A stretch of 64,000 nucleotides of DNA from Reichenbachiella sp. (GTDB taxonomy: Bacteria > Bacteroidota > Bacteroidia > Cytophagales > Cyclobacteriaceae): assembly GCF_033344935.1 (NCBI RefSeq), contig NZ_JAWPMM010000001.1:124001-188000 (forward strand), given 5' to 3'. Below, one piece after another: positions 1 to 64,000 of the stretch (position 1 is the first letter of the stretch; the number at the start of each line of letters is the position of its first letter). A model generated the notes under the pieces. That model had not been told where the DNA came from and searched no databases. It saw only the letters and a program-made list of their open reading frames with translations. The translations under genes were made by a program, and so were the position numbers.

Positions 1-3000
1 CTCAGGTACAAAAAAATGACCGGCATGTATGAGTTTCATCCTTTGCGTGCAGTGGTAGAATTCGCAAGATTAGTTCAAAGTTCTGAGTACAATTTGTTGG
101 AAATGCAGGAGCACTTTGGTCTTAAACCGGAGCTCGCCCGATCGGCTATGATCTTCCTAAAACAAAACAACTATATCCTTTTTGACGAAGAAAATCAACA
201 AATTAAAGTATTAAGAAAGGCCTTCCATTATGTGATGGCCTATACCCGCCAAAAGGACTTTGACAACATTCTGATCTCTTCTCTTAACCCTCAAGGTGCA
301 AACGCCACATTAAACTTTGAGACTGGTGAAATGGATGTTCAGGGAGTCAGCAAAATCGTAGTTACGCCTGATGAGGATGTTCGCATCACGCCTGACTCCA
401 GCAGAATCACGCTGCTTCAGGATAAGAATATGAAATTTAGTGGAGGTGTAAACGCAGGTGACTTCAGCTATCAGGGAAAAGAATTTTTCTTTAATTATGA
501 TGAGTACCTGATTGAAATGCCTGTAATTGACTCTATGAGAATTCAGGTAGACTTTCATGATGGAGAGGATGAAGAAAAAACTTCATTAAGCAATCATCTG
601 ACCCAAACCTCAGGCACACTGTATATTAACCATCCCAAAAATAAAGCTGGGGTAAGAAATTTTGCACAGTATCCTTTCTTTGTTTCGGACTCAGAAGCCA
701 TTGTATATTTCGACGGGCCGGGCATTTTGGATGGAGCATATGATAAGTCAATCTACTTTGTGGTACCTCCATTTGAAATGGATAGCATCAATAGAGATGA
801 CCCAGCTGGTATTGCTTTCAAAGGAACTTTCATTACTGGAGGAATTATACCCCCAATTGAAGAAAATCTCGTGATTATGCCAGACAGGTCTTTAGGGTTT
901 GAACACATCATTCCTTCAGAAGGATACCCGCTGTACAAAGGGGAAGGAATCCTTTACGACAGTTTGACCCTGAGTGCAGATGGTTTAAGAGCCGATGGGC
1001 GAATAGATTATCGGACCACCACCGTTAATTCCGATGATTTTATATTCTATATGGATTCTGTATCCGCAGTTGGCCAGGAAGGAGTGATTCGTGAAGGAAA
1101 AATGGATTTGGCTTCGTATCCAGAAGCCGTGTTGGCTGATTACAAAATGCTTTGGAAACCACTCAAAGACAGCATGTATATCGCCAATAGAAATGAACCT
1201 TTCCAATTTTATAATTCAACGGCCTCATTAGATGGAAAGGCAAATATTACTGCCGGGGGAGTCTACGGATCTGGCACCATGTTATCCAGAGGGTCAAAGT
1301 CTATTTCAAATGAATTTCATTTTAGTCAAACTGAGTATTCAGGACGGCATGCAGAATTCGAAATTCTGACCGATAACCCAGACAAGCCTGCGATGAAAGG
1401 CGATGACATTGCGCTCAATTTTGACTTGTTCGAAAATATCGCCACCGTAAGGCCAGAGCAAGAAGGTGTAGCAGCAATCAGTTTCCCTTATGCTCAGATG
1501 AAAACGTCTATAACCGAGGCTACGTGGTATTTAGATTCGGACCGAATTGCCATGGTTAAGCCAGACGAAGTAGATATCATGTCTTCGTATTTCTATACTA
1601 CTCGTGAGGAACTGGATTCCCTGGCTTTCAATGCTACTAACGCTATTTACGACATCAACACCTTTGAGCTTAATGTACAAGGCATTCCCTATATCAAAGT
1701 AGCTGATGCAGAAATTATACCTGATAATAATGAAACCACCATTTACGAGAATGCGGTGCTTAGAACTTTTGAAAATGCCAAGTTGAAAATTGATACGCTT
1801 AATGGGTATCACAATTTGTTTGATGGCAATATCACAATTATTTCCAGTAAGAAATTTGAAGGCTACGCTACCTACGAATTGGTCAATGCTGCTCAAGACA
1901 CCTTTGCGATCAAGTTTGACAGTTTTGAGCTCAAAGGATTTCAAGTTGGAAGAAATGAATACGATAGCATGACTGTTTCCGGCGGAACGGTATTAGAATC
2001 CCAAAAAGTTCAGCCGTCTCCTGGGTTTTTCTTTGCGGGTGACGTGACCATGTATGCCGACAGAAAGAATCTGGAAATGGAAGGTCAAGTACGACCCAAT
2101 ATCACCAGTTTGGGTGAGTTCGATTACTGGATCAATTACAACGTCCCTGAAGGGCAAGATGAAGTGATCATAGATATCGACACAGCCACTACCACTACCG
2201 GACAGCCTGTAGTCGCAGGTCTCTTGTACAATAGTGTGACCTACGACGTCTATATGGCCTATGTTCATGACAAAATCAGGCCAGCGGATGAATACATCTA
2301 TAAGGCGGGAGGACTTTTGACTTATATTGACTCCTTGGCGGAATTTAGAATCGAGGATCCTTCAAAGACGACAAACGAAACCTACTCGGGGAGAAGTTTT
2401 ATCTATAACGACAAAACTCAAGAACTACTTTTTGAAGGTCCTGTCAATCTTATCAAAAACAAACCAGAGTTTTCAATGGAGGCTACCGCCTTAGGTTTTG
2501 CCAAACCTGATTCCAACACTTACTTTATGGATGCCATGTTGGCACTGGATATAAAACTACACCCAACAGTTATTACCTCGATGACATCAGATATCGTGGA
2601 TGTGGTTGCTCAAATTGGCCCAGATGTGGCACATAGCAACAGTATCGAGGTGATGTACAAGCTAGCTGACATGATAGGGGATCCTGCCACCAAGAATTAC
2701 GAAAATAATTCCATGAATGAGTACATGGCCCTATCCGAAAGTTCACCGAAGGTTACCAAAACACTATTCATTTCTAACGTTAACCTGGCATGGTCTCATA
2801 GACATCGTGCGTTTTATAATACTTCGAAACTCGGGCTTTCTCATATTTTACAAACAGACATCAATGCACTTTCTGATGGGTTTTTAGAAATCAAAAAATC
2901 TGATGACGGAGATGATATTGTACATTTATTTCTACAAATCGCTCCGTCCACGTGGTACTTCTTTAGTTATGAACACGGGCGTCTTATGATGTTTTCATCA

Positions 3001-3297
3001 AACACTGACTTCAATAACTTTGTAACTGAAAACTCAACGGTTGCAAGTACAGGATTAGGAGAATACACCACTGTAGTAGGCGATGAATTTGAAGTACTGA
3101 AGTTCGTCAATGACTTTAGAAATAGATACTACGGGATCAATGAAGCTTATAGCCTCGAATACCCAGAAGAAACCCACCTGGAAGAGGATAGCTACGAAAC
3201 CATACAAGAGGGAGCTGATCCTCTACAGGAAGAACCTGTAGAAGAGGATTATAATACGTTCGAAGAATTAGACGAAGACGAAGACGATGGATTTTAA
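1..3297 (+). CDS. Large uncharacterised beta-rich protein, 5' end missing
   Basis: The first Met codon is at position 16, but the frame is open to base 1 (reading LRYKK before that Met), so the gene almost certainly begins outside the window. At least 1,098 residues are present. I do not recognise the family. The first 70 or so residues are helical, resembling a small winged-helix or adaptor segment. The rest is a long run of short beta-rich units with recurring Asp/Gly/Ser/Thr patterns, such as the IDSM and MDSV stretches, suggesting a repetitive beta-structure that is probably periplasmic or surface-exposed. The last 45 residues are very acidic, with runs of E and D. It ends one base before the converging EF-hand gene and no terminator lies between them. 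An OstA/LptD-like or AsmA-like beta architecture is conceivable but not shown. The reading frame is certain; the function is unknown. Confidence 0.8.
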   Translation, partial: LRYKKMTGMYEFHPLRAVVEFARLVQSSEYNLLEMQEHFGLKPELARSAMIFLKQNNYILFDEENQQIKVLRKAFHYVMAYTRQKDFDNILISSLNPQGANATLNFETGEMDVQGVSKIVVTPDEDVRITPDSSRITLLQDKNMKFSGGVNAGDFSYQGKEFFFNYDEYLIEMPVIDSMRIQVDFHDGEDEEKTSLSNHLTQTSGTLYINHPKNKAGVRNFAQYPFFVSDSEAIVYFDGPGILDGAYDKSIYFVVPPFEMDSINRDDPAGIAFKGTFITGGIIPPIEENLVIMPDRSLGFEHIIPSEGYPLYKGEGILYDSLTLSADGLRADGRIDYRTTTVNSDDFIFYMDSVSAVGQEGVIREGKMDLASYPEAVLADYKMLWKPLKDSMYIANRNEPFQFYNSTASLDGKANITAGGVYGSGTMLSRGSKSISNEFHFSQTEYSGRHAEFEILTDNPDKPAMKGDDIALNFDLFENIATVRPEQEGVAAISFPYAQMKTSITEATWYLDSDRIAMVKPDEVDIMSSYFYTTREELDSLAFNATNAIYDINTFELNVQGIPYIKVADAEIIPDNNETTIYENAVLRTFENAKLKIDTLNGYHNLFDGNITIISSKKFEGYATYELVNAAQDTFAIKFDSFELKGFQVGRNEYDSMTVSGGTVLESQKVQPSPGFFFAGDVTMYADRKNLEMEGQVRPNITSLGEFDYWINYNVPEGQDEVIIDIDTATTTTGQPVVAGLLYNSVTYDVYMAYVHDKIRPADEYIYKAGGLLTYIDSLAEFRIEDPSKTTNETYSGRSFIYNDKTQELLFEGPVNLIKNKPEFSMEATALGFAKPDSNTYFMDAMLALDIKLHPTVITSMTSDIVDVVAQIGPDVAHSNSIEVMYKLADMIGDPATKNYENNSMNEYMALSESSPKVTKTLFISNVNLAWSHRHRAFYNTSKLGLSHILQTDINALSDGFLEIKKSDDGDDIVHLFLQIAPSTWYFFSYEHGRLMMFSSNTDFNNFVTENSTVASTGLGEYTTVVGDEFEVLKFVNDFRNRYYGINEAYSLEYPEETHLEEDSYETIQEGADPLQEEPVEEDYNTFEELDEDEDDGF

Positions 3298-3298
3298 A

Positions 3299-3856
3299 TC
3301 AAATCTTGCTTTCTTCCCATCCACCAAACAACCAGTTTCCAGCCGCATTAGGATTATCGCTTCGCATGAATTGATCTACTGATCTAATCATTTCTTCTTT
3401 TGACAAGCGACCATCCTGATTGGTATCCAAGTTTCTAAAAGCCTTTGGTGCAAAGCGCACTTCTATCCTCATGCCAATGAAAAGGTCGATATATTCCGTT
3501 TGTGAAATGTAGCCGTCATCATTGATGTCGAACATCTTGAATATGGTAGTTACGAAATTATTCAAGTACTGCTTGTAGGTTTCTAAGTTCTTAGGGTCTA
3601 GCAATACAGTCATAAACTTCAACCACTGCTGCTCAGTTCCCTGACCATTTTCTACATAAGGCACTAGTTTGTCCCAGATACCGTTGGTCATAGCCATTAC
3701 GACTTCGTATTCAGGAGTATCTAAATCAATGTCTCGAATGATGGCTAGATTTTCGCCTATAGCTTCAAAATCGTCCGCTTCGATTGATCCATTTTTGTCA
3801 AAATCAAGAATATTGAAAAAATGGCTTAGTTTTTTAATTTGTAGTGGTGTTAGCAT
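3299..3856 (-). CDS. EF-hand calcium-binding protein
   Basis: The 185-residue protein has no signal peptide and is probably cytoplasmic. Three EF-hand loops are readable: DFDKNGSIEADD at residues 18-29, DINDDGYISQTE near residue 115 and DTNQDGRLSKEE near residue 150. Each has Asp or Asn at the first coordinating positions and a central Gly. A fourth, degenerate hand may lie around residues 55-70. Spacing and length resemble prokaryotic calerythrin-like or sarcoplasmic calcium-binding proteins, which act as Ca2+ buffers or sensors. It converges on the large upstream gene. The peroxiredoxin-like gene lies upstream on the same strand with a 12-base gap, so co-transcription is likely. The calcium-binding call is strong; the physiological role is not known. 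Confidence 0.85.
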   Translation of the reverse strand: MLTPLQIKKLSHFFNILDFDKNGSIEADDFEAIGENLAIIRDIDLDTPEYEVVMAMTNGIWDKLVPYVENGQGTEQQWLKFMTVLLDPKNLETYKQYLNNFVTTIFKMFDINDDGYISQTEYIDLFIGMRIEVRFAPKAFRNLDTNQDGRLSKEEMIRSVDQFMRSDNPNAAGNWLFGGWEESKI

Positions 3857-3868
3857 AGTACCTCAAAC

Positions 3869-4456
3869 TTATAGATTCTGTAAGATTTTACCTACGGTTG
3901 CTCGCTTCTTGTAATCAGGATCAAAGAAGGCGTATAATATTTTTTTGTCCTGACCTATGATGTATGTGGCTGGCACTGGCAAATTCGGCCCATTGTCGCC
4001 GTTAGCTGCATCTAGGTCAATCCCCCATTTTTTATACTTTTTCAACAACGCTTCTTCCATTTTGAAAGCCACATGATAGGTATTCATAATGGATAGATCT
4101 TTGTCATGAATGATTTTGAATGAAGCTCCCGTTTTGTCTACGGTCTTGGCAATGCTTTCAGGCTTCTCTGGCGTCACAGCCACTACGATACCTCCTCTTT
4201 CGGTAATAAAGTTGAGTGAATCTTCCATTTGTGAAAGTTGCTTATTGCAATGAGGACACCAAAAACCTCTATAAAACATCAAAACCACTGGTCCCTTTTC
4301 CAAGGCGCTGTAAAGTTCAAATGATTTTCCGTTTTGATCAATGCCTTTGAAGTTGAGCGCTTCATCTCCTTCATTAAGTTGGAATGGTGCTTCCTGAGCC
4401 AATATTGGTTGCGAAAGCAGACAAGCAAAAAATAATATGATCCAACTAAATCTCAT
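3869..4456 (-). CDS. Secreted peroxiredoxin-like (AhpC/TSA, thioredoxin-fold) protein
   Basis: I start at the ATG at 4456 rather than the GTG nine bases upstream, because it places a clean signal peptide at the N-terminus (MRFSWIILFF to ILAQ, about 21 residues). The mature protein has an AhpC/TSA fold. The active-site stretch FYRGFWCPHC carries Cys67 and Cys70, giving a CxxC motif rather than a lone peroxidatic Cys. That is more typical of the Bacteroidota redoxin-family proteins that reduce alkyl hydroperoxides or act as thiol oxidoreductases in the periplasm. The FYRG-x-WCPxC context matches AhpC/TSA rather than TlpA. At 195 residues it is a single-domain enzyme. It precedes the EF-hand gene on the same strand. 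Exact substrate is not determined. Confidence 0.85.
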   Translation of the reverse strand: MRFSWIILFFACLLSQPILAQEAPFQLNEGDEALNFKGIDQNGKSFELYSALEKGPVVLMFYRGFWCPHCNKQLSQMEDSLNFITERGGIVVAVTPEKPESIAKTVDKTGASFKIIHDKDLSIMNTYHVAFKMEEALLKKYKKWGIDLDAANGDNGPNLPVPATYIIGQDKKILYAFFDPDYKKRATVGKILQNL

Positions 4457-4545
4457 TCTTGACACTTATATTTTTAATTAAGCTAATATAGCTTTTAATA
4501 CACTTCATTAGCAAACTTTAGGATGTTTTGAACACCAGAAGTTGA

Positions 4546-5673
4546 CTACTGAACTTTCAAAATATCTTTCATATGGAAGATGAAATTTTGTAGCGCTTGT
4601 TCCCATGTCAAATCTGCATCCCATCGTGAGCCCAAATAAGCATCTTGGGTATAAACATGCTTTACATAATATTTGAAAACCACCGCATCCACAGGCAAGG
4701 TATTTAGCGTACTTCCGGCTCGGATAGTTACGTAGTCAGTTTCATAAGGATCAACCTCATAGTCCAGCATTTCCTTTATGGTTTTACCGGAGCCATGCAT
4801 AGTCAACAGCACAAATTGATACCCTTGATTATAAATATCCACATCTGAAGCCGTTTCTGAAAATTCATACCCCAATGGGTAGTCCAACATAATTTCTTCA
4901 AGCCTTTTGTTCTTCCGATCCACTTCGGCATTATATGCCGCTATTTTTGCTAAAGCATCAGCGCCAAGCGCTGTACTATCTTCCATTTCATATTTCTGAA
5001 ACTTTGGCACCACAAGCTTATCAACTTTCAAATCATTGGCATAGGTAGGTATTCTCTTTCCCTTTAGGATCTTGGCATCTGTGAAAAACTCTGGTAAATC
5101 GGGGATCAAATAATTTTCCCTTTCCATTTCTGCACGGATTACGTCCTTTCTCATTTCACTAAGCAATACATCCAAATCTGGCCCCTCTGTTTGCCAGGCT
5201 TTTTGTCTTTCGGATACAAATGAAGGTTTGTCATTGAATCCGCTGATCGATATACGAAAAGATTCCACTCCCGCTTGATTAGATTCTGATTGCTCTAGAA
5301 TGATGATGTATTTGATTTCGCGCCTTTCCATTTCCTTAGCAAATGACTCATTAGCGTCTGGGCTGGCAAACATATCATCCAAATAGTAGTAAGCCACTGC
5401 ATCTATTTTCATCCTTTTGAAGGCCTTGTGCACTTTTTCTGAGAGACCCTTCCAATCTGCTCTTAAGTTGGGATCCTTTTTAGACCTAGGTACTGAAACC
5501 AACACAACGGACTTTCTTGAAAGCAAATATTTGGGAAGATGGGGTTGAATGTCCAGGCTTTTCATGTCGAGCCATTGATCTCCACTCGGTTGCGCATTTA
5601 GCGTAGGGCTAAAAGTGCACAGCGTAAGCATAAATAAAAGGGAAACGATCAGTGGTTTGGTATGCGTTTGCAA
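4546..5673 (-). CDS. Secreted protein of unknown function
   Basis: The gene encodes 375 residues. No in-frame ATG precedes a plausible signal sequence, so the TTG at 5671-5673 is the likely start: it gives MQTHTKPLIVSLLFML followed by a hydrophobic core and an Ala-Gln cleavage site near residue 28. The mature part is mixed alpha/beta with many charged residues and no motif I recognise. Segments such as SVVLVSVPRSKKDP and KYIIILEQSES suggest a nucleotide-fold-like alternation of strands and helices. It is divergently transcribed from tag, with about 90 bases between the starts. The peroxiredoxin-like gene follows on the same strand after a 90-base gap, so they may or may not share a transcript. 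Reading frame confident, function unknown. Confidence 0.75.
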   Translation of the reverse strand: MQTHTKPLIVSLLFMLTLCTFSPTLNAQPSGDQWLDMKSLDIQPHLPKYLLSRKSVVLVSVPRSKKDPNLRADWKGLSEKVHKAFKRMKIDAVAYYYLDDMFASPDANESFAKEMERREIKYIIILEQSESNQAGVESFRISISGFNDKPSFVSERQKAWQTEGPDLDVLLSEMRKDVIRAEMERENYLIPDLPEFFTDAKILKGKRIPTYANDLKVDKLVVPKFQKYEMEDSTALGADALAKIAAYNAEVDRKNKRLEEIMLDYPLGYEFSETASDVDIYNQGYQFVLLTMHGSGKTIKEMLDYEVDPYETDYVTIRAGSTLNTLPVDAVVFKYYVKHVYTQDAYLGSRWDADLTWEQALQNFIFHMKDILKVQ

Positions 5674-5766
5674 TGGACTATTTTGCTTTTCTATTGAAAA
5701 ATGAACGTTGAAAATTAGCCAAATTGATGCACAACCACGTATTTTTATTTGAATAATCTAAACAAC

Positions 5767-6339
5767 ATGAGTAAAACAAAATGTGAATGGGCCTTAGGGC
5801 ATTTCGAAGCTTATGAACAATATCATGATGAGGAATGGGGAGTACCCACTCATGATGACCAAGTACATTTCGAGTTTTTGATCTTAGAAAGCGCACAAGC
5901 TGGCTTGAGCTGGAGTACTGTACTAAAAAAACGAGAAGGTTATCGTGAGGCATTCGCCAATTTTGACGTCACTAAGGTGGCAAAATTCAATGAAGAAGAT
6001 ATTCAGTCACTCATATCCAACCCGGCCATCATCCGTAATCAACTAAAAATCCGAGCCGCAGTGAATAATGCCATTCAATTTCTTGAAGTTCAAAAAGAAT
6101 TTGGTTCCTTCTCCAAATACATCTGGTCGTTTGTAAAGAATGAAACCATTGATGGCCACTGGCCTACAAAAGATCAAGTCCCTGCTACCAGCCCAGAATC
6201 GGATGCGCTAAGCAAGGATTTGAAAAAAAGAGGGTTCAAATTTGTAGGCAGCACCATTATGTATGCACATATGCAAGCCACAGGTTTAGTCAACGATCAC
6301 ACGACAGACTGCTATAGATACAAGGAACTTTTGAGTTAA
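5767..6339 (+). CDS. tag: DNA-3-methyladenine glycosylase I
   Basis: The enzyme removes 3-methyladenine from alkylated DNA in base-excision repair. It has 190 residues from the ATG at 5767; a TTG 18 bases upstream is less likely because the conserved block begins right at MSKTKCEWA. Family marks are visible: the N-terminal Cys (CEWA), the YHDEEWG stretch with its His, the QAGLSW motif, and the C-terminal HTTDCYRY segment that supplies the last His and Cys zinc ligands. The length equals that of E. coli Tag. The gene stands alone between a divergent secreted-protein gene and a small membrane-protein gene 48 bases downstream. Confidence in identity is high. Confidence 0.95.
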   Translation: MSKTKCEWALGHFEAYEQYHDEEWGVPTHDDQVHFEFLILESAQAGLSWSTVLKKREGYREAFANFDVTKVAKFNEEDIQSLISNPAIIRNQLKIRAAVNNAIQFLEVQKEFGSFSKYIWSFVKNETIDGHWPTKDQVPATSPESDALSKDLKKRGFKFVGSTIMYAHMQATGLVNDHTTDCYRYKELLS

Positions 6340-6387
6340 TTGTATTCTTACTTAACTTCGCCATGTTAATTTAAAAGAACCAAGATT

Positions 6388-6522
6388 ATGTTTAATCCAG
6401 CAGTTACTTCAGGAGTTGATTTGTTTGTAAATATTGTGATCGTATTGGCGAGTTTCGCAGCAGCGGTTTCTTTCATCGACTTCAGAAACACAAATAAGAA
6501 AGAAGAGAAAGAGGCCAAATAA
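6388..6522 (+). CDS. 44-residue single-pass membrane protein
   Basis: A short reading frame runs from ATG at 6388 to TAA at 6520-6522. Residues 10-31 form a hydrophobic helix containing NIVIVLASFAAAVSF. The tail is strongly charged, alternating Lys and Glu (NKKEEKEAK), which is the layout of a small inner-membrane protein with a cytoplasmic tail. A strong hairpin terminator follows 23 bases after the stop, which supports an expressed gene. I do not recognise a family. It lies between tag and the converging GAF gene. It is too short for default gene finders and could be missed. Confidence 0.6.
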   Translation: MFNPAVTSGVDLFVNIVIVLASFAAAVSFIDFRNTNKKEEKEAK

Positions 6523-6545
6523 AAGTCCTTTTTTTAAAAGATATT

Positions 6546-6597
6546 AATCCCACCTCTCATTCCTGATCAACATCTGGGTCGAGAGGTGGGATTTTTT
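6546..6597. terminator. Bidirectional intrinsic terminator between small membrane protein and GAF gene
   Basis: A perfect 13-base inverted repeat pairs 6546-6558 (AATCCCACCTCTC) with 6581-6593, with a 22-base loop. On the plus strand it is followed by a run of T, ending the transcript of the 44-residue protein. On the minus strand the stem follows the TAA of the GAF gene directly, and an A/T-rich stretch comes after it, so it probably serves both converging genes. Confidence 0.85.
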
Positions 6598-8971
6598 ATG
6601 CTACTTCCAGTAGTTTTTTGACTTCATCCATAATTGACGAAGAGCCGGTATTTACAGCTATTCTTAGTGCTTTGAGCCCACTCACTCCCTGCAATTCTTC
6701 CAACTCTAATCGCTCCACTTTTCCTGTCAACAGATCCTTGCTTTTCAAGTAATCGATGTACTTCATATATTCTTCTGCATCCTTGTCTTGGGAGTAAATA
6801 ATGGCAATTTTGCCAGGTTGCGTAATACGTTCCTGAGTATCCTTCACTAATGCTTTATCTATTCGCTTCTTCGTGATTTCATAGCGGATGTTGTAAGCAC
6901 CGTCTACATCAAACTTCTTTTCCTCCTGTCTAAAGCGAATCGATAGTGGATTAGAATGCACCAAAATGAGGTGTGTCGTTTCTAGTGGCATGGCCAGTTC
7001 GTTGACCATGGTTGCGGTTCGATTAGCAATTTCCGCAGTAACAACCAATTGCCACAGTCTTAAATTTCTGAGATAGACTTCATCGAATTTTAAATGCTCC
7101 ACCATGGAAGCACCTATGTAAATATTATGCTCCACGCCATCCGTCTTATACTTTTCGAAGTAATGCGGAAACATCTTCTGCGCTGACTTTTCTTCCTCAT
7201 CCAAAATACTACCTATTGTATCATTAATGGCCGTCAAACTATCTTCGAAATGCTTTCTATGTTCGTACACCACCCCAATACTTGGATCCAAAGCCTCCCA
7301 ATAAGATTTAGAGAACTCCTTGTCCTCAACATGGTTCGCCTCTATGTTTTTTATGATAGGCTCGACCTCCTGCTGCAAAAATTCCAAGATGACCGACTCA
7401 TCGCCTGTAACTAATTTGTCCTTAATCTTCTTTCTGAAATTATCCAGGCGAAAAATGGTTTCATCCAAAATTGGCAAATTGGTCATCTCTATGGCTTTGC
7501 CCAGCACTTCTTTTGCCAACTGAAGTTGGCGATTCAAGTCCTTGTATATGCACTTATGGCGCTCTACAGAAGAATTTCTAATATCAGAAGCGGCATACAA
7601 TGGATACACATCATTAAAAACAATTTGCGGCGCAACGGTCCTTTTCTTCTGCGCTTTTTGATCCAACATTTGATGAGCTGCATCATTAAATTTCCATTCT
7701 ACAGTAGGATGGATTGAAGTATATTTTTCTTTAATCAGATTCTGAATGGTGTTTTCCAACTCTTCTGAACTTCGTTTAACAGCTATCGCAAACAGTGGCA
7801 ATACCTCCCTGATTTTGGTCAATGTTAGTGCATTCAAATCTCCCCTATTAGGAGACGCTAATTCCAATAACCCCACAAATTCATCATTATAAAATAATGG
7901 ATTAAGAATCAGGTTTTGAACCCCACTGTCCTGAAGTACTTCAGATTGCGGTTCCAATGGCATACAACATTCTGACATGTCTTCTACTACCATGGGCTCT
8001 GCTTGATTGGCAAATCGCTCAAACAAATTGGCCGTAGCCTGTGGGCACTCCAACTTATCATGATTTCCAATGAGTATACTTCGTCTGGTATTTCTACCGA
8101 AATTGAAAAACCTATTTTTGCTCTTTTGATAGGCCGATATTCCCAATTTCAAATCTGAAAGCTGAAGCAAGGATCTAAATTTTTGCTCTAAATCGTCAAA
8201 GCTGCTTTCCTCCGTGATACTATCTTTTTCCAGCAAATTCTCTTTCATTCTTGAGAGTACCTGATCTTTGGTTACCTCTGTCAATTTGAAAACAATCAAC
8301 CCTTGAAATTCAAAAATCTCAGTGGGTAGTTTTTCCATCCAAACATCTACATCCTCTACATGATCCGTTAGAAGTTTTAAGTCTTCTTCCGTCAGCTCAG
8401 GCAAGTCTCCATTCAGAATAATTTCACAAAACTTCGGATTGATCTCAATCTTAAAATATCGTTTTAGCCCTGTGCGTTGATCAGACAGTGTGTATATGAT
8501 ATCTTTATTCAACTCGATGGTCAGCCCATAGTAGGTATGCATGATAGCGAAATAGGCCGCCATGGTCTTATGAAGCATGATCTGAGCCATTTCCTCAGGG
8601 TCGAGCAATGCCTCATATGATCCCGCCTGAGTCATCAAGTCCTGATAACCTTTGGTTGAATGGACATCCTGCTTTTTGAATGGAGCCATCGCCGATACCA
8701 TTTCTTCCTCCTCTGTAAAGGGAGAAAAAATAGCGGTCATCAGGAGATCTACTGTTTCTTTGTGTTTTTCAAGGATCTCGAGATCTTCAATAGGAGCAAG
8801 CAGCTCTGGCGCTTGACTAACCTTCTCCATGATTATTTTGGCCGTAGAGGCCAAATGAGCATTTGAATCATTGATACGAAGCCCCCAATAGCCAATCAAA
8901 TTGGCTAGACTCAATTTACATTCAAATGGGAATTCTAATCCCAAATCGCACCGGTCAAGTTCTGCGTCCAT
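6596..8971 (-). CDS. GAF-domain protein
   Basis: A 791-residue cytoplasmic protein without signal peptide or membrane segment. A GAF-like ligand-binding domain sits around residues 290-410. It includes the sequence NPLFYNDEFVGLLELASP, the typical final GAF strand pattern in which a partner site is followed by a GxLxLxS-like motif. The flanking N-terminal (1-270) and C-terminal (420-790) regions are mostly helical and show no recognisable catalytic domain: no histidine-kinase, GGDEF or HTH motif. Similar single-GAF proteins of this size are common in Cytophagales and are annotated only as GAF proteins. It is monocistronic, and the divergent polyphosphate kinase gene starts about 150 bases away. 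Ligand and output are unknown. Confidence 0.75.
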   Translation of the reverse strand: MDAELDRCDLGLEFPFECKLSLANLIGYWGLRINDSNAHLASTAKIIMEKVSQAPELLAPIEDLEILEKHKETVDLLMTAIFSPFTEEEEMVSAMAPFKKQDVHSTKGYQDLMTQAGSYEALLDPEEMAQIMLHKTMAAYFAIMHTYYGLTIELNKDIIYTLSDQRTGLKRYFKIEINPKFCEIILNGDLPELTEEDLKLLTDHVEDVDVWMEKLPTEIFEFQGLIVFKLTEVTKDQVLSRMKENLLEKDSITEESSFDDLEQKFRSLLQLSDLKLGISAYQKSKNRFFNFGRNTRRSILIGNHDKLECPQATANLFERFANQAEPMVVEDMSECCMPLEPQSEVLQDSGVQNLILNPLFYNDEFVGLLELASPNRGDLNALTLTKIREVLPLFAIAVKRSSEELENTIQNLIKEKYTSIHPTVEWKFNDAAHQMLDQKAQKKRTVAPQIVFNDVYPLYAASDIRNSSVERHKCIYKDLNRQLQLAKEVLGKAIEMTNLPILDETIFRLDNFRKKIKDKLVTGDESVILEFLQQEVEPIIKNIEANHVEDKEFSKSYWEALDPSIGVVYEHRKHFEDSLTAINDTIGSILDEEEKSAQKMFPHYFEKYKTDGVEHNIYIGASMVEHLKFDEVYLRNLRLWQLVVTAEIANRTATMVNELAMPLETTHLILVHSNPLSIRFRQEEKKFDVDGAYNIRYEITKKRIDKALVKDTQERITQPGKIAIIYSQDKDAEEYMKYIDYLKSKDLLTGKVERLELEELQGVSGLKALRIAVNTGSSSIMDEVKKLLEVA

Positions 8972-9120
8972 AGTTATTGTTAAAAGCTTCTATTTGCGAA
9001 CGTGTACCCATATTTTTAAGTTTCATTTGAATTCGAAAAGATTTAACACATATATCACAGGCATCTCAAAGGAATTGAAAGCCGTTTGACTTATATTTCT
9101 CTCTCAATTGAAAAAGGGCA

Positions 9121-11217
9121 TTGGAAGCAAATCAGGATACCGAACAAGAAAAACAGGAAGTAGTAAACACTTATTTCAATAGAGATTTAAGTTGGCTCAC
9201 CTTTAATTATAGAGTACTGCAAGAGGCACAGAGCAACGAAGTCCCCCTTTTTGAAAGACTTCGATTTTTGGCCATCTATTCCTCCAATCAAGATGAGTTT
9301 TTCAGAGTTCGAGTAGCCAATATTCGTCGGCTTGTAGAAATAGGAAAGAAAAAAATTAATAGGGCGCTTGACATCAATCCTGATGAACTGCTTGATAAGA
9401 TTCATGAACGAATTCAAATCCAGCTGGATGAATATGGCAATACACTTCGAAATCATGTCCTGAAGGAATTAGAAAAAAATGGTGTTTTCATTTTAGCTCC
9501 AGAGCAATTGAATGAAGATCAGCGTGCGGCATGCCTATATTACTTCAAAACGAGGGTTCTTTCATTTCTTCAGCCCTATCATTTTGATTTGGCCATCAGA
9601 GAACCTTTTCTAAATAACAGAGAACTATATTTTGCACTTAAATTAAGGAGCAAATATTCACAAGGAATTAAGTTCGCCTTTCTTAATATTCCGTCTAACC
9701 GATTACCTCGATTTTTTAAAATCCCATCTCCTAATTTTCAGTTTCACTACATCTTTTTGGATGACATCGTAGCCATGCATTTAGACTTCGTCTTTCCAGA
9801 TTATGAAGTTTTGGAATGCAAGAGTATCAAAATGAATAAAGATGCCGATCTGAATATTGAGGATGAATTCAGCGGAGATTTAGTAGAAAAAATTCAAAAA
9901 CAGATTCAAAAAAGAAATTTGGGTGTTCCATCCCGTTTTCTTTATGACAGAACCACATCACCAGAACTCTTAGAAAATTTCCAGGACGTCTTTCATTTGT
10001 CCGAAGACGATCTAGTCTCTGGGGGAAAATATCACAGCCTTTTCGATTTTATGGATTTTCCCAATCCTGTTGGTCACTCCTTGGAGTTTGAACCTCAGGA
10101 ACCTTTAAGAAACCACAAGATCGACCGACATAGATCCATATTCACAGCGATTGATGAGTCGGATCAGATGCTTCATTTCCCCTATCACAGCTACAACTAT
10201 ATTCTTCAGTTTTTTAATCAAGCGGCGATCGATCCTCACGTGGCTGAAATAAAAGTGGCCTTCTATAGAATGGCGTCCGATTCCCTTATTGGCAACGCCT
10301 TAATTTCTGCTGCAAAAAATGGGAAAAAGGTGACTGTATTTATTGAGCTCAAGGCACGTTTCGATGAAGAGAACAACTTGATCTGGGCCGAAAAAATGCA
10401 AAAGGAGGGAATCCGAATTATATATAGTATTCCTGGCCTAAAAGTCCACGCCAAAGTAGCCTTGGTAAAAAAGAAAACAGACGATGGGTCAAACAAAATC
10501 TATTGCTTCTTCGGAACTGGCAACCTCAATGAGAAAACGGCCAGCATTTACTGCGATCATGGGCTGCTTACTTGCCATACCAAAATGGGGCAAGAATTAG
10601 ATGAGTTGTTCAAATACCTCTACAGAAGAAAACAACCCAAGCCATTCAAGCATTTATTGGTTTCCCAATTCAACATTGTAGAGGAATTCAATAAGCTCAT
10701 TCAGCGTGAAGTCAATCACGTCAAAAATGGAAAAGAAGGTAGGATTATCATCAAACTAAACAATATCGAGGAACGCGGCATGATAGACAAACTGTATGAA
10801 GCCAGTCGTGCCGGTGTAAAGGTTGAAATGATTGTAAGAAGTATCTGCTGCTTAATCCCAGGAATTGAAGACATGAGCGAAAACATTACGGTTCGTAGAA
10901 TTGTAGGCAGATACCTTGAGCATGCTCGAGTATTTTGGTTCAATAATGCCGGCAAAGACGAGCTGTTTATGGGTTCGGCAGACTGGATGAAGCGAAACTT
11001 AAAAAGCAGAATTGAAGTGACATTTCCTGTCTATGACCAAGAAGTGAAACAGGAAGTGAAGGAAATATTAAAGCTTCAGCTACAGGACAATACTAAAGCT
11101 GTGATGCTCGATGAAAACCTGAAAAACGTTAGAGTAGAACGTAGTAAGGGTGAGAAACTTTACAATGCTCAGGTAGATACCTATGCGATGGTAAAGAAAT
11201 GGGAGCAAATCTCCTGA
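9121..11217 (+). CDS. ppk1: Polyphosphate kinase 1
   Basis: The enzyme reversibly polymerises the terminal phosphate of ATP into polyphosphate. An in-frame TGA at 9109-9111 sits just upstream and no ATG precedes the conserved N-terminal block NRDLSWLTFNYRVL, so the start must be the TTG at 9121, giving 698 residues. The N-terminal, head and two C-terminal PLD-like domains are all present. The autophosphorylated His is His443 (GLKVHAKVALV) and the second catalytic His is His601 (YLEHARVFWF). Length and motifs are full, so it should be active. It converges on the HD/PycTM-like gene with only five bases between the stops. The next same-strand genes include a phosphoesterase, giving the region a phosphate theme (inference). 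Confidence 0.96.
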   Translation: MEANQDTEQEKQEVVNTYFNRDLSWLTFNYRVLQEAQSNEVPLFERLRFLAIYSSNQDEFFRVRVANIRRLVEIGKKKINRALDINPDELLDKIHERIQIQLDEYGNTLRNHVLKELEKNGVFILAPEQLNEDQRAACLYYFKTRVLSFLQPYHFDLAIREPFLNNRELYFALKLRSKYSQGIKFAFLNIPSNRLPRFFKIPSPNFQFHYIFLDDIVAMHLDFVFPDYEVLECKSIKMNKDADLNIEDEFSGDLVEKIQKQIQKRNLGVPSRFLYDRTTSPELLENFQDVFHLSEDDLVSGGKYHSLFDFMDFPNPVGHSLEFEPQEPLRNHKIDRHRSIFTAIDESDQMLHFPYHSYNYILQFFNQAAIDPHVAEIKVAFYRMASDSLIGNALISAAKNGKKVTVFIELKARFDEENNLIWAEKMQKEGIRIIYSIPGLKVHAKVALVKKKTDDGSNKIYCFFGTGNLNEKTASIYCDHGLLTCHTKMGQELDELFKYLYRRKQPKPFKHLLVSQFNIVEEFNKLIQREVNHVKNGKEGRIIIKLNNIEERGMIDKLYEASRAGVKVEMIVRSICCLIPGIEDMSENITVRRIVGRYLEHARVFWFNNAGKDELFMGSADWMKRNLKSRIEVTFPVYDQEVKQEVKEILKLQLQDNTKAVMLDENLKNVRVERSKGEKLYNAQVDTYAMVKKWEQIS

Positions 11218-11222
11218 TTCGC

Positions 11223-12446
11223 TTAATACATGTACTGATTTTTGAAAAACACTTCAGCGATAATAAAAGAGAGTACGGCAATCACAAAACCAAACATAAA
11301 CACTGTATACGCCACCCTCAATCTCTTATATTTCTTGCCTAAAACAGCTCCCAGATAGTAAATGTCTTTGATCAGACTGCCATACAAATAATTGCTGTCT
11401 TTCATCAATTCTTTCATGCCCCACTCATATTCCTCCAAACTCATTTGGTGAAAATTGCCGAAGAAAAGCAGGTTCGTTCGTTGGTTCATGATGTCACTTT
11501 GTGTGAACTTTCCTTTGGAAATATTTGGCCGGGTCGCCAAAATACTCAGTACGATTGTCACTAAGCAGATGACCGTCATAATCAATGTAGGAATAATGAA
11601 ATGTGGATACTCTTCCAGCTTCCTTATTAATACTGAGACTATAATAGATAAAATGATCGAATTGATCGAAATCATAATATTGGCTTTGTTGTCAGCCATA
11701 GCACTCAAATCCAAATGATTTTTGGAGGTGGTACGAAACATGGTCTCAATGCCGCGGGTAGGTTTATTGTCCTTGACGGTTGCCTTTTCTAGTTTCTTTT
11801 CCAGGCTAGCAATTTTTTTCTTTAGGTCAGCGTTGCGTTCTCTTTTGCTCTGTGAGATCTGTTTTTTCAACTCCTCCAGATTTTTCGCCTTCCCTTCTTC
11901 AAAGTGCTTGCGTGCGTATTCGGTGAAATAAGTATGACCACTCAAAAAATCGGCATTAATTTTTCTCCAGGCAGAATTCTTAAACTCCTCTTCCTTGATA
12001 TCTTCCCATTCCTTCCTTAGCAACTTAGCCCGAGGTTCAAACTGATCCGTGGAAAGATGATACAGGTCCGCATCACAGAGCACAGCTTCTAGGTGATTAA
12101 GCGGGCGCTGAGGCATCATGGTCGCCATGATACAACCTTCCACTTGTGAAATTCGATCCGAAGGAAAATTCTGTTTCTCTAAATATTCTTTGGCGATTTC
12201 AGCACTTCTTTTTTCATGGCAGTCACAATCACTCACGTGGCCTAAGTCATGAAACCAAGCGGCTATTTTTACAGTCTCCTTTTCTTCTTCACTTAATCCT
12301 TCGCCATCAGCAATCAAACCAACTGCTTTAACCACTTCTTCTGTGTGTGCGAGATCATGATACACAAAGTGCTCAGGCAAGTCCTTCTTCAAAGAAGAAC
12401 TAACATAAGCTTTCACCTGTGATAAGACTGATGTAATAGTTGCCAT
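11223..12446 (-). CDS. HD-domain phosphohydrolase fused to Pycsar-effector-like (PycTM/DUF5706) membrane domain
   Basis: 407 residues in two parts. Residues 25-190 are an HD domain. Metal ligands are His34 (HDLAHTEEV), His66-Asp67 (WFHDLGH) and Asp125 or Asp127 (LCDADLYHL), the set expected for metal-dependent nucleotide or phosphate hydrolysis. Residues 190-225 form a Lys/Glu-rich coiled coil. Residues 230-407 match the pattern of the PycTM effector family: the SxADNKANIMISINSIIL helix, a second transmembrane helix, the conserved central soluble part, and a last helix near residues 380-402. In Pycsar anti-phage systems a bare PycTM domain is activated by cyclic CMP or UMP and disrupts the membrane. 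Here it carries a hydrolase and no cyclase lies nearby, so a housekeeping or signal-damping role is equally possible. Confidence 0.82.
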   Translation of the reverse strand: MATITSVLSQVKAYVSSSLKKDLPEHFVYHDLAHTEEVVKAVGLIADGEGLSEEEKETVKIAAWFHDLGHVSDCDCHEKRSAEIAKEYLEKQNFPSDRISQVEGCIMATMMPQRPLNHLEAVLCDADLYHLSTDQFEPRAKLLRKEWEDIKEEEFKNSAWRKINADFLSGHTYFTEYARKHFEEGKAKNLEELKKQISQSKRERNADLKKKIASLEKKLEKATVKDNKPTRGIETMFRTTSKNHLDLSAMADNKANIMISINSIILSIIVSVLIRKLEEYPHFIIPTLIMTVICLVTIVLSILATRPNISKGKFTQSDIMNQRTNLLFFGNFHQMSLEEYEWGMKELMKDSNYLYGSLIKDIYYLGAVLGKKYKRLRVAYTVFMFGFVIAVLSFIIAEVFFKNQYMY

Positions 12447-12576
12447 TTATTTTTGGTTAAACCACAAATTAACAAAAATGAGATGAAACAAATTCCTGAC
12501 TAATGGTGTAACATACCAAACGCATTTCATAATTTTAGTGTTAAGCTAAAAAAGCACTCAATATAACCGAGAACTT

Positions 12577-13473
12577 ATGCCAAAAGCAAAATTCTTCCTG
12601 TTGGTCTGTTGGACCTTTACTTTCGGCTGTCAATACAACTCTCGTCCTACTGCAGAAGCCCTTTTTCACCAAACATCAGAGGGACTTGATAATTACAACT
12701 TAAAAAAACCTGACGCCAAATATTTCCTTCCTTATGTTTTAGAAGAAATTTCGGGAATGACTTATTATGCACCGAGTACAATTGCGTGCGTTCAGGATGA
12801 AGATGGCAAAGTGTTTTTCTATAACCTCAAAAAGCGAGAAGTTGAAAATACTGTGCGGTTTGCGGACTCCGGAGACTATGAAGGTATTGCGACTGATGGT
12901 GAAAAAATTTACGTAGTAGAGAGCAATGGGCATATATATAAGTTCGAGCCAGGTTCGGATGGCAAAGCCGAGAAACTGAAAAAGTATAACACCGACCTGA
13001 AAAAGAACAATGATGTAGAAGGTTTGACATATGATCCTATCAGTGACAAACTTCTAGTCGCTTGCAAAGGAGACGCTGGTCTAAAAGACAATAAGAAAAA
13101 AGGACGGTCCATTTTCTTTTTTGATTTGGATAAAAAGGAAATTGAAAAGAAAGCTGCTTTCAACATTTCTAAAGATGATATCAAAGACTACCTGGAGACC
13201 TACAAAGACTTTGAATATGAGGCAAAAAGAATCAATTTCAAACCATCTGGTATCGCTCTACACCCCACCAATGGCCATATCTACATGATTGCCTCTATTG
13301 GGAAATTGATGATTATTACAGACCGAAAAGGTGAAATCAAAGCCACCATTCCACTAGACCCTCGATTGTTAGGTCAGCCAGAAGGCATTTGTTTTGCTCC
13401 AAATGGTGATTTGTTTATCTCTAGCGAAGGGCAAGGAGACAAGGGTTATATCTTAAAGTATAAAATGAAGTGA
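12577..13473 (+). CDS. SdiA-regulated-type beta-propeller lipoprotein
   Basis: 298 residues with a lipoprotein signal: MPKAKFFLLVCWTFTFGC, with Cys18 as the probable lipidated residue. The remainder has the repeated strand pattern of the SdiA-regulated/NHL-like propeller family: EEISGMTYY, DYEGIATDGEKIYVVES, NDVEGLTYDP, KPSGIALHPTNGHIYMI and QPEGICFAPNGDLFISSEG are successive blades. Proteins of this family are predicted to sit at the membrane surface; a hydrolase activity is suggested but unproven. Its TGA overlaps the ATG of the next gene (TGATG at 13471-13475), so the two are translationally coupled and may act together at the cell surface. Confidence 0.8.
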   Translation: MPKAKFFLLVCWTFTFGCQYNSRPTAEALFHQTSEGLDNYNLKKPDAKYFLPYVLEEISGMTYYAPSTIACVQDEDGKVFFYNLKKREVENTVRFADSGDYEGIATDGEKIYVVESNGHIYKFEPGSDGKAEKLKKYNTDLKKNNDVEGLTYDPISDKLLVACKGDAGLKDNKKKGRSIFFFDLDKKEIEKKAAFNISKDDIKDYLETYKDFEYEAKRINFKPSGIALHPTNGHIYMIASIGKLMIITDRKGEIKATIPLDPRLLGQPEGICFAPNGDLFISSEGQGDKGYILKYKMK

Positions 13474-16400
13474 TGTTTCGATCCATCTTATTGATAATAG
13501 CCTTAGGCTTTGTTTGTGGAATTTCCCAATCACAATCTCCAAATACTCAGCATCAAGTTTTTCTAATAGGAGATGCTGGTGAACCTTCTTTGGCCAAAGA
13601 CAACCTTTCGATTTTGAGTAGTCAACTTGAGGCTGCTGGAAAAGAGTCTACACTGATATTCTTAGGAGACAATATTTATCCTAAAGGTTTGCCTCCTAAG
13701 GACCATCCCAATCGAAAAGAGGCTGAGGAAAAACTCAGACTGCAGTTTGATATCACTAAAAACTTCAAGGGTAAAACGATCGTGATTCCGGGCAATCATG
13801 ATTGGGCTAAAGGCCAAGAAGAAGGCTGGTCACACGTCACTGAACAGGAGAAATTTGTAAAAAAATACTTCGACAGTAAGAAGGTCTTTTATCCTAAAAA
13901 TGCTGAGCCAGGACCGGAAGAGATTAAACTAGCAGATGGACTTTATCTGATCGTTTTCGATATGCAATGGATTCTTCACGCCTGGGAAAAACCGCTGGAG
14001 AGTGACCCTTTAAACAAAACCGAACCGGCAGATGTATTGGTTGATATTTCTTCTCTTTTAGAGAAGCACAAAAATGATCATGTCATATTAGCCTCTCACC
14101 ATCCGCTATACAGTTACGGGCCACATGGAGGCAAATTTCCACTCAAGTCTCACATTTTTCCCTTAACTGAAGTTAATGACAACCTGTACATCCCATTGCC
14201 AATTGTAGGATCCATTTATCCTGGCTATCGGGCTACTGCAGGCTCCATTCAGGATATTCCTCATCCAGAATATAAAGCCATTCGAAATTCTTTGGAAGCG
14301 CTGCTCAAGCAATATCCAAATACTATCTATACGGCAGGACATGAACATTCACTACAGCATATTCAAAAAGACGGCGTGAATTATGTAGTCAGCGGATCAG
14401 GGTCTAAAACTACTTACCTCAAAGAGAATGGGGCTTTTTTGACTTTTGGAAAGTCGAAGGTGGGGTTCGGAGAGCTCGTATATAACAGCTCTAAAGTATC
14501 GTTGAATTTTTGGTCTCCAAATGACCATGAAGAAAAGATTTATTCAGCAGATCTTTATGAATTCAACCCGATCAAAGATCCCAATGCCAACTATCCAAGG
14601 TATAGCTTTGAGGGTACTACGAAGGTCGCGCCAGCTTCCTTACAATATCAGGCCTCAAAAAGTAAACGTACCTGGATGGGATCAAACTATAGAGATGTTT
14701 GGAGCCTGCCAGTCGAAGCTCCTATTTTCAATATAACAGAAGAAAAAGGTGGGCTGGAAGTCATCAAGCGAGGAGGCGGTATGCAGACCAACTCTCTTCG
14801 ACTCGAAGCCAAAGATGGCAAACAATATGTCTTACGTTCGGTAGAAAAATATGCTCACAAAGCACTTCCCCATGTATTACAAGAAACATTTGCAGTTGGT
14901 GTAGTGCAAGATCAAATTAGTTCCAGCCACCCCTATGCTGCGTATGTGATCCCTCCCATGGCCGAAGCCGTGGGTATCTATCACACCAATCCACAGCTGG
15001 TGTACGTGCCAGACGATGGGGCTTTCGGTGAGTACCGAGAGATATTGGCCAACGAGTTAGCCCTGTTTGAAGAGCGACCAAGCGGAGATTGGTCAGACGC
15101 CAAGTTTTTTGGCTATTCAGACGACTTGATCAGTTCTCCGGATGTGCAAGAAGAGCTTATGGAAGACAATGACAATGTAGTAGATCAACAATTTGTACTT
15201 CGAAACAGACTGTTTGATATGGTCATTGGAGACTGGGACCGACATGAAGACCAGTGGCGTTGGGCTTCTTTTGATAAAGACAAAGGCAAAATGTACAAAC
15301 CTATTCCCAGAGATAGAGGCCAGACCTTTTTTATGAATGAAGGTCTTCTACCAAAAATTGCGAGCAGAAGATGGGCCATGGCCAAAATTGAAGGGTTTAA
15401 CGATGACGTACGTTGGTCACCCGGTTTCAATTTTAATGCGCGTTTTTTCGATCGAATTTTTATGAATGAGCCTGATCGAGAAGATTGGCAAGGCATGATC
15501 AAGCTCATTCAAGATAGTCTGACAGACGAATCCATAGAACAGGCCATTAAACTTTGGCCAGAAAATGTTTATGCCTTGACAGGAGAAAAGACCATTCAAA
15601 CCTTGAAGGCTCGAAGAGACAACCTTCAAGACTATGCAATCGAATTTTACGAAAGTTTGGCAAAAAATGTGAACGTGACTGGAACAGATAAAAAAGAACT
15701 TTTCTTGATCGAGAATTTAAGCAAAGAAGAGGTGAGAGTTACTGTGCATAAGATCTCCAAAAAAGGACACCAAGAGCAAATTCTTTATCAACGGACTTTT
15801 CAATCTGATGATACCAAAGAAGTCAGAATTTATGGAATGGGAGATGACGATCAATACAAAATGATGGGTGAAGTAGCATGTAGAATCAAGGTAAGAGTAA
15901 TTGGAGGAAAAGGAAGTGATGAATATTTTGATGAATCTTCAAAAGCGGCAAAAAATATTCGTGTTTATGATCGAAGAAGTTCTTCATTGATAGCATCCGA
16001 AAGCCATAGCTTCAAATCTCGACTGAGCAACAATCCCAATATCAATGACTACAACAAATATGAATTCAAATATGATGTGCTATTACCGCTAATTTATGGC
16101 TCGTACAACCGTGACGATGGTGTTTTCTTAGGGGGCGGTTTTCAATATACCCAGCATGGCTGGCGTAAAGATCCTTTTGCCTCTCGGCATAGATTGTTGG
16201 CGGATGTGGCGGTGGCGACTGGTGCCTTCAATATTGAATATAAAGGCGAATACACCAACGTAATTGGTCAATGGAATTTGGAGACTGTGATAGACATTCA
16301 AAAGCCAGTGGTAAATAACTTCTTTGGAATAGGCAACGAGTCTGTATATGATGTCAGTTTAGGCATTGATTATTATAGATTGAGAGTGGAAGACAACTCA

Positions 16401-17126
16401 TATTATTTAGCATTACACAACCAAATAGGCAACACAGGAAAATTCCTTTTCGGCGTCCATCAAAAAACTATTGAAATTGATGAAAGAGAAAACACTTACA
16501 TCACATCTCCTGGTTTCAATGAGTTTCCGACAGATGACCTATTCAATGACAGAAGGCATTATGGTGGCCTTTATTCCACGTTAGAATTTGATACAAGGGA
16601 TGAAAAATTACTGCCTACCAGAGGGTTGTACTGGGAAAATGAAGTTTCCAGCTATCAAGGGCTCAGCAAGAACACCAATGACTTTACGCATTTGCATTCT
16701 AACCTAGCGCTATATTATAGTTTTCAATTTCCGGCCATTGTTACTCTAGCCTCTCGAACCGGCTATGCTCATAACTTCGGAAAATTTGTGCATGACGAAT
16801 TTTATAACGCCAATACGCTAGGCGGAAGAAGTAACCTGAGAGGATTTCGAAAGACACGTTTTTATGGACGAACTACATTCTATCAAAATGTAGATATGCG
16901 CATCAAACTGCTGGACTTCTCCTCCATTCTTTTTCCTGGAAAATTTGGCATTCATGGATTCTACGATGTAGGTAGAGTTTGGACATCCACACCTTCGGAT
17001 GTATGGCATCGATCAGCAGGTTTTGGGTTATGGGTAGCCCCACTCAGCAAAGCGGCAGCCTCCCTGTCCTATGCCTTCTCACCTGAAGAAAATCTTATTT
17101 CATTCGACTTTGGGTTTTTCTTTTAA
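13473..17126 (+). CDS. Metallophosphoesterase fused to Omp85/BamA-type outer-membrane barrel
   Basis: 1,217 residues from the ATG at 13473, which overlaps the previous stop; a GTG directly before it is an alternative. A signal peptide precedes the calcineurin-like phosphoesterase domain (about residues 25-310). Its metal and catalytic blocks are all visible: LIGDAGE, FLGDNIYP, PGNHDWAKG, ASHHPLYSYGPHGG and TAGHEH. A central region (about 380-800) of unknown type follows. The C-terminal 400 residues are alternating amphipathic strands ending in Phe, with GGRSNLRGFRKTRF as the Omp85 loop-6 motif (xRGF). The protein is thus predicted to anchor a phosphatase to the outer membrane, possibly for phosphate scavenging, coupled to the propeller lipoprotein. 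Substrate and the side on which the enzyme acts are not determined. Confidence 0.85.
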   Translation: MFRSILLIIALGFVCGISQSQSPNTQHQVFLIGDAGEPSLAKDNLSILSSQLEAAGKESTLIFLGDNIYPKGLPPKDHPNRKEAEEKLRLQFDITKNFKGKTIVIPGNHDWAKGQEEGWSHVTEQEKFVKKYFDSKKVFYPKNAEPGPEEIKLADGLYLIVFDMQWILHAWEKPLESDPLNKTEPADVLVDISSLLEKHKNDHVILASHHPLYSYGPHGGKFPLKSHIFPLTEVNDNLYIPLPIVGSIYPGYRATAGSIQDIPHPEYKAIRNSLEALLKQYPNTIYTAGHEHSLQHIQKDGVNYVVSGSGSKTTYLKENGAFLTFGKSKVGFGELVYNSSKVSLNFWSPNDHEEKIYSADLYEFNPIKDPNANYPRYSFEGTTKVAPASLQYQASKSKRTWMGSNYRDVWSLPVEAPIFNITEEKGGLEVIKRGGGMQTNSLRLEAKDGKQYVLRSVEKYAHKALPHVLQETFAVGVVQDQISSSHPYAAYVIPPMAEAVGIYHTNPQLVYVPDDGAFGEYREILANELALFEERPSGDWSDAKFFGYSDDLISSPDVQEELMEDNDNVVDQQFVLRNRLFDMVIGDWDRHEDQWRWASFDKDKGKMYKPIPRDRGQTFFMNEGLLPKIASRRWAMAKIEGFNDDVRWSPGFNFNARFFDRIFMNEPDREDWQGMIKLIQDSLTDESIEQAIKLWPENVYALTGEKTIQTLKARRDNLQDYAIEFYESLAKNVNVTGTDKKELFLIENLSKEEVRVTVHKISKKGHQEQILYQRTFQSDDTKEVRIYGMGDDDQYKMMGEVACRIKVRVIGGKGSDEYFDESSKAAKNIRVYDRRSSSLIASESHSFKSRLSNNPNINDYNKYEFKYDVLLPLIYGSYNRDDGVFLGGGFQYTQHGWRKDPFASRHRLLADVAVATGAFNIEYKGEYTNVIGQWNLETVIDIQKPVVNNFFGIGNESVYDVSLGIDYYRLRVEDNSYYLALHNQIGNTGKFLFGVHQKTIEIDERENTYITSPGFNEFPTDDLFNDRRHYGGLYSTLEFDTRDEKLLPTRGLYWENEVSSYQGLSKNTNDFTHLHSNLALYYSFQFPAIVTLASRTGYAHNFGKFVHDEFYNANTLGGRSNLRGFRKTRFYGRTTFYQNVDMRIKLLDFSSILFPGKFGIHGFYDVGRVWTSTPSDVWHRSAGFGLWVAPLSKAAASLSYAFSPEENLISFDFGFFF

Positions 17127-17191
17127 GGCAATTGTAAAGTGACTTTTACCTTTCATTTATCCAAATAGATTTTTTTTATACAATAGAAATT

Positions 17192-19153
17192 TTATTGCTT
17201 GATGAAGCGTCCTACCAGCCTTTCTTTTCCTCCACCGACAATAAATAGGTATAACCCCAAGGGCAACCCCGAAACATCTAGCTGAGTATCATCCAGTTTT
17301 GAACGTCTCGCTACTACTTTTCCTTCTATAGAAATAATGACAACCTTCTTGCCAAGATGCTGATCGTCAATTTGTAAAAACATACTCGCAGGATTCGGAA
17401 AGAGCTTCAACGACTTAATAACTGCTAACCCGAGTACTTCATTTCGACCTTCTGTAGGATCAGGATTTGTCGAATCACCACCATCATCAAACTCAAATGC
17501 ACCCAAATCGGGTGCTGACCCATAATACCGTTTTCCGCCGGTTTGATCAAAGTAAACTGGTACATCAAGCGCCCCTTGGTTAATCGCTGGGCTACTTTCA
17601 GCCAGCTTAAAATTTGAAACGCTATTTATGTGAGAAGCAGACCCAGGAAGTTCGTCAGTTTCATAATTTGGTGATACAGTCATCAAGTTATCTGAGACAA
17701 CAAGATTGGTGTTGTCATGGCCATCATATATTTGCATTTCGCCTGTCGATGGAGCAGCCATTAGATTATTCCTTACGGTTACGTTAACTGATTGATTACC
17801 CGCCATCATAGTTCCAATTGTTCCGCTAGCTTCCATCACATTTCGCCAGTTCATGGTATTGTTGTAGATATCGATATCACCCGGAATTACTGCAGGATTC
17901 TCAAGCGATATGGTAACCCCTCTTCGCATCCCATCAATAACGTTGTTTCTCACCACCACTTCAGTTGCCAGAACATTTATAGCTGAAATGGGTGGAGGAT
18001 AATTTACATTTTGATAAGCTGGGTTCGCACCGATGTAGTTTGCCTCAATAGTAGCTAATGATACATGCTGAATAAGATTATGATCAGTAGGTGCTACTTG
18101 AATGATCCGATCAGTATGATTTTTATAAATCATGATATGCCGCTGACCATCACCTCGAACGGTTAGGGTTGTTTTTACATCTGGGATATTCATAAACTTG
18201 CTATGGGCAATAAACTGCTTCTCACCACCTTGCAACCTCATGCCATGTTCAGGTTGTGTAGTCTCCATTCCATCGATGGTATTTCCGACCCAGCTGAGTC
18301 TTCTGCTATCACTTGAAAAAATGCCTATAGTTCCAATATCATGGATGTAACAATCAAATATACCAAGAAGATCACCATCGTCTTGATAAGTAGCAAACGA
18401 TGCTGCATCGTCTATCTCCAAACGAAGCGCTAAAATATTGGAGCTTTCTTCTGCTCTTAATCCTCGATTTGAGTTGTTGGACGTTCCATCCGTATAATCA
18501 TTCACCCATAGGTGTAAATCCATCACAATCAAATCGGAGCAGGCTGTAATATCAATTACTGGATTTCCAAGTGCATTTCTGAGAACTGGGTCGTTACCTG
18601 ATCCATAAGCACCTAAGATTTTCACTCCCTCATTGAGATTCCTAATACGAAAGTCTATTCCTTCAAAAGTGTCATTCCTTCGAAATAGAACTCGTGCGTT
18701 TGGAGCCAATTGTGCAAGGGCATGATTTGCAGTTGCCCAAGGGTTTACCTCACTTAGTCCATCATTAGAATCACTACCTTCATTCGACACATAATAAGTA
18801 GTTCCTGAAAATTCTGAGACAGTAATGGTGACTTCTTCCTTATCCACTGAACCATTTCTGGCAATCATGGTACAGCTCACTGTATATGTTCCGGGTTCTT
18901 CAAACACATGGCCAGCCACCATGCCCTTGGTTAATTCCCAATTCCCAGATGAGTGAGCATTATTCACATCAAAATCCCAACTGAAGTCGGCATTAGGTAA
19001 ATCATTGACACCTTCTAACCCAGTTGAAGAAGTCCCATCAAAAAACACATAGAGTGGAGCAACTCCAGCTGTGCGACTTGGTTCTATGACCAGCTCTTGT
19101 GAAAGAAGGGTTAAAGAATATATAAGTAGTGTTGTTGTGAGTGCGTATTTCAT
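17192..19153 (-). CDS. PKD plus right-handed beta-helix protein, type IX secreted
   Basis: I place the start at 19153, 32 codons inside the longest frame, because MKYALTTTLLIYSLTLLSQ is a clear signal peptide; this gives 653 residues. Residues 20-130 are a PKD-like fold (APLYVFFDGTSSTG, DFSWDFD, YTVSCTMIARNG). Residues 135-560 are a right-handed beta-helix: it opens with TYYVSNEGSDSNDGLS, then shows repeated short strands such as VVRNNVIDGM and IDIYNNTMNW, as in polysaccharide lyases or adhesins. The final 80 residues are a type A T9SS sorting domain (LFPNPAS, then GKVV, ending in LYLFIVGG and FIKQ). It is therefore exported by the type IX system and attached at the cell surface. A glycan substrate is likely but unproven. 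Confidence 0.85.
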   Translation of the reverse strand: MKYALTTTLLIYSLTLLSQELVIEPSRTAGVAPLYVFFDGTSSTGLEGVNDLPNADFSWDFDVNNAHSSGNWELTKGMVAGHVFEEPGTYTVSCTMIARNGSVDKEEVTITVSEFSGTTYYVSNEGSDSNDGLSEVNPWATANHALAQLAPNARVLFRRNDTFEGIDFRIRNLNEGVKILGAYGSGNDPVLRNALGNPVIDITACSDLIVMDLHLWVNDYTDGTSNNSNRGLRAEESSNILALRLEIDDAASFATYQDDGDLLGIFDCYIHDIGTIGIFSSDSRRLSWVGNTIDGMETTQPEHGMRLQGGEKQFIAHSKFMNIPDVKTTLTVRGDGQRHIMIYKNHTDRIIQVAPTDHNLIQHVSLATIEANYIGANPAYQNVNYPPPISAINVLATEVVVRNNVIDGMRRGVTISLENPAVIPGDIDIYNNTMNWRNVMEASGTIGTMMAGNQSVNVTVRNNLMAAPSTGEMQIYDGHDNTNLVVSDNLMTVSPNYETDELPGSASHINSVSNFKLAESSPAINQGALDVPVYFDQTGGKRYYGSAPDLGAFEFDDGGDSTNPDPTEGRNEVLGLAVIKSLKLFPNPASMFLQIDDQHLGKKVVIISIEGKVVARRSKLDDTQLDVSGLPLGLYLFIVGGGKERLVGRFIKQ

Positions 19154-19349
19154 ACTTTGCTTGTTGTGATTCTGAATGACCATACATTTTATCTTCAAGG
19201 TTATTCCGAAATGAAATAATTCGTTTACCTCAATGATCAATTCTTGCACAATAGACTAAAACAAATTGAATTTTAGCCTTAATTTAAGTTTACAAACACT
19301 CTACAGCATGGGTCACTCATTCTACTAAACACTACTTTAGCCTTGATAA

Positions 19350-21179
19350 ATGAAGCACCTTTTGAATACTTACTTTAGCGCAATTTTATTGGCTTGTGTA
19401 GCTCTATTGAATTGCTGTAGCCAGCAATCCAAAATGGAAAATGCGAAACCAACGGATCATCAAAAATTGTGGGTAGATTCTCTGAATTCTATTTCTTTCG
19501 AAATGAGATCAAGACAGAAAGACAGTTCTTTTCTCTTAGCCAAAATAGCTCTCGCCAAAAGTCAAGAGCTTGGTTATTCCGTAGGAATATCCGAGGCCAG
19601 TTTGAATTTAGGCATGTACTTCTTGAACAGGGATAGCTTGCAAACAGCCTATAACCTATTAGACAAGTGTCATCATGACTTCATTGAAATCAAAGACGAA
19701 TTTCATCTTGCAGTCTCAAAATGGTATCTGGCCAAATTCTACTACAGAAAAGGAGAAAGCGAAAAAGCTGAGACTCTCTACTTACAGTCTGCCCAACTCT
19801 TCAAGCAGCTAGGTAAGGATAAATTTCACTTTTTTGTCAAAAATGGATTGGCTGGTTTAATGAAAAAACAAGATCGATATGCTGATGCATTAAAAATATA
19901 TGAGGAACTTTTAAGTCTCTCTCAAGGTTTTCCCATATCTCAAGGAGGAAGGTATCATTCTTACAACAATATAGCTAGTATTTTTATTCACCTTGGTCGA
20001 AACCAAGAAGCTCTGACTTATATAACAAGAGCCATTGAAGAGGCCAAACTCCATGATCATCCTCCCATTGAGGGGTACAGGTTAGCAAGCACTATTCACT
20101 ATTCACTAGGAAATAAAGACAGTGCGAACTATTATATTAGAAAATGTCTTCGTCTGGCTAAGGAGAGACAAATACCTTCTTTCATTGCAGCTTCCTACTT
20201 TAAATTGGCAGATTATAGTGAAATGGATGGAAATATAGAGCTCGCAACTAAATACCTAAGGAATGGAATTGAATTGATTCAAAACTCGCAAAGCGTCACA
20301 GAAATGTTTATGGCACAAAACAGATTAGCAGATTTATACAAATCTATTGGACATGTTGATAGTGCTTTGATCTTCTACAACAAAGCATTTAATACCGCTG
20401 AAAGAAGCAAGTTGCAAGATTTAAAACGCTTCATTGCTGAAAAACTAATTAAGGAATACGAAAATTTAGGTAAAATAGATAGTGCTTTCAAATACTTAAA
20501 ACAAACTGTAACCATGAATCAAGCCGCCTTTGATGAAAAAATGGCGCAACAATTTGCGCGATATAATTCAGATATCGCAACGTTAGAAAAAGAAAAAGAC
20601 CTGCAAGAGGCTCTTGTAGAAAAAGTTCGTGCAGAGAATCATCGCATAATCGCCATCATTTCGGGCGTTGCGTTGGTATCCATTCTAGGACTAATCATCT
20701 TCAAGTCTAGAAAAGAACATCAAATAAAAAATGAACTTCATACGGCTGAAAAGAAATCGCTTAAAATTGAGCTTGATAGAAATAAACAACTGCTCTCGAG
20801 TCAAACGCTGAGCATGATTCATAAAAACAATGGATTTGCTGAAATTGTCGAAGGTCTGAAATTAGATAATCGATCAGATACTAAGATCAAAAAGATTATC
20901 GACGTGAACATGGCACTCGAGAAGGATTGGAATAATTTCAATCTATATTTTTCTCAGGTACATGCTGGTTTTTTTGAAAGACTCAAATCCAATCACACTA
21001 ACTTGACTACTTATGACATAAGACTTTGCGCACTTGTTAAACTGGGGCTTACAAACAAAGAAATTTCGACGTTACTGAATGTTAAATATGAGAGTATAAC
21101 AATGTCAAAGTATCGTTTAAAGAAGAAATTTGAACTTGTTGGAGACGAAGATGTAAATTCTTATATAATTGGTATATAG
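19350..21179 (+). CDS. Membrane-spanning TPR sensor with C-terminal LuxR-type HTH
   Basis: 609 residues. An N-terminal signal or lipoprotein sequence (LLACVALLNCC) is followed by about ten tetratricopeptide repeats (residues 60-400; for example AETLYLQSAQLFKQLGKD and SALIFYNKAFNTAERSK). One transmembrane helix lies near residues 425-445 (IIAIISGVALVSILGLIIF). A coiled coil follows, then a helix-turn-helix region at 540-609 with the TNKEISTLLNVKYESITMSKYRLKKKF recognition part split over two helices. The topology is periplasmic TPRs and a cytoplasmic DNA-binding domain, so a one-component signal-transducing regulator is inferred. It lies 138 bases upstream of the FadL-like porin gene on the same strand and could control it or distant targets. 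This type is widespread in Bacteroidota. Confidence 0.8.
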   Translation: MKHLLNTYFSAILLACVALLNCCSQQSKMENAKPTDHQKLWVDSLNSISFEMRSRQKDSSFLLAKIALAKSQELGYSVGISEASLNLGMYFLNRDSLQTAYNLLDKCHHDFIEIKDEFHLAVSKWYLAKFYYRKGESEKAETLYLQSAQLFKQLGKDKFHFFVKNGLAGLMKKQDRYADALKIYEELLSLSQGFPISQGGRYHSYNNIASIFIHLGRNQEALTYITRAIEEAKLHDHPPIEGYRLASTIHYSLGNKDSANYYIRKCLRLAKERQIPSFIAASYFKLADYSEMDGNIELATKYLRNGIELIQNSQSVTEMFMAQNRLADLYKSIGHVDSALIFYNKAFNTAERSKLQDLKRFIAEKLIKEYENLGKIDSAFKYLKQTVTMNQAAFDEKMAQQFARYNSDIATLEKEKDLQEALVEKVRAENHRIIAIISGVALVSILGLIIFKSRKEHQIKNELHTAEKKSLKIELDRNKQLLSSQTLSMIHKNNGFAEIVEGLKLDNRSDTKIKKIIDVNMALEKDWNNFNLYFSQVHAGFFERLKSNHTNLTTYDIRLCALVKLGLTNKEISTLLNVKYESITMSKYRLKKKFELVGDEDVNSYIIGI

Positions 21180-21317
21180 TAATTGGGTAGTGCAATGTAG
21201 AGAATCCTTTAATCCGACATGGTTAAATACATCGTCAGTTCTATTCTTTTCTCTTCATACACGAGCTATTATCCTGACATTATTTCACTACTTTTATATT
21301 AAATAACTAGATAAAAT

Positions 21318-22793
21318 ATGCGAAATATCATCCTCCCTAAACAGTTTTCTATTTTCTCTCTAATATTATTTATATCTACCACAACATTGGCCCAAGACGC
21401 TCATTACTGGACTGAGCAATATGGAAATAAGTCCACATTGATGTCCGGTTCAGTAGTAGGTAGTGTGGACGATCTGGGAGCTATGTACTATAACCCTGCT
21501 CGGCTAGCCCTTCAGGAAGACCCTACTTTTTTGATTAGTGCAAAGGCTTACCAAAATGTATCACTGAAAGTGAAGGACGGTGTCGGGGAAGCCGATTTAG
21601 GTACATCTGTTTTTGGATCTGCTCCAACTTTGGCGGCTGGATCATTTAATCTTGATTCAGTCAAATTTCTAAAGTTTTTTCATGGACATAAGTTTGCTTA
21701 TGGATTCCTATCCAGAACGAATATGGACTACACATTGAGCCTGTCACAAGTCGAAACCCTCGACTTCAACGATGCCTGGGCTGGAGAAGAAGCCTATTTA
21801 TCAGATCTCAATTGGAACAAAAGCATTAAAGAAGAATGGATGGGGCTTACATGGGCCATTCCGCTCGACGATAAGAAAAAATGGTCTGTAGGGCTATCCC
21901 AATTTCTAGCTGTTCACAATATGAGTAGTAGTTACTCGCAGAATATTGTTGCCAAAGAAGACGGTAGTGGTTGCGTAGAATGCGAAGTAGCTACCTATGA
22001 ATTAACCAGAAACAGGAGCACAACCAGCTTGGGCTACGTGGCCAAAATTGGTTTAAACTATAGTAGCAAATTCATCGAGGTGGGCCTCACCTATACAACT
22101 CCCAAAGCTGGACTCCGAGGCTCGGGAGACACTTACTATCGACAAATTCTTACCGATTATCACAACAGTGCCTCCCAGTTTTCTAATCTGGCGGAAATTG
22201 GCTGGGGAGATGCGCAGAGCGCTACTCATAAGGCTCCAATGTCTGCCGCATTAGGTGTTGGAATCAATCTTGGAAAAAACATTATTAGCATCAGTGGAGA
22301 ATGGTTTGATAAAGTAGATGCTCATTATGCCATGGTTCCTACTCCCTTTGAAAGACAAGCACCAGAGGATGGTACTATGATTCTAAATCGATATGTGGAT
22401 AAGAGAAAATCCGTGATTAATTATGGAATAGGCATGGAATGGTATCTAAGCAAAAAAGTCAATGCTTATACCAGCTTCTCAACGGACTATTCTTCCTTAG
22501 TTAAAACTTTTGAAGGAGACTCATTTGAAGAAACTGATGGGTTTGACAGCAATTTATTTTCGGCAGACATCTACCACTATGGTGGAGGTTTTTCTTTGGA
22601 TCTAAAAAAGATTGATTTAACCATTGGAACAGTTTATTCGAGAGGTATTCAAAAGGTTGGCCGAATAGCTAGAATTCCCGGAGAAAATAACTCTGACTCA
22701 GGAGTTGATTTAGAATCTACAACAGATATGGTTTGGGAAAGATGGAAAATTCTCATTGGATTTTCTTTGCCATTTTATTCATTTGGGAGCTAA
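21318..22793 (+). CDS. FadL/TodX-like outer-membrane transport protein
   Basis: 491 residues with a signal peptide ending near TTTLAQ (residue 25). The mature N-terminus YGNKSTLMSGSVVGSVDDLGAMYYNPA carries the pattern seen in FadL-type (OmpP1/FadL/TodX) porins, where an Asn-Pro-Ala near the start belongs to the hatch. Amphipathic strands then alternate through the sequence. These proteins move hydrophobic compounds such as long-chain fatty acids across the outer membrane. An Asn-Pro-Ala motif is also present in PorV/PorP-like proteins, so FadL-like is a family-level call only. It follows the TPR/HTH regulator and precedes the small CHAP-like protein gene. Confidence 0.7.
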   Translation: MRNIILPKQFSIFSLILFISTTTLAQDAHYWTEQYGNKSTLMSGSVVGSVDDLGAMYYNPARLALQEDPTFLISAKAYQNVSLKVKDGVGEADLGTSVFGSAPTLAAGSFNLDSVKFLKFFHGHKFAYGFLSRTNMDYTLSLSQVETLDFNDAWAGEEAYLSDLNWNKSIKEEWMGLTWAIPLDDKKKWSVGLSQFLAVHNMSSSYSQNIVAKEDGSGCVECEVATYELTRNRSTTSLGYVAKIGLNYSSKFIEVGLTYTTPKAGLRGSGDTYYRQILTDYHNSASQFSNLAEIGWGDAQSATHKAPMSAALGVGINLGKNIISISGEWFDKVDAHYAMVPTPFERQAPEDGTMILNRYVDKRKSVINYGIGMEWYLSKKVNAYTSFSTDYSSLVKTFEGDSFEETDGFDSNLFSADIYHYGGGFSLDLKKIDLTIGTVYSRGIQKVGRIARIPGENNSDSGVDLESTTDMVWERWKILIGFSLPFYSFGS

Positions 22794-22890
22794 ACACAGT
22801 CGTACAGACTAAGTCGATAGTAACCTGACAAGTACCTTGATATCCTTCGAAGGAGAAATTCGTAATTAGTAAGATTCAAAGACAAATATT

Positions 22891-23376
22891 ATGATGTGGA
22901 AAAATTTATTGCTGCTACTTGCTCTGACTTCATTTAGTATCAAAGGCGAGCTTCCTGAACTCAATGCCAAAATCATCACTTACGTGGATTCAGTAATGGG
23001 CAAGAAAGTAGCCCGTGGCGAATGTTGGGATTTAGCAGCTGAAGCCCTCGCCTACTCGGGTGCCTATTTCGACAGAAGTTCGATGAAAACAGTAACCATA
23101 TATGGCAGAAGACTGAATTTAAAAAAAGAAGATATTCTTCCTGGCGACCTGATCCAATTTGAAAATGTTGAAATGAAATGGACAGAAGGCAACACTACTT
23201 ATTCTTCAGCTATGGGCCAGCACACGGCCATTGTATATAAAGTCAATGGTCCGGGTAATTTCGACATGGCACATCAAAATACCAGCGACTGGGGCAAAAA
23301 AGTTGGGGTGAGCAATTTCAATTTAAATCATGTCACGAAAGGAAAAGTAATGATCTATCGACCTATTGCCGAATAG
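22891..23376 (+). CDS. Secreted CHAP/papain-like cysteine-hydrolase-type protein
   Basis: 161 residues with a short signal peptide (MWKNLLLLLALTSFSIKG). The mature part carries a Cys in GECWDLAAEAL, a His in GQHTAIVY, and a third polar site in HQNTSDWG. This spacing is the Cys-His-Asn/Asp order of CHAP and NlpC/P60-like amidases, and the GECWDLA segment also resembles the C-terminal domain of eukaryotic AIM3/BBC1 proteins. It could cleave peptidoglycan or peptides in the periplasm. It ends five bases before the converging gene at 23382. The fold assignment is from motif order only. Confidence 0.6.
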   Translation: MMWKNLLLLLALTSFSIKGELPELNAKIITYVDSVMGKKVARGECWDLAAEALAYSGAYFDRSSMKTVTIYGRRLNLKKEDILPGDLIQFENVEMKWTEGNTTYSSAMGQHTAIVYKVNGPGNFDMAHQNTSDWGKKVGVSNFNLNHVTKGKVMIYRPIAE

Positions 23377-23381
23377 GTCTA

Positions 23382-23849
23382 CTATTCCAATTCTCCTACG
23401 AAAGGAAGGTTTTCCGTTATGGTCAGCATAATGGCGTTGCTAAAATAATTTTCTATTTGATAGAACTGTGCAGCTATTTTACCTCCGCATTTTTTGCTCA
23501 TCTGTTTGTGGTACTTGGTCATTATCTTAGTTTCCTTCTTTTTAATAGACAAGGCCTGTTTCATCAATTCATCAGCTTTTTCATCATCGATATCGTAATA
23601 GTTTTCGATATACGATTCCAACAATTTATACCTTTCTTTGGCCAATAACTGCTGTTCGGCTTCATAGGCATCGTAGACCTCATTGAATGATGCATTCGTG
23701 ATTTCTTCGAGCGGAATCAGCTCTGTAACAATTGTTTTTTTATCCTTTCCAAAAGTCGAGCGGAATATTTCGAAATAGTCATCGTCGCTTTGAGCCTTTA
23801 CGGAGAGGCTAATTAATAAGGCAAATAATAGAAGTATAGAATTTTTCAT
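23382..23849 (-). CDS. Small secreted helical protein, unknown
   Basis: 155 residues from the ATG at 23849; a TTG six bases upstream extends the frame by two codons and is not needed. The signal peptide is MKNSILLLFALLISLSVKAQ. The mature protein is highly charged and all-helical. The segment AYEAEQQLLAKERYKLLESYIENYYDID, followed by DELMKQALSIKKKETKI, resembles the long helices of periplasmic Spy/CpxP-type or LTxxQ proteins, but the LTxxQ motif itself is not visible. Function unknown. It runs head-to-tail with the next gene upstream on the same strand (23885-24745). Confidence 0.65.
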   Translation of the reverse strand: MKNSILLLFALLISLSVKAQSDDDYFEIFRSTFGKDKKTIVTELIPLEEITNASFNEVYDAYEAEQQLLAKERYKLLESYIENYYDIDDEKADELMKQALSIKKKETKIMTKYHKQMSKKCGGKIAAQFYQIENYFSNAIMLTITENLPFVGELE

Positions 23850-23884
23850 GATCAAAATATGGTGAGAATTACACTTGGATAAAT

Positions 23885-24745
23885 TTACGGATAGCTGAAG
23901 TAAAATACTTGTCCATTGATATAAAACTGATCCTGTTTCTTTTCTAATGGTAAAGTGAGTTCTGGTAATTTGGAAAACAGTAACACCAGTTTAGCAGGCT
24001 CACCACTCTTCTCATTATAAATAAAGTATGAACCCTTTTTGGTCCCTTTATATTTTCCTGTTTGCTCTTTAAACATTCCGGTACTTTTCATTTTGCTTTT
24101 GAAAGTGCCATCAAGATTCAACCAAATCTGACCTTCTTTTTTAGAAGATTTCTCTCGGTCATAAGCAAACAAGTATTTGCCTGTCAGTTCTTTTTGCCAA
24201 TCAAAAACATCTAATTCGCTACGCGGAATTGGTTTTACGAATTCGATCTTAGAAATAATAGGCTCCAGTTTCCCTTGATAGTTTTTCATTTCTACCTTTT
24301 GTCCAAAAACCATGGCAGTAAGACAATAGCCGTACGGACCACAGCGTGACAGCAACGTACCTTCTACTAACTCATTTCCCGGAACATTGATTTTAGCGGT
24401 CATGATATCACCACTTTTTGAAATGCCGCCATCCAATTCAATGGATAATCCTTGTCCCAGAGGGAAACCCTTTTTCCAATTGGAAGCCAATTTTTTCAAA
24501 CTCGTTTGATTAGCAAAATACATACATCTTACATCCACCGATGTATCGTTAGCCATTGAAAATATTTCGCTATTATGAGGATAAAATCCCTTCCAATTTT
24601 CAGGAATTCTCACTTTCATGCCCACAGTAGGCGCTAAAAACGACTCTCCTGCTAAATAGGGTCGTCCACCTTGGAGTCTTTCTTGCGCAATAGAAAAAGT
24701 AAGGTTTATGAAAAATAAAAACGTAAAATAATATCTTAACCTCAT
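23885..24745 (-). CDS. Secreted protein of unknown function
   Basis: 286 residues with a signal peptide (MRLRYYFTFLFFINLTFSIAQ). The mature protein is beta-rich, with segments such as GQIWLNLDGTFKSKMKS and GKYKGTKKGSYFIYNEK that look like the strands of a lipocalin-like or META-like fold in the C-terminal third. The central Cys-Gly-Pro-Tyr-Gly-Tyr-Cys (CGPYGYC) could form a disulfide. No enzyme motif is seen. It lies 35 bases upstream of the helical secreted protein on the same strand and is divergent from the barrel gene at 24881. Function not recognised. Confidence 0.7.
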   Translation of the reverse strand: MRLRYYFTFLFFINLTFSIAQERLQGGRPYLAGESFLAPTVGMKVRIPENWKGFYPHNSEIFSMANDTSVDVRCMYFANQTSLKKLASNWKKGFPLGQGLSIELDGGISKSGDIMTAKINVPGNELVEGTLLSRCGPYGYCLTAMVFGQKVEMKNYQGKLEPIISKIEFVKPIPRSELDVFDWQKELTGKYLFAYDREKSSKKEGQIWLNLDGTFKSKMKSTGMFKEQTGKYKGTKKGSYFIYNEKSGEPAKLVLLFSKLPELTLPLEKKQDQFYINGQVFYFSYP

Positions 24746-24880
24746 ATCAAATAGAAATTTAATGCCGTAAGTTGGACAACAAAATAAGATAGTCTTAATT
24801 TTTTAATCTGAATCTGTCTAGGTTCATATTTTGTGACTAAATTCTCTTCAAATAGAGCGCTCACCTCATAGACTTATGAC

Positions 24881-25531
24881 ATGAAACAATACATCTTAAC
24901 AATTCTCTTAGCTTCATTAGGCTTTTTTAACCTCCATGCTCAGGCCATAGAACTATCTGGCTATGGTGGATATATGGTAAGTGGTAAATCCACCTACTAT
25001 GATGGTGAAATTGACGTCTACGACGGAGGTGTGTTCGGAGGGACATTAGGGTACGACTTAGGAAATGGTATGCAAGTGCAATTTCTCTACAATAGAAATT
25101 CGGCAAGCGGAAGAATCATATATTATCCGGCTTTTCAGGAAATAGAGTTATATGATTTTGACCTTGTTACTGAACACTATCATCTTGGTGTTGAAAAACT
25201 CCTTGGTGGGAATGAGATGATCAGGCCGTATGGAGCAATGAGTTTAGGAGTAGTGGCCTACACACCTAAAAACGTCAGGTCAGACGACAATAGCAATTTT
25301 CATGACTTAGATGCTGTTACTCGATTTTCAATGGGTGCAGGATTAGGAGTCAAAATATTTCCAACTGAAAAAATTGGGATCAAACTCCAAGCAAAAATGT
25401 TTATGCCTTTAATGTTTAGTGGAGTAGGAATATTCTGCGGTACAGGTGGCTGTGGAGGAGGCAGCTCTTTTTATGTACCTATCGTGCATGGCGAATTTTC
25501 AGGGGGAGTTGTCCTGAGAATAGCTCAATAA
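24881..25531 (+). CDS. Outer-membrane beta-barrel protein
   Basis: 216 residues with a signal peptide (MKQYILTILLASLGFFNLHAQA). The mature sequence alternates polar and hydrophobic residues in about eight amphipathic strands with Gly/Tyr-rich turns (LSGYGGYMVSGKSTYY, GVFGGTLGYDLGNGM, YRHYHLGVEKLLGG-like). It resembles OmpA/OmpW-like small barrels found throughout Bacteroidota. A Cys/Gly stretch, CGTGGCGGGSSF, near residue 190 is unusual and may form a disulfide-linked loop. It stands alone, 120 bases before the PadR gene. No specific substrate can be proposed. Confidence 0.7.
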   Translation: MKQYILTILLASLGFFNLHAQAIELSGYGGYMVSGKSTYYDGEIDVYDGGVFGGTLGYDLGNGMQVQFLYNRNSASGRIIYYPAFQEIELYDFDLVTEHYHLGVEKLLGGNEMIRPYGAMSLGVVAYTPKNVRSDDNSNFHDLDAVTRFSMGAGLGVKIFPTEKIGIKLQAKMFMPLMFSGVGIFCGTGGCGGGSSFYVPIVHGEFSGGVVLRIAQ

Positions 25532-25652
25532 AGCCTTTCTGATATTCTTGAAAATCAAAATAATTAGCCAAGCGGCTATATCTTCTTAAAAATAGAAACA
25601 AATAATTATTACCTTCGTATGCAGTAATTGAAAACTCAAAAACTCATACATT

Positions 25653-25979
25653 ATGAAGGGACATATTGGCGAATTTGAAGAACTAGTCCTCCTGACCATC
25701 GCGGTATTGGGAGAACAGGCTTATGGCGTTGCGGTATTGGAAGATATCCAAGAACGTGCCAACAGAAAAATAAGCATCGGAGCACTCCACTCTACCATAA
25801 CCAGGTTAGAAGAAAAAGGATTCATCACATCGTATATGGGTGAGCCGACACAGGAGCGCGGAGGAAGGCGCAAACGCTACTTTCATCTGACAGCATCTGC
25901 CAAACAAGCATTAGCTGATATGAAAAGCCTCCGCAATGAATTGTGGAATTTGTCAAATCTAGAACTCAGCTCGCAATGA
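25653..25979 (+). CDS. PadR-family transcriptional regulator
   Basis: 108 residues with the winged-helix core of PadR proteins: GEFEELVLLTIAVLGEQAYG, GALHSTITRLEEKGFI, then GRRKRYFHLT and a short C-terminal helix. This compact form lacks the long dimerisation helix of larger PadR members. Its TGA overlaps the permease ATG (ATGA at 25976-25979), so the two are translationally coupled. In Bacteroidota, small PadR genes paired with FtsX-like permeases with an N-terminal prefix are common, and the regulator presumably controls its own operon. A -10-like element, TACCTTCG (one mismatch to TAnnTTTG), lies at 25610-25617. Confidence 0.9.
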   Translation: MKGHIGEFEELVLLTIAVLGEQAYGVAVLEDIQERANRKISIGALHSTITRLEEKGFITSYMGEPTQERGGRRKRYFHLTASAKQALADMKSLRNELWNLSNLELSSQ

Positions 25980-28612
25980 AAAATCAAGGTCAAAAAACTC
26001 AACAACCGCCTCAGCTCGCTACTCGCCTTTTCTTCTGGATGGCTGGATCAGCCGCTGTAGAAGATCTCTATGGAGATATGGAAGAAATATATTTTTCTAA
26101 TGTAGATAAGTATGGCAAGTCAAAAGCCAATCGAATGTTTTGGAAGCAAGTGCTTTCACTGGTTTTCTCGTATGCCCTAAAATCAAGAAAAGCTAATGCA
26201 GCTCACTCATACAGAGCCAGCAGCATCTCTCCAGCATTACTATACAACTTTTTTAAAGTCTCCATGCGTACCTTGATCAGGCATCGATCATTTTCTATAA
26301 TTAACATTCTAGGACTGTCCCTCGGTATGTCAATCTGTTTACTCAGTATCACCATGTACTACAGTATTCAGCAGTTTGATTTGTTTCATATAAACAAAGA
26401 TCGAATCTATACCGTCAACACATTGGTAATCAATAATCAAGTCAATGACAAGTTCGCTACAACAGCTCCTTACGTTCATGACAATTTGAAATCCTACACT
26501 AACCAAATAGAAGAAGTAGTCGCCATTAATGATGGATTCTCAGGAGAGGTCAAGATCAATCAAAATACACTGCCTGTTTCAGGGTTGTACGTACCACCGG
26601 CATTTCTAAAAATCTTCACTTTTCCACTGATGGCAGGTAATGAGTCCACTGCCCTTCAAGAACCATTCAGCATCATTCTAACTGAAAAAGCTGCATTGCG
26701 GCTGTTCGGGCATACCAACGTAATTGGAGATGCTATAGAACTAGAAAACAAGGGGACATTTCAAGTCACAGGTATAATGAAAGACTACCCGGGGGCTTCT
26801 CATTTGCAGTTCGAATCTCTAGTTTCCTACAGTACCCTGGATGCTATTGAACCTGGACTGAATAAGCGGTTTGAGGACTATCGTTTTTACACCAATAGTT
26901 ACACCTATCTTCTGCTCCAGAAAGGCAGTACTCCAGAACAGCTCAAAATCCCATTGGAACAAATTGCTCAGGAGTTGTCTAACCCGGACGAAACGCTTGA
27001 GTTGAACTTACAACCTGTCACTAATATTGCTGCCGGAGAAAACATCAACTACTCCATAGGGCCATCATTCGATCGACTAACCATGGCTTTTTTTATTCTA
27101 CTGACACTAATCATCCTGGCTCCTGCCTGTTTCAATTATGCCAATCTATCCATGGCAAGAGCATTGAAAAGATCCAAAGAAATAGGCATGAGAAAAGTAG
27201 TTGGTGGTGGGCGACGGGATATTTTTATTCAGTTCATATTTGAAACTTTCATCATTACCTCTATTGCCTTATTTGGCGCTATTTATATATTCACTATCAT
27301 TAGAGAAGAATATCTGGCGATGATCATAGGTGCCGAGATGCTTGATTTAAGTATAAACCTTCCGGTGATGGTCGCATTTGTTGGCTTTGCTGTTTTTACC
27401 AGTCTATTGGCGGGTGTAATACCTGCCACCTATTTTTCCAAAATGAGAGCTATCTCATCCTTAAGAGGAGGGGGCAAAGCCGGGGTTTTATTCAAATCAA
27501 AGCTCAGAAACGGACTAACAGTATTTCAATTTTGTCTTTCAACGTTTTTCATCTTTGGTGCTATTGCGATGATTTCACAGTATTATCATTCAATGAATTA
27601 CGACAAAGGATTCGATGAGAAGGGAAAAGTAATTATTCCTTTGCACAATATCGAACCTGAGATTATTGCACACGAATATTCGAATTTCCCCGAAGTATCT
27701 GAAATTGCCTTTTCTTCAGGAATTCCGGGCACCCATTCCAATAATGAGGTTTGGGTTCAAACTTACCAAGTCGAAGACTCGGTCGCGGTGCATCAAATGT
27801 TTGTTGACAATTCATTTCTCGAACTAATGGGATTCAAATTAATTCGGGGCCATTCATTCATTGAGAATCTTAATCAGGATAATGAAATACAAATTATTGT
27901 CAACAAAACCTTTGCTCAATCCATGGCATTAGCTGAAAATGAAATAATAGATAAAACATTCAGATTGCCTCATGGACTTACCGCTAGAGTTATTGGAGTG
28001 ATCGATGATTTCAATCATTTGCCGGTAATGAAACAAATTCAACCATTCTTTTTTAGATACGACCCTAGCAAATTCTCATTCGCCACATTAAAGGTGGATA
28101 CTCAGAATGTTTTTGAAACCGCAACGAAATTCGAACAAAAATGGGAAGCCTTGAATGACCTAATTCCCTACGAATTCACGTTTCTGGAAGATAAACTTAA
28201 TGCCATATATGATCAGCTGAAAAACCCAATTAAGATGTTCGGTTTTCTAAGTTTCTTGGCTGTAAGTATTGCGTGTCTTGGCTTGCTTGGAATGGTCGTC
28301 TTCACAATGGAAAACAAAGTGAAAGAAATTGGGATTCGCAAAGTAATGGGAGCATCCGTTCCTCAACTTACACGTCATCTATCTCAGGGTTTCCTAAAAC
28401 TGATGCTACTTGCATTGGTAATAACCATTCCTCTCGCCTATGCAGTTTATGAGTTTATGCTGCAGCGGATTATCTTTTATAACAAAACAATCGGATTGGT
28501 AGAAATTCTTTCAAGTATCCTAATTCTTTCTTTGCTCGGTTCTATCACGGTATTTTCGCAAACCATCAAATCAGCCAAACTCAATCCCGTTGACAATTTG
28601 CGATACGAATAA
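25976..28612 (+). CDS. FtsX-like ABC-type permease with N-terminal prefix domain
   Basis: 878 residues from the ATG at 25976, which overlaps the PadR stop. Residues 1-75 are the permease-prefix domain: LATRLFFWMAGSAAVEDLYGDMEEIY. A MacB-type periplasmic core follows the first membrane helix (RHRSFSIINILGLSLGMSICLLSI). The first FtsX three-helix block lies around residues 370-490, and the second core and FtsX block complete the C-terminal half. Conserved SKEIGMRKVVGGGRRDIF and VKEIGIRKVMGASVPQL loops are in both FtsX blocks. This is the layout of Bacteroidota ABC permeases for antimicrobial or lipoprotein export. No partner ATPase gene lies in the window; it may be supplied from elsewhere. A terminator follows. 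Confidence 0.88.
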   Translation: MKNQGQKTQQPPQLATRLFFWMAGSAAVEDLYGDMEEIYFSNVDKYGKSKANRMFWKQVLSLVFSYALKSRKANAAHSYRASSISPALLYNFFKVSMRTLIRHRSFSIINILGLSLGMSICLLSITMYYSIQQFDLFHINKDRIYTVNTLVINNQVNDKFATTAPYVHDNLKSYTNQIEEVVAINDGFSGEVKINQNTLPVSGLYVPPAFLKIFTFPLMAGNESTALQEPFSIILTEKAALRLFGHTNVIGDAIELENKGTFQVTGIMKDYPGASHLQFESLVSYSTLDAIEPGLNKRFEDYRFYTNSYTYLLLQKGSTPEQLKIPLEQIAQELSNPDETLELNLQPVTNIAAGENINYSIGPSFDRLTMAFFILLTLIILAPACFNYANLSMARALKRSKEIGMRKVVGGGRRDIFIQFIFETFIITSIALFGAIYIFTIIREEYLAMIIGAEMLDLSINLPVMVAFVGFAVFTSLLAGVIPATYFSKMRAISSLRGGGKAGVLFKSKLRNGLTVFQFCLSTFFIFGAIAMISQYYHSMNYDKGFDEKGKVIIPLHNIEPEIIAHEYSNFPEVSEIAFSSGIPGTHSNNEVWVQTYQVEDSVAVHQMFVDNSFLELMGFKLIRGHSFIENLNQDNEIQIIVNKTFAQSMALAENEIIDKTFRLPHGLTARVIGVIDDFNHLPVMKQIQPFFFRYDPSKFSFATLKVDTQNVFETATKFEQKWEALNDLIPYEFTFLEDKLNAIYDQLKNPIKMFGFLSFLAVSIACLGLLGMVVFTMENKVKEIGIRKVMGASVPQLTRHLSQGFLKLMLLALVITIPLAYAVYEFMLQRIIFYNKTIGLVEILSSILILSLLGSITVFSQTIKSAKLNPVDNLRYE

Positions 28613-28640
28613 TCGTTGAAAATAATATTATATTTAAGGA

Positions 28641-28672
28641 AAGACCTCTAGTATTAGGGGTCTTCTTTTTTT
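28641..28672 (+). terminator. Intrinsic terminator after permease gene
   Basis: The arms at 28641-28650 (AAGACCTCTA) and 28655-28664 form a 10-bp stem with one G-U pair and a GTAT tetraloop, followed by a T-rich run to 28672. It closes the PadR/permease operon. Confidence 0.85.
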
Positions 28673-28735
28673 ATCTTTTTCTTTATTTGCGCTAAATAGA
28701 TTGTGGACCCTTAAGCGAACCAAACTGAGTACTTT

Positions 28736-30679
28736 GTGAAGCCATTTACCTTTATTTTGATTTTGACAATATGCCTCTTCGCAAAAAATGCGCTCGGTCA
28801 AACTCGAACATTCGGCTCACAACCAAAAACCAAAATGGATACACTAAAGGTTAAGGCCGATAGGTTTGTTTTCATCAATGACAGTGCTTATTATGCTAGA
28901 GTAGATACGATTTTTGTTCTGCCTGATACTACAGATTTTTATGTAAGAAAAAATAATATGCAACGCTCTCAAGAGTTTTACCGACAAGTAGAACAGAAGA
29001 TGAGTAAGTCCAAACTATCTAACCTGATGTACGACTATATGTTTGTACAAAATGGCTCACCTAAAACAGAAGAATTGCATGAACAACGATTTATCCCATA
29101 TGAAAGAGAAACCATCTCGTCCATAGGTTATAAATCACTTCCCATATTTGGCGCCACAGTTAGAGACACCACCGTATACAATCCGTCGAAATGGACTGCT
29201 CCATGGAATAAAGTACACATTCATACCCAAAATTGGATCATTAGAAGAAACCTGACATTTAAGATGGGTGAGCACGTCAATCCCAATGATTTTGTCGATA
29301 GTGAACGTTTGATTAGACGCCTACGGTATGTGAAAGATGCTCGAATCATGATCAACGAGAACCCCAATCAAAAAGAAGCCGATGTAATGGTAGTTACTCA
29401 AGATGTATTGCCCTATAGTGTCATATTTAGTCCTGACAGAGATAACGATGCCCTATTTGGAATTACTTCCATAAACATTGCTGGCCTCGGTCATGAATTT
29501 GAATATGATTATATCCGAGGGAATGGCTCCGATTTTTTTTATAAAATATCTAATGTTGGCGGATCATTCATAGATGCAGAATTCAACTATGCTTATCACT
29601 TCATCCGAACTGGCTACGGTGCATTTTTAGAAAGAGACTTTCTAACTCAGGAAATGAAATACGCAGGAGGAGCCACCTATAGTCGATATACATTTGGTGA
29701 GTACAATTATGAGCCAATAACCGACGTGACATCAACCTATACATATGACGAAGAATACTCCAACTTGTGGTTGGGTAGAGCTTTTCAAACCAATATAAAA
29801 ACGCAGTTGCTGGGAATCAATGCCAAGACCAACGCAGTCGCTTCAGCTGGGGTTGAATATGCCAACTATTTTGATCGACCTCAAGTCAGTGCAGACACAA
29901 ATTACAGATATCATGACAAGACTACTTATCTAGTGAGCCTTGGGCTCAGTGCGCGAAACTACTACAAAGACCGTTTTATTGTAGAGTTTGGCCGGACAGA
30001 GGATATTCCTACAGGAAGTGCTATTGGCGTAGTTGCTGGGTACCAAGATGCCGAGTTCAACAATCGAATCTATTTTGGTTTTAATTTTGCCAGAGGGGGA
30101 TACATAAAAAAATTCGGTTACTTCAATGGCATCGTTTCGTGGGGCAGTTTTATTGGGGACAGTGGCTACGAAAATGGAATTTTCAAAGTTGGAGTAGACT
30201 ACTTTACACCATTGTATACGATTAATCAGGTAAAGCTTCGGCAGTTCGTCGATGTTACTTTTAGTCAAGCGCTGAATCCGGATGAAGAATACATTTTGAA
30301 TACCGAAAGCGACATTGGTATTCGAGGGCTTAGAAACTATTATTTGCGGGCCACTACTAAGTTCAATTTGAAGTTCGAAACCGTTGTATTCACTCCAATA
30401 AATTTCATCGATTTTCGAATGGCCACTTTTGCGTTTTTCGATTATACAGCTACTCAAAATATTCGCAACGACTTTTTTGACGCAGACCATTTTATGGGCT
30501 TTGGCGGCGGTATTCGGCTACGAAATGATAACCTGGCCATCTCTACTATTCAACTTCGGTTTGCCTATTATCCTAGCGCTCCTATCAATGCGTCGGAAGG
30601 GAATGTACAAGTGACCAACTCCGCTTACCTCAACATTAGAGATTTTGACTTTAGGGCTCCTCAGATTATCCCATTCTGA
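28736..30679 (+). CDS. Omp85-like outer-membrane protein with POTRA-like N-terminus
   Basis: 647 residues. The start is a GTG at 28736, giving MKPFTFILILTICLFAKNALGQ as signal peptide; no ATG precedes the mature part. Residues 150-230 look like one POTRA-type segment: NPNDFVDSERLIRRLRYVKDARI and then VMVVTQDVLPYSV, the fold in which a helix-turn precedes a beta strand. The C-terminal 400 residues are alternating amphipathic strands ending in Phe (IIPF). A Gly-rich barrel with GIRGLRNYYLRATTKF near residue 545 may correspond to the Omp85 loop-6 RG motif. Omp85-type proteins assemble or translocate outer-membrane proteins; the substrate here is unknown. It is followed by a convergent terminator of the nqr operon. 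Confidence 0.65.
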   Translation: MKPFTFILILTICLFAKNALGQTRTFGSQPKTKMDTLKVKADRFVFINDSAYYARVDTIFVLPDTTDFYVRKNNMQRSQEFYRQVEQKMSKSKLSNLMYDYMFVQNGSPKTEELHEQRFIPYERETISSIGYKSLPIFGATVRDTTVYNPSKWTAPWNKVHIHTQNWIIRRNLTFKMGEHVNPNDFVDSERLIRRLRYVKDARIMINENPNQKEADVMVVTQDVLPYSVIFSPDRDNDALFGITSINIAGLGHEFEYDYIRGNGSDFFYKISNVGGSFIDAEFNYAYHFIRTGYGAFLERDFLTQEMKYAGGATYSRYTFGEYNYEPITDVTSTYTYDEEYSNLWLGRAFQTNIKTQLLGINAKTNAVASAGVEYANYFDRPQVSADTNYRYHDKTTYLVSLGLSARNYYKDRFIVEFGRTEDIPTGSAIGVVAGYQDAEFNNRIYFGFNFARGGYIKKFGYFNGIVSWGSFIGDSGYENGIFKVGVDYFTPLYTINQVKLRQFVDVTFSQALNPDEEYILNTESDIGIRGLRNYYLRATTKFNLKFETVVFTPINFIDFRMATFAFFDYTATQNIRNDFFDADHFMGFGGGIRLRNDNLAISTIQLRFAYYPSAPINASEGNVQVTNSAYLNIRDFDFRAPQIIPF

Positions 30680-30694
30680 GCCCAAATACATAAT

Positions 30695-30726
30695 AAAAAA
30701 TCCAGCCCTCTTACGAAGACTGGATT
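30695..30726 (-). terminator. Intrinsic terminator of the nqr operon
   Basis: Reading the minus strand, AATCCAG (30726-30720) pairs with CTGGATT (30705-30699) around a 14-base loop, and a run of T follows at 30700-30695. It lies 27 bases after the nqrE stop and ends the operon, so nqrF is not on this transcript. Confidence 0.85.
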
Positions 30727-30752
30727 CTGTTTCAAATTAATTTCTTATTGGC

Positions 30753-31364
30753 TTAGAGCACAATTCCGATGAAGGATTTGAAGGCGATACCCATCAATCC
30801 GGTAAGGATCATTGTAATTCCTAATCCTTTCAAACCGTTAGGTACATTGGAGTATTTCAATTTCTCTCTGATCGCTGCCAAAGCAATGATCGCCAAGAAC
30901 CAGCCGAAACCAGATCCTGCACCGTAAGCCGTAGCCTCTACGATAGAGTAATCTCTCTGCACCATGAAAAGTGACGCTCCAAGAATCGCACAGTTTACAG
31001 CGATCAATGGCAAGAAGATACCCAATGATCCGTATAGTGAAGGAGAAACTTTTTCAATGATCATTTCTACCAGCTGCACCATCGCCGCGATAATCGCAAT
31101 AAACATGATGAATTGTAAGAAACTCAAGTCGATGGTTTCGAAACTACCGTTCAGCCATACCAAGGCACCTTCTTTCAACACGTACTCTTGTAGCAACCAG
31201 TTGATCGGTACAGTAATTGTCAATACGAAGATAACCGCAGCTCCAAGTCCAAGACCTGTAGATACTTTTTTAGATACCGCCAAGAACGAACACATACCCA
31301 AGAAGTATGCGAACACCATGTTGTCGATAAATGCGCTTTTGATGAATATATTAAATGCTTCCAT
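30753..31364 (-). CDS. nqrE: Na+-translocating NADH:quinone reductase subunit E
   Basis: 203 residues with about six transmembrane helices. NqrE and NqrD are homologous, inversely oriented membrane subunits that together form part of the Na+ path and carry an iron centre. Conserved Cys are present in both halves: the [13 protein letters not shown] segment near residue 25 and the NCAILGAS segment near residue 120. These fit the Cys pairs proposed to hold the Fe site. Length and order match NqrE of Vibrio. It is the last gene of the operon before a terminator; nqrF, which normally follows, is absent here. Confidence 0.95.
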
Positions 31365-31389
31365 TTTAAATCTCTTTTAGCTCGTTGGC

Positions 31390-32073
31390 TTAGTGTTCTA
31401 CGTATCCGTTTTGTGTTCTTTGCACCCAGATCAAAATTCCCAATACCATAAAGGCTCCGATAGAATCTACCATCAATCCGTTGGTTTGTATGTTTACCAA
31501 ACCGCCTGTCCATTCAGACAATGTGGCATAAACCGGCACGTCAAATACAGTTCCTGAACCGAATAACTCTCTGAAGAAAGCTACTGTCAGAATGATCCAA
31601 GCATAACCAAATCCACTACCCAAACCATCTAGTACAGAATCATAAGCTTTATTGGCCATGGCAAATGCTTCCAAACGACCCATTACAATACAGTTCGTAA
31701 TAATCAGCCCAACGAAAGCTCCCAGTACTTTATACATGTCGAACAAATAAGCTTTTAGCACTTCACTAACCAAGGTTACCAAAGTAGCCACAATCGCCAA
31801 CTGCACAATAATTCTTACACGACCAGGAATGATATCTCTCATCAAAGAGATAATCAAGTTTGAAAATACAATCACAAACAACACAGCGATAGACATCACC
31901 AATGTTGGCTCCATCTTTACTGTTACTGCTAGTGCTGAACAAATACCCAATACTTGTATGGTAATCGGGTTATCATCGTTCAGTGGATCAGTGATGAACT
32001 TCTTCCTTCTTTTCGACAATAAAGGCTCTGCTGGCTCTTTTACTATCGCTTGTTCCAAAGTTTCTGTACTCAT
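31390..32073 (-). CDS. nqrD: Na+-translocating NADH:quinone reductase subunit D
   Basis: 227 residues with six predicted membrane helices and the conserved NPITIQVLGICSALAVT and TNCIVMGRLEAFA blocks. The Cys in both blocks matches those proposed to hold the metal centre shared with NqrE. The protein is part of the Na+-pumping respiratory complex that couples NADH oxidation to Na+ export. The N-terminal 30 residues are a polar extension. A 25-base gap separates it from nqrE. Confidence 0.95.
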   Translation of the reverse strand: MSTETLEQAIVKEPAEPLLSKRRKKFITDPLNDDNPITIQVLGICSALAVTVKMEPTLVMSIAVLFVIVFSNLIISLMRDIIPGRVRIIVQLAIVATLVTLVSEVLKAYLFDMYKVLGAFVGLIITNCIVMGRLEAFAMANKAYDSVLDGLGSGFGYAWIILTVAFFRELFGSGTVFDVPVYATLSEWTGGLVNIQTNGLMVDSIGAFMVLGILIWVQRTQNGYVEH

Positions 32074-32119
32074 TTTGTTTTATTTTAAAAGGGGATCACC
32101 CCAATCAACGTCTTCTTAA

Positions 32120-32926
32120 TTATTCCGCAGTTTCTTCTTCTACTTCCGTAGCAGGTTCAACTACCTGAGCCACTGGCTCGTTAACTGCTTTTACCTTGTC
32201 GATATAAGCGCCATAGTATCCAAAGTAGTCCATCAACATGGCATTCAAACCTTTACCAGTCAATGTAGCTCCAGACATACCATCAATATGATGATCATCC
32301 AAAGGCTCGCCTTTTTCACCTTTGATCATGTTTACCGATTGCAACGTGCCAGATGCATCATAAAGCTTTTTGCCTACAAATCTAGCTTTTACAGCCTCGT
32401 CGGTGATTCTAGCCCCTAGCCCTGGTGTCTCAGACTTGTGGTCAAATGCCACACCACGAACGGTATTCAAATCAGAATCAACAGCCACGAAACCAGAAAT
32501 CCAATCCCAAAGACCGGCTCCGAACATCGGGAAGATATAAGCATCTACTCCAGATCCGTCTTCTTTCATATACATGAAAACTGGATAAGGTCTAGATTCC
32601 ACGTCCTTCTTGAATTTGTTGTGATTCTTTTGAAAGTCGATTTTTTCCGCTACTAATGGGTTGCCTTTAGCATCCGTTGCCATCGGCTCACCGTTGATAT
32701 CAACTACTGTAGAAGTCACTCTTTTATCATAAAGTGCCAAAATTTCATTGGCATCTTCGATATTCGAAATATCCATTACAGCTCCCAAAATTTTCTTTTT
32801 GGTATCCAATTCTACCTGCTTGTCTTGCAAAGGCTTCAGCACTACTGAAGTTCCAGACAACAATCCACCCAATACTATGGTCAGTATGGCGGAGAAGACT
32901 ACTATATATAAATTAGACCGTTGCAC
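32120..32926 (-). CDS. nqrC: Na+-translocating NADH:quinone reductase subunit C
   Basis: 268 residues. The start is GTG at 32926, because no upstream or nearby ATG leaves room for the N-terminal transmembrane helix (NLYIVVFSAILTIVLGGLL). It overlaps the nqrB end by 14 bases. The covalent FMN site is the MSGATLTGKG motif near residue 225, where the Thr after GA-T-L is flavinylated by ApbE, a gene not seen in this window. The C-terminal 30 residues are Glu/Val-rich (QVVEPATEVEEETAE) and not part of the usual family core. Membrane-anchored, periplasm-facing subunit of the Na+ pump. Confidence 0.95.
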   Translation of the reverse strand: MQRSNLYIVVFSAILTIVLGGLLSGTSVVLKPLQDKQVELDTKKKILGAVMDISNIEDANEILALYDKRVTSTVVDINGEPMATDAKGNPLVAEKIDFQKNHNKFKKDVESRPYPVFMYMKEDGSGVDAYIFPMFGAGLWDWISGFVAVDSDLNTVRGVAFDHKSETPGLGARITDEAVKARFVGKKLYDASGTLQSVNMIKGEKGEPLDDHHIDGMSGATLTGKGLNAMLMDYFGYYGAYIDKVKAVNEPVAQVVEPATEVEEETAE

Positions 32927-34103
32927 GTTTCAACCTCCTTTTCTTGTTAGCAGCTACCACATAATAATCGATAAGTGGAGCAAATACGTTCATTAATAAA
33001 ATGGCCAGCATGATACCCTCTGGGTAAGCTGGGTTAAATACTCTTATGATAATGGTCAGCATTCCGATTAGGAATCCATAAATCCATTTTCCAGTTTCAG
33101 TCTGAGTCGCCGTTACAGGATCTGATGCCATGAACACCGCTCCGAAAGCCAAACCACCGATCACCAAGTGATAGTGTGCAGGTAGCAACATATATTCATT
33201 AGCTCCTAGCAGGTTACAAATCGTTGCCATCACAAAAGCTCCAGCAAATACACTTGTAATTATTTTCCAGCTACCTACTCCCGTAATAATCAATATGGCT
33301 GCACCGATTAAGCACATCAATGTAGACGTCTCTCCAATACTACCAGGGATAATTCCCATAAATAAGCTATTGAAACTATAAAGCCCTTCGGACCACATAT
33401 CTCCCATCATACTCAGCATAGATTGGTTGCCTTCTACTGCAGCAGCTCCGATGGCTAGTGGTGTAGCTCCTGAGAACCCAGCAACTGCTTGTTCGCTACC
33501 TAGGTAAGACCAAACATCACCTGAAATTTGAGAGGGATAAGCAAAATATAAGAACGCTCTGGCCGTCAAAGCCACGTTCAAAATATTCATTCCTGTACCA
33601 CCAAATGCTTCTTTTCCAATGATTACAGCAAAAGCTGTAGCCAAACCTACTTGCCACAATGGAATGGTAGGAGGCATAACCAAAGGAATCAACATTCCAG
33701 TCACAAGGAACCCTTCGTTTACTTCGTGCTTTCTGATTGTTGCGAATGTGAATTCAATACCCAGACCCACTGAATAAGAAACAATCAAGATCGGCACTAC
33801 CAATGTGGCTCCTAATAATATTTCACTAGCTAAATCAGCTACCTGACCGATGGCCAAATAGTGCTGATGACCTGCATTCCAAATACCAAACAACAAACAT
33901 GGAATCATGGCGATGATCACTGTCATCATCATACGTTTCATGTCGATCGCATCTTTGATCTGTGCACCTTTTGCACCAGTAGTGCTGTTTGGTGCTAGAA
34001 AGAGCGTCTCATGCGCTTCGTATATATAGAAAAACTTCTCCCACTTACCACCTTTCTCAAAGTTGGGGCGAACCTTCGCAAATATGTCTTCTATAAACTT
34101 CAT
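32913..34103 (-). CDS. nqrB: Na+-translocating NADH:quinone reductase subunit B
   Basis: 396 residues with about ten membrane helices. The covalent FMN attachment motif is visible in VAGFSGATPLAIG near residue 205, with Thr as the flavinylated residue. NqrB also binds riboflavin and ubiquinone and forms part of the Na+ channel. Three bases separate it from nqrA; it overlaps nqrC. The C-terminal end is Lys/Arg rich (NKKRRLKRATV). Full-length and expected to be functional. Confidence 0.96.
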   Translation of the reverse strand: MKFIEDIFAKVRPNFEKGGKWEKFFYIYEAHETLFLAPNSTTGAKGAQIKDAIDMKRMMMTVIIAMIPCLLFGIWNAGHQHYLAIGQVADLASEILLGATLVVPILIVSYSVGLGIEFTFATIRKHEVNEGFLVTGMLIPLVMPPTIPLWQVGLATAFAVIIGKEAFGGTGMNILNVALTARAFLYFAYPSQISGDVWSYLGSEQAVAGFSGATPLAIGAAAVEGNQSMLSMMGDMWSEGLYSFNSLFMGIIPGSIGETSTLMCLIGAAILIITGVGSWKIITSVFAGAFVMATICNLLGANEYMLLPAHYHLVIGGLAFGAVFMASDPVTATQTETGKWIYGFLIGMLTIIIRVFNPAYPEGIMLAILLMNVFAPLIDYYVVAANKKRRLKRATV

Positions 34104-34105
34104 TC

Positions 34106-35461
34106 TTAACTATTTTTTACTAGATCTAGTCCTTCTCTTAAAATGGCCTGAACATCGTTCTTAGACACGTCGATAAATTCACAAAGTGCCAAATCCTCTT
34201 CGATGACTTCATAAATTCCCAAGCCTTCCATATCATCAAAATCCTCCGCAAGGATGGCTTTCAATAAATAAGTAGGAAGAATGTCCATTGGTGTCACCTT
34301 CTCGAAAGCACCTGTCTGAACGAATGCTCTGTGCTGACCTCTGTTGTTGGTGTCTAGCACAAATTCTTTTTTCTTTCCACCAAGGAAAGACAACAACCCA
34401 AAGGCTCTGTGGAAACTCAAACGGTTAGTCGTAGGTAAAATCCATCCGAACAATTCGTAGTAATCTCCTTCAGGAATTACGGTCAATTGATTGTGGTAGA
34501 ATCCTAAGTAACCTGTAGAGTTAATTTGATTTCCTGTCAATACATTTCCAGAAATGTATCTCACATAACCATCCTTGATTGTACCGTCGATCAATTTGTT
34601 GATCGCAGCACCAGAATAAGTCTTATAATATTGTGGAGCCTTCACTTCAGATCCTGCCAAGGCAATCACCTTAGAAGCATCATATTTACCTTCCAAGAAA
34701 AGTTTACCGATTTGCGCCACACCGTATGGGTGCACTGTCCAAGAAACTTCTCCCTTATTGATAGGTGCCAAGTGGTGAATCTGAACACCTACGTTACCCG
34801 CAGGGTGTGGGCCAGAAACCGTATTCACTTGCGCTTCAGTCGATTTGAACAAGTCTGAAGAATCTTTCACATCCATATTTACATGAACTGTACCTTCAGT
34901 CAATTTTGAAAGGATGCTGATACCAGCATCAAAATATTTTTTCTGGCCTTCCAGGATATAGTTCATATCCGGAGCCAAAGGATGCGTATCCAATGCAGAC
35001 ACAAAAATATTTTTTGGGGAATCGTTTGGATCAGCCACCACACCGAAAGGGCGCTGGATGATATTAGGCCAAACACCTCCTTTAGTCATCTGCTCTATAG
35101 CTGCCTCTTTAGAGACTCCTTTCACATCGTCGTGCTTATCGAACGACTCGAAAGACACTTCTTTGTCAGCCAAGATTCTGATTTCTAATATTTTTCTTTT
35201 AGCGCCTCTTACCACTTCTGCGATCTCTCCGCTCACAGGCGACGAGTACATCACATCTTCGACCAGTTTGTCGATCATGATTGGGGTTCCAGCCTTCACG
35301 TTGTCGCCTTCCTTCACTAGAAGTTTTGGACGGCTCATACCAACAAAATCTGTAGGTTTAATGGCGTAAGTCTCCGCTGGTGGGAGCTCTCCGATTTTTT
35401 TTTCAGCTTTTCCTGCGAGATTGATATCGAATCCCTTCTTAAGCTTTATATTCTGAGACAT
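34106..35461 (-). CDS. nqrA: Na+-translocating NADH:quinone reductase subunit A
   Basis: 451 residues, a soluble cytoplasmic subunit and the first gene of the operon. The family N-terminus is visible as KLKKGFDINLAGKAEKKI, followed by PTDFVGMSRPKLLVKEGD, VKAGTPIMIDK and SPVSGEIAEVVRGAKR, the biotinyl-lipoyl-like part. The C-terminal region with LPTYLLKAI and GLGIYEVIEEDLALCEF is the usual Fe-S-like Cys-bearing part, with one Cys. Length is normal. A -10-like box is seen 36 bases upstream. Confidence 0.96.
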   Translation of the reverse strand: MSQNIKLKKGFDINLAGKAEKKIGELPPAETYAIKPTDFVGMSRPKLLVKEGDNVKAGTPIMIDKLVEDVMYSSPVSGEIAEVVRGAKRKILEIRILADKEVSFESFDKHDDVKGVSKEAAIEQMTKGGVWPNIIQRPFGVVADPNDSPKNIFVSALDTHPLAPDMNYILEGQKKYFDAGISILSKLTEGTVHVNMDVKDSSDLFKSTEAQVNTVSGPHPAGNVGVQIHHLAPINKGEVSWTVHPYGVAQIGKLFLEGKYDASKVIALAGSEVKAPQYYKTYSGAAINKLIDGTIKDGYVRYISGNVLTGNQINSTGYLGFYHNQLTVIPEGDYYELFGWILPTTNRLSFHRAFGLLSFLGGKKKEFVLDTNNRGQHRAFVQTGAFEKVTPMDILPTYLLKAILAEDFDDMEGLGIYEVIEEDLALCEFIDVSKNDVQAILREGLDLVKNS

Positions 35462-35496
35462 ATTTTACTGCAAAAGTCCTGTTTTATAAAACGTGG

Positions 35497-35504
35497 CAAA
35501 AATA
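35497..35504 (-). promoter_or_regulatory. Possible -10 element of nqrA
   Basis: On the minus strand the sequence reads TATTTTTG, a perfect match to the Bacteroidota -10 consensus TAnnTTTG, 36 bases before the nqrA start. No convincing TTG/TTTG -33 element is found at the usual distance, so this remains a weak call. Confidence 0.4.
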
Positions 35505-35600
35505 ATAAAAAATTGATGATAATGGGCTAGGAGCGCAATTATCGTAAAAGTATTTGAGTAAGGAAAGCCGAGAAGAAAAAATTGAGGTTAGTGACGCTAT

Positions 35601-35745
35601 CAATCTCCCCAGCCCTCTTCTCCAAGAGGGAGTTTTCGCGCACTTGTTGGGTGATCTGCTAATTTAGGCAGCAAATGCCGCGTCTTCAGTGTATGGCACA
35701 ACAGATTACCCGAATGCTCCTCCGTCGCACCGGGTAATGACGTAG
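35601..35745. repeat. Composite intergenic palindromic element
   Basis: The 303-base gap between nqrA and the barrel gene at 35765 holds no reading frame of interest. It contains a hairpin CCCTCTT-CTCC-AAGAGGG (35613-35630), embedded in a CTCCCCAGCCC context of a type seen in many Bacteroidota intergenic repeats. A second inverted repeat pairs ATTACCCG (35705-35712) with CGGGTAAT (35731-35738). Its reverse complement has the frame CGTCATT followed by AATCT, as in the 59754-59848 element. I read it as REP-like intergenic repeats; genome-wide copy number is not visible from here. Confidence 0.55.
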
Positions 35746-35764
35746 AGTTTTTTAATTTTATCCC

Positions 35765-36442
35765 ATGAAAACAAAAATCATACTTCCCATCCTTGCTTTT
35801 GTATTGCTCAGCCTATCGGTAAAGAGCCAAGGCGTGTCTGCTTCTTTTATCATTCCAAAAGATGGATATTTTTCAGCTCCTGTGAGTCCTTTGTCTGTCA
35901 GAGGTCTCGGATTAAGTTTCGGCCTACTTGGAATAGAAACCGGTGCGTCTTTATATAATATGCCTGGTTTACCAATGAGTGGCTTACCTTTTGAATCTGA
36001 CAAACCTTTGACCGGACCTCACTGGTCGATTTTAGTTCCGCTTCAACTATGTCTTACATTTGACTCAGATGCCATATCAGTCAAATTTCTAGGAGGAGGA
36101 TTTGGCATGGGGCATATCGCTCCACAAGTTAACTACGGCAACATGGATAGAGCTATTCGCGAATACGAAGGTTGGGACGTGGCCAATGCTAATTTGGATG
36201 TAGATAATAAGCTAGGATTCGGTTGGATGGCTGGAGTAGAGCTCGCTTTTCATGTCAACGATAAATTTTCCATTACCACCGAAGTACAATATCTTAAAGG
36301 TGATTCTGGTGCCGCCATTACCGGAGAATATTCTGGAGGGTCGATTGGTGGGAATATTGAAACCCGGACTGTAGACTATCCTGATGCAGTTACTGCTTTG
36401 GAAGGTGTGGAGATTTCAATTGGAGTAAAGATGAATAGGTAG
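35765..36442 (+). CDS. Secreted beta-barrel-like protein, unknown
   Basis: 225 residues with a signal peptide (MKTKIILPILAFVLLSLSVKSQG). The mature protein alternates hydrophobic and polar residues in strands with Gly-rich turns (KFLGGGFGMGHIAPQVN and GWMAGVELAFHVNDKFS). The C-terminal part, GVEISIGVKMNR, fits an outer-membrane barrel of eight to ten strands, though it does not end in Phe. No specific family recognised. It is tail-to-tail with the DUF457-type gene, two bases apart. Function unknown. Confidence 0.65.
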   Translation: MKTKIILPILAFVLLSLSVKSQGVSASFIIPKDGYFSAPVSPLSVRGLGLSFGLLGIETGASLYNMPGLPMSGLPFESDKPLTGPHWSILVPLQLCLTFDSDAISVKFLGGGFGMGHIAPQVNYGNMDRAIREYEGWDVANANLDVDNKLGFGWMAGVELAFHVNDKFSITTEVQYLKGDSGAAITGEYSGGSIGGNIETRTVDYPDAVTALEGVEISIGVKMNR

Positions 36443-36444
36443 AT

Positions 36445-36987
36445 TTATTCATCGGTGATTCTACTTTTTAAGACGACAGCCAATAAATAGATAGTAACAC
36501 AAGGAATGCCTATCCATAGGGCTTCGCTTTTTAACACTTCAAACCCCCGTTGAGAAAAAAACCTGGCTGCTCCTATAGGAGAAACCGCAATGGGTTGCCA
36601 AGGGAAAAAATATCTGGTGTTATCCCAGGGAGAGAAGAAGGCTACCCCTAATCCACCATTCGTCATGGCATCAAGAACAGCATGAGAGGCAGTGCATAAA
36701 AAAAAGAAAAGAGTGAGCATTAGCCATCGTTTCCATGTAAAGCCTTTGATTGAAAATCCTGTAGCACATAGCACTGCAAAAACGAGTGCAAACAGCAAGG
36801 AGTGCGAGAAGCCCCGATGTCCCCAAAAACTATCATATGGAATGCCCATTTTGAAAGTGATGACATCTAAATCCGGAATCACGGTGCAGATCACTCCAAC
36901 TAAAATTACCTTCCAGCTACCAAGTGTTTTTGGTAAACTTTTGCCTAACGCGACGGCTACTACAGCATGCCCAAATGCCGAAGCCAT
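36445..36987 (-). CDS. Membrane-bound metal-dependent hydrolase (YdjM/DUF457 family)
   Basis: 180 residues with four or five membrane helices. The signature of the YdjM-like family is present: ASAFGHAVVAVALGKS near the N-terminus, the PDLDVITF motif, then HRGFSHSLLFALVF and TASHAVLDAMTNGG. The His and Asp residues of these blocks are predicted metal ligands. Family function is not well defined; some members are induced in the SOS response. It follows ispH directly (stop and start adjacent at 36987/36988), suggesting it is the last gene of a cmk-lipoprotein-ispH-ydjM operon. Confidence 0.85.
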   Translation of the reverse strand: MASAFGHAVVAVALGKSLPKTLGSWKVILVGVICTVIPDLDVITFKMGIPYDSFWGHRGFSHSLLFALVFAVLCATGFSIKGFTWKRWLMLTLFFFLCTASHAVLDAMTNGGLGVAFFSPWDNTRYFFPWQPIAVSPIGAARFFSQRGFEVLKSEALWIGIPCVTIYLLAVVLKSRITDE

Positions 36988-37884
36988 TTAGACGCTAGCA
37001 GTTTCGAACTGCTTCTGAATATAATCTCTGACTTGCTCCATCAACCACATCGGGGTAGAAGTGGCTCCACAGATTCCAATAGAATCAGAAGGCTTGATCC
37101 AGTCTAGGTCGATTTCTTCTTCGCTGCCTACAAAGTAACTTCGTTCATTGAAGTTTTTGCATACGCCATAAAGTGCCCGACCATTAGAGCTTTTCTTGCC
37201 ACTGACGAAAATGATCACATCATGTTTTTGGGAAAACTTCTCCATGCTCGGCTCTCGATTAGAGACTTGTCGACAGATGCTATCGTTGGCCTTGAAATCA
37301 GTCACTTCTAGTGGTTGGCCCTTTGCGTCTAGAATTCGCTGCTCGATCATTTCCTTCAGGCGATAGAAACCTTTAGTGCTTTTGGTAGTTTGGCTATAGA
37401 GCGTAACAGGCTTTGAAAAATCGATTTGCTCCAGGTCTTCATCTTCCATCACGATGATGGCTTTTTCTTTGGTTTGACCAGTGAGTCCTATGACCTCCGC
37501 ATGACCAGGCTTGCCATAGATCACGATCTGACCATCCTGCTCTTCCATCTGGTCGAAGGATCCTTTCACTCGGTTTTGCAATTTCAACACCACAGGGCAG
37601 GAAGCATCGATGAGTTCAATATTGTTTTCGATCGCAATTTTATAAGTCTCCGGTGGTTCACCATGCGCACGAATCAACACTTTACAATCTTTTAAGTCTT
37701 TCAGGTCTTCATTACTAATAATAACCAATCCTTTGGCTGCCAATCGTTCAACTTCCATGTGATTGTGCACAATGTCACCCAAACAGTAAAGTTGACCGCT
37801 CTCATTGAGTTCGTCTTCGGCCATCTCAATAGCATACTCTACTCCGAAGCAATAACCTGAATTTTTGTCTATCTCTATGTGCAT
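36988..37884 (-). CDS. ispH: 4-hydroxy-3-methylbut-2-enyl diphosphate reductase
   Basis: 298 residues. The enzyme makes IPP and DMAPP in the last step of the MEP isoprenoid pathway using a [4Fe-4S] cluster. The three cluster ligands are Cys12 (GYCFGVEYAIE), Cys96 (DASCPVVLKLQ) and Cys204 (DSICRQVSNRE), as in other members. The substrate-binding stretch GKPGHAEVIGL with His128 and the TTKST loop are present. The organism thus uses the MEP pathway, consistent with ispF at 45440. It lies in a minus-strand group with cmk and a lipoprotein upstream. Confidence 0.97.
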   Translation of the reverse strand: MHIEIDKNSGYCFGVEYAIEMAEDELNESGQLYCLGDIVHNHMEVERLAAKGLVIISNEDLKDLKDCKVLIRAHGEPPETYKIAIENNIELIDASCPVVLKLQNRVKGSFDQMEEQDGQIVIYGKPGHAEVIGLTGQTKEKAIIVMEDEDLEQIDFSKPVTLYSQTTKSTKGFYRLKEMIEQRILDAKGQPLEVTDFKANDSICRQVSNREPSMEKFSQKHDVIIFVSGKKSSNGRALYGVCKNFNERSYFVGSEEEIDLDWIKPSDSIGICGATSTPMWLMEQVRDYIQKQFETASV

Positions 37885-37911
37885 AGTACCAATCGGGTCC
37901 TTTCTGCAAAA

Positions 37912-38514
37912 TTATATCAAATCCCTTTGAACTGAATTAAACAATCGCCGGTATTCTTTGAGTTCCTCTATATAGAAATTAGATGAGCCTAAAGAATCTT
38001 CCAAATGTCTGAAATAAATAACCTTTTCCTCCAGCTTCCACTTGAGTTGATATTTTTCTAAATACGGATTCAGTCGATTCCCGTTTTCGGACCTGAGCAC
38101 AATTCCCATATGACGTGCCAGTGAATCAGTTGCAAAGTTGAGAGACTTATAACTCAGTTTGCCATACGTTTTTGCCAGCTCGTCAGGTATTGGCCGGTCC
38201 AGTTCATACTTCTTCTTGCACAACACACTGTCTATATAATAAAGCGTGACCTTTGTAACTTCGGCATTGTGAATTTTAATATCGGGCTCATCGATGATAT
38301 GAAACTCAATTCGATCATTATAGAACTTGCCAAAAAGGTTTTCATCGGTTGGAGTCACATCGGCCTTTTCAGAATTAATTTCAACCTTGTTCCAGATATT
38401 GGCTTTTTTTAGTTCCTGTAATTCCGTTCTTTCCAAACTTAAGGAGTCACTTGAACCTTGCTGCTCCACACAACTAATCCCAAAAACCAAAAGGATAAAT
38501 AAAGTCCTAAGCAT
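37912..38514 (-). CDS. Lipoprotein of unknown function
   Basis: 200 residues starting at 38514, overlapping the cmk stop by eight bases, which implies translational coupling. The N-terminus MLRTLFILLVFGISC ends in a lipobox-type Cys15. The mature domain is mixed alpha/beta (KVTLYYIDSVLCKKKYEL, LNFATDSLARHMGIVLRSE) with no motif I recognise. It sits between cmk and ispH on the same strand. Function is not known. Confidence 0.7.
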   Translation of the reverse strand: MLRTLFILLVFGISCVEQQGSSDSLSLERTELQELKKANIWNKVEINSEKADVTPTDENLFGKFYNDRIEFHIIDEPDIKIHNAEVTKVTLYYIDSVLCKKKYELDRPIPDELAKTYGKLSYKSLNFATDSLARHMGIVLRSENGNRLNPYLEKYQLKWKLEEKVIYFRHLEDSLGSSNFYIEELKEYRRLFNSVQRDLI

Positions 38515-39190
38515 TCATCATTTTTCCTGTAGCCAATTGTACAATATGGTCTACCTGCTCTTCTAAAAACATGTGTGTAGTATCCACTTCTACGCTATCT
38601 TTTGGTTTAATCAGCGGGCTCTCTTCTCGGGTAGTGTCAATCTTGTCTCTTTTTCGCAGATTTTCTTTTACCTCATCCAGATCTACCAAATTGTCCTTAT
38701 CAAAGAGCTCCTTCTGTCTACGCTCTGCGCGTACATCAAAGTCCGCATTCATAAAGATTTTTAATTCCGCCTCAGGAAAAACGACCGAACCAATGTCCCG
38801 TCCATCCATTACGATGCCTTTTGATTTACCCATCTTTTGCTGCTGCTTAACCATCGCTTCTCGTACGGCTTTGATGGCTGCTACCTCACTTACTTTTTGA
38901 GAAATCTCCATCTCGCGAATTTTATCCTCTACGTTTAATCCGTTTAGGAAGGTTTCGCTTTGTCCATTGGATTCATTGTGGTGAAAAGTAATGCTAATAT
39001 CACTCAGAGCTTTACTGACCGATTTAGGATTGGTCAGGTCTATGTAATGCTCTAAAAAATATAATGTAACCGAGCGATACATGGCTCCTGTGTCCACATA
39101 TCCATAATTGAGGGCCGCCGCCACTCGTTTCGCCGTTGAACTTTTGCCGCAGGCCGAATAGCCATCTATAGCAATGATAATTTTTCTCAT
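38507..39190 (-). CDS. cmk: Cytidylate kinase
   Basis: 227 residues. It phosphorylates CMP and dCMP. The P-loop is GYSACGKSSTAKRVA at the N-terminus; DTGAMYRSVTLYFLE is the substrate-binding block, GRDIGSVVFPEAELKIFM and RAERRQKE are the CMP-binding and LID regions, and ITFHHN begins the extra CMP-binding insert. All conserved elements are present and length is normal. It heads the group cmk-lipoprotein-ispH-ydjM, with the small lipoprotein gene 54 bases further upstream. Confidence 0.96.
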   Translation of the reverse strand: MRKIIIAIDGYSACGKSSTAKRVAAALNYGYVDTGAMYRSVTLYFLEHYIDLTNPKSVSKALSDISITFHHNESNGQSETFLNGLNVEDKIREMEISQKVSEVAAIKAVREAMVKQQQKMGKSKGIVMDGRDIGSVVFPEAELKIFMNADFDVRAERRQKELFDKDNLVDLDEVKENLRKRDKIDTTREESPLIKPKDSVEVDTTHMFLEEQVDHIVQLATGKMMNA

Positions 39191-39244
39191 GAGTGGTTTG
39201 GCTCAAGTGGGTTAATACAAAGATTTTTTAGGTACTCCTTCGCT

Positions 39245-39400
39245 TTAGCAATCTTTAATCGGGCAAGGTATCGGTTTACCTTTTTTAATCTTCCTAGGTT
39301 TTCTCTCCTTAGGATATTGAGATGACTTGCACGAGCCAAAACTGAGTAGCAACCCTATTAAAATTAATGAAAATGTTCGTGAAGTGAGTTTAAAGCCCAT
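39245..39400 (-). CDS. 51-residue basic lipoprotein
   Basis: A short frame of 51 codons starts with ATG at 39400 and ends with TAA at 39245. The protein begins with MGFKLTSRTFSLILIGLLL, then SFGSC, a lipobox with Cys24 as the first mature residue. The mature tail is strongly basic (KERKPRKIKKGKP) and ends PCPIKDC, so two further Cys are present that could form a disulfide. It is on the same strand as cmk, 54 bases upstream, and may be its leader gene. I do not recognise the family. Short and easily missed, but codon content and lipobox support it. Confidence 0.6.
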   Translation of the reverse strand: MGFKLTSRTFSLILIGLLLSFGSCKSSQYPKERKPRKIKKGKPIPCPIKDC

Positions 39401-39452
39401 GTATTTTTTTGTTTGAACAAATATAGTAACAAAGCAATTTCGAATCTAAAAA

Positions 39453-39530
39453 TTGTATCGTGATATACAACGGTGTATCTTGAAGAGATTGTATTTCATC
39501 TGCCAGCTATCTTATCACATCGTGATACAA
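39453..39530 (+). promoter_or_regulatory. Pair of operator-like sites upstream of transporter gene
   Basis: Two sites share the core ATCGTGATA followed by ACAA. Site 1 at 39453-39470 has TTGTAT-CGTGAT-ATACAA, a perfect 6-6-6 inverted repeat. Site 2 at 39513-39527 reads TATCAC-ATC-GTGATA, a perfect 6-3-6 palindrome that runs on into CAA. The cores begin 62 bases apart, about six helical turns, so two dimers on the same face of the DNA are possible. The transporter ATG is 73 bases after site 2. The binding protein is not known. Confidence 0.5.
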
Positions 39531-39603
39531 TTTATTTTTTTAATAAATCCAAACAGGGAGGACACTTCGTATCTCTATCGTTTTTAACCAAACAATAAGC
39601 AGC

Positions 39604-40707
39604 ATGAGTACATTATCAACAAAGGCAAACGACATCAAATGGCCAGAAATATTTAGCCTAGGGGCTTTAAATGTGTCTGTGGTTATTAGTTGGATTGCCT
39701 ATCACGAATACCAACCTATCCTTTTAGAAAATTTTAGTTTTGATCACCTATCAGATTTTCTGATCGTTTCAAAAGCAATTATTCTAGTGCTAATTCCGGC
39801 CTTAGCCGGCTTGTTAGCCGATTATCTGCTGGGAAAAAACGGAAAATTTTTCACCTTGTTCACTGTGGGCATTGGAGCTACAGCGATGATCTTTATGATC
39901 GTGGCATCCATTATTGGTGCAGGGCCGGTAGGGGCTTTGACGCCTTACCTTCCATATATGATTATTTTGTGGCTGATTTCGATGAACTTATTCATCAGTC
40001 CAGCTTACTCCATGATTGAAGCATTTGCTCCGGCGCAAAAGCTTCCTATCGTTATGGGTTTCCTATTTCTAGTTACGGAGCTTGTCTATGCTCTTGAACC
40101 TTTGGTTGTAGGTTTGGTCCAATTCTTCGGAGACACACTTACTTTTATCGTTGGCGGGATTTTGATTTCTGTCAGTGGCTATTTCTTTCATAAAATATCT
40201 TCTGATGAAGTTATTTCAAGGAAGAAAGAATTAATGGAAGGGCAAGTTAAACCTCAGAGCTTTCAAAGCTATATTGCTATTTTAGTGATTGGATTGGCAT
40301 TGGGAGTCGGCAAAGCTTTTCTGGTAGAGTATATTCCTGCCAGCTTCGAAGCAAACTTTCCAGACCTAGGTAATACCGGAAACTATATTTCATTTGCACT
40401 GCTTGGTTTGTCTGCCATTCTAGCCTTTGCCATCAGTAAGAAAGTGGCCGTTTTAGACTCAAAAAATACACTAATAGCCAGTCTTATCATCATGGGAGTT
40501 GGTGCATTGGTATTGCTCGCATCAACAAGCGTAGCCATTTCCATTGCCGGAGGTATCATTACAGCCATTGGCTTCAGTATTCTAAATATTACTGGGTTGC
40601 CATTTGCTATCAATCAACTTTCCGTCAAACACATTACTTATGGCGTAGGAATATATATTGGAGCCTCTGAAATGTGCGGAGGCTTTTTCGAATATTATTT
40701 CAGATAA
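39604..40707 (+). CDS. MFS-like membrane transporter
   Basis: 367 residues with ten to twelve predicted transmembrane helices. It has no signal peptide. The pattern of a first half (ALNVSVVISWIAYHEYQP, LVLIPALAGLLADYLLGK) and a second half joined by a charged loop (SRKKELMEGQVKPQ) fits a major facilitator superfamily carrier. The LADYLLGKNGK loop between helices 2 and 3 resembles the MFS G-x-x-x-D motif. Substrate unknown. The paired operator-like sites upstream suggest repression by a specific ligand-binding regulator. Confidence 0.7.
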   Translation: MSTLSTKANDIKWPEIFSLGALNVSVVISWIAYHEYQPILLENFSFDHLSDFLIVSKAIILVLIPALAGLLADYLLGKNGKFFTLFTVGIGATAMIFMIVASIIGAGPVGALTPYLPYMIILWLISMNLFISPAYSMIEAFAPAQKLPIVMGFLFLVTELVYALEPLVVGLVQFFGDTLTFIVGGILISVSGYFFHKISSDEVISRKKELMEGQVKPQSFQSYIAILVIGLALGVGKAFLVEYIPASFEANFPDLGNTGNYISFALLGLSAILAFAISKKVAVLDSKNTLIASLIIMGVGALVLLASTSVAISIAGGIITAIGFSILNITGLPFAINQLSVKHITYGVGIYIGASEMCGGFFEYYFR

Positions 40708-40760
40708 GAAACTGCTTATTGACTGTGAGCCGATACAAGCAATTGCGTTGGCTTGCAGTA

Positions 40761-41858
40761 CTAAGCTTTTTTCTTCTCAAATCCCCAATACTTAACCATA
40801 AAAGTAACACCCCAAAGGAATAGTGGTATACTCAACCATTGGCCCATATTGAGTGGAATGTCAGCTTCCCAAGCCTCTTGATTTTCTTTAAAGAATTCTA
40901 CAAAAAACCTTTCCGACCAGAGCATGGTCATGAAAAACCCAAAAAGAAACCCTTCTTTCAATTGGCTTCTATGATAATACCATACATGAGCCAGAATCAA
41001 AAACATCAAAACACAGGCGATGGATTCGTACAACTGCCCTGGGTGTCTGGGTATTCCCAGGGTATAAATTTTCGCATATTGTACTCCTCCCTCTTTGTAT
41101 AGCTCATAGGGCATTTCCATACCAGGTTTATGATATACATGCTTGCTCACACTGCTTGATCGAGCAAAGGCATTGGGCACATTGCGCTCGAAAAAATTCT
41201 TTGAGGTGGCTGCGTCCAAATCTATTCCTCTTTTGTATTCCAGCACAACAGTCATTGGCACCAATCCAGCACTATCACTTACTGCTTTTCCTCCCTTTTC
41301 AAAAGATACTTCTTCTATTCTTTCATCACCTCTCAAGAACATATCCTCTACACTACGAGAAAATACAATTCCACTATCACTACCTGTTGGCAAGCCTATG
41401 ATTTCAGAATTCATAAAATTTCCAAATCGGATAAATGCTCCAACAAGAACTGTCACAATCGCCACGCGATCCAAAATCCACAAATAGGTAAACCCGTATT
41501 TTTTAGCGAAAAGATACAAGGCGATAAACATCCCTATCGCACCCCCATGACTGGCTAACCCGCCTTCCCAAATTTTGATGATCTCAATCGGATTGCTCAG
41601 ATAATAAGTTGGGTTGTAAAACAAACAATGCCCCAATCGAGCACCCACTACCACGGCAATAACCAAATACATGGTCAATTGATCAACATCTTTTGGGTTC
41701 TTATTTTCTTTTTTGAAAACCCAATACATCACCTGTTGTGCTACGATAAAACCCATAGCAAAAAGAAGCCCATACCATCGAACCTCTCGGTCAATTCCAG
41801 GAATGGTGAATATTTCTGGGCTTGGGCTCCAGATGATAAAATCAAGAATAGATGTCAT
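40761..41858 (-). CDS. lgt: Prolipoprotein diacylglyceryl transferase
   Basis: 365 residues. It transfers diacylglycerol to the lipobox Cys of prolipoproteins at the inner membrane. The signature RFGNFMNSEIIGLPT, catalytic His-Gly of SHGGAIGMF, the HPGQLYE motif and the ERFFVEFFKENQ block are all visible. A soluble insert of roughly 90 residues (about 170-270, SRSVEDMFLRGDER to YKEGGVQ) interrupts the family core between the GLPT and HPGQLYE parts; E. coli Lgt has 291 residues. Similar inserts occur in Bacteroidota. It lies six bases after the trkH stop on the same strand, probably in the trk operon. Confidence 0.95.
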   Translation of the reverse strand: MTSILDFIIWSPSPEIFTIPGIDREVRWYGLLFAMGFIVAQQVMYWVFKKENKNPKDVDQLTMYLVIAVVVGARLGHCLFYNPTYYLSNPIEIIKIWEGGLASHGGAIGMFIALYLFAKKYGFTYLWILDRVAIVTVLVGAFIRFGNFMNSEIIGLPTGSDSGIVFSRSVEDMFLRGDERIEEVSFEKGGKAVSDSAGLVPMTVVLEYKRGIDLDAATSKNFFERNVPNAFARSSSVSKHVYHKPGMEMPYELYKEGGVQYAKIYTLGIPRHPGQLYESIACVLMFLILAHVWYYHRSQLKEGFLFGFFMTMLWSERFFVEFFKENQEAWEADIPLNMGQWLSIPLFLWGVTFMVKYWGFEKKKA

Positions 41859-41864
41859 GCTTAT

Positions 41865-43322
41865 TTAAATTTTGCGCCAGAAATAAGGCGTCAGTAAAAT
41901 CAATACAGTGAAAAGTTCGAGTCGGCCCAGTAGCATTAAAAAAGATAAAAACCACTTCCCAACATCAGGGATAGCTGCAAAGTTATCAACAGGCCCAACT
42001 TGACCCAATCCAGGACCAATATTTCCAAGGCATGTAGCTACAGAACCGACGGCTGTTAAAAAATCTGTGCCAATCCAACCCATGATTACAGAACCAACGG
42101 CAAAAATGGAAATGTAGATCATAATAAAGGCCAGAATGTTGAACGTAATATCTCTATGAACCGCCTTTTTATTGAGTCGTACCGGTATGATCGCCGATGG
42201 GTGCAATTGCCTTTTGAGTTCTAAAATACTGTTTTTAATCAATACTATGTGCCTGACGATTTTAACACCTCCAGCAGTACTTCCTGCAGATGCACCAATA
42301 AACATCATCACAAACATGAGGATCACAATCGACGAAGCCCATTGACTATAATCTGCCGTGACATATCCGGTAGTGGTAATAATAGAGATTACCTGAAACA
42401 AGCCATCTCGAAACGACTGTTCAAATCCTTGATCAGACCGGAGAAACAAACTGATCGAACAAATGACTGTAAGTATGAGACAGAAACTGGCATAAAACCT
42501 AAACTCTTCATTTCTATAAACCGTCATGAACTTGCCATGAAGGCCGAAATAAGTCAGTGTAAAATTGGTTCCCGCCAAAAACATGAACAGTGTGATCGTG
42601 TACTGGATAAATGGCGACTGATAGTAAGCTACACTGGCATTTTTGGTAGAGAATCCACCCGTTGCCATCGTGGTGAGTGCGTGATTGATGGCATCGTAAA
42701 AGGTCATGCCTCCAGCCCAAAGCAACAGCATTTCAGTTAGCGTCAACCCAACATAAATCAGCCATAGTCTCTTAGCCGTTTCCGTAATTCTTGGTTTCAA
42801 TTTGTCTGGCGTAATACCAGGGGCCTCTGCCACAAACAGCTGCATGCCGCCAATGCCTAAAATCGGCAAAATAGCCACGGCCAAAACAATGATACCCATG
42901 CCACCAATCCATTGGGTCAAGCTCCGCCAAAACAAAACACCCTTGTCAATGGATTCGATATCTGTCAGAATCGTAGCTCCTGTAGTAGTGAATCCAGATA
43001 TGGTCTCAAAAAAGGCGTCTGTGAAATCTGGAATTGATCCACTAAGAATATAAGGTAAGGTACCAAAGGCTGACATCGTCAACCATCCTAAGGTAACGAT
43101 AAGATAACCGTCCTTTTTCTTTAAGTCTTTGGTTCTGTTTCGCCGAGTTATGGCAAAAGTGATATAGCCCACCAACATGGTAATACCTCCAGACTTGAGC
43201 AAGGGAATGAGGTCTCCATCTTTAAAGTACAAACTGAAAGGGATACAAAGCATCATGAAGGCTCCATTGAGCAAAACCAAGAGCCCAAGGACATTGAAGA
43301 TTACTCTGTAGTTAAATCTCAT
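41865..43322 (-). CDS. trkH: TrkH-type potassium uptake channel subunit
   Basis: 485 residues, with the four pore-like M1-P-M2 repeats of the TrkH/KtrB family. P-loop segments such as FETISGFTTTGATI, ATGGFSTKNAS, ISIITTTGYVTADY and ATCLGNIGPGL supply the filter Gly positions. Membrane helices fill the rest. The trkA start codon region overlaps by four bases (stop 43319), so TrkA, the NAD-binding regulatory subunit, is made from the same transcript. In a marine organism this pair would supply K+ for osmotic balance. Confidence 0.95.
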   Translation of the reverse strand: MRFNYRVIFNVLGLLVLLNGAFMMLCIPFSLYFKDGDLIPLLKSGGITMLVGYITFAITRRNRTKDLKKKDGYLIVTLGWLTMSAFGTLPYILSGSIPDFTDAFFETISGFTTTGATILTDIESIDKGVLFWRSLTQWIGGMGIIVLAVAILPILGIGGMQLFVAEAPGITPDKLKPRITETAKRLWLIYVGLTLTEMLLLWAGGMTFYDAINHALTTMATGGFSTKNASVAYYQSPFIQYTITLFMFLAGTNFTLTYFGLHGKFMTVYRNEEFRFYASFCLILTVICSISLFLRSDQGFEQSFRDGLFQVISIITTTGYVTADYSQWASSIVILMFVMMFIGASAGSTAGGVKIVRHIVLIKNSILELKRQLHPSAIIPVRLNKKAVHRDITFNILAFIMIYISIFAVGSVIMGWIGTDFLTAVGSVATCLGNIGPGLGQVGPVDNFAAIPDVGKWFLSFLMLLGRLELFTVLILLTPYFWRKI

Positions 43323-44659
43323 TTGAAGTATCCTTCTACTTTTCTAATACACTCAGATCTCGACAATACCACTACTCTGTCTTTCACTTCAAAATGGAAG
43401 TTTCCACGAGCGATATGGCCTTGGCCGTGTCGAATAACACCGCCGATAATGGCTGACTTTGGAAATTCGAGATTTCTCAATTCATGTTCCAGAATTTTTG
43501 ACCCTTCGGTTACTTCAAATTCCAAAATCTCTGCATCCACGCCATGGATAGTCGTCATGTTGACCACCTGTCCTTTTCTAATGTATCTGAAAATAAAGCT
43601 GGCCGCAATCAATTTTTTATTGATCATGGTATCCACACCTATGTTTTGAGATAGATGGATATAATCCATGTTTTCCACTAAAGAGATCGTTTTTCCAACT
43701 CCATGGTTTTTAGCTACTAAAGAGGAAATGATATTAGTCTCAGAATTTCCTGTAACGGCAATAAACGCATCCATGTCATCAATTCCCTCCTCTTTGAGCA
43801 ACTCGACATCCCGGCCGTCGCCATTGATGATCATGGTGTTTTGAAGGGTGTCAGCCAATTCGAAACATTTGTCTCTATCCTCTTCAATCAACTTGATATT
43901 GTACTTTTTACTCAATTGAAGGGCCGCCTGAATACCGATTTTACTCCCGCCCAAAATCATGATATTCCTAATCTCCTCACTCTGCTTTTTTGCCAAATCC
44001 AATACGCGCTCTACGCCATCAGGCTGACAGATGAAATAGGCATGATCATTGTTTTTGAACTTGTTATCTCCGTGAGGAATAATCGTTTCTCCATTTCTCA
44101 AAATGGCCACGGTAGTAAAACTATGATCAGGGTTAAGATAAGCTGCTTCTACAAGCGTTTTATTGCAAAGTTCTGAATGCTCATCGATAGTAATACCTAC
44201 CAAAGACAAGGTGCCCTTTTCAAAATCAAACAAATCTGTCAAAGCTGTTTGCTTTAGCAGTCTTTTGATCTCTTTGGCTGCCAACGACTCAGGAGAAATA
44301 ATCTCATCGATGCCAATGTCTTTGAGGTCGAGGATCTCTTTTTTATGCAGATATTCTGTGTTCGTAATTCTGGCAATTGTTTTCCGTGCGCCCAAATTTT
44401 TTCCAATAATGGACGTGGAGATATTAGTAGCTTCAGATTCCGTTACGGCGATTAGCAAATCAGCCTTGGCTACCTGCGCATCTTCGAGGGTACGAAATGA
44501 GGTGGAATTGCCCTTGGTGGTGTGCACATCGAGGTGGTTGGCAATGTATTGCAGTTTCTCGTCATCAGTATCGATGATATTGATGTCGTGTGCTTCGAAT
44601 GCCAACAATTTGGCCAAATGAAACCCAACATCTCCTGCACCTGCTATTATAATCCTCAT
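43319..44659 (-). CDS. trkA: Trk system potassium uptake regulatory subunit TrkA
   Basis: 446 residues: two tandem RCK units, each with an NAD-binding Rossmann domain and a TrkA-C domain. The first has IIIAGAGDVGFHLAK (residues 3-17), the second NIMILGGSKIGIQAALQLSK (about 230). The acid residues ending each beta-2 strand (NIIDTDDEK, KLIEEDRDK) are present. Two TrkA-C domains are at about 140-220 and 365-445. It forms the cytoplasmic ring that gates TrkH. First gene of the trkA-trkH-lgt set. Confidence 0.95.
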   Translation of the reverse strand: MRIIIAGAGDVGFHLAKLLAFEAHDINIIDTDDEKLQYIANHLDVHTTKGNSTSFRTLEDAQVAKADLLIAVTESEATNISTSIIGKNLGARKTIARITNTEYLHKKEILDLKDIGIDEIISPESLAAKEIKRLLKQTALTDLFDFEKGTLSLVGITIDEHSELCNKTLVEAAYLNPDHSFTTVAILRNGETIIPHGDNKFKNNDHAYFICQPDGVERVLDLAKKQSEEIRNIMILGGSKIGIQAALQLSKKYNIKLIEEDRDKCFELADTLQNTMIINGDGRDVELLKEEGIDDMDAFIAVTGNSETNIISSLVAKNHGVGKTISLVENMDYIHLSQNIGVDTMINKKLIAASFIFRYIRKGQVVNMTTIHGVDAEILEFEVTEGSKILEHELRNLEFPKSAIIGGVIRHGQGHIARGNFHFEVKDRVVVLSRSECIRKVEGYFK

Positions 44660-44760
44660 ATCTGGCTAATCCCTTTAAGCGGTTGGTGTAAGCAAATATA
44701 AAAAAACCCTCTTCTTGTAAAACGAATCCCTCATTTTGTTAATCGAATTTCGACGAGTAA

Positions 44761-45447
44761 TTAATTCGGTTGGAGCTTAGTTCCTCTCGTCATTTCCTTT
44801 TTTCCAGGAGGGCCTTCCAATTCTTCAGTCACAAATCCAACGGCCTTCAAATCTCGTTTGAACTGTCCTTGTGCACAGTAGGTCACGAAAACTCCACCCG
44901 TTTTTAATAGGTCATACATTTTTCTTAACACCTCCTGAGACCACATTTCTGGTTGTTTGGACGGTGCAAACGCATCGAAATAGATCAAATCAAAAGACTC
45001 AGCTGAAGGGTTGAATTCATTAATGTCCGTTTGGATTTTCGTCAAATCAAACTCATCTGTAATCTGACACTCTTTTTCCCACTCAGCACTATGAATTCCC
45101 TCAAAAATTCTTTTTGATTCGCCAGACTCCTTTTTCTCTTTATAGTTCAGTTGATCAATCAGACTCGCCTCTAAAGGAAATTTCTCAATAGAGGTGAATT
45201 TAATTTTTAGCTGTCTTGCTGCTAATGCTGTGAGCCAAGCATTGAGACCCGTTCCAAAACCAATTTCCAGAATTTTGATCTCTTTTTGATCCGGGTGAGT
45301 TTCGCTAAAGTGATCTACCCCCATTTTCAAAAAAACATACTCGGATTCCGTAATGGCTCCATGAGTCGAATGATAGGTTTCATTCATCTCCGGAATAAGC
45401 AGAGATGATGAACCGTCCCTGGTTTCAATAACTTTGATGTCAGGCAT
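44761..45447 (-). CDS. mnmD: tRNA (5-methylaminomethyl-2-thiouridine)(34)-methyltransferase MnmD
   Basis: 228 residues. It is the stand-alone methyltransferase part of MnmC, acting on the wobble uridine of certain tRNAs. The DUF752-type marks are present: ETYHSTHGAITESEYVFL near the N-terminus, ILEIGFGTGLNAWLTALA as the SAM-binding loop, FDLIYFDAFAPSKQPEMWS, and the C-terminal FVTYCAQGQFKRDLKAVGF with VTEELEGPPGKKEMTRG. The FAD oxidase half of E. coli MnmC is missing, as usual for this phylum. Its start overlaps the ispF end by eight bases; it is third of a mazG-ispF-mnmD set. Confidence 0.93.
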   Translation of the reverse strand: MPDIKVIETRDGSSSLLIPEMNETYHSTHGAITESEYVFLKMGVDHFSETHPDQKEIKILEIGFGTGLNAWLTALAARQLKIKFTSIEKFPLEASLIDQLNYKEKKESGESKRIFEGIHSAEWEKECQITDEFDLTKIQTDINEFNPSAESFDLIYFDAFAPSKQPEMWSQEVLRKMYDLLKTGGVFVTYCAQGQFKRDLKAVGFVTEELEGPPGKKEMTRGTKLQPN

Positions 45448-45928
45448 TTTTATAGATTAAAACCACCGCATGTGCCGATACCCCTTCCTCCTTGCCTACA
45501 AATCCCAACTTCTCTGTTGTAGTTGCTTTGATTGAGACATCATTTTCATCGATTTCCATAACTTTGGCTAATACCTCTTTCATTTCTGGGATGTGTGGAT
45601 TGATTTTAGGCCTTTGTAAACAGATCGTGCAATCGATGTTGCCTACTTCGTAGTTGGCATCACGAATCAGTTTCATTACATCAGCCAACAATATTTTGCT
45701 GTCTATGCCTTTGTATTTAGGATCAGTATCTGCAAAATGATAGCCAATGTCTCGCATGTTGGCAGCACCAAGTAACGCATCACAGATCACATGAATCAAT
45801 ACATCTGCATCAGAATGCCCTACTGCTCCATGGGTATGAGGCACTTCTATTCCACCCAACCAGAAAGGATGCCCTTCAGCCAATTGGTGTACATCGTATC
45901 CGTAGCCTACTCTTATATTTGGTTTCAT
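45440..45928 (-). CDS. ispF: 2-C-methyl-D-erythritol 2,4-cyclodiphosphate synthase
   Basis: 162 residues. It cyclises CDP-ME-2-phosphate in the MEP pathway. The Zn ligands are Asp and His of VGYGYDVHQL and the HSDADVLIHVICDALLGAA segment. The remaining substrate-binding blocks are DIGYHFADTDP, IDCTICLQRPKI and VSIKATTTEKLGFVGKEEGVSAHAV, with the conserved TTTE-LGF-GR-like loop. Full-length. It overlaps mazG by four bases and mnmD by eight, so the three are probably co-translated. Together with ispH it confirms the MEP pathway. Confidence 0.96.
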   Translation of the reverse strand: MKPNIRVGYGYDVHQLAEGHPFWLGGIEVPHTHGAVGHSDADVLIHVICDALLGAANMRDIGYHFADTDPKYKGIDSKILLADVMKLIRDANYEVGNIDCTICLQRPKINPHIPEMKEVLAKVMEIDENDVSIKATTTEKLGFVGKEEGVSAHAVVLIYKNA

Positions 45929-46728
45929 TTGATTGTCTTTGCTTTTTCCCAGTATTCGTCCATTTCTGACAAGGTCATTTCACCCATCGTTTTGCCATCC
46001 TTTTTGCTTTCAGATTCCAGGTATTGGAATCGTTTGATAAATTTTTTGTTGGTTCGCTCAAGCGCCTCTTCTGGATCAATATTTACGAACCTTGAATAAT
46101 TGACCAATGAAAAGAGTAAATCACCAAATTCATCTCTGGCTTTTTCTTGATCATCTTTTTCAACTTCAGCCTTAAACTCGTCTAATTCTTCGTGAACTTT
46201 ATCCCAAACTTGATTCTGGTTATCCCAATCAAATCCGACCCCTCTGGCTTTTTCTTGAATTCTCATGGCTTTCACCATAGCTGGAAGTGATTTCGGCACA
46301 CCTCCCAACACAGAAACGTTTCCTTTTTCCTTTAGCTTCAGCTTCTCCCAGTTTTCCTTGACTTGCTTTTCGTCTTTGGCCTCTACATCTCCATAAATAT
46401 GTGGATGACGATGAATCAATTTATCACAAATGCCATTGAGCACATCTGCCACATCAAATTCGTTAGTTTCTGAAGCAATTCTTGAATAGAATACCATGTG
46501 CAGCATGATATCTCCAATTTCTTTTTTTACCTCCTGCAAATCATTCTCAAGAATGGCATCAGACAGTTCATAAGTCTCCTCAATGGTCAGGTGTCGAATG
46601 GACTCCAAAGTTTGCTTCATGTCCCATGGGCAATTCTCTCTTAGCTCATCCATGACAGTTAAGAGTCTGTCAAATGCAGCCAATTTGGCTGGACGATTAT
46701 GGTCTGGCTTACTTTTTGAAGAGGACAT
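45925..46728 (-). CDS. mazG: Nucleoside triphosphate pyrophosphohydrolase MazG
   Basis: 267 residues with two MazG units. It hydrolyses (d)NTPs to monophosphates and pyrophosphate, cleaning the nucleotide pool. The first unit shows ENCPWDMKQTLESIRHLTIEETYEL with its EExxE metal motif; the second shows RGVGFDWDNQNQVWDKVHEELDEF and RDEFGDLLFSLVNYSRFV, with EExDE and ExxD. It is the first gene of the mazG-ispF-mnmD set and its ATG lies 84 bases from the divergent small membrane gene. High confidence. Confidence 0.95.
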   Translation of the reverse strand: MSSSKSKPDHNRPAKLAAFDRLLTVMDELRENCPWDMKQTLESIRHLTIEETYELSDAILENDLQEVKKEIGDIMLHMVFYSRIASETNEFDVADVLNGICDKLIHRHPHIYGDVEAKDEKQVKENWEKLKLKEKGNVSVLGGVPKSLPAMVKAMRIQEKARGVGFDWDNQNQVWDKVHEELDEFKAEVEKDDQEKARDEFGDLLFSLVNYSRFVNIDPEEALERTNKKFIKRFQYLESESKKDGKTMGEMTLSEMDEYWEKAKTIK

Positions 46729-46759
46729 GGAAAGTGATCTTTGTCATTAAAGTGGAACT

Positions 46760-46794
46760 TTTGACAAAGCTATTGGCTTTAATGTATAAATTTG
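46760..46794 (+). promoter_or_regulatory. Promoter of small Cys-rich membrane protein gene
   Basis: TAAATTTG at 46787-46794 is an exact match to the Bacteroidota -10 box TAnnTTTG, 18 bases before the ATG at 46813. A TTTG at 46760-46763 may be the -33 element, but the 23-base spacing is at the long end. The divergent mazG gene begins at 46728. Confidence 0.55.
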
Positions 46795-46812
46795 CATTCA
46801 ACTTTTGAAAAT

Positions 46813-47040
46813 ATGACTACTATATTATTAGGCATTGGATTTGTAGCGATTTTCTTCATTTTTATGAGCGTCAGGCTTATTTTTTTAAAGAATGGAGAAT
46901 TTAAAGGCACATGTGCTTCACAAAACCCTTATCTAAATAAAGAAGGAGAAGCTTGTGGTTACTGTGGAAAAACAGTGGCTGTTGGGGATGCTTGTGGTAA
47001 TCCCGACAATGAAGTAGACAAGGTCATGAGTAAATTTTAA
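46813..47040 (+). CDS. Small Cys-rich membrane protein, possible NqrM-like maturation factor
   Basis: 75 residues from the ATG at 46813, which fits the promoter better than the ATG 21 bases before. Residues 2-25 form one transmembrane helix (ILLGIGFVAIFFIFMSVRLIF), then a short soluble part with four Cys: Cys34 (FKGTC), Cys48 and Cys51 (ACGYCGK) and Cys61 (DACGN). One membrane helix followed by a four-Cys cytoplasmic tail is the layout of NqrM (DUF539), which helps load the iron of Na+-NQR, and an nqr operon is present at 30.7-35.5 kb. Sequence identity to NqrM is not shown here, so I leave the gene symbol empty. Similar small proteins in Bacteroidota are usually unannotated. Confidence 0.5.
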   Translation: MTTILLGIGFVAIFFIFMSVRLIFLKNGEFKGTCASQNPYLNKEGEACGYCGKTVAVGDACGNPDNEVDKVMSKF

Positions 47041-47127
47041 TCTGTCGAGAACACGACAACCAGCATTTCTAAAGAGTAATTTTAAAAACGTAATAACGGG
47101 AGCTTAGGCAAAAATTCAAAAGGCATT

Positions 47128-47156
47128 TTTGAATCTGAAAGGTTTGTCTACTTTTG
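47128..47156 (+). promoter_or_regulatory. Promoter of glmM-like gene
   Basis: A clear Bacteroidota-type promoter: TTTG at 47128-47131 and TACTTTTG at 47149-47156, 17 bases apart, an exact match to TTTG-N17-TAnnTTTG. The start codon of the gene is 28 bases downstream at 47185. Only a short untranslated leader is therefore expected. Confidence 0.75.
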
Positions 47157-47184
47157 CGCACCCTAAAACTTATACATCAAATAG

Positions 47185-48582
47185 ATGACTTTAATTAAAT
47201 CAATTTCTGGGATCAGAGGCACCATAGGTGGAAAAGAAGGAGAGTCCCTTACTCCAAATGATGTAGTAAAATATACTGCAGCATTCGGACACTGGGCGAA
47301 GGAGAATTCTGGAATCAATAAAGTAGTAATAGGTAGAGATGCTCGTCCTTCGGGAGAGCTCATCACCAAAATTGCTGCTGGCACACTACAAGGGCTAGGC
47401 ATAGATGTAGTTGACCTTGGTCTTTCTACCACGCCTACTGTAGAAATGGCCGTACCTGCTGAAAATGCTGGTGGAGGTATCATCATCACCGCCAGTCACA
47501 ATCCCAACGGTTGGAACGCACTGAAGCTTTTGAATGCCAAAGGAGAATTTATTTCCGCCGCAGAAGGAGAGAAAATATTGGAATTAGCTGATTCTGGTGA
47601 AATAGAATTTGCGCTATCTAAAGACCTGGGCAAATACGAACAGAACGACACCTATATCGACTATCATATTGATAAAATTCTTGAATTGGATTTGGTGGAT
47701 GTGGAAGCGATCAAGAACCGAAAGTTTAAAATTGGTGTGGATGCTGTCAACTCAACAGGTGGCATTGCCATCCCTAAGTTGCTAGATAAACTTGGGGTGA
47801 CCGATTACAAAATATTTTTTGGTGAGCCCAATGGATTGTTTCCTCACAATCCAGAACCGTTACCTGAAAATATTACTCATATCTGCAATGAAGTAGAAGG
47901 AGGACATTTGGATTTAGGAATTGTAGTGGATCCAGATGTAGATCGTTTAGCATTTGTTGGAGACAATGGCGAGCCCTACGGTGAAGAATACACCTTAGTT
48001 ACTATTGCGGACTATGTGGTAAAAAACAAACCAGGCAACACAGTATCAAACATGTCTTCTACTCGAGCGCTTCGCGATGTAACTGAAAGAGCAGGGGGTT
48101 CTTATGAAGCTTCTGCCGTAGGTGAAGTGAACGTTGTTAATAAAATGAAAGAGACTAATGCCATCATAGGTGGTGAGGGCAATGGAGGAGTTATTCTTCC
48201 AGAACTTCACTATGGACGAGATGCTTTGGTTGGAATTGCATTATTCTTAACACACCTTGCCAAATTTGGAAAATCTGCTTCTTTATTGAGAGGCATGTAT
48301 CCAAACTACCATATCTCTAAAAACAAGATCGACTTGACTCCGGAGATTGATGTAGATATGGTGCTCGAAGAAGTGAAAAACAAATACGCCAAACAACCTA
48401 TCAATACAGAAGACGGGGTGAAAATAGAATTTGACAAAGAATGGGTGCATTTGAGAAAATCAAATACAGAGCCCATCATTAGAATCTATGCGGAGTCAGA
48501 TTCAAGAAATACTGCTGATGCCATGGCTAAGAAATTGATCATGGACATCAAAGAGATTGTAACTGAGAAGGTGGAAGACTAA
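47185..48582 (+). CDS. glmM: Phosphoglucosamine mutase-type phosphohexomutase
   Basis: 465 residues of the alpha-D-phosphohexomutase superfamily, with all four domains. The phosphoserine is Ser104 in ITASHNPNGW, Mg2+ binding is DPDVDRLAFVGDNG, the sugar-binding loop is GGEGNGGVILP, and the phosphate-binding loop is RKSNTEPIIRIYAE near the C-terminus. GlmM converts glucosamine-6-phosphate to glucosamine-1-phosphate for peptidoglycan and LPS. Bacteroidota often annotate this type as phosphoglucosamine mutase. A phosphomannomutase role cannot be excluded from sequence alone. It has its own promoter and a strong terminator. Confidence 0.85.
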   Translation: MTLIKSISGIRGTIGGKEGESLTPNDVVKYTAAFGHWAKENSGINKVVIGRDARPSGELITKIAAGTLQGLGIDVVDLGLSTTPTVEMAVPAENAGGGIIITASHNPNGWNALKLLNAKGEFISAAEGEKILELADSGEIEFALSKDLGKYEQNDTYIDYHIDKILELDLVDVEAIKNRKFKIGVDAVNSTGGIAIPKLLDKLGVTDYKIFFGEPNGLFPHNPEPLPENITHICNEVEGGHLDLGIVVDPDVDRLAFVGDNGEPYGEEYTLVTIADYVVKNKPGNTVSNMSSTRALRDVTERAGGSYEASAVGEVNVVNKMKETNAIIGGEGNGGVILPELHYGRDALVGIALFLTHLAKFGKSASLLRGMYPNYHISKNKIDLTPEIDVDMVLEEVKNKYAKQPINTEDGVKIEFDKEWVHLRKSNTEPIIRIYAESDSRNTADAMAKKLIMDIKEIVTEKVED

Positions 48583-48609
48583 CTCCTACTTTTTCATTAA
48601 AATTATTTG

Positions 48610-48631
48610 AGCCCCAGTTGGGGCTTTTTTT
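48610..48631 (+). terminator. Intrinsic terminator after glmM
   Basis: AGCCCC (48610-48615) pairs with GGGGCT (48620-48625) around an AGTT tetraloop, followed by seven T. The converging dienelactone hydrolase gene ends at 48630, inside the T run. Confidence 0.88.
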
Positions 48632-49364
48632 ATGCGCGAGCAAAAATTTCCTCAAAGAAATTAACCATAGTTTGCCAGGCTCTGCGATTGGAGGCCTCTT
48701 GATAAAACATACCATTTTCGGGAAACTTGGCTGCTGGATTAGTGAATGCGTGCCCCGTATGTCCAAAGGCCAGTATTTGCCAATCGGCTTTTCTCATCGT
48801 CAATTCATTTCCAAGGGCGACCGTGCTATCAGGCTTAGCCAATGGGTCATCCCAACCATGTAAAACAAGCACAGAAGCCTTAATATCTCCTTTGTGATCT
48901 AGTGCCGGTTGATCATAAATACCGTGAAAGCTGACCACACCGCCTATGTCTGCACCGGATCGAGCCAGGTCCAACATGCATTTTCCTCCAAAACAAAACC
49001 CTATGCCCCCACAATTTGAAGAATCAACTTGTGGGTGATTTTTTAAAGTTTCAAAAGCCAATAAAATATTATTAAGCAGTAGTCCGCGATCATCTAAAAA
49101 TGGTTGCATTAATGCATCTGCAGCTTCAGGAGTACTCGCTCGATTTCCAGCACCATACATATCTAATGCAAAGCCAACATATCCCAATGCTGCCAAATCC
49201 TTAGCCTTACCAACTTCAAAATCTGATTGCCCTTTGAACGTATGGGACACCAATATACCAGGCTTCTTTCCTTCAATCGCATCATCCCAACACATAAACC
49301 CTTCAAAACTGTTTCCATTTTTCGGGTCCTGATAGATGATTTTCTGAGTTTGGATCATAAACAT
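48630..49364 (-). CDS. Dienelactone hydrolase family protein
   Basis: 244 residues, an alpha/beta hydrolase with a Cys nucleophile. The nucleophile elbow is IGFCFGGKCML with Cys124. The acid is in HGWDDPLAKPDS (about residue 177), and the His in FGHTGHAFTNP (about 205). The order Cys-Asp-His matches dienelactone hydrolase. A second Met, at 49358, is an alternative start. It has no signal peptide. The family hydrolyses dienelactone or related esters; the true substrate in this organism is not known. It lies six bases downstream of the secreted protein gene at 49371, so the two may be co-transcribed. Confidence 0.88.
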   Translation of the reverse strand: MFMIQTQKIIYQDPKNGNSFEGFMCWDDAIEGKKPGILVSHTFKGQSDFEVGKAKDLAALGYVGFALDMYGAGNRASTPEAADALMQPFLDDRGLLLNNILLAFETLKNHPQVDSSNCGGIGFCFGGKCMLDLARSGADIGGVVSFHGIYDQPALDHKGDIKASVLVLHGWDDPLAKPDSTVALGNELTMRKADWQILAFGHTGHAFTNPAAKFPENGMFYQEASNRRAWQTMVNFFEEIFARA

Positions 49365-49370
49365 TTTGAT

Positions 49371-50255
49371 TTAATCATGAGTGATTTTTTTGCCTACTTT
49401 GTCACGGATTTTATAGAATTCATACTGCAATTCTGTTCCCGTCTTTTTATCGAACCTAAAGGTATTCGACTTCGAATCATAAATCACCTCAAAATACTGC
49501 TCTTCGAGCTCACCAGACATAATATGTGTACTACGTATCTCAGAGTCCCTCAACGACAGTTTGCTGGCGTAATCAATAGGCATAGGTAAAATGATGTAAT
49601 CTTCCAGATACAAATCATGATCCTCGCCATACATTTCTATGACTATTCGATCTTTGGTCTTTTGAAATTGTGTTCGATACAAATACACCCAGCCCATGAC
49701 ATCATTCCCATCAGGTACTTTCTCATCGTAGTTACGCGAGTTGTAATAGGTCGCAACTGTCAGGATTTCCCTCCACTTATATTTGAAACCAGAAGAGGAT
49801 ATATAAGCCATGGACTCCTCGTCATCACTAACGAAAGATTTAAGAATTTCTAGCCTTTCCATTCTCTGGCTTTTGGATTCGGTAACACCAAAAACTTTTT
49901 CAATCCTACCCTCCTTCTCCATGTACAAGCTTTGATTATTCCCCGTTCCTTCAAATAAGGAAAGGTTTCCAATCAAGGCTCTTTTGAGAATCAAATAATT
50001 GCCTCTACCATCTTCTTCAGGGTTGGGTTTGATAAAGTAGGTGCGCTCTTTCATACCCTCACTATAACCATATACTTCTGCGCAGGGATATTCATGGAAT
50101 TCCTTAGTCTCCTCATGTTTGATTTCTACTCTGTCATCTAAAATTGAAAGTCTGGTGTAGGGAATTCGCTGGCCGGTTTTTAGTACCAGACTATCCTGCG
50201 CAATTCCAGAGGAACATATAGTCAGCGATATAATAAATAAACAGAATAGTCTCAT
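49371..50255 (-). CDS. Secreted protein of unknown function
   Basis: 294 residues with a signal peptide (MRLFCLFIISLTICSSGIAQ). The mature protein begins with small beta hairpins: DSLVLKTGQRIPYTRLSILDDRVEI resembles an N-terminal SH3-like or barrel-like segment that gives the length of a short structural repeat. The rest is charged with no known motif. No domain recognised. It lies on the minus strand between the hydrolase and the terminator of the TonB receptor gene. Function unknown. Confidence 0.7.
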   Translation of the reverse strand: MRLFCLFIISLTICSSGIAQDSLVLKTGQRIPYTRLSILDDRVEIKHEETKEFHEYPCAEVYGYSEGMKERTYFIKPNPEEDGRGNYLILKRALIGNLSLFEGTGNNQSLYMEKEGRIEKVFGVTESKSQRMERLEILKSFVSDDEESMAYISSSGFKYKWREILTVATYYNSRNYDEKVPDGNDVMGWVYLYRTQFQKTKDRIVIEMYGEDHDLYLEDYIILPMPIDYASKLSLRDSEIRSTHIMSGELEEQYFEVIYDSKSNTFRFDKKTGTELQYEFYKIRDKVGKKITHD

Positions 50256-50334
50256 GCAAAAGAGGGAACAATTAGAATTATGTCTTCAAATATATAAAAG
50301 GACAGTTGTTCAATTTCCCTACTCTCTATAAAGC

Positions 50335-50361
50335 ATAAAAAAACCCCGATAAATCGGGGTT
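50335..50361 (-). terminator. Intrinsic terminator after TonB-dependent receptor gene
   Basis: AACCCCGAT (50342-50350) and ATCGGGGTT (50353-50361) form a nine-bp stem closed by two bases (the middle pairs may open to make a normal loop). On the minus strand a run of T follows. It lies 20 bases past the receptor stop codon. Confidence 0.85.
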
Positions 50362-50381
50362 CCAATCCATAAACCTAGTGA

Positions 50382-52790
50382 TCAAAACTGTATCCTGTAT
50401 AAGATGTCCGGGAAGAATCCAATCTGTTCTACCACATTGATCTCATCTTTTACCTCATTATATCTTCTTTCAAATTCATTCTTCCTGTTTGTTACATTTT
50501 GTAGATCAATGAAGAATTGATGAGATACATTCTTATTTGCACTATTTATTCGCACCCCAAATTTTACATCCCAACGGAAATAATTGCCATATCGCATGGA
50601 ATAGGCTTCGTTTTCATATCGAATCTCCTCTCCCGCATTATTTCGTGTGCCGTCCAGGTCTATAGGTGTATAGGGTTTGCCTCCGGATGTAGTGAGTTTG
50701 GTGTCAAATGTCCAAGCGTTTTTATTGCCTTTTCCAAATTTCCATTCTCTACCAAATAGTACATTATATACGAAGTGGTTGTTGAAGGCTGTGTTTCTTT
50801 CGATACCATCGCTGCCCTCATACTTGGAATCAAAAACCGACGTGGTCATCAACAAGTAGTAGTTGTTACTGAAGAACTTCTCTAGGGTAATCTCTGCACC
50901 ATAATTTCGGCCAGTTCCTTCATTGACCAACGAGCCTTTTTCTTCATAAACAAAATCGGCTCCTTCGTTTAAGATAGAATAACTACTTGGTACTTGCTCC
51001 ACGGGCACATTGTACACATGCTGATAGTACGTTTCCGCCTTCAGCCTCCAGCTTGGCCCCAAGTTTCTATCATAACCTAGCACCACATGGTGACTTTTCG
51101 TAAAGTCTAATTGGTCATTGGTCATTTCATAAACGCCCGGGCTTACTTCCTCTTCGTAGAACAAAATAGGACTCGGAACAGCTTGAGCATGTAGACCATA
51201 AGCCAGGCTCAAACGCTGCACGGGATCAAACTGCCAGCTAATAGCTGCTCTCGGCTCTAGCATAGTCGATCCAGTATACCCATGATACTGACTATGAAAA
51301 CCCGCCGTCACGCTTAGTTCATCTGTGATGTTGTATTCCGCCTGTGCAAAACCCTGTGAAACGGTATATTGATCTTTGAAGTCTCTGATCAAAACAAATT
51401 CATCAGGAATTCCATCTCCGTTGTCATCTGGGATTCCTGCCTGATTGTCACGATTCTCGGCAAAGAAATTAGCATCATACAATTCCGCAACTACTCCCGC
51501 TCTCAGTGACCAACTCGCATTAAACTTCTTATTAAACGTAGAACTCAGCGTGTATCTATTTTCTGTGTTTTTGACATTGGTTGCTCTATAAATTTGAATA
51601 GTGTTTCCATCCGAATCTCTGATCAAATTATCTTGCTCATATTTACCGTAGGTAGTCGACGCGCCTAAAATGGTTTTGATATAAGTGGTTTTGTTCAACC
51701 TCAGTAAATGTGACAGACCGATAACACCTAGAGAATTGTCGACATAAGCATCTTCATTGGGATTGGCAAACAGATCCGTTTCGTCTATTTCATCTCCAAA
51801 GAAATCGATGCTACTCGTACCTCCCAAACCAAACAGCTCAAACCGGCCAATTTTAGTATCTCCAAGGTTAGCCTTGAAAGAGAAGTCATGATAAATGGGA
51901 ACTGCACTCGTACCTGGAGCAGCAAAACGTGCTATTCCATATCTATAGGAAGCTACAAAGGAGGAGTTGTTCTCTCTATTGATAGGCCCTTCCGCCATAA
52001 ATTCCAGTCCTGAGAAGGCAGATAATTGTCCTGTGAATTCATATTTATCGATATTCCCATTTCTGAAATTAACGTCAAAAACAGCTGCATTGGCGTTACC
52101 ATACTCGGCAGGAAAAGCACCGGTCATAAAATCAGAGTTCCTCAACAAGTTAGTATTCAATGCACTCACCGGTCCACCGGTAGAGCCTAAAGTATTGTAG
52201 TGATTAACAGTAGCCACAGGCAAACCTTCTATTCGCCATAGCAACCCACTGGGGGAGTTGCCCCGCACCACGATATCATTTCTGGAATCGTCGGGGGCAC
52301 TCACTCCAGCGAACGACGCTGCCATCCTTGCTACATCATTTCTGCCCCCCGAGAATCGAGTGACCTCTTCCAAACTAAAAGTCCTGGCACTTACCTTAGC
52401 CAGTTCATTGATGGGTAAATCCTTGTTGGCATCAGCCGTGATCACAACTTCTTCCATCTTCTCGACGGATTCTTCCAATTTAATTTGTAGCACTACTTCT
52501 TTTCCGGTAGTAACCAATACATTGGGAATCGTTTGATTTTTGTATCCCAGATATTGCACCATCAATGTTTGTCTTCCAACGGGCACATTTTCTAATTTGA
52601 AGTAGCCATCCATATCGGCTACCGTTCCTAAATAGGGATCAGACCCAATCAGTCCAATCGTTGCTCCAAATAGTGGATAGTCAGCTTGAGCATCGAGTAT
52701 TTGCCCTTTTACTGTTTGAGTCTGTGCTTTGGCTTTTAGGCTCATTAAGGCTACCAATAGACCAAAGGCTATGATCAGTTTTTTATTCAT
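50382..52790 (-). CDS. TonB-dependent outer-membrane receptor with carboxypeptidase-regulatory-like domain
   Basis: 802 residues with signal peptide (MNKKLIIAFGLLVALMSLKAKAQ). Residues 25-115 are a CarboxypepD_reg-like domain: TVKGQILDAQADYPLFGATI and then LENVPVGRQTLMVQYLGYK. The plug is at about 130-240, with MAASFAGVSAPDDSRNDIVVRGN and RIEGLPVAT. A 22-strand barrel follows and ends in aromatic Phe (DILYRIQF). It takes up a siderophore, vitamin, peptide or glycan through TonB energy. No SusD-like partner follows, so a SusC role is unlikely. The divergent LytS/LytTR pair and an inverted repeat in the intergenic region are next to it. Confidence 0.9.
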   Translation of the reverse strand: MNKKLIIAFGLLVALMSLKAKAQTQTVKGQILDAQADYPLFGATIGLIGSDPYLGTVADMDGYFKLENVPVGRQTLMVQYLGYKNQTIPNVLVTTGKEVVLQIKLEESVEKMEEVVITADANKDLPINELAKVSARTFSLEEVTRFSGGRNDVARMAASFAGVSAPDDSRNDIVVRGNSPSGLLWRIEGLPVATVNHYNTLGSTGGPVSALNTNLLRNSDFMTGAFPAEYGNANAAVFDVNFRNGNIDKYEFTGQLSAFSGLEFMAEGPINRENNSSFVASYRYGIARFAAPGTSAVPIYHDFSFKANLGDTKIGRFELFGLGGTSSIDFFGDEIDETDLFANPNEDAYVDNSLGVIGLSHLLRLNKTTYIKTILGASTTYGKYEQDNLIRDSDGNTIQIYRATNVKNTENRYTLSSTFNKKFNASWSLRAGVVAELYDANFFAENRDNQAGIPDDNGDGIPDEFVLIRDFKDQYTVSQGFAQAEYNITDELSVTAGFHSQYHGYTGSTMLEPRAAISWQFDPVQRLSLAYGLHAQAVPSPILFYEEEVSPGVYEMTNDQLDFTKSHHVVLGYDRNLGPSWRLKAETYYQHVYNVPVEQVPSSYSILNEGADFVYEEKGSLVNEGTGRNYGAEITLEKFFSNNYYLLMTTSVFDSKYEGSDGIERNTAFNNHFVYNVLFGREWKFGKGNKNAWTFDTKLTTSGGKPYTPIDLDGTRNNAGEEIRYENEAYSMRYGNYFRWDVKFGVRINSANKNVSHQFFIDLQNVTNRKNEFERRYNEVKDEINVVEQIGFFPDILYRIQF

Positions 52791-52854
52791 GGTTTCTGTT
52801 TTGAATTTTTAATACAGACTCGAAATTAGGCTTGGGGTTTGCGTTTAGAGGACT

Positions 52855-52871
52855 CCAATTGACTGAATTGG
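52855..52871. promoter_or_regulatory. Inverted repeat between TonB receptor and LytS genes
   Basis: CCAATT (52855-52860) and AATTGG (52866-52871) form a perfect 6-5-6 inverted repeat, 65 bases upstream of the receptor start and 155 bases before the LytS start. It may be an operator, but it is short and its regulator is unknown. The rest of the 235-base gap shows no convincing gene or other motif. Confidence 0.35.
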
Positions 52872-53025
52872 GAAATTATCATGATGAATCGGGCAAAAGC
52901 GCGGATGAACTTACGCGAAATCAAGGAAGACCTCACCTGCCATCCGTACGGTTTCAGTCCTGCAATTTCCTGCTTCACCTCTATAGATAGTCCAAAATGG
53001 CACAAAACCTAATATTATTGCAACC

Positions 53026-54090
53026 ATGAAATGGCCAAATGAAAAAATGACCAGATGGGTTGGGATTCCAATAGTGGGATTCATCATGTCCTTTATTGTG
53101 AAGGATCATGAGCATGAGCACAACAGTCTGATAGAAAATATAATGATCTCAATGGTCTTTACCGGTGTACTTTGGAATGGTGCCGTACTGATCATTTTTC
53201 AACTGAGAAAAAAGTTTCCTGACCTACCACAAACCGGGAACCGACTAGTAGTGACTTACCTTGTTGTTACCCTATTTATGATTATTTGTCCCAACCTGAT
53301 TCGGCTGAGTTTGGGGATTGTTGAGTTTTCCGAGCTGGATGATATTAAGAATATATTCATGAATTCAGAAATCAATATGGTAGCTGCATTCATGGTATCA
53401 TCAGTTTATGAGGGCGCTTACTTTTTCGGGAAGTGGAGAGAGTCTTTTGCCTTTGCAGAGCAATTGAAAAACCAACAAATAAGAACTCAATTTGAAGTCC
53501 TACAAAATCAAATGAGCCCCCATTTCCTTTTCAATAGTCTGAATACACTTACAACACTTATTGCAGAAGATCAAAAGGTAGCCATTGACTTTACGCAAAC
53601 CTTATCAGAAGTATATCGCTATATTCTTCAAAACAAAGAAAGAGAACTGGTAAAACTTAAAGAAGAATTGGCTTTTTCGAAGGCATATGTTTATCTCCTG
53701 CAAATGCGGTATCCAGAAAACCTTGAAGTCAATTTTTCGATTGGCGACGTGTTTAATGAACGCTATATTGCGCCACTCACGCTTCAAATGCTCATTGAAA
53801 ATGCGATCAAACACAATATAATTTCTAAAACGGAGCCACTGCAGATTGACATCTATGTAGATAAGAGAGATGTTTTGGTGGTCAAAAACAATCTGCAGTT
53901 GAAAAAGACCTTGGAAAAATCGACCAAAACTGGTCTGGCTAATATCCGCAAACGCTACGAATTTTTGGGACAACGTGAAATAGACGTAATCACTTCTCAA
54001 AGCAATTACATGGTCGCTGTACCTTTGATCGAAATGTTGACAGAACTGGAGTTTACCAAATCATCTACCTATGACCGTATTAATCATTGA
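53026..54090 (+). CDS. LytS/YehU-type sensor histidine kinase
   Basis: 354 residues. Four transmembrane helices fill residues 15-135. The cytoplasmic part opens with a coiled coil, then the His_kinase motif QNQMSPHFLFNSLNTL, with His166 as the phosphoacceptor. The HATPase part has TLQMLIENAIKHN (N box) and TGLANIRKRYEFL (G box). Sensor domain lacks an obvious ligand motif. It overlaps the LytTR regulator gene by 20 bases, making a classical two-component pair. Similar pairs are common in Bacteroidota and often control nearby genes; here the TonB receptor is divergent from it. Confidence 0.92.
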   Translation: MKWPNEKMTRWVGIPIVGFIMSFIVKDHEHEHNSLIENIMISMVFTGVLWNGAVLIIFQLRKKFPDLPQTGNRLVVTYLVVTLFMIICPNLIRLSLGIVEFSELDDIKNIFMNSEINMVAAFMVSSVYEGAYFFGKWRESFAFAEQLKNQQIRTQFEVLQNQMSPHFLFNSLNTLTTLIAEDQKVAIDFTQTLSEVYRYILQNKERELVKLKEELAFSKAYVYLLQMRYPENLEVNFSIGDVFNERYIAPLTLQMLIENAIKHNIISKTEPLQIDIYVDKRDVLVVKNNLQLKKTLEKSTKTGLANIRKRYEFLGQREIDVITSQSNYMVAVPLIEMLTELEFTKSSTYDRINH

Positions 54091-54832
54091 AGACGAGGCT
54101 CCTGCGTTTCGTAGATTGCAAAAGTTACTCGAAGAAATAGACAACTCTATACAAATTGTCGAAGTTTTTGATGGCGTGAAAGAGGCCGTCAAATGGTTGA
54201 ATCATCATCAATGTCCTGACCTCCTATTTATGGATATTCAATTGAGTGATGGCCTGAGTTTTGAAATATTTGAGCAAACCGAAATAAGCAAGCCAGTCAT
54301 CTTTACCACAGCCTTTGATGAATATATGCTCAAAGCATTTAAGGTCAATAGTATTGACTACTTACTCAAGCCTATCAACAAGGATGACTTGCAACGGAGT
54401 ATGGATAAATACCGAAACCTGAAATCTCAATTTGCCAATACAGACACGCCTTCCATTCAAGAACTAATCAAAAACATCCGTCTAGATGATCGTAAGTTTA
54501 AATCAAGGTTTTTGGTAAAAATGGGAGAGAAAATGATGTCGGTAGAAACAGAAGACATTCTCTGCTTCTTTGCCCATTCCGGACTGGTTTATCTACAAAC
54601 CAAGGGAGGAAAGAAATATCTCATGGATCAAACCTTAGATGATATCAGTAAAGAGCTCGACCCAGAAAAGTACTACCGTGCCAATCGGCAATATATTTTG
54701 AATTATTGTGCCATTGAAGCGGTCCACAAATTTGGGAAAAGCAAGCTTCTTGTTGAAACCACTTTTGAGCACGAAGAACAAATTATCGTCAGCAGCGAAA
54801 AAGCCACTGCGTTTAAGCAGTGGCTCGGTTAA
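54071..54832 (+). CDS. LytTR-family response regulator
   Basis: 253 residues: a receiver domain with acidic pair IIEDEA, phosphorylated Asp55 (LLFMDIQLSDG), Thr of FTTAFDEYMLKAF and Lys of YLLKPINKDDL. A LytTR DNA-binding domain at about 145-250 contains FLVKMGEKMMSVETEDILCFFAHSG, KYYRANRQYILN and a C-terminal strand pattern ending with VSSEKATAFKQWLG. It is co-translated with the LytS-type kinase (20-base overlap). Binding targets are unknown. Confidence 0.93.
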   Translation: MTVLIIEDEAPAFRRLQKLLEEIDNSIQIVEVFDGVKEAVKWLNHHQCPDLLFMDIQLSDGLSFEIFEQTEISKPVIFTTAFDEYMLKAFKVNSIDYLLKPINKDDLQRSMDKYRNLKSQFANTDTPSIQELIKNIRLDDRKFKSRFLVKMGEKMMSVETEDILCFFAHSGLVYLQTKGGKKYLMDQTLDDISKELDPEKYYRANRQYILNYCAIEAVHKFGKSKLLVETTFEHEEQIIVSSEKATAFKQWLG

Positions 54833-54856
54833 CTTTTTCTCAAAAAGCTTATTTAA

Positions 54857-56659
54857 TTATTTTCCGATTTTCCAGGCATCATCAGGCGTTCCGACAAAAC
54901 AATTTGGAGTAACTGGGAAGTCGGCTGTGATTACATAGTAGTAGGTGCCATTCGGATACTCCGGCGTAATACCTGTTCTACCATTACACTCATCCAAATC
55001 ACCTAGACCGTCCACAAATTCAAAATCTTGAATGTAAGTGCCATCATGAGTACCATCAGGGTAATCTTCTCCGGCTACTCCAGTGCCTGTTCTAGACCCA
55101 GACTTCAATTGATAACTAGATTTCAATTCTTTGATCGCAGAAGATGGATCATTTTCATCAGTATAGCCATATTTATAATAAATTGGGAATCCGTCTGCTG
55201 CAAAACCATAAATCAAGGAATGCCTGGATCCGTCTTCTACATCTGCCAGCGCCACTATGTCTCCGTGATAATGATAGTTTCCAGCTGAAGTAACGTGGGC
55301 ACCATAAGCATCCAAATCCGTTTGGTTTTCCTTATATACTGCAGCCTGCCATTCCCAGTTTTCTTCTCCCGTATCCGGATGTTCCCAAGGTTTCAATCCC
55401 ATAGGGTGAAATTCTACTCCATTGACTGCTGAGCCAAACTTCCAGAAATTATCATTAGATGGCGTGGGTCCGCCCGTTTCATTATACACATAGGTTACAC
55501 TAGCCGCCTTTTCAGGCGTCAAATCAAAGTTTCGGATGATCTCAATGGCTGTGGGAGTACCATTCGGGAAGTTTTCGACCGCATGACTTGGATATTGATT
55601 AGCAGAAATCGTTCTTATATCACCGCTGATTGAAAAACACACTTCGCTGACGGAGGTACTGCTATAAGTACATGAGGTTGTAGATCCTTCTTCAGCATCA
55701 TACTGATGGTCGTAAACGTGAGAGCCAGTATAGGGTACCAATTTGAAATAATAGGATTTATCCGTCTCAAGTAATGTCACACCCAACGCTGATATAGCTG
55801 TTCCATTATAAACCAATTGCTGACCTACTCCATTGTACGATGTACTACCATCCAGATCTTCCCCGTTGGTCAAATTGGTAAAGTTATCTTCAGTATTCAT
55901 CAAAATGACGTATCCGTCAGCCCCTTCTATGGCTGTCCACGAACTAATAGTCAAACTATTTCCATCTTGATTGGAGAAAGTGAAAACATCAGTACTTGTA
56001 TTAGACGCTGAGACTGTCACCGTAAAAGAATCAGAAGCTTTCTGACCACTTGGGTCTATAGCTGATACGTTTATATTAGTAGTTCCCGCAGCTACTTCTG
56101 TAATTGTAAGCGTTGTGCCTGATACGCTAACCGTAACGACCGACTGATCGCTACTCGAGGCAACGTAGGTTAGAGCATCACCGTCTGCATCACTAAAAAC
56201 ATTTGCAAGTTCTACAGTCGCGGCACTGAAACCCACCGACAAATTTTGATCTGAAATTTCATTAGCTACAACCGGTGTACTATTTGCTCCAATGGTCAAA
56301 GTAAAGCTGTCTGAAACACTGGCGCCATTCGAATCTGTGGCTGTCACGGTAATAGTAGCACTTCCATCCGCTTGTTCAATGAGGGTCAACTTCTGAGTAG
56401 AAATTTCCACCAGTACTACCGTCTCATCACCACTCGATGCGGTAAGAACAATGGCATCTCCATCTTCGTCACTAAAAACATCTGATAATGAAATTTCATA
56501 GATCTCAAAACCCGAAGCCAATGAAAGGTCATCAATGGCAGATGCAACGATTGGATTACTGTTCGAATCACCCAACTCGTCTTCTGTACAGGCCCACATA
56601 AAGGTAAGTAGCAGCAACGCCGTAAGTATTGTTTTTAATTGCATGTTAAACTTTCTCAT
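54857..56659 (-). CDS. YHYH-domain lipoprotein with cadherin-like repeats
   Basis: 600 residues. An N-terminal lipoprotein signal (MQLKTILTALLLLTFMWAC; Met6 at 56644 is an alternative start) is followed by two cadherin-like or Ig-like repeats at about 30-125 and 130-215: each has an FSDEDGDAI or FSDADGDAL motif and ends in DSFTLTI or DSFTVTV. A domain of unknown type follows. The last 200 residues are a YHYH-type domain: GNYHYHGDIVAL with GFAADGFPIYYKYGY and GTHDGTYIQDFEF. YHYH-domain proteins are secreted, and metal binding is suspected. It is translationally coupled with the next upstream gene (four-base overlap). Confidence 0.85.
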   Translation of the reverse strand: MRKFNMQLKTILTALLLLTFMWACTEDELGDSNSNPIVASAIDDLSLASGFEIYEISLSDVFSDEDGDAIVLTASSGDETVVLVEISTQKLTLIEQADGSATITVTATDSNGASVSDSFTLTIGANSTPVVANEISDQNLSVGFSAATVELANVFSDADGDALTYVASSSDQSVVTVSVSGTTLTITEVAAGTTNINVSAIDPSGQKASDSFTVTVSASNTSTDVFTFSNQDGNSLTISSWTAIEGADGYVILMNTEDNFTNLTNGEDLDGSTSYNGVGQQLVYNGTAISALGVTLLETDKSYYFKLVPYTGSHVYDHQYDAEEGSTTSCTYSSTSVSEVCFSISGDIRTISANQYPSHAVENFPNGTPTAIEIIRNFDLTPEKAASVTYVYNETGGPTPSNDNFWKFGSAVNGVEFHPMGLKPWEHPDTGEENWEWQAAVYKENQTDLDAYGAHVTSAGNYHYHGDIVALADVEDGSRHSLIYGFAADGFPIYYKYGYTDENDPSSAIKELKSSYQLKSGSRTGTGVAGEDYPDGTHDGTYIQDFEFVDGLGDLDECNGRTGITPEYPNGTYYYVITADFPVTPNCFVGTPDDAWKIGK

Positions 56660-57138
56660 AACTCATATTTTATTATTGTTGAAATCCTATCCTTGTTTAG
56701 CCGAAAGGATCTCTTCTTTTCGTGAAAACTAGCTTTAATAATGTTCGTTTGGCTTTCTATAGTTTCTAATAGAATGGTGTTCTCAACTTTTATTTCAGAG
56801 ATAATCTGATGCGGTATATCCAATTGAGCCTGAATGACTATGACATCTTCCAAAAAGGAGAACTCTCTATATTCAATTGATGCCTTGGTGCCATTGATTG
56901 CCAAGTTCATATTTTCATTCATGTATTGAGATAAAGCACAATTCCAATCCTCTTTGGTACGACCGACCTGCGTGCCTACAGCTTTGATCAAATTGGCTCT
57001 ATCCAATCTAATTTCCATGAAATAGGTCTGATCCTTTTCGAACAAATCGAACAGCCCAAAATTCAACTCATGAGCCATAGCGCTCCTTTGTAGGATAAGT
57101 AAGCCGAGCAGAAGGAATATTGATTTTTTCAATTTCAT
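56656..57138 (-). CDS. Secreted protein upstream of YHYH lipoprotein gene
   Basis: 160 residues. The signal peptide is MKLKKSIFLLLGLLILQRSAMA. The mature protein begins AHELNFGLFDLFEKDQTYFMEIRLDRANL, which resembles the first strands of small all-beta periplasmic proteins found next to HupE/UreJ or YHYH-type genes; but no family is certain. The gene overlaps the YHYH lipoprotein gene by four bases (stop at 56656, ATG 56659), so the pair is co-transcribed. Function unknown. Confidence 0.65.
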   Translation of the reverse strand: MKLKKSIFLLLGLLILQRSAMAHELNFGLFDLFEKDQTYFMEIRLDRANLIKAVGTQVGRTKEDWNCALSQYMNENMNLAINGTKASIEYREFSFLEDVIVIQAQLDIPHQIISEIKVENTILLETIESQTNIIKASFHEKKRSFRLNKDRISTIIKYEL

Positions 57139-57225
57139 AAGAGAAACTAATGCTTTAACAGGGATAGGACGAGGAGATAAGGTTAAACCCTACTTTAAGT
57201 ACTTCACTGATTTTCGGGGTGCAGT

Positions 57226-57241
57226 CATAAATGGATTTATG
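57226..57241. promoter_or_regulatory. Perfect palindrome upstream of the sulfite-reduction unit
   Basis: CATAAAT-GG-ATTTATG is a perfect 7-2-7 inverted repeat about 80 bases upstream of the -33 element of the sulfite reductase leader. The 464-base gap from 57139 to 57602 holds this site, the promoter, the leader peptide and attenuator. No other gene is seen there. The palindrome could be a repressor or activator site for the sulfur genes, but also an AT-rich accident. Confidence 0.3.
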
Positions 57242-57322
57242 CTTTCCGCAATAATTCTCACGTTCTGTTGTGATTTTGTTAAAATATTAACCCGCATGTT
57301 ATCTTTTTGCCAAAAACAGGCG

Positions 57323-57349
57323 TTGAAACAAATTTCCCTTCTATCTTTG
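57323..57349 (+). promoter_or_regulatory. Promoter of the sulfite reductase leader
   Basis: TTG at 57323-57325 and TATCTTTG at 57342-57349, 16 bases apart, match the Bacteroidota promoter (TTG/TTTG and TAnnTTTG). Transcription should begin around 57356, leaving about 45 bases before the leader peptide start at 57401 and about 250 bases before the reductase ATG. The length of this leader is what an attenuator requires. Confidence 0.55.
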
Positions 57350-57400
57350 AACCCTGAATTATTAAACTCCGTTGAAGGAATCACATCCTGAAAGGACGAA

Positions 57401-57520
57401 ATGAAGAAAACAACATTAAATAATATCTCAATAATGAACATCTGTTGGATGTGTTGTTGCTGTATGCTTTCATATAGCGGGAGATATACATTTAATGAAT
57501 TATTGAAGACGAGAAGTTAA
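57401..57520 (+). CDS. Cys-rich leader peptide (attenuation uORF) of the sulfite reductase operon
   Basis: A 39-residue frame from ATG at 57401 to TAA at 57518-57520, with AAGGA five bases upstream as a possible Shine-Dalgarno. Its middle reads NICWMCCCCML: Cys codons at 57443, 57452, 57455, 57458 and 57461, with Trp and two Met codons between and after them. Five Cys and two Met among eight codons, directly ahead of the sulfur-assimilation gene, is the sign of a leader peptide that senses cysteine supply through ribosome stalling. A second ATG at 57434 would give a 28-residue version with the same motif. The rest of the peptide shows no motif. It is too short for normal gene calling. Poly-Cys uORFs with this task are known in actinobacteria; I infer the same role here by analogy. 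Confidence 0.72.
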   Translation: MKKTTLNNISIMNICWMCCCCMLSYSGRYTFNELLKTRS

Positions 57521-57578
57521 TCAACATAACAATAAGACATTAAAAAGCCTCTCCCGAGAAATCAGGAGAGGCTTTTTT
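57423..57578 (+). promoter_or_regulatory. Transcription attenuator with alternating RNA helices
   Basis: Four segments form mutually exclusive pairs. Segment 1, ATATCTC (57423-57429), pairs with segment 2, GAGATAT (57481-57487), and encloses all Cys codons. Segment 2, in the register CGGGAGA (57478-57484), pairs with TCTCCCG (57550-57556) to make an antiterminator. Segment 3 (57542-57554) and segment 4 (57565-57577) make the terminator. Expected behaviour: with charged tRNA-Cys the ribosome passes, 1:2 reforms and the terminator stops transcription; with a shortage the ribosome stalls on the Cys run, segment 2 stays free and holds segment 3, and the reductase gene is read. Stability was judged by eye only. 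Confidence 0.6.
57542..57578 (+). terminator. Intrinsic terminator inside the sulfite reductase leader
   Basis: AAAAAGCCTCTCC (57542-57554) pairs with GGAGAGGCTTTTT (57565-57577) in a perfect 13-bp stem with a ten-base loop, ending in a run of T to 57578. It is 22 bases after the leader-peptide stop and 24 bases before the reductase ATG at 57603, so it can only act on transcripts heading into that gene. It is the off-state structure of the attenuator. Confidence 0.9.
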
Positions 57579-57602
57579 ATTGGACTAAAATCAGAATATA
57601 CC

Positions 57603-59726
57603 ATGCAAAGTTTTAGATCAGAACTTGAAAATCTAGACAACCCAGTCGTCCAAAAAGACATCATTGCCCTGGCTGACAAAATTCAAATTTTCCGCGAAGG
57701 AAAAATTGACCCGGACAAATTCCGAAGCCTCCGTTTGGCCCGTGGAGTGTACGGTCAGCGCCAGCCTGGTAATCAGATGGTGAGGATCAAAATACCATTC
57801 GGAAAAATGAGTGTGAAGCAACTGAAAAGAATTGCGGACATTTCCAATGAATTTGGCGGGGGCAATCTACATGCGACTACAAGACAAGATATTCAGATTC
57901 ACTATGTGAGCCTAGACCGTACGCCTGAGCTCTGGGCAAAGTTGGAGCAGGACGATATCACTTTGCGTGAAGCATGTGGAAACACATTAAGAAATGTAAC
58001 CGCTTCACCTGTAGCTGGCATCGACAAGGACGAGCCGTTTGATGTCTCGCCTTATGCACATGCTCTTTTCAAATACTTTTTGAGAAACCCTGTTTGTCAG
58101 GAAATGGGACGAAAGTTCAAAATCTCATTTTCATCAAGTGAAAAAGATACGGGTATCTCTTTCATTCACGACATTGGATTTATTCCAAAAGTGAAAAACG
58201 AAGGGGGTAAAGATATTAGAGGATTCAAAGTAATGATTGGTGGTGGTTTAGGCGCACAGCCCGTGCCTGCTCAAAAAGCTTACGACTTCTTGCCTGAAGA
58301 TCAAATGATCCCATTCGCAGAAGCCTTACTTAGAGTATTCGATCGCTATGGTGAAAGAAAAAGAAGAATGAAAGCTCGTTTCAAATTCTTGATTACTGAA
58401 ATCGGAATTGACGAGGTAATGCGATTGGTAGAGGAAGAAAGAAAAGCTTTGAGTACACAATCGTACGTAGTGAAGAATCTTTTGGGGCAACCCAAACTTC
58501 CAGAGAAGTTGGTCTTTTCGGACAAATCCATCAACGATCAGGAAAAATACGAAGCCTGGAGAGCTACCAACGTTTGGGAGCAAAAGCAGGAAGGATTCTT
58601 TGCGGTTTCCATCAAATTGCCAAACGGCGATATGAACTGGAAAAAAGCGCATGCCTTTGGTGATGTGGTTTTGAAGTATGCCGCGGATGACATTCGTGTA
58701 ACTGTAAACCAAGGCTACATCCTACGATTTGTAAAAGAAGAAAGCCTGAAGTCGCTTTATGCGGAATTGGAAGCTTTGAACATGGCTGATCCTGGGTTCA
58801 ACAGTACCGCAGATATCATCGCTTGTGCTGGTACTGATACTTGTAACTTGGGTATTTCAAATAGTACTAGAGTTGCACTTGAATTAGAAAATGTAATCGA
58901 AAAGGAATATCCAGAGTTGATCAAGAACAATGACCTCCACATCAAAATCAGTGGATGTCCTAACTCTTGTGGTCAACATGCCATCGCTTCGATTGGATTT
59001 CATGGCTCTTCATTAAGAAACAAGGTGAATAAGAAAACCATCCCTGCTGTACAAGTTTTGCTTGGTGGTGGATTAGGTAGCAATGGCGACGGTTTCATCG
59101 CAGAGAAAGTAATCAAGGTACCTAGCAAGCGTACACCGGATGTACTTCGTGTGTTGTTCAACGACTACGAGGAAAATGGCAACGAAGGCGAGTACTATTA
59201 CGACTACTTCAGAAGACAAGGCAAAGATTACTTCTATCAATTGTTGAAGTTCTTGGCTGACCTAGAAACGCTCAAGCCTACCGATTATATCGATTGGGGT
59301 AAAGAAGAGCAATTTGAAGTAGAGACAGAAGTAGGAGAATGTGCGGGTGTAATTATTGACTTGTTCTCTACTCTGATGCACGATGCGGAAGAAAAATTTG
59401 TGTGGGCTCAAGAAGCCTTCGAAGGTGGAAGCATCGCTGATTCTATTTACCATACGTACAATGTATTTATCAATGCAGCCAAAGCGTTGTTGATCGACAA
59501 AGGCATCACGGTAAATAATCAGGTGAGTGTTATGAATTCGTTTGAAGAAGAATTTGGGCAGGACTTTAAGAGCCTTACAGGTGGTACTTTCAAAGATTTC
59601 GTTTTGAAAATCAATCAAAACGAACCTACGGAAGCATTCGCTACGGCTTATAGAGAAGACGCTGCTAAATTCTTAGAAAGAGTAAAAGAAGTTCAAAAAG
59701 ATCTGTTGGTGGAAGAGCCAGCTTGA
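57603..59726 (+). CDS. Siroheme-dependent sulfite/nitrite reductase with C-terminal HEPN-like extension
   Basis: 707 residues. Assimilatory reduction of sulfite to sulfide (or nitrite to ammonia) using siroheme and a [4Fe-4S] cluster. The cluster ligands are Cys408 and Cys414 (CAGTDTC), and Cys452 and Cys456 (ISGCPNSC), in the usual C-x5-C, x37, C-x3-C order. Two ferredoxin-like half domains are at residues 45-110 and 320-385, with the Arg-rich QDIQIH and KSYNQGY-like sites. Residues 570-707 are an added helical domain (ECAGVIIDLFSTLMHDAEEKF) similar to HEPN-type extensions. The adjacent siroheme genes and the Cys-leader favour sulfite as the substrate. The symbol is left empty because CysI and NirA-like enzymes cannot be told apart by motif only. 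Confidence 0.9.
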   Translation: MQSFRSELENLDNPVVQKDIIALADKIQIFREGKIDPDKFRSLRLARGVYGQRQPGNQMVRIKIPFGKMSVKQLKRIADISNEFGGGNLHATTRQDIQIHYVSLDRTPELWAKLEQDDITLREACGNTLRNVTASPVAGIDKDEPFDVSPYAHALFKYFLRNPVCQEMGRKFKISFSSSEKDTGISFIHDIGFIPKVKNEGGKDIRGFKVMIGGGLGAQPVPAQKAYDFLPEDQMIPFAEALLRVFDRYGERKRRMKARFKFLITEIGIDEVMRLVEEERKALSTQSYVVKNLLGQPKLPEKLVFSDKSINDQEKYEAWRATNVWEQKQEGFFAVSIKLPNGDMNWKKAHAFGDVVLKYAADDIRVTVNQGYILRFVKEESLKSLYAELEALNMADPGFNSTADIIACAGTDTCNLGISNSTRVALELENVIEKEYPELIKNNDLHIKISGCPNSCGQHAIASIGFHGSSLRNKVNKKTIPAVQVLLGGGLGSNGDGFIAEKVIKVPSKRTPDVLRVLFNDYEENGNEGEYYYDYFRRQGKDYFYQLLKFLADLETLKPTDYIDWGKEEQFEVETEVGECAGVIIDLFSTLMHDAEEKFVWAQEAFEGGSIADSIYHTYNVFINAAKALLIDKGITVNNQVSVMNSFEEEFGQDFKSLTGGTFKDFVLKINQNEPTEAFATAYREDAAKFLERVKEVQKDLLVEEPA

Positions 59727-59753
59727 TAAGAAATAAGAACAAAAAACTAAAGT

Positions 59754-59848
59754 CGTCATTGCGATGAACGAGGCACGAGCGAAGAAGCAATCTTGATACA
59801 GCGACGCAAAATTGAGATCACTTCAGTCGTATCTCCTTCGTGATGACG
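59754..59848. repeat. Palindromic REP-like intergenic element
   Basis: A 95-base element between the reductase and the uroporphyrinogen methyltransferase gene. The left end begins CGTCATTGCGA and the right end TCGTGATGACG is nearly its reverse complement. Inside are GAAGCAATCT and, on the other arm, GAGATCACTTC, so the full unit can fold into a long imperfect hairpin. It is of a type often seen scattered in Bacteroidota genomes. It lies inside the supposed operon and may affect mRNA stability or termination. Compare the element at 35601-35745, which shares the CGTCATT and AATCT frame. Confidence 0.6.
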
Positions 59849-59885
59849 GAAAGTTTTTTGAGTAGAAATACTAAAACAATTAAAA

Positions 59886-60656
59886 ATGAAAAATCTAAAA
59901 GCTCCTAAATTAACCTTGGTGGGTGCAGGTCCGGGCGATCCGGATTTGATCACCCTCAAAGGCATCAAAGCTTTGAAAGCAGCCGACGTAGTATTGTACG
60001 ACGCCTTGGCCAACGAAGAGCTTTTAGATTTTTGTTCAGCAGATACCAAAAAGGTATTTGTAGGTAAGCGAGCTGGTCTGCACCACTACCAACAGCATGT
60101 CATCAATCAGATGATTGTAGATCATGCCATAAAATATGGTCACGTAGTGAGACTGAAAGGTGGTGATCCTTATGTGTTTGGTAGAGGACACGAGGAGTTA
60201 GAATACGCTGAGAAGCATGGATTAGTAGTCGATTTGGTACCGGGCGTGACCAGCGCTATTTCCGTACCTGCATTGAATCAAATTCCATTAACCAGAAGAG
60301 GTATCAACGAAAGCTTTTGGGTAATGACGGGTACCACGAGAAGTGGTCAGTTATCCTCAGACATTGAGCATGCAGCTAAATCAAGCGCCACCAGCGTCAT
60401 CCTGATGGGCGTAAAAAAACTGCCAGAGATTCTAGCTATTTATTCGGCTAGCGGCAAGAGTGAAACACCAGCAGCTATCATACAAAATGGCTCTAGACCT
60501 GATGAGAAAATTGTGATTGGAAATGTCAGCAACCTACAAGAGTTGGCATTAAAAAATAATATCGGCTCTCCGGCTATTATAGTCATCGGAGAAACTGTAG
60601 CTTTAGGTAAAGAAAAACTAAACAGCACCCTGGATAAAATAGTTTTATCCAAATAA
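59886..60656 (+). CDS. cobA: Uroporphyrinogen-III C-methyltransferase
   Basis: 256 residues. It adds two methyl groups from SAM to uroporphyrinogen III, giving precorrin-2 for siroheme. Family motifs are LVGAGPGDPDLITLKGIKAL, VVLYDALANEELL, VGKRAGLHHYQQ, VRLKGGDPYVFGRGHEEL and VPGVTSAISVPAL. The length corresponds to the C-terminal half of CysG or a free-standing CobA/SUMT. The precorrin-2 dehydrogenase gene follows, 12 bases downstream. Together they provide siroheme for the upstream reductase. Confidence 0.95.
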   Translation: MKNLKAPKLTLVGAGPGDPDLITLKGIKALKAADVVLYDALANEELLDFCSADTKKVFVGKRAGLHHYQQHVINQMIVDHAIKYGHVVRLKGGDPYVFGRGHEELEYAEKHGLVVDLVPGVTSAISVPALNQIPLTRRGINESFWVMTGTTRSGQLSSDIEHAAKSSATSVILMGVKKLPEILAIYSASGKSETPAAIIQNGSRPDEKIVIGNVSNLQELALKNNIGSPAIIVIGETVALGKEKLNSTLDKIVLSK

Positions 60657-60668
60657 ACACCCAAAACC

Positions 60669-61259
60669 ATGAAATCGCTCAAAAACGGTAATAATCTATT
60701 CCCAGTTTTCTTCAAACTGGAGCAATTGCAGCTACTTATTGTTGGCGGTGGTCACGTGGGATTAGAAAAACTCACTGCTGTACTGACCAACAGTCCCGCA
60801 ACCAACATCAAATTGGTAGCCAAAGAAATCAGTGAAGAGGTTCGTGAATTTGTAAAAGATCACCCCAATGTAAAACTGATCGAAAGAGAGTTCAGACCTT
60901 ATGATCTCGAAGAGATCGAATTGGTGATTGTAGGGATCGACGACACGCGAACCAGCGAATTGATCAGAGACATGGCCAAAGTACGTGGCCTCTTAGTGAA
61001 CGTAGCAGACAAACCGGAGCTATGTGACTTCTACTTAGGATCTGTGGTGAAAAAAGGAGACTTGAAAATCGCCATCTCTACGAATGGCAAATCACCTACT
61101 GTAGCCAAGCGTATCAAAGAATATTTAAACGAATCCATCCCGGAATCGATCGACGAAGTGCTCCAAAACATGAGCAAAATCCGCGAAAAACTTCACGGCA
61201 ACTTCGACTTCAAAGTACGCACGCTGAATAGCATTACCAAGGATTGGTTGAAGAAGTAG
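60669..61259 (+). CDS. Precorrin-2 dehydrogenase / sirohydrochlorin ferrochelatase
   Basis: 196 residues similar to the N-terminal part of CysG (Met8p-like). The NAD-binding motif is LLIVGGGHVGLEKLTAVL; VIVGIDDTRTSELIRDMAK and VNVADKPELCDFYLGSVVKKGDL are the conserved core, and AISTNGKSPTVAKRIKEYL the last one. It oxidises precorrin-2 to sirohydrochlorin and probably inserts Fe to give siroheme. The last 17 codons are repeated, in altered form, at 61853-61902 on the far side of the toxin-antitoxin pair. End of the sulfite/siroheme set. Confidence 0.92.
   Translation: MKSLKNGNNLFPVFFKLEQLQLLIVGGGHVGLEKLTAVLTNSPATNIKLVAKEISEEVREFVKDHPNVKLIEREFRPYDLEEIELVIVGIDDTRTSELIRDMAKVRGLLVNVADKPELCDFYLGSVVKKGDLKIAISTNGKSPTVAKRIKEYLNESIPESIDEVLQNMSKIREKLHGNFDFKVRTLNSITKDWLKK
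61207..61256 (+). repeat. Direct repeat copy 1: 3' end of the siroheme gene
   Basis: The last 50 bases before the stop of the precorrin-2 dehydrogenase gene match 61853-61902 with six differences (about 88 per cent). Both copies read FKVR-x-LNS-x-x-KDWLKK in frame. They bracket the toxin-antitoxin pair. Confidence 0.7.
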
Positions 61260-61284
61260 AATAGATAGATTTCAGACTTAATGC

Positions 61285-61581
61285 TTAGCCTAGTTTGAGT
61301 TCATCAGGGTCTTGACGGCTGTCCCAGATGGTTAGGATTTCGATCGCTTTATCAGTGATTTCATAAAACAGTAAATAGTCCCTAACGATTTTGATTCTTA
61401 CGCCTTTTACATCTGAAAGTCTTCCGATTTTAGGAAATTTAGAGAGTTGATTAGCTGCTTGAACAAACAGCGCATTGAGTTTGCGACTATAGTCTACACT
61501 TGAGTTTCGTTCAATCCAATAATTCAAAATTGTTTTCCGCTTTTGTTGGGCCAGCGGAGACCAAATTATTTGGAGAGCCAT
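61285..61581 (-). CDS. RelE/ParE-type toxin
   Basis: 98 residues with the ParE-like order: WSPLAQQKRKTILNYW at the N-terminus, FVQAANQLSKFPKIGRLS, then VRIKIVRDYLLFYEITDKAIEILTIWDSRQDP. The DYLLFYEI and IWDSRQDP strands fit ParE/RelE toxins, which cut mRNA on the ribosome or poison gyrase. It overlaps the upstream antitoxin gene by 16 bases. The pair is on the minus strand and lies between two copies of a sequence from the end of the siroheme gene. Confidence 0.85.
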   Translation of the reverse strand: MALQIIWSPLAQQKRKTILNYWIERNSSVDYSRKLNALFVQAANQLSKFPKIGRLSDVKGVRIKIVRDYLLFYEITDKAIEILTIWDSRQDPDELKLG

Positions 61582-61793
61582 TCTTCAATTTCGCTATCAG
61601 CAATATCAGAAGGGATACCCTCGTTGTTGGCAATTTGCTTTCTCGCTTGATCAATTTCCTCTTTCTGTTCTTCTGTGGTATGATAAACTACCTCATCTAT
61701 ATCCACCTCAAGCAATCTATTGATCTCATCAATGACATTTTGGTCCTCAATGGATTTGATACGATCAATAAGCTTTGATTTAATTGATGCCAT
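61566..61793 (-). CDS. Antitoxin of the RelE/ParE-type pair
   Basis: 75 residues from the ATG at 61793; the longer frame to 61880 begins in an unlikely region and includes part of the duplicated gene end. It is acidic and helical (MASIKSKLIDRIKSIEDQ, EEIDQARKQI), and ends with DIADSEIEEWLSK, in the manner of antitoxins that bind ParE toxins through the C-terminus. The C-terminal stretch EEIDQARKQIANNEG resembles addiction-module component antitoxins. The gene precedes and overlaps the toxin gene by 16 bases, the usual order for this class. Confidence 0.75.
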   Translation of the reverse strand: MASIKSKLIDRIKSIEDQNVIDEINRLLEVDIDEVVYHTTEEQKEEIDQARKQIANNEGIPSDIADSEIEEWLSK

Positions 61794-61852
61794 ATTCAAA
61801 TATACAGGAAAACTGTTTGAATAAATATTACATAGCTTCACCCCCTTTTTCA

Positions 61853-61902
61853 ACTTCAAAGTCCGTCCGCTGAATAGCAATTCTAAGGATTGGTTGAAGA
61901 AG
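61853..61902 (+). pseudogene. Remnant copy of the siroheme-gene 3' end
   Basis: 50 bases matching 61207-61256, in the same orientation, coding NFKVR-x-LNS and KDWLKK but with no stop after LKK. Five hundred and ninety-six bases separate the two copies; the toxin-antitoxin pair lies between. The most likely reading is a leftover 3' end, either from the original gene or from an imported relative, created when the pair was gained. No other part of the gene is present to the left of this copy. Confidence 0.6.
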
Positions 61903-61972
61903 CGATTATCTGTATGTTTAGCTAAATTACGTCTTATTGCAGTTTACGTTTTGTTGGTGGTAGTTTTACCAT

Positions 61973-62599
61973 TCAGATTTTATTTAAAGTCATAAATTCT
62001 TCGAAATTAATTTCATGAGTTGATCTCTTTTCCCTAAGCCAAACAATTATATCATCCTTTTCAGTTTCAAGCGTATGTTTGTTGGATTTGTCCGCTGTTT
62101 TAAGTTGTTGTTCCTTTTCTTCCAACTCACCAATTTTTTGATCCAATTGAGTTAAATAGTTCTGAATATCGTTGCTGAATAAGTATTTTGAATGCCTATA
62201 TGCAATTCGAAATAATTCAAGATTAACTTTTTCAGAATCTCCTGAATAATTCTTATCAATATCCGTTAAAATAATTCTTACATCTTCAATAATTTTCATG
62301 CGCTTTTCAAACAAATCCAAGCGAACTCTATATCTCTGAGTTAAATATTGTTTACCTGCTATATAAATTGTTATTAATGCAATTAAAGGTGTTAGAAATG
62401 CTGAAAAATTATCTATCCAATTCTTTTCTCTCTTCAATTCAACTTTAACTGGATCGAGATCTACTGATCTTTTGGTTGACTCTACAAAATCTTGGATAGA
62501 CTGAGAGTTATTCTTTGCTGATATTGTATCATTACTTTCTGCATATACAAGATTCGCTATGTTAAATGCAAGAAAAAAAAATAATTTGAATTTCATCAT
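61973..62599 (-). CDS. Membrane protein of unknown function
   Basis: About 208 residues from the ATG at 62599 (62596 is an equal alternative; the frame is open to 62647). The signal-like N-terminus MMKFKLFFFLAFNIANLVYA is followed by a polar segment and a second hydrophobic helix (FSAFLTPLIALITIYIAGKQYL) near residue 75. The rest is a charged, helical coiled coil (LDLFEKRMKIIEDVRIIL, QKIGELEEKEQQLKTADKSN). Orphan proteins of this layout occur near accessory islands in Bacteroidota. No family is recognised. It lies next to the toxin-antitoxin pair and may belong to the same accessory patch. Confidence 0.6.
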   Translation of the reverse strand: MMKFKLFFFLAFNIANLVYAESNDTISAKNNSQSIQDFVESTKRSVDLDPVKVELKREKNWIDNFSAFLTPLIALITIYIAGKQYLTQRYRVRLDLFEKRMKIIEDVRIILTDIDKNYSGDSEKVNLELFRIAYRHSKYLFSNDIQNYLTQLDQKIGELEEKEQQLKTADKSNKHTLETEKDDIIVWLREKRSTHEINFEEFMTLNKI

Positions 62600-62824
62600 T
62601 TGTATGGAATGCATATTACCATCAACAAACATATTAATATTTCTCAAACTGCGGCGGGAAGGCTCTGCTGGAAACCTTGGAGAGTAAGATAAAGAATGTA
62701 GAGAAATAGGGCAAGGAAAGCTGAGTTAAAGCCATTACTCGAAATACTCACTTCAATAATTAAGAACCTCCATTATACTTTCCCTGAGCAAATCCCTAAC
62801 TTCGCGCTTTTAATTGAGCAGATT

Positions 62825-64000
62825 ATGATTTCAGTAGACGCCGTAGGGGTAGAATTTAGCGGGACCACGTTGTTTAGCAACATCAACTTTAATATCAATA
62901 ATGAAGATAAAATTGCCCTGATGGGTAAAAATGGGGCAGGAAAATCTACACTGCTCAAAATCATTGCTGGTAAGGACAAACCTACCCTAGGCAAGATTTC
63001 TGCACCTAAAGATGCGGTGATTGCTTACTTGCCACAGCACTTATTGATCGAAGACGACTGTACGGTGTTTGAAGAAGCGTCTAAGGCTTTTTCTGAAATG
63101 CAGGAAATGAAACGCCAGCTGGATGAGCTCTCACTGCAATTAGAAACACGGACCGATTACGAATCTGAGGCCTACTCCAAAATCATCGAACAGGTCTCTG
63201 AACTGAGCGAAAAATACTACAGCGTAGAAGAGGTAAACGTGGACGCCGAGGTGGAAATGACACTTCAGGGTTTGGGCTTTTTAAGATCCGACTTTACCAG
63301 GCCTGCGAGTGAGTTCAGTGGTGGCTGGCGAATGAGAATAGAATTGGCCAAGATCCTTCTGAAAAAACCAGATTTGATCTTACTCGATGAGCCAACCAAC
63401 CACTTAGACATCGAGTCGGTGCAGTGGCTGGAAGAATTTCTGAAAACCAGCGCCAAAGCAGTCATGGTCATCAGTCACGATAAAGCATTTGTCGACAGTC
63501 TGACGAATCGAACCATCGAATTGACGGGTGGCAAAATTTACGATTACAAAACCAACTATTCACATTATTTAGAACTGAGAAAAGAACGTCGAGAACAGCA
63601 GCAACGACAGTTTGATGATCAAGCCAAAGAGATCGCCAGTATTCAGCAATTCATCGACCGATTCAAAGGCACCTATTCCAAAACGCTCCAAGTTCAATCG
63701 CGAGTCAAAATGCTCGAAAAAATGGAGATCGTAGAAGTGGATGAAATCGATACCTCCGCTTTGAATTTGAAATTTCCCCCAGCGCCGCGCTCAGGTAAAT
63801 ATCCAGTCATTATTGATCAGTTGGCTAAAAGCTACGGTGAACACACGGTGTTCAAGGATGTTTCACTCACGATAGCCCAAGGGGAAAAGGTCGCATTTGT
63901 AGGAAAGAATGGAGAAGGTAAGTCTACCCTGATCAAAGCCATCATGGGCGAAATTGATCATGAAGGATCGATGCAGCTTGGACACAATAGTTTAATCGGC
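62825..64000 (+). CDS. ABC-F family ATPase, 3' end beyond the window
   Basis: The ATG at 62825 opens a frame that runs to the end of the window without a stop (392 codons). The first nucleotide-binding domain has Walker A GKNGAGKST at residues 34-42, signature EFSGGWRMRIELAKILL, Walker B PDLILLDEPTNHLD, and a final His switch (VMVISHDKAFV). A linker rich in Gln/Arg/Lys follows. The second domain begins with Walker A GKNGEGKSTL. This is the tandem ABC-F layout, without transmembrane helices; such proteins act on ribosomes, in translation quality control or antibiotic protection. The subtype (Uup/YdiF or other) is not assigned. Confidence 0.93.
   Translation, partial: MISVDAVGVEFSGTTLFSNINFNINNEDKIALMGKNGAGKSTLLKIIAGKDKPTLGKISAPKDAVIAYLPQHLLIEDDCTVFEEASKAFSEMQEMKRQLDELSLQLETRTDYESEAYSKIIEQVSELSEKYYSVEEVNVDAEVEMTLQGLGFLRSDFTRPASEFSGGWRMRIELAKILLKKPDLILLDEPTNHLDIESVQWLEEFLKTSAKAVMVISHDKAFVDSLTNRTIELTGGKIYDYKTNYSHYLELRKERREQQQRQFDDQAKEIASIQQFIDRFKGTYSKTLQVQSRVKMLEKMEIVEVDEIDTSALNLKFPPAPRSGKYPVIIDQLAKSYGEHTVFKDVSLTIAQGEKVAFVGKNGEGKSTLIKAIMGEIDHEGSMQLGHNSLIG

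Follow-up and report, generated by a model that had tools for sequence, protein, structure and literature searches.

Does the short, cysteine-rich open reading frame (ORF) that precedes a sulfite reductase (SiR) gene in Reichenbachiella sp. serve to read the cysteine supply of the cell? The ORF lies in a 64,000-nucleotide stretch of contig NZ_JAWPMM010000001.1; this whole stretch is referred to here as the window. An earlier, sequence-only reading of this DNA had described the frame with its Cys-rich core and had set it directly ahead of the gene that makes sulfide. The coordinates and the peptide were confirmed, and the downstream gene was identified as SiR by its NIR_SIR domains. Two siroheme genes stand downstream of SiR (Table 1).

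Table 1. Features of the SiR leader and of the genes that follow it, in window coordinates
Feature	Position	Strand	Remarks
Promoter -7 box TATCTTTG	57342-57349	+	Bacteroidota TAnnTTTG type; TANNTTTGAACCC matched here and in L001-L008
Leader peptide ORF	57401-57520	+	39 codons and stop; MKKTTLNNISIMNICWMCCCCMLSYSGRYTFNELLKTRS; core NICWMCCCCML
Segment 1 (anti-antiterminator)	57413-57429	+	Upstream of the Cys codons; partner of segment 2
Control codons	57443-57463	+	Cys15 (57443-57445), Trp16, Met17, Cys18-21 (57452-57463)
Segment 2	57478-57497	+	Pairs with segment 1 or segment 3
Segment 3	57530-57556	+	Includes terminator 5' arm; partner of either segment 2 (antiterminator) or the terminator 3' arm
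Intrinsic terminator	Stem 57542-57577; T run 57573-57578	+	Between leader ORF and SiR
Sulfite reductase (SiR)	57603-59726	+	NIR_SIR domains; 707 aa
Uroporphyrinogen-III C-methyltransferase	59886-60656	+	Siroheme synthesis; above TIGR01469 curated cut-off
Siroheme synthase N-terminal-type dehydrogenase	60669-61259	+	Above TIGR01470 curated cut-off

The leader ORF holds five Cys codons, with 18 codons from the last Cys to the stop. Among the 706 ATG ORFs of 10-60 codons in the window, four consecutive Cys residues were found in the leader ORF only, and at least three Cys within six residues in five ORFs. In the genome of the strain, the TGYTGYTGYTGY run had 56 matches, 23 of which fall inside one tandem repeat. 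These 23 (G000:C1:4332908-4339310) recur with a spacing of 291 bases, the mark of a long tandem repeat, and are unrelated to leaders. When 30 of the 56 matches were inspected as loci, an ORF followed by a terminator that the scan accepted was found at the SiR leader only. Since the TGYTGYTGYTGY run by itself is not rare, the case against chance is comparative. A search of the 64-kb window, on both strands, for the regulatory RNAs of Rfam (SAM riboswitches, T-box and the rest) gave no matches at gathering score.

The sequence-only reading had also placed the leader behind a promoter. A scan of 57100-57700 for sigma-70 promoters gave two sites, both on the minus strand, with 2.3 expected, and the TAnnTTTG box was used instead. 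This box, at -12 to -5, is described for the main sigma factor of Flavobacterium psychrophilum (PMC9723704). A box of this type stands upstream of the leader, and TANNTTTGAACCC is kept at the same place in all eight Reichenbachiella genomes, which bears out the earlier placement. The sole other TANNTTTGAACCC match in the window is at 27753-27765 (-). From the position of the box, transcription is predicted to start near 57354, leaving an untranslated lead of 47 nt before the ATG; the ORF is thus predicted not to be leaderless.

The terminator between the ORF and SiR, on which the earlier reading was silent, folds at -22.5 kcal/mol, as against a shuffle mean of -7.9 kcal/mol. Its inverted repeat is listed by our own plus-strand scan, and by another scan on the minus strand only, because the loop exceeds the plus-strand limit of that scan. 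The whole leader (57395-57602) folds at -51.4 kcal/mol (z -5.1), and segment 2 takes part in two competing pairings. In the window, its pairing with segment 1 has an energy of -14.2 kcal/mol (p 0.015 against shuffled segment 1). The pairing of segment 2 with segment 3, through the helix CGGGAGA x UCUCCCG, is marginal with the arm and loop (p 0.06) and gave p 0.36 with the arm alone. When folding began just past a ribosome placed on the last Cys codon and ended at the terminator loop, the antiterminator was obtained, with its helix extended by UUUAAUG x CAUUAAA. When the 3' arm was included, the terminator had the lowest energy, also with a stalled ribosome upstream, and the switch must therefore be kinetic. 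If pairing across the ribosome was allowed, the upstream pairing of segment 3 in the window differed little between a stalled ribosome (0.63) and one at the stop (0.60).

The window leader is best explained by classical, ribosome-mediated attenuation of transcription, in which a translating ribosome would gauge how much Cys-tRNA is available. We give this reading a probability of roughly 0.87. We infer that the ORF is translated. With ample cysteine, the leading ribosome would clear the Cys codons and reach the stop; segment 2 would be covered, or paired with segment 1, the terminator would form and transcription would halt before SiR. With charged tRNA-Cys scarce, the ribosome would stall in the Cys run and hold segment 1 away, and segment 2 would pair with segment 3, and hence with the 5' arm of the terminator, before the 3' arm is made. 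Once this antiterminator had formed, RNA polymerase would enter SiR and, if these belong to one operon, the siroheme genes. Expression would in this way be induced by cysteine shortage.

SiR was present in 63 of the 98 relatives examined, including all eight Reichenbachiella genomes, and in each of these eight a Cys-clustered ORF and a terminator stand at the same place. The Cys runs read CWMCCCC in two genomes, FRMCCCC in one (the near relative G002), CCQSCCCC in one, CCQPCCCC in three and CLRACCWS, a weaker run, in one (G006). The sequence-only reading had let its case depend on whether near relatives keep the Cys run in the same position; all eight genomes of the genus do, G006 in the weaker form. 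Folding of segments 2 and 3 together with the RNA between them predicted a similar antiterminator hairpin in all eight, and RNAalifold, applied to these eight antiterminators, gave consistent pairs and no double changes.

Across Bacteroidota, 216 SiR upstream regions were surveyed, a set of 136 and a further 80 from named records. The loci are a selection from the matches: the searches matched 205 of 295 and 74 of 296 genomes, and 80 were kept of 582. A terminator was found within 330 nt in 81 of the 136 regions, and in 62 of these 81 it is preceded by an ATG ORF with at least three Cys in six residues, compared with 1.1 in shuffles. The same count of clusters gave 14 regions for Met (1.1 in shuffles), 13 for Thr (3.1), 9 for Ala (1.1) and 5 for Gly (0.7), and the remaining fifteen amino acids were nearer expectation. 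It is by comparison, here and in the eight genus genomes, that the earlier claim of a Cys run unlikely by chance holds; it does not hold for the run itself, which is not rare in the genome.

An ORF with a terminator was scored at 87 of the 216 loci (77 single, 10 double), and at none of the 216 when the opposite strand of the same regions was scanned. With seven duplicates removed, the count was 82 of 209. One of the 87 (L212, with its leader at -1938) is probably a chance match, and known carriers without a scored terminator, for example L230 and L241, were left out of the 87. In the set of 136, the carriers belong to 32 of 70 genera and 15 of 27 families; named carriers include Pedobacter miscanthi (L236), P. 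fastidiosus (L244), Mucilaginibacter hurinus (L225, with a GTG start) and R. agariperforans. The majority of loci (127 of 209) had no leader with terminator by the scan, and at 26 of these 127 another gene ends at most 120 nt upstream of SiR, compared with 3 of the 82 loci with a leader. The recurrence of this arrangement across many related genera makes a role in cysteine-dependent control of sulfide probable; through the leader, the cell probably makes sulfide only when cysteine is short. The conservation in the genus and beyond it also supports the earlier proposal that the leader senses cysteine supply on behalf of the sulfide gene.

The competing pairings were compared in one leader per genus from 30 genera; the genera are related, so the trials are not independent. 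Segment 2 paired with segment 3 better than did shuffled segment 2 (p<=0.05) in 18 of the 30 genera, and segment 1 with segment 2 better than did shuffled segment 1 (p<=0.05) in 8 of 30. The p-values are far from uniform (KS p 3e-15 for segments 2 x 3 and 7e-9 for segments 1 x 2). Many terminators have arms that resemble each other, so that an arm taken from another genus often pairs almost as well as the own arm, which was better at p<=0.1 in 9 of 30. In footprint folding with pairing across the ribosome allowed, the upstream pairing of segment 3 averaged 0.72 with no ribosome, 0.74 with a ribosome on the Cys codons and 0.52 with one at the stop; the stalled value exceeded the stop value in 25 of 30 genera, a modest effect. 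When pairing was confined to the RNA ahead of the ribosome, the values were 0.76 for the stalled ribosome and 0.16 for the stop, a difference seen in 30 of 30 genera that is partly true by construction. In this ahead-of-ribosome folding, the difference in segment 3 pairing between no ribosome and a stalled one was not significant.

Could the Cys codons have another meaning? That they are a chance run in a non-coding leader is hardly credible: TGY runs do occur in any frame, as counted above for the genome, but position, strand, gene specificity and constraint on the reading frame all speak against chance. In 20 leaders of eight genera the peptide R[CR]ACW[FYH]WCC is kept, with 27, 12 and 84 pairwise differences (each of 252) at codon positions 1, 2 and 3, so that the changes are mostly synonymous. 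The first Arg of these leaders is written with six codons and the Ala with four, both Trp are invariant, and the last two Cys are encoded by TGT in 20/20 and 19/20 leaders. The exact codon pattern of CWFWCC was found in 7 of 395 genomes in a phylum-wide search. A peptide conserved in one lineage could instead be a functional Cys-rich small protein ahead of SiR, engaged in metal or redox binding, and Cys clusters can bind metals. We hold this to be very improbable, as the window peptide had no NCBIfam match at E up to 1 and the leader peptides, 18-54 aa in length, are free to vary between genera outside the Cys run, whereas position and terminator are kept.

The R[CR]ACW[FYH]WCC leaders also bear on the view that the nascent peptide, besides codon hunger, stalls the ribosome and senses cysteine, another thiol or a sulfur signal directly, in the manner of TnaC. 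The two invariant Trp sites argue for selection, and both Met and Trp are enriched within the Cys cluster and beside it: in a count of one leader from each genus, Met accounts for 39 of 181 non-Cys residues there versus 32 of 687 elsewhere, and Trp for 18 of 181 versus 6 of 687. However, part of the Trp excess may be mutational, because TGG is one base from the Cys codons TGY; moreover, most leaders have only the Cys run in common, and even the near relative G002 has FRMCCCC where the window has CWMCCCC. We regard such sensing by the peptide as improbable, and only marginally less so the view that the ORF acts on SiR via translation or Rho-dependent termination, as considered for mycobacteria, with the hairpin being incidental. 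Cys-run ORFs without a scored terminator do exist (for example L109, L127, L151 and L163), and mycobacterial Cys leaders are described as lacking conserved terminators (PMC1262725). Against this stand the strong hairpin and T run right behind the ORF in all eight genus genomes and the complementarity of the terminator 5' arm to the segment after the Cys run. Attenuation by a ribosome short of Cys-tRNA is the reading that we prefer.

Ten SiR loci carry two complete ORF-terminator units in series (L093, L097, L100, L102, L103, L106, L112, L116, L135 and L281). They represent nine genomes, L281 being a repeat of L116 that the duplicate filter missed. Several of them have mixed Met/Cys runs, such as PMMCCMMC followed by MCMCCMM. 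The order in L103 is MNNNFTYTLTTSNSPMMCCMMCA, terminator, MTIFNFQFLIFNLTMCMCCMMYLRMRKATILHYCKR, terminator and SiR; in L102, the pair of units precedes an aldo/keto reductase gene that is itself upstream of SiR. In G759, G723 and G854 (L302, L303 and L308), metX is the next gene upstream of SiR, in the same orientation, and the tandem leaders sit between the two. As RNA polymerase must pass both units, two attenuators would together act as a serial gate. It is conceivable, although we lean against it, that the leaders are more than counters of Cys-tRNA, with a serial Met and Cys gate on sulfide and, in the R[CR]ACW[FYH]WCC lineage, a nascent peptide whose two invariant Trp aid stalling. The arrangement in series recalls mgtCBR of Salmonella, a virulence and Mg transport operon with other signals and without Cys or Met codon runs. 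There, tandem attenuators with two short ORFs in one leader act on transcription (PMC3641672), as the series units would.

The earlier reading had suggested looking upstream of other sulfur genes. In the genome of the strain, a second Cys leader, MMACCCCCAPNWCLWESL, stands upstream of a CysM-type synthase gene. The operon (L322; G000:C1:3029500-3034400, outside the window) encodes this synthase, a JAB protease, a ThiS/SAMP1-like carrier ending in GGIQ and a ThiF-rhodanese protein. It resembles a carrier-protein cysteine pathway, and we take its gene set to be similar to CysM-Mec-CysO of mycobacteria. A Cys leader was found at 14 of 16 orthologous CysM-type loci (at least 57% identity), with a terminator called by the scan at 10 of the 16. 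At three Reichenbachiella CysM loci the terminator is imperfect: it was recognized by eye in L175 and L177, and one that was folded gave -18.1 kcal/mol. That of the own-genome cysM leader (L055/L056) is imperfect and was missed by the scan. No Cys leader was found at the 14 paralogous cysK-like loci examined. An ORF with terminator, scored at 87/216 SiR loci, was found neither at the cysC/cysD operon (0/8 genus genomes) nor at metX in genomes with SiR leaders (0/13; L313 has one ORF without a terminator). Three of the eight genus genomes (L287, L288 and L290) have weak Cys ORFs, ESTTLCC or ESTTCCC, ahead of cysC/cysD, with no scored terminator.

Cysteine-codon leaders are known in mycobacteria and Rhodobacterales; what appears to be new here is a Bacteroidota form, at SiR and CysM loci and with a terminator. 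The uORFC-8-2 motif, upstream of cysS in Rhodobacterales, combines tandem Cys codons in a short ORF with RNA stems and, at its 3' end, an intrinsic terminator; ribosome-mediated attenuation was proposed for it (PMC8632094). As described there, it belongs to alphaproteobacteria and controls cysteinyl-tRNA synthetase, and its two Cys codons usually occupy positions 14 and 15. The Bacteroidota leaders differ in having four to seven Cys, in preceding SiR or CysM operons (SiR, not cysS, in the window) and in forming, at some loci, two units in series. The sequence-only reading had drawn its analogy with the polycysteine upstream ORFs of mycobacteria, and in principle this stands: Mycobacterium and related Actinobacteria carry, ahead of cysteine genes, short ORFs that contain runs of Cys codons, with no conserved terminator hairpin reported (PMC1262725), and the leaderless polycysteine ORFs of mycobacteria are cited as cysteine-responsive attenuators (Canestrari 2020). 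The mechanism indicated for the window leader is different. The mycobacterial ORFs, in these accounts, are leaderless, with the Cys run near the stop. In the window leader the predicted untranslated lead is 47 nt long and the Cys run is internal, and the intrinsic terminator faces a competing antiterminator. Within the phylum, attenuation by leader peptides was suggested upstream of amino-acid biosynthesis operons of F. psychrophilum; the passages on these attenuators name no cysteine leader, and 'sulfite' is absent from the main text (PMC9723704). In agreement with the earlier reading, which knew of no equivalent in this phylum, our literature searches found no cysteine leader for Bacteroidota, although the survey by Lopatovskaya and others (2010) might cover some.

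With leaders of this kind, Bacteroidota would have a cysteine sensor that is widespread and independent of any protein regulator. It would sit at the step that makes sulfide, formed by SiR and the siroheme genes, and at the CysM-type operon with its carrier-protein genes. Classical attenuation needs a ribosome close behind RNA polymerase, which would make the leaders natural reporters of how far transcription and translation are coupled in this phylum, where translation initiation is described as not resting on Shine-Dalgarno sequences (PMC9723704). Attenuators in series, with Met and Cys codons, would make a natural logic gate that is directly testable.
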